Shown here in pieces: positions 1-34,513 of a stretch of DNA of 34,513 nt; positions within the stretch are counted from its first letter, which is position 1, and every line of letters begins with the position of its first letter. The notes beneath the pieces are model-generated. The model was not told the DNA's origin, ran no database searches, and saw nothing but the letters and a program-made list of their open reading frames with translations. This DNA is from Melioribacteraceae bacterium. GTDB taxonomy: Bacteria > Bacteroidota > Ignavibacteria > Ignavibacteriales > Melioribacteraceae. The stretch spans positions 1 to 34,513 of the forward strand of contig WGCV01000028.1 of assembly GCA_015493615.1 (NCBI GenBank). Reading direction: 5' to 3'. The translations under genes were made by a program, and so were the position numbers.

Positions 1-77
1 ATTAAAAAACCCACACAGCCTCATATATTGCTTTATTAACAGTAAAGATTTTTGAAGAAAAAATCAAGTAATGAGAT

Positions 78-109
78 ATAAAAAAAGGACAACCCGCAAG
101 TTGTCCTTT
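78..109 (-). terminator. Rho-independent terminator after the Ig/T9SS protein gene
   Basis: Read on the minus strand, a perfect 10-bp stem (AAAGGACAAC at 84-93 against GTTGTCCTTT at 100-109, 6-nt loop) is followed by a run of T. It lies about 40 bases after the stop codon at 148, so it should end that transcript. The matching A run on the other side means it might also work weakly on the plus strand. Confidence 0.85.
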
Positions 110-147
110 CAAAACCAATTTCTAGTAAGTTGTTGGAAATATAATGT

Positions 148-1653
148 TTATTTCATCAAAATCATCTTCTTTGTTGCAACAAAATTTCCGGCGCGTAATG
201 TGTAGAAATATACGCCGCTTGGTAAATCTGAACCGTTAAAAGTTACATGATATTGTCCGGCGGTTAACGGTTTATCCATAAGAGTGGCAACCTTTTGACC
301 CAGCAAATTATAAACGGATAATCTTACATTGCTGTTTTTTGGTAAAGTAAAATTAATATTTGTTGTCGGGTTAAACGGGTTCGGATAATTCTGCATTAAC
401 TCATATTTACAGGGGACTTGGCTATTATCGTCAACACCATTAATTAAAATAATTTGCCCGGTTTCCAAATCCGCAATAAACTCTTTTTCCTTATGAATAT
501 TTCCATTGCCATCCTCTATCACATATCTGAGTCCCCAATATAAACCGTCATCCGGAGGATTATAGTCTTGATCAGACAGCCGCCCCAAGTCAAGCTCAAC
601 ATTCAGCTCATACCCGGGAGGGATCGTCTGTTGTCTAAACTCAGCGCCTCCGTTTGCTTCCGCTGTTTGAATAAACGAACTCGGGTCGGCGGCTCTAAAA
701 ACATTAACTCCCAAATCCGTACTGGTAAACTCTCCGTCATACCAGCCCCACATATCATCGTAAGAAAGTCCTCCCCATTGTTCATTATATTTTATTCTAT
801 TGAGAACTTGACCAGGCCCGTTGGAAGCATCGCGGTAAATAAACTCCCAAGTATTAACTGTTCCGTCAAAAGCAAAATCATCAGAAAATGCATACCAAAG
901 AGAATCGGTTGGATGAACAACATTAGCCGCAGAATCTATAATAGCGGCAATTTCCTGAAATGAATAATTATGTAAACATGGGAAATTCAAATTAAAATTT
1001 ACAACATCCGAACCTTGAACAATAACCGGCGTACTAAATAAAATTCTATCATGACCGCCAAACTCGCCGTTATTATCTACATCCTTAAATGCTACTATTC
1101 CGTACGCCCCGTTTTTCACGTAAGAAAGATTATAATTTCCGTCGTCGTCCGCTGTTGTAATTACAGAAAAATCGGGACCGTCTTTTCCGCCTTGATATAG
1201 AATAACTATTGTATTCGCAACGGAAAGACTTGGATCGCAAGACATAATTTTTCCGCTTATGTTAACGCCGGTAAACGAAGGCTCAGTAGTGAATCTGTAA
1301 ATATAAGGCGTTTGCAAAGTATCGCCCGATTCGCTTCTGATACCGTAAAAACAAAAGTTGTAATCATGATTGCTTCCGGTCTGAATCGGCAAAATTATTG
1401 TTTTGTGGTCGGAACTAAAATTAAATGCCCCGTCCAATTCCATAGCTGTATTGCTAACAATAAACTGGTTATCATCTCCGTTTCCTGTGTTCATTGTTAT
1501 ATCCAGCGGTTCGTTGAATGTTATTGAAATAATCTGCCCGGCGGCAACATTTGACTCACCGTTTGCCGGCGAGGTGCTTACAACCTGCAACTGAGCTTGC
1601 GAAGAAACTGCAAAAAGGAAAAATACAAAAAGAAATAATTTAAAGTTTTTCAT
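148..1653 (-). CDS. Secreted Ig-like domain protein with type IX sorting signal
   Basis: This 501-residue exported protein has no function I can assign. Residues 1-20 form a signal peptide (KLFLFVFFLFAVSSQA, then QLQVV). Residues 22-125 resemble the bacterial Ig-like Big_5 fold (STSPANGESNVA, ITFNEPLD). Residues 133-200 look like a small beta-sandwich with a DVDNNGEFGG calcium-type loop. The last 80 residues are a type A T9SS sorting domain (YPNPFNPTT, then SGVYFYTLRAGNF, KKMILMK). Such proteins cross the outer membrane by the Por system and are released or anchored at the surface. The ATG is preceded by AGGGAGG at 7 bases. A folded leader lies upstream and a strong terminator downstream, so it is probably transcribed alone. 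The middle third (200-400) matches nothing I know. Confidence 0.9.
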   Translation of the reverse strand: MKNFKLFLFVFFLFAVSSQAQLQVVSTSPANGESNVAAGQIISITFNEPLDITMNTGNGDDNQFIVSNTAMELDGAFNFSSDHKTIILPIQTGSNHDYNFCFYGIRSESGDTLQTPYIYRFTTEPSFTGVNISGKIMSCDPSLSVANTIVILYQGGKDGPDFSVITTADDDGNYNLSYVKNGAYGIVAFKDVDNNGEFGGHDRILFSTPVIVQGSDVVNFNLNFPCLHNYSFQEIAAIIDSAANVVHPTDSLWYAFSDDFAFDGTVNTWEFIYRDASNGPGQVLNRIKYNEQWGGLSYDDMWGWYDGEFTSTDLGVNVFRAADPSSFIQTAEANGGAEFRQQTIPPGYELNVELDLGRLSDQDYNPPDDGLYWGLRYVIEDGNGNIHKEKEFIADLETGQIILINGVDDNSQVPCKYELMQNYPNPFNPTTNINFTLPKNSNVRLSVYNLLGQKVATLMDKPLTAGQYHVTFNGSDLPSGVYFYTLRAGNFVATKKMILMK

Positions 1654-1726
1654 GAGTACCTCCCTATAATTAATGAATGTTTAATTAATTTCATGAAATA
1701 CTTGTTTGACTTAAAGTTGTCGTAAT

Positions 1727-1845
1727 GTGGAAAGCGCTGCCCGATCAACAATTCGGAAATTTCTGTTAACCTTTTACGGTTACTGCCCGAACAATTCCAC
1801 TCTGAATTTGCGAATTAATAGTATGTTTAACCTGAATGACATACT
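1727..1845 (-). promoter_or_regulatory. Possible structured RNA leader of the Ig/T9SS gene
   Basis: On the minus strand, nested complementary segments are visible: GTGGAA (1800-1795) with TTCCAC (1732-1727), TTCGG (1791-1787) with CCGAA (1756-1752), and TAACC (1782-1778) with GGTTA (1771-1767) around a GTAAAA loop. The string TCGGGCAG occurs twice, each time shortly after AATTGTT. A separate hairpin, AGTATGT with ACATACT (1845-1820), lies just 5'. The start codon is about 75 bases downstream. It could be a riboswitch-like or protein-binding leader. It does not match a riboswitch consensus I can recall, so the role is open. Confidence 0.35.
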
Positions 1846-1963
1846 TTTTAAGTTAGCAAATATCTCATTGTGAAATATTTTCTGTGGTAATTTAATAAAA
1901 AATAGTAATAAGTTATTCTGCTCGGAAAAATTTATTAAAGTTCAATGTGAACCCTGTCACAAA

Positions 1964-2003
1964 TAAAAAACACGGATTGAGATACCTCATTCCCAATCCG
2001 CGT
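1964..2003 (-). terminator. Terminator after the large BNR protein gene
   Basis: On the minus strand, ACGCGGATTG (2003-1994) pairs with CAATCCGTGT (1979-1970), including one G-T pair, and is followed by six T. It starts 22 bases after the stop codon at 2025. The stretch 1654-1963 otherwise holds only the leader described above and no gene. Confidence 0.75.
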
Positions 2004-2024
2004 TTAATCTGATTTAGATTCAAT

Positions 2025-5000
2025 TTAATCTTTATTAAATTCCGGCACGCGTCCCGGAGTCCAAGGGGCTTTTCCCTTCTCGAGCACTTTTTCCAAAGGC
2101 GCTATTTCATCGGAATAAATTTTCTTAACCTTTGAAAGAAGCGGCGGGAACTCCTCAACAAGAATCTTATATGCCGTTTTTTCGTTTTGCGTTAAACCTG
2201 CGGTTGACTGCCAGTGCGTCCACATCATTGTGTTTACCCGTTCATTAATCGGCACGGGAGACGGAGGTATTTCTTCCTGACTTGCTCGAGGCTTTTGTCC
2301 CGTAAACTTAAACAGAATATCGTCCAGCTCGAGAGAAACCTTTTCCGCTTTGTTGAAATAGGAAATATCCACACCGGGAGTTTGATAAATCGCCTGCTTG
2401 ATGTACTCAACGCGCTTCTTCAATTCCATGGTATATTTTTGAGTTGCGCGGATTGTGCGAACCAAATCTCCCGCTTGCTTTTCAAAGTTAACTACGGCTG
2501 CATAATCGCTCGCAGGCAATGTTGTATTGTTAAGTTTCTTAGCGGTAAATTCAACGGTGTCGGTTAATCCGGTAATTTTTCCTTTGTAATACAACGACAT
2601 AAAAACTTTGTACTTGCCGGGCATAACTCCGATTCCGGAGCGTGATTTTGCGGTAGGATTAAATTTGTTATCCTTAATCGAAATCGGATTAATATCCGGA
2701 TAACGCAAGTCCCAAGTAATTCTGTTTAATCCTTTGCTTACCGGCGCGGTCAATCTTCTGACGCTGTTGTTGTATTCGTCAAGAATCGTAAAAATCAGAT
2801 GAGGTTTAATTTCTTCCTTCTCCTTTCTGATTTCCGAATAAGGGGGCTGAGGGATTTTTTCGCTCTTCTTGAAAAGCTCTTTCTCTTTCTCCTTTCTCAA
2901 TTCAAATTCGGTTTTGGGAACGTCTCTTAAGTAATAAGTAAAAGTCGCCCCAAACGGAGGATTGGGATCGCGGAAGTAATCGGAACCTTGTCCGTATCTC
3001 CCGCCGTTTTGAACGTACATAAGCGCATCCCGGACAGGGAAAATATACGCTTTGGTATTTTTCAAAAACGACTCGCTGATTTTGCGGAGAGGAGAATAAT
3101 CATCCAATATATAAAATCCGCGTCCGAAAGTTGCAATCGCCAAATCGGATTCCCTTTTTTGAATTGCAATGTCGCGGACTGCAATATCCGGCATTCCGCC
3201 TTTCAGCTGAATCCACTTTTCTCCGCCGTTAGGACTGAAAAAGAGTCCGAACTCAGTCCCGACAAAAAGAAGATTCGGATCTTTAAAATCCTGCTGAATT
3301 GTATGAACTGTTCCGTTCTTCGGCAAATTGTTAGATATTGGTTCCCACGTTTTACCTTTGTCCTCGCTCTTCAGAAGATAGGGCTTAAAGTCGTCTCTTT
3401 TTCTGTTATCAAAAGAAGCATAAACAACATTTTCATCAAACTTGGAAGCTAAAATGTCGCTTACATAGCAGTAGGAAGGAACGTCCGGAAACTCGGTTAC
3501 TCTTCTCCACGTTTTGGCGTCTTCGGTGATTGAAATTACTCCGTCGTCGGTCCCGACATAAATTAAATTCTCTTTAACTGGCGATTCATCGAGAGAAACG
3601 GCAGTTCCGTATAGAGAAGTGGAAACGTCTTTAGAGACAGCGTCAATACTCCAATACTTCCCCATCACCTTCCATTTATTTCTATCCGTTCCGGAAGTAA
3701 TATCTCCGCTTATCTTTTTCCAGGTATTTCCGCGGTCGTCGCTGCGGAAAACAAAATTCGCGGCAGTGTAAAGTCGGGTATGAGAATGAGGACTTATAAT
3801 CAACGGCGTGTTCCAATTCCACTTGTACGAAAGTTCTCCTTTTTTCGGTTCGGGGCGAATCGGGATAGCTTCCTTACTTTTTCTGTCGTAGCGAACCATG
3901 TTGCCGTACTGCGCTTCGGCGTAAACTATATTGGGATTTTCCGGATCCGTAGCGCTCCAGAAACCATCGCCGCCGTTTGTAGGATACCAGTCGGCGTTAA
4001 CGATTCCATCCTGATTAATTGTTCTTGTCGGACCGCCGAGACTATTGTTGTCCTGCGTTCCGCCGTAAATGTTGTAAAAAGGATAATCGTTATCTACGGC
4101 AACTCTGTAAAATTGCGTTACAGGTAAATTTGATTTATGCTGGAATGTTAAACCGCCGTCGTACGTCTCATAAACGCCGCCGTCGCCGCCGATTAAGAAC
4201 TGTTTCGGGTCGTCGGGATTTATCCACATTGCATGGTCGTCCACGTGTCTGTCTTTTAGTCCGACGCGCTTCCAGGTTTTTCCGCCGTCTTCGGTATAAA
4301 CCGAGCGGGTTTCAACCGAATAAACTTTATCCACATCTTTCGGGTCGCAATAAATCTCGTTAAAATATTGCCCGCTTGAGGAATGATTACTCATCTTCTG
4401 CCAAGACGCTCCTCTGTTGGTCGAGCGGAAAAATCCTCCTTTGTCGTACTGTGCTTCCACAATAAGATAAAGCACATCAGGATTTACCGGAGATATTGCT
4501 ATTCCCATTCCGCCCAGATCCACTTTGGGCAAACCTTTCATGATTTTGTTCCAAGTCTTTCCTCCGTCGGTGGATTTATAAACGGCTGATTCGGGACCTC
4601 CGCTTATTGCGGTGTAAACATGCCGTCTTCTCTGTTCTGAAGTTGCGTAAAGAACATCCGGATTTCGGGGATCGAAAATAATATTGTTAACTCCGGTGTT
4701 ATCGCTTATTTTCAGAACTCGTTTCCAAGTTTTTCCTCCGTCTGTAGTTTTATATAAGCCTCTGTCTCCGCCCGAAGCCCAAACGGAACCTTCAGCTGCA
4801 ACATAAACAACATCGGAGTTTCGCGGGTCAACGACAATTCCGCCGATTTGACGCGAATTCTTTAAGCCCATATTTTTCCAGCTTGCACCGCCGTCCAATG
4901 ATTTAAACACGCCGTTGCCGTATCCTAAAGCTCGCTGGTGATTGTTTTCGCCGGTGCCCACCCAAACCACATTACTGTTGTTCGGATCAATCGTTACAAC

Positions 5001-5291
5001 GCCTATTGAGTAGCTTCCGTAATGATCAAAAACAGGCTTGAATGTAATTCCGTGATTCTCCGTCTTCCAAACTCCGCCTGACGCGGTCGCCACATAATAT
5101 TCGGAGTGATTTTTAGGGTTTACGGCAAAATCCGCAATTCTTCCCGAAACAAAAGCGGGATCGAGATTGCGTAATTTCAGATTCTGAAATGTACTCGCGC
5201 TAAGGGGTTCATTTTTTTTCGGATTATCTTTTGCAAAAAAGGGAATGCTAACCATGAATAAAAAAATGAATAATGAAGTCAACTTCTTCAT
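2025..5291 (-). CDS. Secreted BNR/sortilin-type beta-propeller protein
   Basis: This is a large exported protein of the VPS10/sortilin-like BNR-repeat family, often annotated as a glycosyl hydrolase without proof of catalysis. The start is taken at the ATG at 5291, giving 1088 residues: TTGGAGAT lies 5 bases upstream and MKKLTSLFIFLFMVSIPFFA then forms the signal peptide. The longer frame would need a TTG at 5324. Asp-box motifs repeat through the first 700 residues (SLDGGASW, TTDGGKTW, STDGGKTW, SDDRGNTW, SEDKGKTW), which predicts two seven- to ten-bladed propellers. Residues 800-900 hold a charged linker and a beta domain, and the rest is helical. No T9SS tail is seen, unlike its neighbour. 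The substrate is unknown. A terminator follows, so it is probably monocistronic. Confidence 0.9.
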   Translation of the reverse strand: MKKLTSLFIFLFMVSIPFFAKDNPKKNEPLSASTFQNLKLRNLDPAFVSGRIADFAVNPKNHSEYYVATASGGVWKTENHGITFKPVFDHYGSYSIGVVTIDPNNSNVVWVGTGENNHQRALGYGNGVFKSLDGGASWKNMGLKNSRQIGGIVVDPRNSDVVYVAAEGSVWASGGDRGLYKTTDGGKTWKRVLKISDNTGVNNIIFDPRNPDVLYATSEQRRRHVYTAISGGPESAVYKSTDGGKTWNKIMKGLPKVDLGGMGIAISPVNPDVLYLIVEAQYDKGGFFRSTNRGASWQKMSNHSSSGQYFNEIYCDPKDVDKVYSVETRSVYTEDGGKTWKRVGLKDRHVDDHAMWINPDDPKQFLIGGDGGVYETYDGGLTFQHKSNLPVTQFYRVAVDNDYPFYNIYGGTQDNNSLGGPTRTINQDGIVNADWYPTNGGDGFWSATDPENPNIVYAEAQYGNMVRYDRKSKEAIPIRPEPKKGELSYKWNWNTPLIISPHSHTRLYTAANFVFRSDDRGNTWKKISGDITSGTDRNKWKVMGKYWSIDAVSKDVSTSLYGTAVSLDESPVKENLIYVGTDDGVISITEDAKTWRRVTEFPDVPSYCYVSDILASKFDENVVYASFDNRKRDDFKPYLLKSEDKGKTWEPISNNLPKNGTVHTIQQDFKDPNLLFVGTEFGLFFSPNGGEKWIQLKGGMPDIAVRDIAIQKRESDLAIATFGRGFYILDDYSPLRKISESFLKNTKAYIFPVRDALMYVQNGGRYGQGSDYFRDPNPPFGATFTYYLRDVPKTEFELRKEKEKELFKKSEKIPQPPYSEIRKEKEEIKPHLIFTILDEYNNSVRRLTAPVSKGLNRITWDLRYPDINPISIKDNKFNPTAKSRSGIGVMPGKYKVFMSLYYKGKITGLTDTVEFTAKKLNNTTLPASDYAAVVNFEKQAGDLVRTIRATQKYTMELKKRVEYIKQAIYQTPGVDISYFNKAEKVSLELDDILFKFTGQKPRASQEEIPPSPVPINERVNTMMWTHWQSTAGLTQNEKTAYKILVEEFPPLLSKVKKIYSDEIAPLEKVLEKGKAPWTPGRVPEFNKD

Positions 5292-5358
5292 ATTATCTCC
5301 AAGGATTATAGAATTAAAACACAAACTCTTATTTTTTATGTAAAGTAATATAGAAAAA

Positions 5359-5409
5359 TTAGAATTTAGAATATAGAATATAGAATATAGAAGTTAGAAT
5401 AAAGAATTA
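5359..5409. repeat. Tandem heptamer repeat, unit TAGAATA
   Basis: About seven consecutive copies of a 7-base unit (TAGAATA and variants TAGAATT, TAGAAGT, AAGAATT) lie 70 bases upstream of the BNR gene start. Low-complexity units like this change copy number by slippage. They are far too short and close-packed for a CRISPR array. The region 5292-5826 contains no gene. Confidence 0.8.
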
Positions 5410-5466
5410 AAAATTGTATGTAAAAAACAAAGTTAAACGGGACACAAATAAGAAGGAAACAGTTAT

Positions 5467-5549
5467 CGGTAATCCGCCAAAAATGAACCAACATTCAAAA
5501 ACATTTCATAATTCTTAATTATTTCGTAATGGCGGAATGCGGTTTACCG
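5467..5549. repeat. 83-bp imperfect inverted-repeat element
   Basis: CGGTAATCCGCC (5467-5478) is mirrored by GGCGGA (5531-5536) and TTACCG (5544-5549), with the right arm interrupted by a 7-base insert. The middle is A/T-rich. It resembles a small non-coding palindromic element and could form a cruciform or hairpin. A C/T-rich tract with a GACGCAAGACG-like minus-strand sequence follows at about 5571-5600. A relative of that tract occurs near 11510. Confidence 0.5.
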
Positions 5550-5667
5550 CTAAAAATATTACAATTCAAACTCGTCTTTCGTTTCTCGTCTTGCGTCTCC
5601 CTTAACTCTAACCTCTTACTTATTGCTTTCTTTAAATTCCTTACGATTTATTTTTTAACACTCGTTA

Positions 5668-5828
5668 TTTATTAGAGACCTTTGCAAAACCTAAAATTGT
5701 CATATTGAGGACGGTGAGAGCCGTCCGAAATATCTCTAAACTCGGTACTATTACCAGTTTTGAGATTCTTCATTCCACTTCGCTTCATTCAGAATGACAA
5801 ATTTCGGGGTTATGCAAAGCCTTCTATT
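5668..5828. repeat. MITE-like element with terminal inverted repeats
   Basis: CTTTGCA (5680-5686) followed by AACC, AAAATTGTCAT is mirrored at the right end by ATGACAAATTT, GGGTT and TGCAAAG (5813-5819). Weaker matching extends outward into TTATTAGAGACC and its counterpart. Inside, GAAATATCTCTAAACT is the counterpart of a GAGATTCTTCATTC segment. A small hairpin, GGACGG with CCGTCC, sits in the left arm only. There is no room for a transposase, so it would be a non-autonomous element or a degenerate dispersed repeat. Its right end reaches the stop codon of the channel gene at 5827. Confidence 0.55.
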
Positions 5829-6831
5829 AATTTTTATTTTGGCACAAATGAACTAATTTTTCCAAATCCTCGCTTCGTCCGATTGCAATCAACTGATCGC
5901 CCCCCAAGATTTTTGTCTTAGCGCTGGGATTATAAACAAAGTCGCCATTCGCCTTATGAATTGCTACAACGATAATATTCAGGTCTCTGCGAAGCGGAGA
6001 TTCCGACAGAGATACGCCTGCAAGAAGCGATTCTTCGGCGACGGTTACTTCCTCCAAGCCGATATTGATATTTTCCTTCCGCGCAATTCCTTCAATAAAA
6101 TCAATCACTTTAGGACGCAGTAAAAGCTGTACCATTCTTGAACTCCCTATTTCAAAGGGCTTCACGACGCGGTCAACACCGGCTTTAAGTAATTTAACTT
6201 CGCTTCCTTCGTCAACGGCTCGTGAAATAACATAAATCTTAGGATTAATTTGTTTTGCGCTTAACGCTGTAAAAACATTCTCGGCGTCGGAATGAGTAAC
6301 CGTAACAATTCCCTTTGCATTTTCAATTCCCGCGCGCTTAAGCGTTTCGTCGTTGCTAGCATCGCCTATTACGAACATATAGCCGTTTTCGGTCAACTCG
6401 TCAACCTTTGAACCGTCCCTTTCGATTACAATAAACTTTGCGCCGTTTCTCTTTAACCCCTCGCAAATACTTCTCCCCATTCTCCCGTATCCGCAAACAA
6501 TGTAGTGCCCGGATAAATTCTGCATTTTTCTGCTCATCCTTCTTTTTCTAAAAATTTGCATTTCAATCAATAATTGCGCCGCGCGTCCGCCGGTATATGC
6601 GATAGCAATAACGCCGGCGAAAATCACTATTACGGTAAAAACTTTTCCGGAATCGGAAAGAGGCTTAACCTCCTTAAAACCTGTTGTAGTCATTGAAATT
6701 ACGGTCATATAAAAAGCGTCAAGAAGAGAAAAATTTTTCTCAATAATCATATAACCCAGCGTGCCGAGTATCAGAACGCCGACTATCGCCGCAAAGCCAT
6801 AGATTACTTTCTTATATAAATTTTCGTAAAT
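5827..6831 (-). CDS. Two-TM potassium channel with RCK (TrkA-N/TrkA-C) module
   Basis: This is an inner-membrane ion channel subunit with a cytoplasmic nucleotide-sensing ring. The first ATG (6750) would remove the first helix. The open frame continues upstream and encodes NLYKKVIYGFAAIVGVLILG, a clear TM1, before a stop at 6859. No ATG, GTG or TTG exists there. The best candidate is ATT at 6831, 6 bases after AAGAGG, giving 334 residues. In that numbering the pore filter is T48-T-T-G-F-K-E54 rather than TVGYGD, TM2 follows at 60-82, the RCK Rossmann motif GYGRMG is near 110, and a TrkA-C domain fills 240-330. It follows the methyltransferase gene by 67 bases and may share its transcript. The channel family is certain. 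The start and ion selectivity are inferred. Confidence 0.85.
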   Translation of the reverse strand: MYENLYKKVIYGFAAIVGVLILGTLGYMIIEKNFSLLDAFYMTVISMTTTGFKEVKPLSDSGKVFTVIVIFAGVIAIAYTGGRAAQLLIEMQIFRKRRMSRKMQNLSGHYIVCGYGRMGRSICEGLKRNGAKFIVIERDGSKVDELTENGYMFVIGDASNDETLKRAGIENAKGIVTVTHSDAENVFTALSAKQINPKIYVISRAVDEGSEVKLLKAGVDRVVKPFEIGSSRMVQLLLRPKVIDFIEGIARKENINIGLEEVTVAEESLLAGVSLSESPLRRDLNIIVVAIHKANGDFVYNPSAKTKILGGDQLIAIGRSEDLEKLVHLCQNKN

Positions 6832-6898
6832 TGTTAACCTCTTCGATTTAAAAGCAAGTTAAACATTCAATCCCCTAAAGATAAGGGACACAATTTTC

Positions 6899-8698
6899 TT
6901 AACATTGAGCTACAATATTAATCGAATTGCCTGATTTATTTGCGGTTTGCTCGTCAAAAATATTCAACTGTTCGCTATCTTCAAGTCCTTTTCTAAACAA
7001 ATTCCTTTTATATTTTTCCCAATCACTAAGATTAATTTCTAAAGCTGCGCTCTTTAATTCCGAAAACTCTGTTTCAAAAGCTATTTCTCTTAAATTAATT
7101 CTCATCAGCAAATCTTTGGTAATCATTCTTTTAGCGTCTTTAAATGCAATCGATCTAATAAAATCTTGAGTTATCTTTTTATTTAATAAGAGCCTTGTAA
7201 TTTCCGCATCAACCAATTTATCAAATCCGACAAAATAGCATGTATCGTCAAGCATAACAGGTTTCCCTTTATATGGCTTTATTAGAGAAAACTGGGCGCT
7301 TTTGTACATTCCGGAAATTCCGACTTTGAACGGTTTGAACGAATACTCCCCTATTCCGAAAATTGAAAATTTAGGTTTTCCTTTATAAATGGACGATTTT
7401 CTGCCATTGAAAATTTCGATGTTTTTATATAGATAAGTATAAGTTTTCGGATATTGTTTTTCAATATACTCTGTATTATCTCCGATTTTTTTTTGGGTAA
7501 TAATTATATATTTACGAGGCTCCTCAATTATTTGTCCCTTTAAATCCGAACTTTTCAGCAAACCGTAAAGAAGGTCTTCTTCAATTATAACTCTCTCGTT
7601 ATTATTGTTCAAATACTCATCATTGTATTTCTCCAGTTCCATTACTTTGGACGCATCGTGTTTGACGCCTTGCCTCCAAACAAACGGGAATTCTCCATCA
7701 ATATTTTTAGATTTTAAGTAAAGGTCTATATCGGCTACAAATTTATTATTCACCCAACCGTAAACTCTAACTTTTTTCCCTCTATAAAAATCATATTCCG
7801 TGATTGTTTTTTCCGGTTTTTTCCCAATTGTAGAGGTAAAAAGAGAGGCGTTAACAGAGACATTAAATTCCTTTTTCGTATTAATATTAAACTGTTTAAG
7901 ATTTGAAATTTTGTAATTACCAAACTTCTGTTCGAGAAGAATACTTTTTACTACCGAATTCTTAATCAGAAAAGCAAATTCTCCGACAGAATCGGAGAAT
8001 GAAGATAAAATCTTAATAGAAATATATTCTCCAATATCGAAATTACCTTTTCCCGTTATTGCGTCAAAACCGTTATGTTTTTTAAAATTTGATTTAACCG
8101 GTAAATTATTAGAACTAAGCGAAGACAATTTTGAGTTTGTAACCCAAGGCGGATTTCCGATTATCAATATTTTATCCGATTTATGCGAGGAAGCGATCCG
8201 TCCGAAATTAAAATCAAAAACGTTGGCATGAAAAATAGTAATTTCAGGGGGGGGAATGCTTTTTTCATTCGAGAGAAAAAAATCCAAAATGGAAAATTTG
8301 GTTTCCCAAACATAAGGCTTGTAAATTTCAACTCCATATATTTTTTTTAAGGAGTTGAATATTTTAAGACCGGAAATTATGAAACTTCCTTTTCCGCATG
8401 TAGGTTCAATAATAACTTCCGGAGCATTGATTTCCTTTTGTAATAATTTACAAATTTTTTCGCTTAAGTCTTTGTTCGTTTGAAAATCCCCATACTCGGC
8501 TCTATCGGGTTCTTCTATTACATTGTCGCTTTCTTTCAATTTCGTTAAAAGTTCATCCGTTTCGGCTTGATTTTCAAAAAACGGATTAATCCCGCAAATG
8601 GATTTTATCTTTGAATTTACAGTCTCAAAATCAAAATCACTAAATTCCTTAAAAAATTCCGCTACATTATTTGCAATATTTGCGCTAAAGATTTTCAT
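6899..8698 (-). CDS. Type II N6-adenine DNA methyltransferase
   Basis: This protein modifies adenine in DNA using S-adenosylmethionine and should protect the host from the nuclease encoded just upstream. It has 599 residues. EYGDFQT (68-74) is the leading motif seen in M.TaqI-like enzymes. EPTCGKGSF (98-106) is motif I for cofactor binding, YGVE (121-124) is the acidic residue that follows it, and NPPW (182-185) is catalytic motif IV. Residues 300-560 probably hold the target recognition domain. The ATG overlaps the stop of the endonuclease gene as ATGA (8695-8698), which implies coupled translation. The region looks more A/T-rich than the housekeeping genes, consistent with transfer. The recognition site cannot be read from the sequence. 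Confidence 0.88.
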   Translation of the reverse strand: MKIFSANIANNVAEFFKEFSDFDFETVNSKIKSICGINPFFENQAETDELLTKLKESDNVIEEPDRAEYGDFQTNKDLSEKICKLLQKEINAPEVIIEPTCGKGSFIISGLKIFNSLKKIYGVEIYKPYVWETKFSILDFFLSNEKSIPPPEITIFHANVFDFNFGRIASSHKSDKILIIGNPPWVTNSKLSSLSSNNLPVKSNFKKHNGFDAITGKGNFDIGEYISIKILSSFSDSVGEFAFLIKNSVVKSILLEQKFGNYKISNLKQFNINTKKEFNVSVNASLFTSTIGKKPEKTITEYDFYRGKKVRVYGWVNNKFVADIDLYLKSKNIDGEFPFVWRQGVKHDASKVMELEKYNDEYLNNNNERVIIEEDLLYGLLKSSDLKGQIIEEPRKYIIITQKKIGDNTEYIEKQYPKTYTYLYKNIEIFNGRKSSIYKGKPKFSIFGIGEYSFKPFKVGISGMYKSAQFSLIKPYKGKPVMLDDTCYFVGFDKLVDAEITRLLLNKKITQDFIRSIAFKDAKRMITKDLLMRINLREIAFETEFSELKSAALEINLSDWEKYKRNLFRKGLEDSEQLNIFDEQTANKSGNSINIVAQC

Positions 8699-9375
8699 TT
8701 ATTATTAACGCTATCTACTATTTTAACAATGCCGTCAACTATCTCTGAAAGAGCTACAACTCGTCCGTATTGCAATCTCCACTGCAAAGCATTTGAGATT
8801 GTGAGATATCCTAACTTGGGAGGATTTTTTAATATTTCCGAAGCTAATCCTTCTAATGTTATTTCGTCGGCGGGAATATTTCTGTCGGAAAGATAACCTA
8901 TAATATCCTCTTTGTTTGCGCCGTCTCGGATCATTTGAATTAATCTGAATGTTGTAGTGTAATCCGCCGTCCTTTCTTTTCTAATAAAAGAACAACTTAT
9001 AAAATTCAAAAACGAACTCTCAGTATCATAAGAATCTTTTTTTTCATAAACAAAAACCAATAAGTTATAACCGAGCCCGTATATTTTTTGTTTCGGGTTC
9101 TTAAACGGGCTTGATGATTGAGGTTGTTTAATTGAAGTAACTTTTATATCTGTATTTATTTCGGAAGAAGGCAGATCAATTCCATGAGCGGAATTTCCAA
9201 CATCTACGACATAATGTTCATTTAGATAACTTTTAAATTTTTGTTCAATATAAGTGCCGACTGCTTTCCCGTCTGTAATTCCGAACAAATCTTTATTTTC
9301 ATATTTGGATTCCTGCTTACAGAAAATATCTGCCGCGCTTATTAATCTCTTTATGGTTAACTTTTCCTTACTCAT
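8695..9375 (-). CDS. Probable type II restriction endonuclease
   Basis: This 226-residue protein is likely the cleaving partner of the methyltransferase that follows it. The core GIDLP (65-69), TDIKVTS (75-81) fits a PD-(D/E)xK nuclease with D67, D76 and K78 as metal and catalytic residues, and E44 in TYIEQKF as a possible extra acidic ligand. The LGYNLLVFVYEK strand after it fits the same fold. I recall similar small proteins beside methyltransferases of this type, but cannot name a characterised enzyme. The ATG at 9375 has no clear Shine-Dalgarno sequence. No controller gene accompanies the pair. The nuclease call rests on motif and context. Confidence 0.72.
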   Translation of the reverse strand: MSKEKLTIKRLISAADIFCKQESKYENKDLFGITDGKAVGTYIEQKFKSYLNEHYVVDVGNSAHGIDLPSSEINTDIKVTSIKQPQSSSPFKNPKQKIYGLGYNLLVFVYEKKDSYDTESSFLNFISCSFIRKERTADYTTTFRLIQMIRDGANKEDIIGYLSDRNIPADEITLEGLASEILKNPPKLGYLTISNALQWRLQYGRVVALSEIVDGIVKIVDSVNNK

Positions 9376-9407
9376 ACTAATGCCGGATTGCTAAAAAAAT
9401 TTCAGAT

Positions 9408-9456
9408 AAAAAATAGTTCTCTCTTCCTTTTAACAAAAAAAAGAAGAGAGACTATT
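9408..9456 (-). terminator. Terminator after the YciO-family gene
   Basis: On the minus strand, AATAGTCTCTCTTC (9456-9443 approximately) pairs with GAAGAGAGAACTATT with one bulged base, and is followed by TTTTTT. It lies directly after the stop at 9462 and separates that gene from the restriction-modification pair. Confidence 0.8.
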
Positions 9457-9461
9457 GCTTC

Positions 9462-10073
9462 TCAATAAAAAATTGAAACGTCTCCAACGCCTTCTCTTAT
9501 TACTTCCGGAGCGTCTCCGCTTAAATCGACAATAGAGGAGGGCTTCCCTTCGAGCGGGCCCATCGCAAGCATCAAATCAACCTGATTGGCAAACACGCTT
9601 TTAATTTCGTTGTGATTTATATATGTCTCTCCCAGCCGGTTTGTAACGCTTGTGCTGAGAATCGGATGCCCTAATTCCTTAGCGAGAGTTATGGCAATGG
9701 GGTTATTCGGGATTCTGATCCCGACGGTTTTTCTTTTTGTCCACAATTTTTTAGGAACTTCCTTGGATGCAGGAAGAACAAACGTATAAGGACCGGGAAG
9801 CAGTTTCTTCATCGTCTTGTAGGCGTAATCGGAAACTTTTGCATACTTGGCAATATCTTTTAAGTCGGGACAAACAAAGCTGTACAACTTTGTGCTCGGT
9901 TCGTTCTTAATCATATAAATTCTTTCCAGAGCTTCACGGTTGTAAATATCACAGCCGAAACCGTAAATCGTGTCGGTGGGATAAATAATTACGCCCCCTT
10001 CTTTTAATACTTCAACCGCTTTATTGATATATCGTTGCTGAGGATTGTCGGGATGTAACTCATAATATTCCAT
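9462..10073 (-). CDS. yciO: YciO/YrdC/Sua5 family protein
   Basis: The fold is that of threonylcarbamoyl-AMP synthases, which make the precursor of the t6A base next to tRNA anticodons. The 203 residues match the YciO branch closely: HPDNPQQR near the N-terminus, GGVIIYPTDTIYGFGCDI (27-44), KRKTVGIRIPNNPI in the middle, LSTSVTNR, and the ending VREGVGDV. YciO proteins bind RNA and nucleotides but are not proven to replace TsaC everywhere, so the activity here is uncertain. The ATG follows CGGAG at 6 bases. It is divergent from the MFS gene with 55 bases between starts. No second YrdC-type gene is in the window. Confidence 0.88.
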   Translation of the reverse strand: MEYYELHPDNPQQRYINKAVEVLKEGGVIIYPTDTIYGFGCDIYNREALERIYMIKNEPSTKLYSFVCPDLKDIAKYAKVSDYAYKTMKKLLPGPYTFVLPASKEVPKKLWTKRKTVGIRIPNNPIAITLAKELGHPILSTSVTNRLGETYINHNEIKSVFANQVDLMLAMGPLEGKPSSIVDLSGDAPEVIREGVGDVSIFY

Positions 10074-10091
10074 ATTTACTCCGAAAAATTT

Positions 10092-10099
10092 TATATTTG
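10092..10099 (+). promoter_or_regulatory. Candidate Bacteroidota-type -7 box for the MFS gene
   Basis: TATATTTG matches TAnnTTTG, the -7 element of the Bacteroidota primary sigma factor, 30 bases before the ATG at 10129. No convincing upstream TTTG box at the usual distance was found, so this is a motif match only. Confidence 0.35.
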
Positions 10100-10128
10100 G
10101 TTTTTTATTAATGAGATAATATAAGAAA

Positions 10129-11283
10129 ATGAAAAGAAAGATACCAAAACAAGTTCTGATACTCGGGATGATCAGTTTCTTTACCGATTTTGCAAGCGAG
10201 ATGCTTTATCCGGTTGTCCCTTTGTTTTTAACTTCCGTGCTTGGCGCTTCAATGGCTGTAGTCGGCTTAATCGAAGGCGTGGCGGAGGTTACGGCAAGTT
10301 TGCTCAAAGGATATTTCGGCGCTCTTTCGGACAAGCTGCGCAAGCGCGCGGTTTTCGTAAAAATCGGGTACACGCTCTCGGCAATCGTGAAACCGCTCCC
10401 CGGCTTTTTCCCCTTTATCGGAACGGTGGTTACATCGCGGACTTTGGACAGAGTGGGAAAAGGGATTCGCACCGCGCCGCGCGACGCGCTCCTTGCGGCT
10501 AATGCCGATAAAACAAACCGCGGAGCAATTTTCGGATTTCACAGAAGTATGGATACGCTCGGAGCGGTAGTTGGTCCGCTGATTGCTCTGCTTGTTTTAT
10601 ATCTTTCAGGCGATAATTACAGACTTGTTTTTTACTTTGCGATAATTCCTTCTGTCGGAGCAATCTATTTTGCTTTCCGCGCTAAGGAAAGCGCTGCGGT
10701 TAAAGCGAAAACTAAAAAATATAATTTCGGCGAGTTCTGGAGAACCGCACCGCGAGCTTACAAAAAGCTGCTCGTTCTGATTGCCGTTTTTTCAATTGCA
10801 AACAGCAGCGATGTTTTTCTAATTTTGAAACTCAAATCAATTTCTTCCGATTTTACTGCAATTTTAGGTTATGTTTTTTTTAATGTTATTTATGCTCTCT
10901 TTTCCTATCCGGCGGGAATTCTTTCCGACAAATTCAGTAAACGGATAATTTTCGGAGCCGGTTTAATTATTTTTTCCCTTGTCTATGCGGGATTTTCTTT
11001 CGCAGACAATCTTGTTATTGTTTTTATTCTCTTTACGCTCTACGGTTTTTACTCGGCAGCTACCGATGGGATTTCAAAGGCGTGGATTTCCGATTTTGTT
11101 GAAGATGAAAACAGAGCGACTGCAATCGGACTGTACAACTCCGTTACCGGACTTGGGATTCTCGTCGGTTCTTCCCTCGCCGGCGTTATGTGGGACAGTT
11201 TCAGTTCCGCGGTCCCATTTACCTTCAGCGCGGTTGTCAGCTTTGTTATTGGAATAATTATTCTTACTGATAGAAAAGAATAA
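10129..11283 (+). CDS. Major facilitator superfamily transporter
   Basis: This is a 384-residue inner-membrane secondary transporter with about twelve hydrophobic helices. The loop between helices 2 and 3 (GYFGALSDKLRKRAVFVKIG, residues 61-80) is the MFS motif A, and GILSDKFSKRI near residue 262 is its second-half counterpart. DRVGKGIRTAPRDALLAA (110-127) is a conserved signature of a widespread uncharacterised branch of the family. The substrate is unknown, although drug or sugar export is a common guess for relatives. Length is normal. The start is the only in-frame ATG before helix 1 and has only a weak purine-rich AAGAAA upstream. It is divergent from the YciO gene, and a repeat-rich region follows. 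Confidence 0.88.
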   Translation: MKRKIPKQVLILGMISFFTDFASEMLYPVVPLFLTSVLGASMAVVGLIEGVAEVTASLLKGYFGALSDKLRKRAVFVKIGYTLSAIVKPLPGFFPFIGTVVTSRTLDRVGKGIRTAPRDALLAANADKTNRGAIFGFHRSMDTLGAVVGPLIALLVLYLSGDNYRLVFYFAIIPSVGAIYFAFRAKESAAVKAKTKKYNFGEFWRTAPRAYKKLLVLIAVFSIANSSDVFLILKLKSISSDFTAILGYVFFNVIYALFSYPAGILSDKFSKRIIFGAGLIIFSLVYAGFSFADNLVIVFILFTLYGFYSAATDGISKAWISDFVEDENRATAIGLYNSVTGLGILVGSSLAGVMWDSFSSAVPFTFSAVVSFVIGIIILTDRKE

Positions 11284-11295
11284 CGAGTAAGAAAT

Positions 11296-11690
11296 TATCC
11301 CGAAATTGTCATTAGAATTTTTTTACTCTGAAAATTTGAATAACAAAAAGATTTTGTAGCGTAGATTGCTTGCAATCTGCGAAAAAAACACACATAACGC
11401 TAAATTATTTCAGCCTATTGACAATCTTGGGATTATTGTATTGGAAAATAAAGTCCTTCACGTAAGAAGCGTGGGACAGATGGTTTTCGTAAGAAGTTGG
11501 ATGGAAGTAAAACGCAAGACGTAAGACGCGAGACGGAAAAAGACCCAATCCTAAAATTGTCATTCTGAATCCGCCAAGAGCGGGTGAAGAATCTCTGAAC
11601 TAAAATCTCAGCAAAAATATAGAACACGGATGACACAGATTTATTTGATTTACACGGATTTAACATAAACTTCTAAACCCATAAACGCCT
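11296..11690. repeat. Patchwork of dispersed repeat fragments in a gene-free gap
   Basis: The 465 bases between the MFS and antiporter genes hold no gene. They contain a CCCGAAATTGTCATT fragment near 11300 and a hairpin AGATTGC/GCAATCT (11363-11378). A CGTAAGACGCGAGACG-like direct repeat follows near 11519. At 11550-11601 there is a half copy of the element at 5668, with CTAAAATTGTCAT, a CCGC/GCGG hairpin and AATCTCTGAACT. ACACGGAT direct repeats lie at 11624 and 11652. None has a transposase. The short reading frame across 11433-11666 is made of these repeats. Confidence 0.6.
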
Positions 11691-11748
11691 AAACCCTTTG
11701 CGCCCCGTGACAGATTGCCGTAAAATGAAAAACTTACATTTTTGTTTA

Positions 11749-13590
11749 TTAATCTAAAACCCTTTCCCCTTTTAGATATAACGCCGCGAACATTCCGGAC
11801 AAAATTAACAGATATGAAATTATCACCGGAACGCCGAACGAAGTAAGAAGCGTTCCGAATAAAACCGAGAGCGTTCCCACAAAAATTGCATACGGCAACT
11901 GCGTCCGGACATGCTCGATATGATTACACCCCGAAGCAAGAGAACTTAAAATTGTTGTATCTGCAATCGGAGAACAATGATCGCCGAAAACCGAGCCTGC
12001 AAGCACCGACCCGACAACCGAATATAAAGTTACATTTATCATTTCCGGCGTAAGCCCTTCGAGTCCGCCCATGCGATAAGTAAGCGGAATTACAATCGGC
12101 ATTACAATCGCCATCGTCCCCCAACTTGTTCCCGTTGAAAAACTTGTTAATGCGCAAACGATGAAAACAAGCGACGAAAGGAAACGTATGTCAATGTTGC
12201 CGACAATCACCGAAATTAAATAATCCGCTGTGTGAAGCTCGGCAGTAATATTGCTTATTCCCCAAGCAAAGATTAAAATAACAACGGCGACAAGAAGCGA
12301 CTGAAGCCCTTTCATAAAGGCGTTCATAGCGTCGTTAAGCTTACGGAGTCTTTGAACCACAGTCATTGCCAAAGCTGTTACTACGGCAAGGAAACTCCCC
12401 CAAAGCAATGCGTAATATGAATTGGAATTGCTTATAATATCTTGCAGACCGTAATTTGTTACTCCCTGACTTTCAAGTGCATTCTTCCCCGTTACGATTA
12501 AGCCGACAATCGTTCCGATAAGGATAACCAGAATAGGAACAATAGCGTTGTACCAGCGCGCTCTTTCATGCTCGTAAGTTTCAATTCCGATAACCGCGCT
12601 TTCATCGTCAAACGATTCATCCTTTACGCCCTCCTTTCTTGCTTTCTTTTCGGCATTCAGCATCGGACCGAAATCACGCTTTGTGTAAGCATTCAGAAAA
12701 ACAAAAACAAGAGCGGCAATCGGATAAAACCTGTAGAGGATGCTCTGAATAAAAACATCGTACGCGGTAAGATTTGCGCCAACAATCTTTAGTCCGTCGC
12801 CGATTAAACCAAGTTCATAGCCAATCCAAGTGCTAATGACTACAAGGCTTGCAACCGGCGCAGCGGTGGAATCTACAATGTAAGCGAGTTTTTCCCTTGA
12901 AACTCTCAGCTTGTCTGTAATCGGGCGCATCATATTTCCCACAATAAGAGAGTTGGAATAATCATCAAAGAAAATTATTACTCCCATAAGCCAGCTTGCT
13001 ATCATTCCGCTGCGGGGAGTTTTTGCCCATTTTACAATTTTATTGGCAAGCCCCATTGTTCCGCCGTTAGCCGAAATTATACCGACCACGCCTCCGATAA
13101 GAAGAGTAAAAATAATAATCAGAATATGATCTCGGTTAACTAACACATTAATCAGAATTGTATCAACAACGCGGATGAAGGCTTCAAATATGTTAAAATT
13201 GTAGAGGAAAATCGCGCCGAGATATATTCCCGCGAAAAGGGAAATCAGAACTTCGCGAAAAATCAGAGAAAGAAGAATTGCAAGCAATGGCGGCAATATG
13301 CTCAGCCAGCCGGGAAGAACGCGAACTCTGGCGGATAATTTTCCGTCAACATAAACGGAAAACAATCCCGCTTCCGATACTGTTATTTCCCTATCTTTTG
13401 CGGAGATTAGCGTTTTTGTAAATATTACTTTTTCATCAGAATTTTTCACAACAATAGTATGCTTAACGGAATCTGTTTTAACAGGGAGATTAAATGAAAT
13501 GTTGGTAAGTTCAATCGTTTCGGGATGAGCGCTTTGCCCGAAAAGGAAAGCGGGGAAAATCAACAGGAGAAAAAGTATTTCTTTTTTCAC
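11749..13590 (-). CDS. NhaC-type Na+/H+ antiporter with N-terminal exported domain
   Basis: This is an inner-membrane ion/proton antiporter of the NhaC family (Na_H_antiporter domain). Of its 613 residues, the first 18 are a signal peptide (FLLLIFPAFLFG), 20-92 form a small beta-sandwich expected to face the periplasm, and the rest is a polytopic domain starting at PPLLAILLSLIF. Conserved NhaC segments are visible: IIFFDDYSNSLIVGN, VDSTAAPVASL, STGTSWGTMAIVMPI, and VFGDHCSPIADTTI. Most NhaC proteins are 450-500 residues and lack the leading domain. The start is GTG at 13590, chosen because MKKEILF begins the signal peptide; no Shine-Dalgarno sequence is evident. The gene is divergent from the SixA-like gene. 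The transported ion could also be coupled to malate/lactate exchange. Confidence 0.88.
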   Translation of the reverse strand: MKKEILFLLLIFPAFLFGQSAHPETIELTNISFNLPVKTDSVKHTIVVKNSDEKVIFTKTLISAKDREITVSEAGLFSVYVDGKLSARVRVLPGWLSILPPLLAILLSLIFREVLISLFAGIYLGAIFLYNFNIFEAFIRVVDTILINVLVNRDHILIIIFTLLIGGVVGIISANGGTMGLANKIVKWAKTPRSGMIASWLMGVIIFFDDYSNSLIVGNMMRPITDKLRVSREKLAYIVDSTAAPVASLVVISTWIGYELGLIGDGLKIVGANLTAYDVFIQSILYRFYPIAALVFVFLNAYTKRDFGPMLNAEKKARKEGVKDESFDDESAVIGIETYEHERARWYNAIVPILVILIGTIVGLIVTGKNALESQGVTNYGLQDIISNSNSYYALLWGSFLAVVTALAMTVVQRLRKLNDAMNAFMKGLQSLLVAVVILIFAWGISNITAELHTADYLISVIVGNIDIRFLSSLVFIVCALTSFSTGTSWGTMAIVMPIVIPLTYRMGGLEGLTPEMINVTLYSVVGSVLAGSVFGDHCSPIADTTILSSLASGCNHIEHVRTQLPYAIFVGTLSVLFGTLLTSFGVPVIISYLLILSGMFAALYLKGERVLD

Positions 13591-13663
13591 AAAATTTGCT
13601 TACTTATATTTCTTCAAAAAAAATTTAATATAATTTATTTTACCCAAAGAAAAAAGAGACTCA

Positions 13664-14128
13664 ATGAATATATACATTGTCAGACATACAATTGCCGCCT
13701 CGGCGGGAAACGAATACGAAAGCGCAATAACCGAAGAAGGGAAAAAGATTTTCAATTTTAACTTAAAATGCTGGTCAGCTGTAAGTCCCCATTTGGATAT
13801 GGTTGTAAGCTCGCCTGTTCCTCGCGCATTTCAAACAGCGAAAATGATTCATGAACATTTTGACACGCCCTACGATGTGATTGTAGAATCGGGATTAGCG
13901 CCCGGCGCGGATTCGGAGCTGATAGCCGCATTAGCAAATTCGTTGGACAAGCGCGATATAGCTTTCGTCGGTCATCTTCCGGATGTCGCTTATCATGTTT
14001 CAAACTTTATTTCGATGTCGGGAGCAAACGCGGTTTTTCTTCCGGGAAATATTGCAAAAATTTCTTTTGAGGGCGAGGTAAGATTAAGGACGGGCTTTCT
14101 GGAATTTCTAATCGGCTCAAAAAAATAA
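13664..14128 (+). CDS. sixA: SixA-like histidine phosphatase
   Basis: This 154-residue cytoplasmic phosphatase belongs to the two-histidine (phosphoglycerate mutase) clan. RHT at residues 7-9 carries the nucleophilic histidine, VVSSPVPRAFQTAKMI (47-62) holds the second arginine region, and GHLPDV near 105 supplies the second histidine. The short length and lack of a large insert fit SixA, which in E. coli removes phosphate from histidine on phosphotransfer proteins. The target here is unknown. The usual RHG is RHT, as in some SixA proteins. The ATG follows AAAGAGA. The stop codon ends just before the 3' end of the oppositely oriented signal recognition particle RNA gene, so the two genes converge. 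Confidence 0.82.
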   Translation: MNIYIVRHTIAASAGNEYESAITEEGKKIFNFNLKCWSAVSPHLDMVVSSPVPRAFQTAKMIHEHFDTPYDVIVESGLAPGADSELIAALANSLDKRDIAFVGHLPDVAYHVSNFISMSGANAVFLPGNIAKISFEGEVRLRTGFLEFLIGSKK

Positions 14129-14129
14129 A

Positions 14130-14219
14130 TCGGAGAACGAACCACCCGAACCGTCCGCTTACCACTGCTTCCTTCCGGACCTGATGGAGTTGGGCGTCGA
14201 TCCGTCAGTCCGTCTCCGA
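14130..14219 (-). ncRNA. ffs: Signal recognition particle RNA (4.5S type)
   Basis: On the minus strand the sequence contains CAGGTCCGGAAGGAAGCAG (around 14183-14165), the GGAA tetraloop and symmetric loop of domain IV that binds Ffh, which is near-invariant across bacteria. The ends TCGGAGA and TCTCCGA pair perfectly, closing a single long hairpin of about 90 nt, the size of the short bacterial form without an Alu domain. It acts in co-translational targeting of membrane proteins with Ffh and FtsY. Confidence 0.95.
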
Positions 14220-14243
14220 AAATAATTCAAAATTTGAGTTGTT

Positions 14244-14272
14244 AATATAGAAAAATTTTAAAACACTGTTTA
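14244..14272 (-). promoter_or_regulatory. Candidate promoter of the SRP RNA gene
   Basis: On the minus strand, TAAACA (14272-14267) and TATATT (14249-14244) are separated by exactly 17 bases, close to the sigma-70 pattern. Transcription would begin near 14237, leaving a leader of about 18 nt to be trimmed from the RNA, as in other 4.5S RNAs. Confidence 0.45.
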
Positions 14273-14286
14273 CAGATTTTTAACTT

Positions 14287-14315
14287 TTGCTTTTTTCGCA
14301 TCTGCAGATTATATT
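14287..14315 (+). promoter_or_regulatory. Candidate promoter of the unassigned RNA gene
   Basis: TTGCTT (14287-14292) and TATATT (14310-14315) are 17 bases apart, with five of six matches in the -10 box. The predicted start near 14322 falls just before the outermost helix of the folded RNA, which makes the promoter and RNA calls support each other. It is back to back with the SRP RNA promoter. Confidence 0.5.
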
Positions 14316-14320
14316 TGAAA

Positions 14321-14485
14321 CACCGACTCCGGCGTGTTCCCGCGGACGTAACGTCGGACGGCCCCCGCAAGGCGCGGGACTTGAAAAATTCGGGGGCAAT
14401 TTACGAGTTTACGGTGTTCCGGCGGACTATACCGTAAACCGTCCGGAAGCAGGCGCCGGACTGGATAACGCTTCCGGCTTTTTAT
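14321..14485 (+). ncRNA. Structured non-coding RNA, family not recognised
   Basis: A G/C-rich island of about 160 bases sits in A/T-rich flanks. Complementary segments give a consistent fold. P1 is TCCGGCG (14328-14334) with CGCCGGA (14454-14460). P2 is CGGACGG (14355-14361) with CCGTCCG (14439-14445). P2 encloses hairpin P3, CCCCCG (14362-14367) with CGGGGG (14391-14396), and hairpin P4, TTTACGGT (14408-14415) with ACCGTAAA (14431-14438). P3 stacks directly after the 5' strand of P2, and P4 abuts its 3' strand, as in a three-way junction. A large asymmetric bubble lies between P1 and P2. A promoter precedes it and a terminator ends it. The open frame through it encodes no plausible protein. 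A divergent 6S RNA is one possibility; RNase P and tmRNA are excluded by size and motifs. Confidence 0.6.
14443..14485 (+). terminator. Terminator of the unassigned RNA
   Basis: CCGGAAGC (14443-14450) pairs with GCTTCCGG (14470-14477) and is followed by CTTTTTATTT. The 5' arm overlaps the 3' strand of helix P2, so the terminator and the mature fold exclude each other during transcription. Confidence 0.7.
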
Positions 14486-14589
14486 TTAAAAAAATAGACA
14501 AATAAAAATGTGCAAATTCACAAATCGGCGGTTAGAACAGGTTAAAACTCAATTCCGGTATATTTTAGATTTTACGAAAGAAAAATAAC

Positions 14590-15504
14590 TTATTCCGAAA
14601 TCTTGTTTTTTTCACGAACAATAAAAAAACCGTCGCTCCCTTTCCTTTGATAAAGAGGCATTAAGATATATCCGCTATACGGACTTGTAATTCTCAAATT
14701 GTTTTGAATAGCCAAGAATTCCGATTTATGTATTGGCTTGAAATTAAAATAACCTTTATTCATACGAAAATTATAATAATTTTCTAGCTTGTGGCGATAA
14801 ATCAATTCCAAATGATGCGGATAATCATTCGAAATTTCTTTTAATAATTCTCTCCCTTTCTTCACTTTTTCCAATTCCGGCGAAATAAATCCGGCATATG
14901 CCAAGCTATGCCAGATACCGGCTTCCAAAGTTCTGCTCGCTTTTGCCGTGTTATGTGTTCCGCCTTCAAAAACAAGCGAGGTCATACCTTTATTCCCGAA
15001 AAAAGAAAGCGCCGTTCCAGGCAAAGTGTCGGAAAGTTTCTCAATAAAAGGAATACCGAACGATTGGGCAAAAGACACGCTTCGAGGGTTTGATGCGGGA
15101 ATACAAAAAACTCCGCTTTTTGCCGAGAATGTGTGTAAATCCAAGAAAAGGCAGTTATCGAAATTATTTTGACAAATTTCATCGGCAATCAAATTATAAA
15201 GTTCTTTTAATTGAATAATATCCGGCGAAGACTCATCTTCGGAAAAAAGATTTTCATCCGTCCACAAACGGTTTAAATCTTTTTCGACAAATCTTTCGTT
15301 AAGTTCGAGGGCGGGTAAGTTCCCTTTCAAGAAAAAGACTTTACCTTTTTGAAAAAGTGAATTTTTTTTCAGTTCCGGCAGAACATTTAATATGGCGTCT
15401 ATCCCGCCTTTCTCGTTCCCGTGAATTCCGCCTATGATAATAAATTTTTTATCTTCGTTATCACCGATTATATCAATAATGTGGCGCGTGTATTCGGCTT
15501 TCAT
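14590..15504 (-). CDS. Aspartoacylase/succinylglutamate desuccinylase family zinc hydrolase
   Basis: This 304-residue metal-dependent deacylase belongs to the AstE/ASPA branch of the M14 carboxypeptidase clan and cleaves N-acyl or amide bonds on small amino-acid derivatives. Zinc ligands are H28 and E31 in GGIHGNEKGG and H124 in LDLHTFSA. DLNRLW (76-81) matches the substrate-binding Asn-Arg pair, and E180 in VFEGGTH is the expected catalytic acid. The C-terminal 80 residues form the small beta domain of the family. It starts 49 bases after the stop of the CBS-GCS2 ligase gene on the same strand, which suggests one transcript. The substrate is not aspartate-specific by any residue I can see, and may be the product of that ligase. 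Confidence 0.85.
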   Translation of the reverse strand: MKAEYTRHIIDIIGDNEDKKFIIIGGIHGNEKGGIDAILNVLPELKKNSLFQKGKVFFLKGNLPALELNERFVEKDLNRLWTDENLFSEDESSPDIIQLKELYNLIADEICQNNFDNCLFLDLHTFSAKSGVFCIPASNPRSVSFAQSFGIPFIEKLSDTLPGTALSFFGNKGMTSLVFEGGTHNTAKASRTLEAGIWHSLAYAGFISPELEKVKKGRELLKEISNDYPHHLELIYRHKLENYYNFRMNKGYFNFKPIHKSEFLAIQNNLRITSPYSGYILMPLYQRKGSDGFFIVREKNKISE

Positions 15505-15553
15505 ATCTTATAATAATATCCAAACTTTTTGATATGCAAAACTAATCAATAAA

Positions 15554-17461
15554 TTAGAATCTCTCAAACAATCTTCTGCTTAAATAAAAGAATTCGGTTT
15601 CCGTCAGCATTCCGACAAGTTTTTTATTATAAACAACAGGCAGACTTCCGATTTGGGATTTATCCATTATAATCATTGCATCTTGAATTTTTTGCGAAGG
15701 TTCTATCGTTTCGGGATTTTCTATCATAATATCTTTAACTTTCAAATCTTTTAGCTCCTTTTCAGTTGCTAATTTTCTTAAAACTCTAAGCAAACGCGTT
15801 GAAGTTACTAACCCGACAAAATTTCCATCTCTGTCTTCCACGGGAACGTATTTCATATTTTCCCAAATCATCATATCCGAAACAAATTCCACTATATCGT
15901 CCGGTTGAACGGAAAGGACATCCGTTCGCATAACTTCTTCAACAAGGAGTTTGGAAGGATGCCAGTGCGGAAGCTCTTTAATGTCGGGAATATCCCACTC
16001 GTGCAATGGAATTCCCGCTTTTTGATTTTCAATAGTATCCATTGTAATCATCGTTAAGATTTCCTCTTTGGAAGCTTTATTCTGTAAATTGTCATAAACC
16101 GCAAGCATCCAATTCGAACCGGTTGCTTCCCTATCGACACGTTCTTCGATAATGCCGAGATATTTATCAATATCTTCCGGCGCAATGTTATTACTTTCAA
16201 GTCCGGTTCTTGCAACAGGTAAAAGTTCATTTAAAATTAAATCTTTAATTGTGTGTTTTTTATGATTAAACCAAGTAATTTGACGACTCATTCCGTTAGT
16301 GGCCGCAACATAAAAATTAGCTTTTGCTTCGTCGAAGTTTATGTACTTAGTAACATCGTCCAATTGTCGCGAATAACCTTCTAAAAGTCCGAGCCAAAAA
16401 GCGGCGTTTGCCATTTCGTCAACAACCGTCGGGCCGGCGGGGAACATTCTAGCTTCAATTCGTAAATGCGGTTTGCCGTTGGGTGAGATTCCGTAAACGG
16501 GTCTGTTCCATCTGTAAACGGTTGAATTATGAACGGTCAACGCTTTAAGTTGAGGTACGCCGCCGTTTCGAGCAATTTCCAAACTATCTTCGTCAAATTC
16601 CGCCCCAAGCAGAACACGGTAGCGCATAATATCTTCTTTAAATAGCTCAATTACGGATTCGTTAATCCAGTCTGTTCCGAAAGTTACGCGGGGTTGGCGG
16701 TCTCGTATATGCTCGTTTGAAATCCTGGTATCAATCGCCTGCTGGAAAAGAGCGATTCTGGTTTCTTTCCACAATCTTTTGCCGAAAAGTAACGGGGAGT
16801 TAACCGCCGGGGCAAGCGCAACTCCGGCGATAACTTGCGCTATGTTGTATTTGTGTCTGAATTCATCGGGCGAAACTTGCAAGTGTATTTGAAAGCCTGT
16901 GTTTGCCGCTTCAATTAATCCGCTACTGAGTTTTATGTTTAGGTCGTCAATTCCCGAAATGTTAATCAGAAATTCCTCGCCTCGAATTTCGCGCATTGTG
17001 TCAATCAATGCAAAATAGCGTTCGTAAGGAGTAATTCTTTCCCGCTCGATGTCGAATTTTCTGACTGTAGGTAATATCCCGGTCAAAATCAATTCGGCTT
17101 CAAATTCTTTTGCAACATTTCTTATTTTCACCAAATCATCGAAAATTTCATTTTCCATTTGAGAAAGAGCTTTCTCCTGGAACAGATATGGTATCGTGTT
17201 TGTTTCCAAATTGAACTGAGCGAGTTCGGGACTAAGATTGTCCATTTTCGTTTTTTCAATAAGGGAAAGGTTTTTTGAATAAGGCTTGTAGTTTTTATCC
17301 ACAAGGCACATTTCTTGTTCCGCTCCAATCATTGTGATGCCTTTTTCAAAAGCGTCATTGGATAGTAAAGTTTCAAAAGCTTGAATGTCGTTCAATAAAT
17401 TTTTGGTAAATTGGACCAATTCGTCTTTCGATGCGGCAAATTTTACTTTAAAATCACCCAT
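15554..17461 (-). CDS. GCS2-type carboxylate-amine ligase fused to two CBS domains
   Basis: The N-terminal 460 residues belong to the glutamate-cysteine ligase GCS2 family, which forms amide bonds from a carboxylate and an amine with ATP. MIGAEQEMCLVD (44-55) carries the metal-binding acidic residues. NLETNTIPY, GFQIHLQVS and the HLRIEARMFPAGP segment are further active-site strands. Residues 498-635 are a CBS pair (EEVMRTDVLSVQ, VPVEDRDGNFVGLVTS, then KDIMIENPETIEP, LPVVYNKKLVGMLTE), a module that usually senses adenine nucleotides. Start chosen at ATG 17461 because GAGG lies 5 bases upstream; the longer frame begins at TTG 17482 with no such site. Length gives 635 residues. The following gene is an aspartoacylase-like hydrolase. 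The family is clear and the substrate unknown; it need not make gamma-glutamylcysteine. Confidence 0.87.
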   Translation of the reverse strand: MGDFKVKFAASKDELVQFTKNLLNDIQAFETLLSNDAFEKGITMIGAEQEMCLVDKNYKPYSKNLSLIEKTKMDNLSPELAQFNLETNTIPYLFQEKALSQMENEIFDDLVKIRNVAKEFEAELILTGILPTVRKFDIERERITPYERYFALIDTMREIRGEEFLINISGIDDLNIKLSSGLIEAANTGFQIHLQVSPDEFRHKYNIAQVIAGVALAPAVNSPLLFGKRLWKETRIALFQQAIDTRISNEHIRDRQPRVTFGTDWINESVIELFKEDIMRYRVLLGAEFDEDSLEIARNGGVPQLKALTVHNSTVYRWNRPVYGISPNGKPHLRIEARMFPAGPTVVDEMANAAFWLGLLEGYSRQLDDVTKYINFDEAKANFYVAATNGMSRQITWFNHKKHTIKDLILNELLPVARTGLESNNIAPEDIDKYLGIIEERVDREATGSNWMLAVYDNLQNKASKEEILTMITMDTIENQKAGIPLHEWDIPDIKELPHWHPSKLLVEEVMRTDVLSVQPDDIVEFVSDMMIWENMKYVPVEDRDGNFVGLVTSTRLLRVLRKLATEKELKDLKVKDIMIENPETIEPSQKIQDAMIIMDKSQIGSLPVVYNKKLVGMLTETEFFYLSRRLFERF

Positions 17462-17836
17462 AGCAACCTCGCTTAAATGCAAATAAAATTATTTGTTTAA
17501 TAAAATAATATTTAAAATGAAAATTATAAATGAAAAAGAACTGGGACATAAAGAAAAAACCGGATAAAACGCCATAAATATAGTTTACAATTAACTTTGA
17601 TAATATCAGAATTAGTTTGCAGTAAATACTTAATGAATTCCTACTAATAGCCAATTAATACCTTCTTTAGTTATTTTCAGCGAAACTGCGAAACAAATGG
17701 ATAATTAATCGAAACGCCATGATAGTTAGAAAAGTCGTTAAAAATTTGCATAAATTAACCGACATCTTCGTTGGCTTATTAAAAAATAAAATCAAACTTT
17801 TCGGGAACAAAACCGCCGGAGATGACATTAAAATTG

Positions 17837-17864
17837 GTAATCTATATTTCTTTATATAGATTAC
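17837..17864. promoter_or_regulatory. Perfect 11-bp inverted repeat upstream of the FKBP gene
   Basis: GTAATCTATAT (17837-17847) and ATATAGATTAC (17854-17864) form a perfect stem with a TTCTTT loop, 39 bases before the FKBP start. No T run follows, so it is not a normal terminator. It could be an operator or a hairpin in the leader. The rest of 17462-17903 shows no supported gene; the 46-codon frame at 17719-17859 ends inside the repeat. Confidence 0.5.
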
Positions 17865-17903
17865 ACATCGAAAATAAAATTTTTAATCAACACAGGAGAA
17901 AGA

Positions 17904-18632
17904 ATGAAATACCTATCTTTAGCAGCGCTCCTATTCATCGCAACAGCCTGCGCGCAAAACAATTCGAATGGTAAAGTAGAATTAAAAACTTTCCAAGATA
18001 GCAGCAGCTACGCCATAGGCGCAGATATTGCCCGCACATTCCACAGACAAAAAATTGATGTTAACGATAAAGCTCTTACTCAAGGTTTCATTGATTTTTA
18101 CACGGCAAAAAATCAAAAAGTTACCGAAGCTGAAGTCGATAAAATCCTTCGCGAATTTCAAGTAAAATTACAAGCCGACCGTCAGAAAAAAAATGACGCT
18201 CAGGGCGCAATTAACAAGAAAAAAGGCGAAGAATTTCTGAAGAAAAACAAAACCAAAAAAGGAGTAAAAGTTACTCCGAGCGGTTTGCAGTATAAAATCC
18301 TAAAAAAAGGACACGGGCCGAAACCGAAATTAACAGACAAGGTAAAAGTAAATTACAAAGGAACGCTGATTGACGGGACAGAATTCGATTCATCCTACAA
18401 ACGAGGCAAACCGGCGGAATTCCCAGTAAGCGGAGTAATCAAGGGCTGGACGGAAGCGTTGCAGATGATGCCTGTCGGCTCCAAGTGGGAATTATACATT
18501 CCTTCCGATTTAGCTTACGGCGCACGCGCCCCGCAGTCAATCGGGCCAAATCAGACTTTGATTTTTGAAGTTGAGCTACTCGGAATTGACAAACCGGCTA
18601 AGAATAAAAAATTATTTAAAAAACATAAATAG
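17904..18632 (+). CDS. FKBP-type peptidyl-prolyl cis-trans isomerase, exported
   Basis: This folding catalyst for proline bonds in exported proteins has 242 residues. A signal sequence (LSLAALLFIATAC) ends at C16, so it may be a lipoprotein, although the residue three before the cysteine is A rather than the usual L. Residues 30-105 are the helical FKBP N-terminal dimerisation domain (SSSYAIGADIARTFH). Residues 123-228 are the catalytic FKBP domain, with VKVNYKGTLIDGTEFDSS, GWTEALQMMPVGSKWELYIP, AYGARA and the closing LIFEVELLGI. The layout is that of FkpA/Mip proteins. AGGAG lies 6 bases before the ATG. A strong terminator follows, so it is expected to be a single-gene transcript in the periplasm or at the outer membrane. 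Confidence 0.92.
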   Translation: MKYLSLAALLFIATACAQNNSNGKVELKTFQDSSSYAIGADIARTFHRQKIDVNDKALTQGFIDFYTAKNQKVTEAEVDKILREFQVKLQADRQKKNDAQGAINKKKGEEFLKKNKTKKGVKVTPSGLQYKILKKGHGPKPKLTDKVKVNYKGTLIDGTEFDSSYKRGKPAEFPVSGVIKGWTEALQMMPVGSKWELYIPSDLAYGARAPQSIGPNQTLIFEVELLGIDKPAKNKKLFKKHK

Positions 18633-18638
18633 TTTTTC

Positions 18639-18675
18639 AAAAGGGAGATGCCGGACGCATCTCCCTTTTATTTTA
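18639..18675 (+). terminator. Strong terminator after the FKBP gene
   Basis: AAAAGGGAGATGC (18639-18651) pairs perfectly with GCATCTCCCTTTT (18657-18669) around CGGAC, then ATTTT. The ATG at 18648 lies inside this stem, which argues against that codon as the start of the cupin gene downstream. Confidence 0.92.
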
Positions 18676-18686
18676 AATTTCCAAAA

Positions 18687-19016
18687 ATGAACTTTCTAAA
18701 ACAAAATATTTTCCAAGCGCTTCCCAATACAACCAAAGAAGAAATTATTGAAGAAATAATAAATTCGGGTAATTGCCGTATTGAACGAATCGTCTCGGAA
18801 GGACAATCGTCGCCGAAAAACTTCTGGTATGAACAGGAAGAAAACGAATTCGTCCTTCTGCTGAAAGGCGCAGCTGTAATTGAATTTTCCGACAATACCG
18901 AAACGCCCCTCTCCGAAGGTGATTATATATTCATCCCGAAACTGATGAAACACCGCGTTAAAGAAACATCCGCATCAGCAAAAACTATTTGGCTCGCTGT
19001 TTTTTTTAGCGATTAA
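18687..19016 (+). CDS. Small cupin-domain protein
   Basis: This is a 109-residue single-domain beta-barrel protein of the cupin superfamily. The barrel is read from EFVLLLKGAAVIEF (about 52-65) and the second cupin box LSEGDYIFIPKLMKHRV (73-89), where H87 is a likely metal ligand. The first-box histidines usually seen are replaced by E-rich sequence (YEQEENEF), so metal binding may be altered. The frame could begin at 18648, but that ATG is within the upstream terminator stem; the ATG at 18687 begins MNFLKQNIFQALP and is preferred, despite no Shine-Dalgarno sequence. The gene converges on the restriction enzyme gene with 55 bases between stops. Function unknown; relatives are annotated as possible sugar-phosphate or sensing proteins. 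Confidence 0.8.
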   Translation: MNFLKQNIFQALPNTTKEEIIEEIINSGNCRIERIVSEGQSSPKNFWYEQEENEFVLLLKGAAVIEFSDNTETPLSEGDYIFIPKLMKHRVKETSASAKTIWLAVFFSD

Positions 19017-19071
19017 GAGAAATCTTTTAAGAACATAGAATTTTCGCGAAATGACCTTACGCGTTTGATTT

Positions 19072-22000
19072 TTACTTCTTTAAATATTTGATTAATACTG
19101 CTTTCTTCGCTTCTTCCGTGTTGGCGATGGTTTGCTCTTGGGATAAAATTTCTTTTTCATTATTAATTACGAGTTTTTCAAAATCCAACATTTCTTTAGA
19201 ATCTGGGACAGGAATTTTTAGCTCCTTAATTCTTGCGATTGAAGCTCTAAGAGAACGCGAAAAATTTTCCTTTAAACCAACTTTATATAATGCTCTTGAT
19301 AAATAATTTGGTTGCCAATCTCCTTTAACAATCCGGATGTAGCCACAATGGTCTGTTGGATAAAAAGGGATCTTTTCGTTTATCACATTCACTTGCCAAT
19401 CTCCGTCAATACCCCAAATTATGGTTTTAGTATCGAAATTATCTAATAACTTTTCTTTCGTATATCCAAATGGCGTATAAACATTGGCGCTGTAAACCGG
19501 GATACCTTCATTCGGATTATCAGAAATATTTTTTCGTAATAGGCGATTTCCTATTCCAACTTCAAAATTATTGGAAGACAATTTGATGATTTCCTTTGCT
19601 TTAGAATATATTTCCTCAAACTCTTTTTCTATTTGTTTTCTTTTCTTCTTAATCACATTTTTAGCCTTTTCTTCTTTGGCTTCAATGTCTTCTATTTCGC
19701 TGATAATTTTTTTCTGAATGTCAGGCGGGGGTACTGGGATTTTAATACGCTCAATATCTTTAGGATAAATGTGTGGCTGCGCTTGTCCTCTTTGTAATTG
19801 GTAGATTTCATTTTGAATAGACTTTAAATAATGAAAAATTAATCGTGTACTAATTTCTTTTTCATCTAAACTTTTAATAGTCGTGCAGTCTGATGCAAAT
19901 ATTCTTTGTGTCCAATAATTCACAAACCCGGCATAAGCTCCGGAAGCGCTAACGGTAATTATATCGGGAAATCTATTTGATTCGTTATGATAATAAGCTG
20001 CTTCTTGACCGCCGGCGACAACAGGAACGTCTCCTTCTTTAGTTTGGTCTTTTGTTATACTACTGCCTTTCTGAATAAGAGCAATACTTTTAAGAGGTTT
20101 ATCATACTTAGTATTAAATACATCATCAAGTTTAATAACAAATTCAGCGCTAAGATTCAAACGCTTATCAAAATCTATTTTCTCAAAATTGATACAATCC
20201 GTAAGTCTTACCAAAGATAGATTTTCGGAAAGAGATTCGTCGATTATTATTTTTTCATCCAAAAAGTTTTTATGAATATAGCTGTTTACTTTTTTAGGGC
20301 TGAGTGGGTCGGCTCGGTCATACATCAGCGTAACGCCTGTAAAATCAATACCTTTGTAACCTCTACGATTGCTAAATTTGTAACCGAGAAATTTTTCCTG
20401 TTCTTTAGTGGTTCTACTTGTTTTTACTATCAGTGTTTTTTGTGGCACGGCTTTTTTTTGTGGATAAGCTACTTTCAACGGTGTGCCATCTTCGGTTTGG
20501 TCTTCATACCAGCCAAAATATTCAGGGTCTTCTTCAATGCGGTGTGTGAGTAAAAAGTAGAAGAACTTCTCGGTCTCTATTTCCAAGACCAAATCGAAGA
20601 ACATAGATTTTAGCTTGGCTTCCCGGTCCGCTTTGGGAAGATCATTAAAAGTTTTCCGTTTTTTCAGGTTTTTCACTTCCGTTAAATCGTCAAACCAATT
20701 TTTATAGCTTTTGTAAAACTCAGTTTTCTTAATTGCGTCATTCGGATTACGAGCAATGAAGGTTCTATAATCCTCTATTTCCAACTCCAATTGCGCTACA
20801 TAATTCTCAAACAATTCTGTGGAATTTATAAAGTCGCCTTTGCGTTCTCTGTTTTCCGAGATAAAATCTTCAGCGATATATCGGCAGTTAGTTACAAAAT
20901 CTTCATTTCTCTTTTTTAGGAAAAGCGTTACCGTATTAGTGCTTGTCGCCCCAAATGTGTTGCCACCAAATTCTACAATGGCTTTTATTTCAAAATATTT
21001 TAGAATAATTTCTCTTGCTTTAGTGTATGGACCGCCATTGCTCAAAATAGAACTGGGCAAAATAATACCGGCCATTCCTTCGGGACGAAGTAATTGCTTC
21101 ATTCGTTCTATGAAAAATACTTCAATATCGTCAGAATCAGGCGTAACGTATTCCCATAATTCAAAATCGTGGGGATTTATATTCAAATGCTTCTTAAAAT
21201 CCTTGATAGTATAGGGAGGATTGGCAATAAGAACATCAAAAGTCCCGTCCTTTTCTAAACGCGGATGTTTTTCAAGACCGTCGCCAAAAATAATATTGGC
21301 ATCGCCATCGCCGTGCATAAAACAAGCCACTTGGCTAGTACGCGCTAAACGGTAATCTTTTTCAATACCATAGATGTATTCTCCCGCCCAGCGCATATCT
21401 TGTTTGTATCGCCTCAATTCTTTTAACGCAAATTCTATTTTGTCTGCATCGGGCAGGGATTTGATATCATCTTCGGTAATTTTTTTCACCAATTCGGCTA
21501 TTTCCGCAATAGCTTCTGTAAGAAAGTGTCCGCTACCGCAGGCAAAATCAATCACTTTTGGCAAAAAAGATTTATCGCCGTTCTTCAATTTTTCTTGAAC
21601 GATAGATTTTAGAGGAATAGACGAAATAATAAATCGGGCGATAGGAGTAGGAGTAAAAAATTGACCTTCAGATTGCTTATAACCGCTTTCGAGCATTAAC
21701 TCAAAAAAATCTCCTAAAAACTGGGCTTTTTTGTCGTATTTGAAACGGTATTTTTGAAATAGCCTCACTACTTCTTCTAACACTTTTGCGTTTTCTTCAA
21801 ATAGCTTTTTATTGTAAACCTCTTTGAAAGCAAACTCATTGTTTTGGTAAAACTTCAACTCTTTATAAATGCGATAAAGTGTTTCTTTTGCCGTTTGTCT
21901 TGGAAAGTTTGCAATTTCAGCTTCAATATCTTCTAATTTGTAGTCAATCACTTCTTCGCCCAGATAGTCTCGCATTGCCTTGGAATAAAGCGATTGCAAA

Positions 22001-22935
22001 CGTTCTAAAAGCGTTTCGGCGTCATCAATACCTTCTTTTATCTGAAAATCGGTGATTGCTTTTTCGCCTTTGTTTTCGTCCACAATTTTGGCAAGAATAA
22101 GCGATATTATTCTATTAAAAGCGTTAGAACGGTCGGAAATATTATTGTGTCGTAGAATCTCCTCGAACTGATTAAACACTTTGCCTTTATCGTCCTTTCC
22201 AAAATCTTTTAAATCGGAAATTTTTAGCGGAATATACCCCGGATTGTATGGCTCAATTTCAGGTTCAAAAAGTCCCGAATTAAGAAAAGTCATTTTTCCT
22301 TTAGTTTTGTGTTTCCAAACTTCAAGCATTTCCTTAATAGTTTTTGCCTTTTCGTATGTAATAAGTTTTTCAGTTTCTTGCTGTTTTACTTTTTCTTCTG
22401 TGCTATCCTCAACCTTGATTAGGGCATTAGCTTTTTCAATTTTCCCAAGGTGTTCTCTCGAAGCATACAGGCAGAGATAGCGAGTATTTTTATCTTGCTG
22501 ATAATAAGAAAAAAGCTGTCCTCCATTGGATTTCATTTTATCCAACTCTTTTTCATACTCTTTACCCCAAGTTTTGCACTCAATTATCAAAAGAGTTTTT
22601 CCGTTTTTTCCTCTAACTGTAATGTCAGCTTTTCCACTTTTGGCGGTACGCCCAAGTTTCCATTTCTTTTCAAGCGTCAAGTCGGCGGGCTTATAACCTT
22701 TTTCTAAAAGTCGGTCAACACATTCAAGAACAACAATATTTTCCGGATTCTCTAAATGCGAAGTTGTGTTATCGCCTTTTTTTATTTCAGGTCCATAGTC
22801 GATTTGCTTCTTTGTGAAATCCACAGACATTTGATAATTAATCTTGTCGTAAAACTTTGAGTAAACCCTTACTTGTTCTGAATTTGCTGTAAATCCAAAA
22901 GCTGTAATTGTATTTATGATATTCTTTTCTATCAT
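19072..22935 (-). CDS. Single-chain type I-like/IIG restriction, modification and specificity enzyme
   Basis: One 1287-residue chain holds all three functions of a restriction system. Residues 75-160 look like a PD-(D/E)xK nuclease (GKADIT with D103, IIECKTWG with E119 and K121). Residues 255-430 are the helical HsdM-type leader ending in GQFFTP. VIDFACGSGHF (461-471) is methyltransferase motif I and NPPY (572-575) is motif IV for N6-adenine. Residues 945-1070 and 1120-1245 are two HsdS-type target recognition domains, each ending IKIPVP, separated by a charged coiled coil (1070-1115) and closed by another (1247-1287). Two recognition domains predict a split asymmetric site. The ATG overlaps the stop of the regulator gene as ATGA. 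Insert 690-900 is unassigned. No helicase is present, unlike true type I. Confidence 0.9.
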   Translation of the reverse strand: MIEKNIINTITAFGFTANSEQVRVYSKFYDKINYQMSVDFTKKQIDYGPEIKKGDNTTSHLENPENIVVLECVDRLLEKGYKPADLTLEKKWKLGRTAKSGKADITVRGKNGKTLLIIECKTWGKEYEKELDKMKSNGGQLFSYYQQDKNTRYLCLYASREHLGKIEKANALIKVEDSTEEKVKQQETEKLITYEKAKTIKEMLEVWKHKTKGKMTFLNSGLFEPEIEPYNPGYIPLKISDLKDFGKDDKGKVFNQFEEILRHNNISDRSNAFNRIISLILAKIVDENKGEKAITDFQIKEGIDDAETLLERLQSLYSKAMRDYLGEEVIDYKLEDIEAEIANFPRQTAKETLYRIYKELKFYQNNEFAFKEVYNKKLFEENAKVLEEVVRLFQKYRFKYDKKAQFLGDFFELMLESGYKQSEGQFFTPTPIARFIISSIPLKSIVQEKLKNGDKSFLPKVIDFACGSGHFLTEAIAEIAELVKKITEDDIKSLPDADKIEFALKELRRYKQDMRWAGEYIYGIEKDYRLARTSQVACFMHGDGDANIIFGDGLEKHPRLEKDGTFDVLIANPPYTIKDFKKHLNINPHDFELWEYVTPDSDDIEVFFIERMKQLLRPEGMAGIILPSSILSNGGPYTKAREIILKYFEIKAIVEFGGNTFGATSTNTVTLFLKKRNEDFVTNCRYIAEDFISENRERKGDFINSTELFENYVAQLELEIEDYRTFIARNPNDAIKKTEFYKSYKNWFDDLTEVKNLKKRKTFNDLPKADREAKLKSMFFDLVLEIETEKFFYFLLTHRIEEDPEYFGWYEDQTEDGTPLKVAYPQKKAVPQKTLIVKTSRTTKEQEKFLGYKFSNRRGYKGIDFTGVTLMYDRADPLSPKKVNSYIHKNFLDEKIIIDESLSENLSLVRLTDCINFEKIDFDKRLNLSAEFVIKLDDVFNTKYDKPLKSIALIQKGSSITKDQTKEGDVPVVAGGQEAAYYHNESNRFPDIITVSASGAYAGFVNYWTQRIFASDCTTIKSLDEKEISTRLIFHYLKSIQNEIYQLQRGQAQPHIYPKDIERIKIPVPPPDIQKKIISEIEDIEAKEEKAKNVIKKKRKQIEKEFEEIYSKAKEIIKLSSNNFEVGIGNRLLRKNISDNPNEGIPVYSANVYTPFGYTKEKLLDNFDTKTIIWGIDGDWQVNVINEKIPFYPTDHCGYIRIVKGDWQPNYLSRALYKVGLKENFSRSLRASIARIKELKIPVPDSKEMLDFEKLVINNEKEILSQEQTIANTEEAKKAVLIKYLKK

Positions 22936-23225
22936 TTGCCCCTTGAATATTTTGCTTGTTCTTCCGCTACCTTTAACGCTCGTAAACCCTGATCTTCATC
23001 TTTAATCAGGTCATAAACTTTGTTTGCCAACCACAATGTTTCCAATTCAGAATGCGATACCTTGAAAATTTCACTCAACTTTTTAAGGTCTTCTCGTTTT
23101 AACAACTTTTGTGCATTTTCCACTTTGCTTAAAAAGCCTTCGCCGATTTCGAGTTTAGCGGCTAATTCACGCTGTTTCATTCCGGATTCTTCTCGCAGTT
23201 GCCTAATTTTTTGTCCGATTGTCAT
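22932..23225 (-). CDS. Helix-turn-helix regulator of the restriction-modification gene
   Basis: This 97-residue DNA-binding protein has an N-terminal XRE/Cro-type HTH (IGQKIRQLREESGMKQRELAAKLEIGEGFLSKVE, residues 3-37, quoted here only as its span and fold) and a helical tail rich in K and E. It is the size and position of controller proteins of restriction systems. The start is taken at ATG 23225; the longer frame begins with TTG at 23267 and would place the operator inside the coding region. The stop overlaps the enzyme start by ATGA, implying coupled translation. An inverted repeat sits over the start codon, so the protein probably controls its own gene and the enzyme. Confidence 0.85.
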   Translation of the reverse strand: MTIGQKIRQLREESGMKQRELAAKLEIGEGFLSKVENAQKLLKREDLKKLSEIFKVSHSELETLWLANKVYDLIKDEDQGLRALKVAEEQAKYSRGK

Positions 23226-23258
23226 TGACCATATTAATACTTGTTTAAATATGGTCAA
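23225..23258 (-). promoter_or_regulatory. Inverted-repeat operator and promoter of the regulator gene
   Basis: TTGACCATAT (23225-23234) is perfectly mirrored by ATATGGTCAA (23249-23258), two 10-bp half-sites with 14 bases between. On the minus strand, TTGACC serves as a -35 box and AATATG, 17 bases on, as a weak -10 box, each inside one half-site. Transcription would start about at the ATG (23225-23223), giving a leaderless message, a known arrangement for controller proteins. No Shine-Dalgarno sequence is present. Confidence 0.65.
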
Positions 23259-23383
23259 ATATAGCAAACATTTTCCTAATTATCAATCATAGTAAAAAAA
23301 TATCTATTATAATTTTTCGTGTAATATCGTGTCTCAGCAAAAAGTAAATAGACTATTTGTGTGGCTGCCTCATTTTTCAGCGA

Positions 23384-24055
23384 TTAAAAATAAAACGCCA
23401 ATCCCATTTTTATACTTTCAGTATCCAGTTCGTAGCTTTTATTTACTGAATTATTTCTAACAGTATTCGAATCGGAAATCCGCGTTTGCGTTCTCTCCTC
23501 CCTTTTATAGTTGAACGAAACGCCATACTCCAAAGACAAACTTATATTTTTTTTCACAAACCACTCCACTCCCGCGACAAAAGGGAACCCGAAAGCGTTT
23601 AACGAAGAATCATTATTTTCTTTACCTGTCCAATCGATATTTTCCGAATTCGATTTATTATACCAGTAAGAAATTCCTGCGCCCGCAAAAAAGGATAGAT
23701 TGTTTTTCTCAATTAAGTTCCTTACAAAAATAGCGGAAACTCCTATTTTTGTCCGATCTCCATTCCCGGGATTAGAATACTGCAAAGTATCATTGACAAA
23801 TGAACTTGTTGACACATCCGAATTTAAATACGCCGTTGAAACGCCAATGCGAAGTCCCGATTTTTCAGTAAAGAAATATTCCCCGGAAAAAGCGGCGCCG
23901 TCAAAACCGGAAAACCTCAAAAAATCATTAACTTGAAATAAAACGGCGAAACGATTAATATCATTTTTAGTGGAATTCTCCATCTGCCCAAACGTTGCAA
24001 TTGCGGAGCTGAAAAAAACTACTGTCAGTAAGAAAAAGATTTTTTTGATTTTCAT
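23384..24055 (-). CDS. Outer-membrane beta-barrel protein
   Basis: This 223-residue exported protein has signal peptide FFLLTVVFFSSAIATFG (about 6-22) followed by alternating hydrophobic beta strands: FAVLFQVNDFLRF, GEYFFTEKSGLRIGVSTAYL, SFFAGAGISYWY, PFVAGVEWFVKKNISLSLEYGVSF, and the C-terminal SIKMGLAFYF, which ends in the aromatic residue typical of proteins inserted by the BAM machinery. An eight-strand barrel of the OmpX/OprF-N type is likely. The precise role is unknown. GAGGTC lies 4-5 bases before the ATG. A strong terminator separates it from pgk, so it has its own promoter. It is not part of the restriction system beside it. Confidence 0.78.
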   Translation of the reverse strand: MKIKKIFFLLTVVFFSSAIATFGQMENSTKNDINRFAVLFQVNDFLRFSGFDGAAFSGEYFFTEKSGLRIGVSTAYLNSDVSTSSFVNDTLQYSNPGNGDRTKIGVSAIFVRNLIEKNNLSFFAGAGISYWYNKSNSENIDWTGKENNDSSLNAFGFPFVAGVEWFVKKNISLSLEYGVSFNYKREERTQTRISDSNTVRNNSVNKSYELDTESIKMGLAFYF

Positions 24056-24075
24056 TTTGACCTCATATTTTTAAT

Positions 24076-24105
24076 AAAAAAAAGGGATTTGAATTATCAA
24101 ATCCC
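24076..24105 (-). terminator. Terminator after pgk
   Basis: On the minus strand, GGGATTTGA pairs with TCAAATCCC (24105-24084) around a TAAT loop, followed by TTTTTTTT. It lies 15 bases after the pgk stop codon. Confidence 0.9.
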
Positions 24106-24120
24106 AATAAAAAAATAATC

Positions 24121-25317
24121 TTATTTATCTGTTAAAGCGGCTACTCCCGGTAAGGTTTTCCCTTCGAGAAATTCAAGCGATGCGCCCCCGCCTGTGGAAA
24201 CATGCGACACTTTATCTTCCAGACCGGCTTTCTTTATTGCCGCTGCGGAATCGCCTCCGCCGACAATTGTAATTGCGCCGTTAGCCGTAGCTTCAGCCAA
24301 AGCTTCTGCAACTGCGTTTGTACCTTTGGCAAAGTTGTCGAATTCAAATACGCCCATAGGCCCGTTCCAGACAATTGTTTTGCTGCTTAAAATTACTTCT
24401 CTGAAAATTTTAACGGTTTTCGGTCCGATATCCAATCCTATTTCATCGTCGGGTATGCAATCGATGTCATGAACAGCGGCTGGGGAATCGTTGCTGAATT
24501 CTTTAGCGCAAACTACATCCGTCGGGATTAGAAGAGCTACTTCCCTGTTCTCAGCTTTATCAAGAATTTCTTTCGCCATATCGATTTTTTCTTCCTCAAG
24601 GAGTGATTTCCCGATGTCGTAATCCATCGCCTTAAGGAAAGTAAACATCATTCCCCCGCCGATAATAAGATTATCGACCTTGTTGAACAGATTGTTTATC
24701 ACATCTATCTTTCCCGAAATTTTAGAGCCGCCGAGAATTGCCGTAAAAGGTCTCTGCGGATTGGCAATTGCATTGCCGAGATAATCAAGCTCTTTCCTCA
24801 TCAGATAGCCGGCGACGCAAGGAGAGATAAAGTGTGTAACGCCTTCCGTGGAAGCGTGTGCGCGGTGCGCAGTACCGAAAGCGTCGTTAACGTAAATATC
24901 GCCTAATTCCGCAAGCTGTTTTGCAAAGTCGGGATCGTTGTCGGTTTCCTCTTTGTAAAATCTTAAATTTTCAAGAAGCGCAACATCGCCGTTCTCCATT
25001 CCGTTAATCACGGACTTAACTTTTTCCCCGATACAATCATCAACAAAGGTAACTTTCTTCCCGAGCAATTCGGATAATCTTTCGGCTACCGGTTCAAGCG
25101 ACATCTCAGACTTTCTTTCCCCTTTCGGACGCCCGAGATGACTCATTAAAATTAATTTTCCCCCTTCCCCGATAATTTTTTCAATCGTGGGAAGCGCGCC
25201 GACAATTCGTCTGTCGTCGGTAATGTTGCCTTCGGAATCCAAGGGGACATTAAAGTCAACTCTCGTTAAAACTTTTTTCCCTTTTAATTCAACATCGTCT
25301 ATTGTTAATTTATTCAT
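24121..25317 (-). CDS. pgk: Phosphoglycerate kinase
   Basis: This is the cytoplasmic glycolytic enzyme that passes phosphate from 1,3-bisphosphoglycerate to ADP. All family blocks are present: RVDFNVPLD near the N-terminus, the basic substrate patch [47 protein letters not shown], the nucleotide site [10 protein letters not shown], and [10 protein letters not shown] near the end, with [13 protein letters not shown]. The ATG at 25317 is preferred (398 residues) because GGAG lies 6 bases ahead; the ATG at 25329 has no such site. Length is standard. It follows gap on the same strand, with a terminator directly before it, so either read-through or its own promoter must supply transcription. Confidence 0.98.
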
Positions 25318-25344
25318 TTCCAACTCCATTGTTTATCGTCAACC

Positions 25345-25371
25345 AAAAAAAAGCGCAACCGGAAGTTGCGC
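25345..25371 (-). terminator. Terminator between gap and pgk
   Basis: On the minus strand, GCGCAAC pairs with GTTGCGC (25371-25353) around a five-base loop, followed by eight T. It lies between the gap stop and the pgk start and should reduce, perhaps not abolish, transcription of pgk from the gap promoter. Confidence 0.88.
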
Positions 25372-25390
25372 CTTTTAATTAAGAATTTAT

Positions 25391-26452
<1,062 letters not shown>

Positions 26453-26489
26453 TCAATTAATTGAAGATTAAATAATTTATCCATATCTT
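26453..26489 (+). promoter_or_regulatory. Candidate promoter and palindrome of the Crp/Fnr-type gene
   Basis: TTGAAG (26461-26466) and TATCTT (26484-26489) are 17 bases apart, each with four of six sigma-70 matches, giving a start near 26496. A perfect 12-bp palindrome, TCAATTAATTGA (26453-26464), overlaps the -35 box and could be an operator. It does not match the TTGAT-N4-ATCAA spacing of classical Fnr sites. Confidence 0.4.
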
Positions 26490-26513
26490 AAGATTTAAAA
26501 ATAAGAGGTCTAT

Positions 26514-27197
26514 ATGTCAGAGTTAAGTGAGTTTTTGCAATATGTCCCTATCTTCTCCGACTTACCGGATGAAGCGATTGAACGTATAGCAAAAATCGGT
26601 TATGTAAAGAATTTTGACAAAGATAGCGTTATTCTTATGGAGGATGAAGACGGCTCTGCCATGTTTTTCATCATTGAGGGAAAAGTAAAAATTTCGCGTA
26701 TCAGCACGGACGGAAAGGAAGTGATTCTCTCCGTACTCGGCAAATCGGAATTCTTTGGCGAAATGTCTATTTTAGATGGTCTTTCCCGTTCGGCTACCGT
26801 TATTGCGCTTGAACCTTCTAAAGTTTTTATTATTCACAGAAACGAATTTCTGGAACTGCTTACAAAACATCCGGAAATTTCCATTCCTTTACTTCAGGAA
26901 TTAACTTCGCGCCTTCGCACCGCAGATATGAAAATCAAATCGCTTTCACTTAAGGACGCTGAAGGTAAGGTTGCAACCGTAATTCTGCAGCTTGCCGACA
27001 CGCAGGGGAAAGTCCGCGGCGGAGTTGTGGAAATCGATGAAATGCCTTTGCAGCAAGACTTAGCGAACATGGCGGGAACTTCGCGCGAAACAATTTCCAG
27101 AACGCTTCATGCCTTTGCAAAAAAAGGCGTTATCGAAATGGAAGGTTCAAAGCTGAGAATTTTGGATTACGAAAAATTTCTGGAGCAGTACGGTTAA
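26514..27197 (+). CDS. Crp/Fnr family transcription regulator
   Basis: This 227-residue DNA-binding regulator has an N-terminal cyclic-nucleotide-binding fold (residues 10-125), with FFIIEGKVKI and the FGEMSILDGLSRSATVIA phosphate-cassette region (81-98) that in Crp contacts cAMP. The dimer helix spans 115-145. The winged HTH has QQDLANMAGTSRETISRTL near residues 180-198, and the RETISR stretch matches the DNA-reading helix of the family. There are no clustered cysteines, so it is not an iron-sulfur Fnr sensor. The ligand could be cAMP or another signal. AAGAGG lies 5 bases before the ATG. The PHP gene starts three bases after its stop, so the two are almost certainly co-transcribed. Confidence 0.92.
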   Translation: MSELSEFLQYVPIFSDLPDEAIERIAKIGYVKNFDKDSVILMEDEDGSAMFFIIEGKVKISRISTDGKEVILSVLGKSEFFGEMSILDGLSRSATVIALEPSKVFIIHRNEFLELLTKHPEISIPLLQELTSRLRTADMKIKSLSLKDAEGKVATVILQLADTQGKVRGGVVEIDEMPLQQDLANMAGTSRETISRTLHAFAKKGVIEMEGSKLRILDYEKFLEQYG

Positions 27198-27200
27198 TTA

Positions 27201-28031
27201 ATGCAAAAATTTGCCGACCTGCACACCCACACCACTTTTTCAGATGGAGGAAATTCACCTTGCGCATTGGTGCGTCTGGCAAAGTCAAAGGGAATCTCGG
27301 CGCTCGGCATTACCGACCACGATTCCGTAAACGGGATTAATCAAGCGATTGAATGCGGAAAAGAATACGGCATAGATATTATTCCCGGCGTGGAACTAAG
27401 CACCGATGTTAACGACAAGGAAATTCACCTCCTCGGCTATTTTATTGATCATGAAGATAAAGACCTTCAGAGCTACTTGCAGTTTTTCAGAGAAGAAAGA
27501 GCTTTCAGAGCTAAAAGAATCGTTAAGAAATTAAACGATATGAATGTTGAGATTGAGTTTGAAGAAATTCTGCAAGAAGCGAAAAATTCCGCTATCGGCA
27601 GACCGCACATCGCGAACGTGTTGATTTCAAAGGGCGTGGTAGATTCCTACCAGTCGGCGTTCCAAAAATATCTCGGCGATTACGCTCCCGCTTTTGAGAG
27701 AAAAATTCACGTGTCTCTGCAAAGCGCCATTAAACTGATTAACGACGCTAAAGGTCTTGCGTTTTTAGCTCATCCGGGGAAAATGCCGGAAGACTTGCTG
27801 CAAACCGTACTCGCATCCAAAATCGACGGAATAGAAGTTGTGCATCCGTCGCACAATGATTCGAGGACGAAATTTTACCGCGGGATAGTAAACCAATATT
27901 GTTTGCTGGCTTCCGGCGGTTCCGATTTCCACGGAGGGATAAAAAACGACGAGGATAATTTTGGGAAATATGTAATCCCTTTAGATTCGGTTTATGAAAT
28001 AAAATCAATGTTGAGCAATCAAAACAAATAG
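27201..28031 (+). CDS. PHP-domain phosphoesterase (RNase AM/YciV-like)
   Basis: This 276-residue metal-dependent phosphoesterase uses the polymerase-and-histidinol-phosphatase fold. Metal ligands are visible: H8, H10 and D15 in DLHTHTTFSDG, GITDHDSVNG near residue 40, PGVELST near 65, FLAHPGK in the middle, and GSDFHGG near 240. Its size and the inserted helical region after residue 90 (FFREERAFRAKRIVKKL, then IGRPHIANVLI) match the YciV/RNase AM group, which hydrolyses 3',5'-bisphosphonucleotides and trims RNA 5' ends. The family is certain. The exact substrate is inferred. The start is three bases after the Crp/Fnr-type stop, forming a two-gene operon. Confidence 0.9.
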   Translation: MQKFADLHTHTTFSDGGNSPCALVRLAKSKGISALGITDHDSVNGINQAIECGKEYGIDIIPGVELSTDVNDKEIHLLGYFIDHEDKDLQSYLQFFREERAFRAKRIVKKLNDMNVEIEFEEILQEAKNSAIGRPHIANVLISKGVVDSYQSAFQKYLGDYAPAFERKIHVSLQSAIKLINDAKGLAFLAHPGKMPEDLLQTVLASKIDGIEVVHPSHNDSRTKFYRGIVNQYCLLASGGSDFHGGIKNDEDNFGKYVIPLDSVYEIKSMLSNQNK

Positions 28032-28149
28032 GAGCGCCTTAGAAACATTTTTACATTTTACTGATTTTCTTAAAAAACTTTGCAATGTAAAATTGGCGTT
28101 TTAATTTAGCTCGAATTAATTTATTTTACCGAATCAATTTGGAGATTAT

Positions 28150-30369
28150 ATGTTTAACTACATCTATAAAATATTTCTGCTTTCATTTCTTTTTGTCTCG
28201 TTTTTATCAGCTCAAATCGGGCAATGGCAAAATTACACTTCGATGAAATCGGTTAACCAAACCGCAATAACCGGCGGCGACATCTGGGCCGCAACCGAAG
28301 GAGGAATTTTCAACTTTATCAGCGGCGACAGTAATTACGTTAAATTTACCAAAACCGAGAATCTTAGCAGTCAGCAAATACAAACTATCGCAATATCGGA
28401 CGAAAACGACGTTTGGATCGGGTCGGTTGAGGGATTTATCAACATAATTAAAAGTAACGGCGGAATAGATAAAATTTTTGATATTTACAACTCGGACGAA
28501 GTTCAAAAAGGCATTAACGATTTATTCGTTTCTGGCGACACTGTTTTTACTTCAATAGATTTCGGACTTTCACTTATCTCGGCGAAGAATTATGAATTTA
28601 TCGAAACAATTATTAAGTTCGGCGATTTTAATCCGAAAGCAAGAGTTTTATCCGCGCGCAAATTCAACAACAGAATTTACGTTTGCACAAGCGAAGGTTT
28701 GGCGGTGCAAAAATCCGGAGCCGTTTCGCTTACTTCTCCCGATTCTTGGGACAGTTACTCGTTTGCTCGGTTCTCGGCGGATTTCCCGACAAAATCGGCT
28801 CTGCTTAACGACACACTTTATCTTGCCAGCGATAAAGGTCTTTATATTTATTCAAATAACTCGGTTTCATATTTAGGTTTCAGAAACCAACAAGTTAACG
28901 ACGTTAAAATCGAGGGAAATAAAATATATATTTTAACCGCGCATGACCTATATGAAAAAAGCGCATTGGACTTTACTTCAATTTTTAACAGTTCCGCAAC
29001 TTTGAACGCAGTTTCGTTTTACAACGGCAGATTTTATATTTCATCCTCCGAAGGAGTTTTGGTTGAGAACGGCGCAACGCCTGATTATATTTGCCCCAAC
29101 GGACCTACGACAAACTTTTTTCTCAGTCTGGATGTTGATCGCTCCGGCAACCTTTGGGTGGGAAGCGGCGCCGACGTTTACGGACGCGGCGTGTTTGAGC
29201 TTTCCCAAAATGAATGGACGATTTACGACAAATCCAACACGCCCGAATTTATTACAAACGCTTTTCACAGAGTTTACGCGGCTCCCTCCGGAATAAAGTA
29301 TTTTTTGAATTGGGGCAACGGGTTTACTTCATACGACGGAAAGACATTTAAGGATTTCACAACAGAAAATACCGGCATGGTAGGAATTAACGGCGCGCCG
29401 CAGTTTCTTGTAATTTCCAATGCGCGAGAGGACAACAGAGGAAATCTTTGGGTTCTGAATTACTGGTCGGACGCCCACAAACCGCTCAGCGTTATGACGC
29501 CGGATAGCGTATGGCATCATTTCTCGATTCCGCTTTTCTCCCTGCAACAAAAGGAGCTTTTTGATCAGCTGGTTATCGATCAATATAATACAAAGTGGTT
29601 TGCCGATATTCTCGGTCATCAAGGTTTAATTTATTTTAACGACAACGGCACAATAGAAAATACAAACGATGATTCGTGGGGAAAAATCAGTACCGGCGAC
29701 GGACTTGCCGGAAGCGTTGTTCAGGCGTTGGCTATCGATAAGAACGGAGAACTTTGGATAGGAACAAACTCGGGAATAAATATTATTCCTAATCCTTCCG
29801 CTCCCAATGCAATCAGCGAAGTTTACGCTATGAAAACGATTAACATAACTTCCATCCAAGTCGATCCGCTTAATAACAAATGGGTCGGGACAGACAAAGG
29901 CGTTTATTATCTGACAAGCGACGGCTTTAATGTAATCAGTCAATACACGGCTGAGACAAGTCCTTTGTCGAACGACATTATCAATTCCATTGCATTCGAT
30001 AACAACAGCGGCACCGCATATTTCGGAACCGATTACGGGCTTTCCGCGTTAAAGACCGAAGCCATTGAGCCGCAGCGCTCTTTTACGGAACTCTTTGTTT
30101 ATCCCAATCCGTTTAAGGTAGAAGAACCGAACTCCGTTTTAACTATAGACGGACTAATTCAGAACGCATCGATAAAAGTATTCGATATAAACGGTAAGCT
30201 GATAAACGGAAGCGATTACGCCGGAGTAAAATCCTACGGAGGTAAAATTGCCGTTTGGGACGGAACAGACTTGCATGGCAACAAAGTCGGGAGCGGAGTT
30301 TATTTTATTTCGGCTTTTAACGGCGAAGGAAAAGAAGTCGCCTCAACAAAAGTCGCAGTGGTGAAGTAG
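28150..30369 (+). CDS. T9SS-exported beta-propeller protein
   Basis: This 739-residue exported protein has signal peptide FLLSFLFVSFLSA (residues 9-21). The body is made of repeats like those of two-component-regulator propellers: NDVWIGSVEGFI, GNLWVGSGADVYG, GELWIGTNSGINII, NNKWVGTDKGVYYLT, which predict one or two seven-bladed propellers. From about residue 655 a T9SS sorting domain begins (YPNPFKVEEPN, KVFDINGKL, GSGVYFISA, KVAVVK). No kinase or enzyme domain is attached, so a structural, binding or surface-display role is likely. Similar proteins in this phylum are annotated only as two-component-regulator-like. GGAG lies 7 bases before the ATG. It is 118 bases after the PHP gene and may be separate from it. 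Confidence 0.88.
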   Translation: MFNYIYKIFLLSFLFVSFLSAQIGQWQNYTSMKSVNQTAITGGDIWAATEGGIFNFISGDSNYVKFTKTENLSSQQIQTIAISDENDVWIGSVEGFINIIKSNGGIDKIFDIYNSDEVQKGINDLFVSGDTVFTSIDFGLSLISAKNYEFIETIIKFGDFNPKARVLSARKFNNRIYVCTSEGLAVQKSGAVSLTSPDSWDSYSFARFSADFPTKSALLNDTLYLASDKGLYIYSNNSVSYLGFRNQQVNDVKIEGNKIYILTAHDLYEKSALDFTSIFNSSATLNAVSFYNGRFYISSSEGVLVENGATPDYICPNGPTTNFFLSLDVDRSGNLWVGSGADVYGRGVFELSQNEWTIYDKSNTPEFITNAFHRVYAAPSGIKYFLNWGNGFTSYDGKTFKDFTTENTGMVGINGAPQFLVISNAREDNRGNLWVLNYWSDAHKPLSVMTPDSVWHHFSIPLFSLQQKELFDQLVIDQYNTKWFADILGHQGLIYFNDNGTIENTNDDSWGKISTGDGLAGSVVQALAIDKNGELWIGTNSGINIIPNPSAPNAISEVYAMKTINITSIQVDPLNNKWVGTDKGVYYLTSDGFNVISQYTAETSPLSNDIINSIAFDNNSGTAYFGTDYGLSALKTEAIEPQRSFTELFVYPNPFKVEEPNSVLTIDGLIQNASIKVFDINGKLINGSDYAGVKSYGGKIAVWDGTDLHGNKVGSGVYFISAFNGEGKEVASTKVAVVK

Positions 30370-30439
30370 AAAAAAAGGTTGCCCCCAAGAAACAAGCCTT
30401 CCGCCGTGACGAGTTGCGTACAAAAAATAAAATAACACG

Positions 30440-30584
30440 CGTCATTGCGAGTCCCGATTTATCGGGACGCGGCAATCTCCTGAATATTCGACCTTAGCCG
30501 TTAAACTGCTTCTGAATATTCGACATTAGTATGTTTTCCGGTGAGATTGCTTCAGTCGTCGCAAGCTCCTCCTTCGCAATGACG
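30440..30584. repeat. GTCATTGCGAG inverted-repeat element, copy 1
   Basis: The element is bounded by CGTCATTGCGAG (from 30440) and its mirror CGCAATGACG (30575-30584), with a second inner pair GGCAATCTCC and GGTGAGATTGC. The left arm carries a 17-base hairpin, GTCCCGAT with ATCGGGAC. The centre has a duplication of CTGAATATTCGAC and CTTAG/ATTAG. No coding capacity. The same palindrome type is dispersed in many bacterial genomes. Confidence 0.85.
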
Positions 30585-30593
30585 CTACAAACT

Positions 30594-30709
30594 CGTCATT
30601 GCGAGCGGAACGAAGTGAAGCGCGGCAATCTCCTGAACATTCAAAATCAGTGTGTTTTTCGGTGAGTCCGCCAAGGCGGAGCTTTGTCGCTTCGCTCCTC
30701 GCAATGACG
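30594..30709. repeat. GTCATTGCGAG inverted-repeat element, copy 2
   Basis: A second copy begins 9 bases after the first. It has the same ends (CGTCATTGCGAG and CTCGCAATGACG). In its left arm the hairpin of copy 1 is replaced by CGGAACGAAGTGAAGC. Its right arm gains a TCCGCCAAGGCGGA palindrome directly after GGTGAG. Together with copy 1 it fills the gap 30370-30840, which has no gene. Confidence 0.85.
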
Positions 30710-30806
30710 TTTATTTTCTAACAATACGCAGTCAGCCAATAAGAACTCAGCTTTAGTAAATCAGTTTAAGCAAATAAATTTTTCAGCCGAGTTGGGAATG
30801 AATTAT

Positions 30807-30814
30807 TATCTTTG
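30807..30814 (+). promoter_or_regulatory. Candidate Bacteroidota-type -7 box for the ABC-F gene
   Basis: TATCTTTG matches TAnnTTTG, 27 bases before the ATG at 30841. The leader between has no Shine-Dalgarno sequence and is A/T-rich, as is common for Bacteroidota messages. The partner -33 box is not clear. Confidence 0.4.
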
Positions 30815-30840
30815 CGTTTTCAATTTTTTATTTGGTTTAA

Positions 30841-32787
30841 ATGATTTCAGTTCAAAACTTATCGATGCAGTACGGCGGAAAATCCCTTTTTGAGGACGCC
30901 GGATTTAAGATTGAAAAATCGGACAGATTTGCTTTAGTCGGCTCAAACGGCGCCGGAAAATCCACGCTCCTAAAAATATTAGCGGGATTGGAAGAGCCTG
31001 AAAGCGGCTCGCTTAACTATGCAAAAGGGATTCAAATCGGATATTTGCCGCAGGAGTTTTATTCGCTAAGGGGCAAATCCGTATTTGACGAAGTAAAATC
31101 CGCGCTTACCGAACACAACGCTTTGGAAAACGAGGAGGCGGAAATTCACGGCTTGTTAGAAGATTCCTCTCTCAGCGCAGACGAACATAACCGGCTGTTG
31201 GTTCGTTTCGGAGAAATTCAGGACGCTAAGGAAAAGCTGAATTTCTATGAAGCGGATTCCGGAATAGAAAAAATTCTTACCGGACTTGGTTTCAGGGAGG
31301 CGGATTTCCGAAAACCTACCGAAACATTTTCCGGCGGATGGCAAATGAGAATTCATCTTGCAAAAATTCTTATCCGCGAAACCGACTTAATAATGCTTGA
31401 CGAACCTACGAACCACCTCGATTTATATTCACTACGCTGGCTGGTTAAATTTCTCGAAAACTACAAAGGGGCAATTCTGATTGTCTCCCACGACAAATAC
31501 TTCATTAACCGAATCACTTCAAAAACGATGGAGATTGCCAACAAAAAGATTACGATTTTTAACGGTAAGTTTGAGGCGTATCAAAAATATAAAGCGCAGA
31601 GGGAAGAAGAGCTGCTTCATCTGAAAAAAATCGAGGAGAAAAAGACCAAAGAGCTTGAGCGTTTTATCGAACGGTTCCGGTATAAAGCCACAAAATCAAA
31701 GCAGGTACAAAGCCGGATTAAAATGCTGGAAAAACTCGACAAAGTTGAGATTACAAGTAAAAGGAAAAATATTAAAATAAAGTTTCCCGAACCGCCGCGA
31801 GCCGCCGCTATCCCGATAAAAGTTAAAAATTTATATAAATCGTACGGCGATTTACAAGTTCTTGAGGATGTAAATTTTGAAATTGAAAAGGATGACAAAA
31901 TTGCTTTCATCGGATTAAACGGAGCGGGAAAATCCACGCTGGCAAAAATTCTTGCGGGAAAAATAGATTACGATAAAGGACGAGTCGAAGTAAATCCGAT
32001 GACGGAAATTGCGTATTATTCTCAGGAAGTTAGCGACAATCTTGATCTGGAAAAAGATTTGCTCGATACGCTTATGTCGGAAAGTCATGATTATACGCTT
32101 CCCCAAATCAGAACAATACTCGGAGCGTTTCTTTTTTCGGACGACGATGTTTTTAAGAAAGTAAAAGTCCTTTCCGGCGGCGAGAAGAGTCGGCTGACTA
32201 TGGCAAAACTTCTTCTGAAACAATCCAATATGCTGATTCTTGACGAACCGACAAACCACCTTGATTTCGAGTCGAAAGCGATTCTGCAAACCGCGCTGAA
32301 AGAGTACAGAGGAACAATTATTCTGGTTTCGCACGACATCGATTTTATGCGGCCCTTTGTAAATAAAATTCTTGAGTTTGATAAAAAGCATGTAAAATAT
32401 TTTATCGGCGGAATAGATTATTATCTCGATAAAATAAACCTGGACGAACTCCGGTACGAAACTGAGACCAAAGAAAAAAAGGAATCTAACCGGAAACTTC
32501 AGAAGCGGAAAGCCGCGGAGCTTAGACAAAAACGGCACAGAGCCACAAAGGATTTGAAGTCGAAAATTACTTCCCTTGAAGCCGAAATCCATCTGCTTGA
32601 AGAAACCGTAAAACAATGCGAAAACGATTTGACAAAGGAAGAAGTTTACTCCGTACCCGATAAAGCCAAAGAGGTGAAAGCGCTTTACAGCAGCGCCAAA
32701 GATGAATTGGAAAAGAAGCTGGATCATTGGACTGAATTAAATCTTCAGCTTGAAGAAATCGAGAAGGAGTTTTCAGCCGAAGAATAA
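30841..32787 (+). CDS. ABC-F family ATPase, translation or resistance factor
   Basis: This 648-residue soluble protein has two ATP-binding cassettes and no membrane domain. Cassette 1 has Walker A GSNGAGKST (34-42), signature FSGGWQMRI, and Walker B LIMLDEPTNHLDL. Cassette 2 has GLNGAGKST, signature LSGGEKSRL and LILDEPTNHLDF. A charged helical linker (about 245-305, the P-site tRNA-interaction motif in this family) joins them. Residues 545-648 form a C-terminal coiled coil, as in Uup and related proteins. ABC-F proteins bind the ribosomal E site and adjust peptide synthesis; some confer antibiotic protection. I cannot place it more exactly than Uup/ABCF3-like. It is transcribed alone, from a candidate -7 box at 30807, with a terminator at 32874. 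Confidence 0.93.
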   Translation: MISVQNLSMQYGGKSLFEDAGFKIEKSDRFALVGSNGAGKSTLLKILAGLEEPESGSLNYAKGIQIGYLPQEFYSLRGKSVFDEVKSALTEHNALENEEAEIHGLLEDSSLSADEHNRLLVRFGEIQDAKEKLNFYEADSGIEKILTGLGFREADFRKPTETFSGGWQMRIHLAKILIRETDLIMLDEPTNHLDLYSLRWLVKFLENYKGAILIVSHDKYFINRITSKTMEIANKKITIFNGKFEAYQKYKAQREEELLHLKKIEEKKTKELERFIERFRYKATKSKQVQSRIKMLEKLDKVEITSKRKNIKIKFPEPPRAAAIPIKVKNLYKSYGDLQVLEDVNFEIEKDDKIAFIGLNGAGKSTLAKILAGKIDYDKGRVEVNPMTEIAYYSQEVSDNLDLEKDLLDTLMSESHDYTLPQIRTILGAFLFSDDDVFKKVKVLSGGEKSRLTMAKLLLKQSNMLILDEPTNHLDFESKAILQTALKEYRGTIILVSHDIDFMRPFVNKILEFDKKHVKYFIGGIDYYLDKINLDELRYETETKEKKESNRKLQKRKAAELRQKRHRATKDLKSKITSLEAEIHLLEETVKQCENDLTKEEVYSVPDKAKEVKALYSSAKDELEKKLDHWTELNLQLEEIEKEFSAEE

Positions 32788-32873
32788 AGGCATTTGGTAA
32801 TCCGGTTTAAATTCCGATTACTATATTCAAACTCCCGAATGAAAATTTCTTTAATGACAAATTTAAGATTATC

Positions 32874-32908
32874 AAAGCCCGACATTTTTGCCGGGCTTTA
32901 TATTTTAT
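32874..32908 (+). terminator. Terminator after the ABC-F gene
   Basis: AAAGCCCG (32874-32881) pairs with CGGGCTTT (32892-32899) and is followed by ATATTTTAT. The symmetric flanks mean it could also end transcription arriving on the minus strand from the decayed T9SS gene at 32935. Confidence 0.78.
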
Positions 32909-32934
32909 ATTAAGCGCATTGCGGTTTTTCCGGT

Positions 32935-33075
32935 TTATTTCAGCAGAATCATCTTTTTTGTCTCAACGAAATTTCCGCTTCGTAATCTGTAGTAATATAC
33001 TCCGCTTGATAAGCCGCCCGAGACGGATGAACGTTCAGTTGTGAAATTGAGTCTGTGAGGATAAGACTTTGATAT
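32935..33075 (-). pseudogene. Relic of a T9SS sorting domain
   Basis: On the minus strand this 46-codon open frame between two stops ends in GGLSSGVYYYRLRSGNF, VETKKMILLK and a stop codon at 32935. That is the last third of the same sorting domain carried intact by the gene at 148-1653. The upstream half (YPNPFNP and the following strands) is missing, there is no start codon, and the residues before it (KSYPHRLNFTTERSS) only partly fit. It is probably the broken tail of the exported gene at 33197-34513. The 120 bases between (33076-33196) have stops in every frame inspected and show no other feature. Confidence 0.7.
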
Positions 33076-33196
33076 TTAGAAATTTATTTTAGTTTTCAGC
33101 ATGCCATGTGGGTTTTTGAGGAAAGCAGTAAAGAGAAATTTCAATGAAAATGTTCAAGTAAATCATAAAAAAATCATTTGATCTGCGTGCTATTTT

Positions 33197-34513
33197 TCAG
33201 CCGCGAATACGGATAAAGCCTCCTTCCCCGTCCAAAACAAGACTCGGCGAACCGATGCCCATTACATAATAATTTACAAAATCCCAAGTCCTCCCGTTGT
33301 CCGTACTCATCTCAAGCCAAACCTCCCCCATACTTTCGTATGTTAAAAACAAATTGCCGTTGGCGGTTCTTATCATTTTACGCTGGTTGTTGTTTGTAAA
33401 GGCGGACTGATTATCCGAAAGCTGCGTTCCTTTGTATTTCGCTTGTAAACTCCCGAGCCCCGTAGGCGAGACATTTCTGGAATTATTTTCATTCCCGTCG
33501 CTCCACTCTAAGAACACGTACTTGTGTCCGTTTTTTGTTAAAGTTTGATTTACGCTTACAGTTTGGTACCCAGGGTGTGCATAAATATACTCGCTGACGG
33601 GAAAAGAATAATTATCTCCGTCTATGTTAATGCTTCCGAAATCCCTTCATAAGAAGCGCTGAAATTAACAAGGTAGGTTTTGTAAAATTGGGCTTTGTAA
33701 GTCCAATCCCCAACAACAAAAATGTTCCGGAAAACATTCGTGTTTCCGTCGTCCCAATTCTTAAATTTGTAATGGTTATTATCCGCTTCGTAATCGATGC
33801 CGTTATCTTGCGTTTTGATTGTGTGAGAACTGTTTTTATCCCACGCAAATTCAAAGCCGGCGGTGTATTCCACAAACGCTCCGTTTTCAAGCGAATAAAC
33901 ATAACCGATATCTCTTACCGGAGGAGCGTTTTCATGTTCCAATTCATTCGTTACGGTTACGAATCTATCGCCCTTAACGTTATAATTAAGGTAAACGCTT
34001 TCGTTATCGGTCGAAATAGGCGGCGAACCCAAGTTAAACGCTTCGGAAAAGAAGCCAGGCGTGATATTTGTCAACGATAAATTTATATCCGGGATCATTA
34101 AAAGAATATCCTCGGAGTAAAAGAGATCGGCAATATAACCCGGCAACCATCCCAAATCTCCCCAAGAGTTTATATCAACCGAATTTAGTTGTAAAACTAT
34201 TTTATATCCTTCCGTTTCATTGCCTTCTAAAACGAATTCTCCGTTTATTACGCCTCCGAAATGTTCCGTGGTATTAAAATCGAACGCAACAACGTCAATA
34301 TTTACTAAAAAATATAAATCATCCACAACAAGATGCACAATATTGTCGGGTAAAATATCAATATGCGCGGCGTTAATATTTGCTATCCAGTGGTGAATTC
34401 CATCTTCCCCGTTATATTCGCCGAAGTTTAATCCTCTTGCCGATATTATTGCGTCAAGCGTCTTATTTATTTCGGTTTCAGTTAATCTTACGTCAAAATC
34501 GTCTTGCGCAAAT
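33197..34513 (-). pseudogene. Frameshifted secreted BNR-type protein, partial at the window edge
   Basis: Two frames on the minus strand belong together. The first is open from the window edge (FAQDDFDVRLTETEIN, likely just after signal peptide cleavage) to a stop at 33622. The second continues the protein from about 33642 (DFGSINIDGDNYSFPVSEY) to 33197. Adding one C to the CCC at 33643-33645 (a G on the coding strand, GAAGGG to GAAGGGG) would join them as YEGDFGSINID. The joined protein has Ig-like repeats (YKTYLVNFSASYEG) and an Asp-box (STDNGRTW) near its end. It then stops early and lacks the sorting domain, whose remains lie at 32935. Either the gene is decaying or one base is missing in the assembly. 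The substrate and function are unknown. Confidence 0.75.

What the first reader, a model, noticed from the sequence alone, without database searches (positions are those of the whole stretch)
14321..14485. Unassigned structured RNA gene back to back with SRP RNA
Seen: a G/C-rich 160-base island with a 17-bp-spaced promoter whose start meets helix P1, four mutually compatible perfect helices of 6-8 bp arranged as a three-way junction, and a terminator with a T run. Nothing is encoded downstream on the plus strand, so it is a free-standing RNA, not a leader. The terminator stem shares bases with P2, so the RNA must refold after transcription. Inference: a housekeeping-type RNA. Divergent 6S RNA is the main known alternative.
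Basis: partly seen in the sequence, partly recalled or inferred. Interest (0 to 1): 0.75.

Follow-up and report, generated by a model that had tools for sequence, protein, structure and literature searches.

The report
Kissing-hairpin RNA antidote to phage toxin
A small structured RNA gene of no known family proves to be two copies of an RNA that Mu-like phages carry beside a predicted RNA-cutting toxin domain, so this bacterium may keep spare copies as an antidote to a phage weapon.

Summary
Window 14319-14485 holds two tandem paralogous RNAs (A, 14319-14399; B, 14403-14485), not one three-way-junction RNA. Each is two hairpins whose loops kiss through 6 bp. Covariation is strong: 18 of 21 pairs change on both sides, 0 of 500 shuffles reach that. 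No Rfam family matches.

Relatives lie in Mu-like prophages and viral contigs, convergent with, and abutting, the stop codon of a head gene (MuF) that carries a C-terminal PBECR2 domain, a predicted RNase. Of 30 PBECR2 loci, 23 have computational support for such an RNA there (14 by model), against 0 of 20 MuF loci without PBECR2 by model. RNA divergence tracks the toxin domain, not the MuF part or the gene on the other side. The window genome has RNA copies but no MuF or PBECR2 match; two other orphan sets lie near CRISPR arrays.

Best reading: an RNA antitoxin that neutralises the phage-delivered RNase, with orphan copies kept by hosts as immunity. The RNA family and its toxin linkage are shown here; inhibition is inferred. 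Not housekeeping, not 6S.

The parts
14287..14317 (+). promoter-like sequence: TTGCTT, 17-base spacer, TATATT; also reads TATATTTG
   Evidence: sequence. The G004 copies have TAYATTTG or TATTTTTG/A at the same place. Of 26 other loci scanned, 12 have an exact TTGACA in the best pair, and 8 score 10 or more of 12 against 2.6% of shuffles. In that scan the window copies score 8 (another site) and 0.
14319..14399 (+). module A: kissing-hairpin RNA, type A
   Evidence: CM R1/R2 match 14325-14402; R2 82 bits. The window sequences are in both models.
14328..14358 (+). module A hairpin 1: stem 14328-14335/14351-14358, inner 3 bp 14336-14338/14345-14347, 3-base bulge 14348-14350, loop CCCGCG 14339-14344
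   Evidence: covariation per pair; inner pairs
14361..14397 (+). module A hairpin 2: stem 14361-14367/14391-14397, inner 14369-14371/14380-14382, loop G-CGCGGG-A 14372-14379 that kisses loop 14339-14344
14403..14485 (+). module B: kissing-hairpin RNA, type B
   Evidence: CM R1/R2 match 14405-14483; R2 85 bits; fold z -3.24, 0 of 200 shuffles
14408..14438 (+). module B hairpin 1: stem 14408-14415/14431-14438, inner 14416-14418/14425-14427, bulge 14428-14430, loop CCGGCG 14419-14424
14443..14485 (+). module B hairpin 2: stem 14443-14450/14470-14477, loop G-CGCCGG-A 14453-14460 that kisses 14419-14424; followed by a T run, so also the terminator
14124..14222 (-). SRP RNA (ffs), neighbour, not part of the system
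   Evidence: Rfam RF00169, 58.9 bits

Best explanation
The window holds an orphan tandem pair of kissing-hairpin RNAs. In Mu-like phages the same RNA lies, with its own promoter-like sequence, convergent with the 3' end of the MuF head gene whose C-terminal PBECR2 domain is a predicted RNase carried in the virion. The RNA most likely is the cognate antitoxin: it folds into a compact two-hairpin shape, binds PBECR2 and blocks its active site, perhaps as a tRNA-like decoy, so that the lysogen and the cell making phage survive. Copies without the toxin, such as the window pair, would then protect the bacterium against incoming phages, like orphan immunity genes. Shown here: the RNA family, its fold, its linkage to PBECR2, co-divergence with it, and orphan copies. 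Inferred: RNase activity, binding, inhibition, and protection.
For: Covariation including the kissing pairs. PBECR2 found by Pfam in 7 of 10 proteins tested, among them all 6 complete phage MuF proteins that abut an RNA (E 5e-14 to 4e-22). Of 8 genomes over the PBECR2 cut-off in 164, 4 have an R2 match abutting the gene and 2 more a divergent RNA of the same layout. Of 30 PBECR2 loci, 14 match R2 (E below 1e-6); 20 beat all 400 dinucleotide shuffles for the two-hairpin kissing motif on the convergent strand, against 1 of 30 on the other strand at p<=0.01; the relaxed scan adds L196 and L203; together 23 of 30. 0 of 20 MuF loci without PBECR2 match R2, and the relaxed scan gives p<=0.01 in 2 of 19 of them against 22 of 30. 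RNA distance follows the toxin domain after removing the MuF part (partial Mantel 0.575, p 0.0004) or the gene on the other side (0.578, p 0.001), with nothing left for those two. In L098 two prophage copies are about 90% alike over MuF, about 55% over the C-terminal part, about 60% over the RNA, about 81% after it. The four best rows for the PBECR2 model are chains of CDI toxin-immunity complexes, Z 4.1-4.8. Orphan copies exist in four genomes without a PBECR2 or MuF match: G000, G004, G012, G083.
Against: No experiment. Fold matches are weak: Foldseek gave nothing at E<=0.001, VIA Z is below 5, where the tool warns of mere common arrangements. Two PBECR2 genomes of 8 over the cut-off lack the RNA near it: G110, where the domain sits in a 1651-aa frame, and G146, with stops in frame. 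Three of 30 loci (L194, L208, L209) show no clear motif, and L186, L205, L206, L214 only a weak one. Two of 19 MuF controls pass the relaxed scan (L227, L234), and R2 does not see the divergent types, so the model control is partial. In G083 two copies lie upstream of a different phage protein without PBECR2. RNA and toxin domain adjoin, so shared transfer explains part of the co-divergence. Many of the 30 loci are related to each other.
Confidence: 0.6

Rival explanations
1. The RNA is a partner or cargo of the MuF-PBECR2 protein rather than its inhibitor: for example packaged with it, guiding it to a target, or a substrate that it must cut.
For: Explains the linkage and co-divergence equally well. 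Iyer et al. 2017 suggest that an inactive PBECR in phage Mu acts by RNA binding (PMC5512222, passages).
Against: Orphan copies persist where no MuF or PBECR2 gene was matched, in sets of two and four that include both types; a cargo or guide RNA has no use there.
Confidence: 0.17
2. A cis-acting element of the phage late region: antisense RNA or two-way terminator at the end of the MuF gene.
For: The RNA is convergent with the gene and its 3' end overlaps or abuts the stop codon in many loci.
Against: Orphan copies lie beside unrelated genes; MuF genes without PBECR2 lack it by model; both hairpins and the kissing pairs covary, which a terminator does not need.
Confidence: 0.08
3. A packaging or scaffold RNA that forms rings through loop-loop contacts between molecules, like phi29 pRNA (recalled).
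For: Two hairpins with complementary, covarying loops in one RNA, encoded among head genes.
Against: No model match beside MuF genes without PBECR2, including a MuF relative with another C-terminal part (L218); orphan copies in genomes without a matched MuF gene.
Confidence: 0.04
4. A housekeeping RNA such as divergent 6S RNA.
For: Free-standing gene next to ffs.
Against: No fitting Rfam match down to E 10; patchy: 8 of 164 genomes; found in prophages and viral contigs.
Confidence: 0.01

Closest known systems
Type III toxin-antitoxin systems (ToxIN, CptIN, TenpIN)
   Same: A structured RNA with a pseudoknot-like tertiary fold beside an RNase gene, proposed here to neutralise the protein directly.
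   Different: RNA gene downstream of and convergent with the toxin gene, own promoter-like sequence, single unit and not a repeat array cut by the toxin; toxin is a PBECR2 domain inside a virion protein; the fold is two kissing hairpins, not an H-type pseudoknot; orphan RNA copies occur.
MuF polymorphic toxins of temperate phages (Jamet et al. 2017, PMC5576092)
   Same: MuF head protein with a C-terminal toxin domain that varies as a cassette with what lies just downstream.
   Different: The paper (passages read) expects a small immunity ORF after the gene, found for 89.4% of 191 toxin genes; here a structured RNA on the other strand takes that place.
Orphan immunity genes of CDI and type VI systems
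   Same: Extra copies of the antidote without the toxin, sometimes in arrays of different types (G004 has four: B' A' B A).
   Different: The antidote would be RNA, not protein. Compared from search listings and memory only.
BECR-fold CdiA-CT toxins (NC101, Kp342)
   Same: Among the four best rows of the structure comparison with the PBECR2 model (5i4q, 5i4r, 6cp9; Z 4.1-4.5).
   Different: Low Z, 6-10% identity; delivered by CDI with protein immunity.

Membership tests
Type III toxin-antitoxin system | RNA antitoxin encoded upstream of the toxin in one operon with a terminator between | tested here: not met
   RNA is downstream and convergent in the phage loci; definition from PMC5086642 (passages)
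Type III toxin-antitoxin system | antitoxin made of several short repeats | tested here: not met
   Phage copies beside PBECR2 are single units; orphan sets have two or four, in G004 as separate units with their own promoter-like sequences
Type III toxin-antitoxin system | RNA folds with a pseudoknot | tested here: met
   loop-loop helix crossing both stems covaries, as a kissing complex, not H-type; intra- or intermolecular not decided
Type III toxin-antitoxin system | toxin is an endoribonuclease inhibited by the RNA | not testable with these tools
   PBECR2 is a predicted RNase (PMC5512222); no activity data
MuF polymorphic toxin | MuF domain followed by a toxin domain | tested here: met
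   PF04233 plus PF18810 in the 6 complete phage MuF proteins with an abutting RNA
MuF polymorphic toxin | gene next to the portal gene in a phage head cluster | tested here: met
   Portal_Mu (PF06074, E below 1e-91) just before MuF in the 4 loci scanned: L028, L060, L103, L116
6S RNA | match to the Rfam 6S model | tested here: not met
   no match at gathering or to E 10 in 14220-14590
BECR-fold RNase (PBECR2 domain) | shared fold with solved BECR toxins | tested here: inconclusive
   VIA rows 1-4 are chains of CDI complexes, Z 4.1-4.8, rmsd 3.8-4.1 A over 80-89 residues; row 1's chain was not identified as toxin or immunity; Foldseek finds none at E<=0.001

The most novel reading that the evidence does not exclude
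A family of RNA immunity factors: structured kissing-hairpin RNAs, each matched to a virion-borne PBECR2 RNase of Mu-like phages, diversifying with the toxin as a cassette in hosts of more than one phylum, and kept by bacteria as orphan RNA sets, some near CRISPR loci, as a nucleic-acid antidote to phage-delivered RNases.
Probability: 0.5. Interest if true: 0.93.

Novelty: new variant of a known kind. Interest (0 to 1): 0.84.

Why it matters
Immunity to polymorphic toxins is generally taken to be protein, and RNA antitoxins are known from type III toxin-antitoxin operons. A stand-alone RNA that answers an RNase carried in the phage particle would join the two fields. It would make the role of the PBECR domains testable, and it would explain bare RNA copies in bacterial genomes as defence genes. 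A mechanism by RNA shape can be tested by simple loop swaps, because the kissing pairs differ from phage to phage.

Tried and rejected
Single-RNA, three-way-junction model: rejected, because relatives show two independent modules. 6S or another Rfam family: no fitting match in the window, nor at the RNA sites in 19 PBECR2 loci plus L006, where only a tRNA and CRISPR repeats matched (gathering threshold). Weak R1 matches in G059 (two), G028 and G021 (E 0.019-0.05) and R2 matches in G354 and G289 (E 0.0013 and 0.009) were dropped; the G289 match looks to lie in a ribosomal protein gene (my reading, recalled). Search of the phage collection with the PBECR2 domain: one weak match (E 2e-3) and none. 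Exact search with a module A string in viral contigs: none. Of the 118 and 18 stretches brought in by the loop patterns, 7 loci, one of them a duplicate record, hold a full-length match; the others gave none. Folding energy alone does not separate module A from shuffles (51 of 200 fold as well). The absence of other solved BECR RNases from the listed structure rows says nothing. Paper searches with MuF and structured RNA, RNA antitoxin and kissing, and immunity RNA and prophage showed, in the listings, no description of such an RNA; preprints and most subscription journals are not held.

Duplicates and drops: L188, L211 and L213 were left out before the motif counts as copies of L187 and L212, so 30 of 33 loci were counted. 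Among the 30, L187/L207, L190/L201, L183/L184 and L198/L215 are very close. Of the 25 MuF loci, 5 are not counted as lacking PBECR2: L216, L217, L219, L237 carry it (by place) and L239 is a MuF fragment beside L216. Of the remaining 20, L231 lacks its 3' end, so 19 went into the motif control, where L227 and L234 reach p 0.0066. The stricter scan was not run on those 19. A first, stiffer version of the scan gave 14 of 30 with no kissing mismatch allowed, 16 of 3000 shuffles.

Full report
What is in the window. Between the SRP RNA gene (minus strand, 14222-14124) and an aspartoacylase-like gene (minus strand, 14590-15504; Pfam PF24827) lies a G+C-rich stretch with a promoter-like pair TTGCTT-17-TATATT and a terminator-like end. 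Rfam has nothing fitting for it. A DNA search of 58 genomes, the window's own included, found it elsewhere only in one species of the same genus, G004, where the two halves appear as separate, repeated units in the order B' A' B A. Aligning the two halves of the window with the four G004 units showed that A and B are paralogues of one design.

The fold. Hairpin 1 has an 8-bp stem, a 3-base bulge on its 3' side, 3 inner pairs and a 6-base loop. After a short linker, hairpin 2 has a 6-8 bp stem, 3 inner pairs and an 8-base loop. The middle six bases of loop 2 complement loop 1. In six sequences 99.2% of cells pair and 14 of 21 pairs change on both sides. In fourteen sequences the figures are 95.2% and 18 of 21, with 0 of 500 shuffles reaching the covariation score and all slid versions far below; the number of pair types is reached by 57 and 45 of 500 shuffles. 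RNAalifold, working without pseudoknots, added the inner pairs, again with changes on both sides. Whether the loops kiss within one molecule or between two cannot be told from sequence.

Where relatives lie. Covariance model R1 matched 8 of 164 genomes of the order at E<=0.001, 14 matches. In G010, G046 and G137 the RNA sits in a Mu-like prophage, directly after the virion morphogenesis gene, and runs towards the stop codon of the MuF head gene; in G142 it lies beside the end of a MuF-PBECR2 frame at a contig edge. Pfam names Phage_tail_S, Mu-transpos_C, an AAA protein and Portal_Mu among the neighbours tested. Pattern and model searches added viral contigs with the same layout. [quoted passage not shown]

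Test of the link. Starting from the protein instead, 25 viral loci and 8 genome loci were found, including records titled Helicobacteraceae, Desulfobulbus and Bacteroidetes. Of 30 distinct enough to count, 14 match R2 at E below 1e-6 (9 of 15, 5 of 15). On the strand facing the PBECR2 stop codon, 20 of 30 carry the two-hairpin kissing motif better than all 400 shuffles of their own sequence; on the other strand 1 of 30 reaches p<=0.01, and an upstream region scores above zero in 3 of 30, at most 44.5, against 52.5 to 69 for the 20. A scan with looser loop lengths gives 22 of 30 at p<=0.01 and 1 of 30 on the other strand. The union is 23 of 30. The kissing letters differ between loci while staying complementary, for example CAUGGA/UCCAUG (L195), AGUUGG/CCAACU (L198), AGUCAG/CUGACU (L212), CGAUGG/CCAUCG (L204), CGCGGG/CCCGCG (L210). 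By eye L206 and L214 also have six-base pairs (p 0.11 and 0.02). L186 has an insert (R2 E 0.043), L205 reaches p 0.037, and L194, L208, L209 remain unclear.

Controls. Of 25 MuF loci in the order, the 20 without PBECR2 give no R2 match; these include L218, whose MuF domain scores as high as the phage ones but whose C-terminal part is different. R2 also misses the divergent RNA at L237, so it is a partial control. In the relaxed motif scan 2 of 19 controls reach p<=0.01 (L227, L234, 0.0066 each), against 22 of 30 PBECR2 loci. PBECR2 in a 1651-aa frame (G110) and a broken copy (G146) have no convincing R2 match nearby. So the RNA goes with MuF-PBECR2, not with MuF or phage head clusters in general.

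Co-divergence. Across 14 type A/B loci RNA distance correlates with PBECR2 distance (0.55) and not with MuF distance (-0.14). The partial Mantel value for RNA and PBECR2 given MuF is 0.575 (p 0.0004); for RNA and MuF given PBECR2 it is -0.24 (p 0.99). With the virion morphogenesis gene on the other side of the RNA as control (12 loci), the values are 0.578 (p 0.001) and -0.12 (p 0.87). In contig L098 two prophage copies are about 90% alike over the MuF part (376 of 420), about 55% over the C-terminal part (48% in its first half, 64% in its second), about 60% over the RNA, then about 81%. This is the pattern of a toxin-immunity cassette.

The protein. A model of PBECR2 from 16 sequences has mean pLDDT 87.5. 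Foldseek finds no solved structure at E<=0.001. In the second look the four best rows are chains of contact-dependent inhibition complexes (7m5f, 5i4q, 5i4r, 6cp9; Z 4.8 to 4.1). A review says NC101 (5i4q/5i4r) and Kp342 (6cp9) toxins have the BECR fold and that all characterised BECR CdiA-CTs are tRNases except one (PMC9086364, passages). Z under 5 alone would not carry the point; with the Pfam assignment it fits.

Orphans. G000 (the window), G004, G012 and G083 have RNA copies but no PBECR2 match at E<=0.001 and no MuF match at E<=1e-5. G012 has one A and one B copy near a CRISPR array with cas2 and cas9-like genes. G004 has four copies about 1.5 kb from a CRISPR array. G083 has two copies between a tRNA-dihydrouridine-synthase-like gene (named from memory) and phage head remnants. 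These copies keep the fold and the kissing pairs, so something other than phage growth may preserve them.

Mechanism. MuF proteins are head components, and the literature proposes that their toxin domains are delivered with the DNA (PMC5512222 and PMC5576092, passages). A cell that carries or produces such a phage needs protection, expected as a small ORF after the gene (PMC5576092, passages). Here the convergent RNA occupies that place. The simplest reading is that it binds and blocks the RNase. A lone host copy would then blunt the weapon of an incoming phage. Binding and inhibition are inferred. The main rival, an RNA partner or cargo of the protein, explains the linkage but not the orphan copies.

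Limits. No expression data; many loci are related; RNA and toxin domain adjoin, so shared transfer adds to the co-divergence; the motif scan was designed after seeing the first examples; G004 (85% complete) and G083 (77%) are drafts, so a missed PBECR2 gene there is possible.

Noticed in passing
L060:2907-5258 (+) and 3582-4469 (-); L029:9070-11397 (-) and 9859-10746 (+): The MuF head protein is split by an intein (Pfam PF14890 in L060; L029 by eye), and a 295-aa frame lies antisense inside the intein coding region; only a weak HTH match, so its role is open.
   Followed up: partly
L024:5096-7288 (-): A restriction-modification-like frame contains a stretch that looks like a REP-associated transposase, read through in frame (named from memory).
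   Followed up: no
L022:9075-9140 and 9880-9965: Two degenerate copies of CRISPR-repeat-like sequence flank the segment with RNA type B, outside the array; they could be tracrRNA anti-repeats.
   Followed up: no
L006:2864-3262 (-) and 3271-3708 (-): Two small genes of unknown function precede the four RNA copies; the first resembles a SecB-like protein (from memory).
   Followed up: no
L203 (G148), L205 (G068), L194, L212; partly L195, L197: A divergent subtype with conserved GUCGAGA ... GAGACGC ends (only the first end, or variants, in L195 and L197) that R2 does not detect; needs its own model.
   Followed up: partly
L218 (G161): A MuF protein with a different 219-aa C-terminal part without a Pfam match; a possible other toxin type.
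   Followed up: no
L028:9116-9712 (+): A partial second MuF gene just past the RNA, perhaps a recombination leftover of a cassette swap.
   Followed up: no
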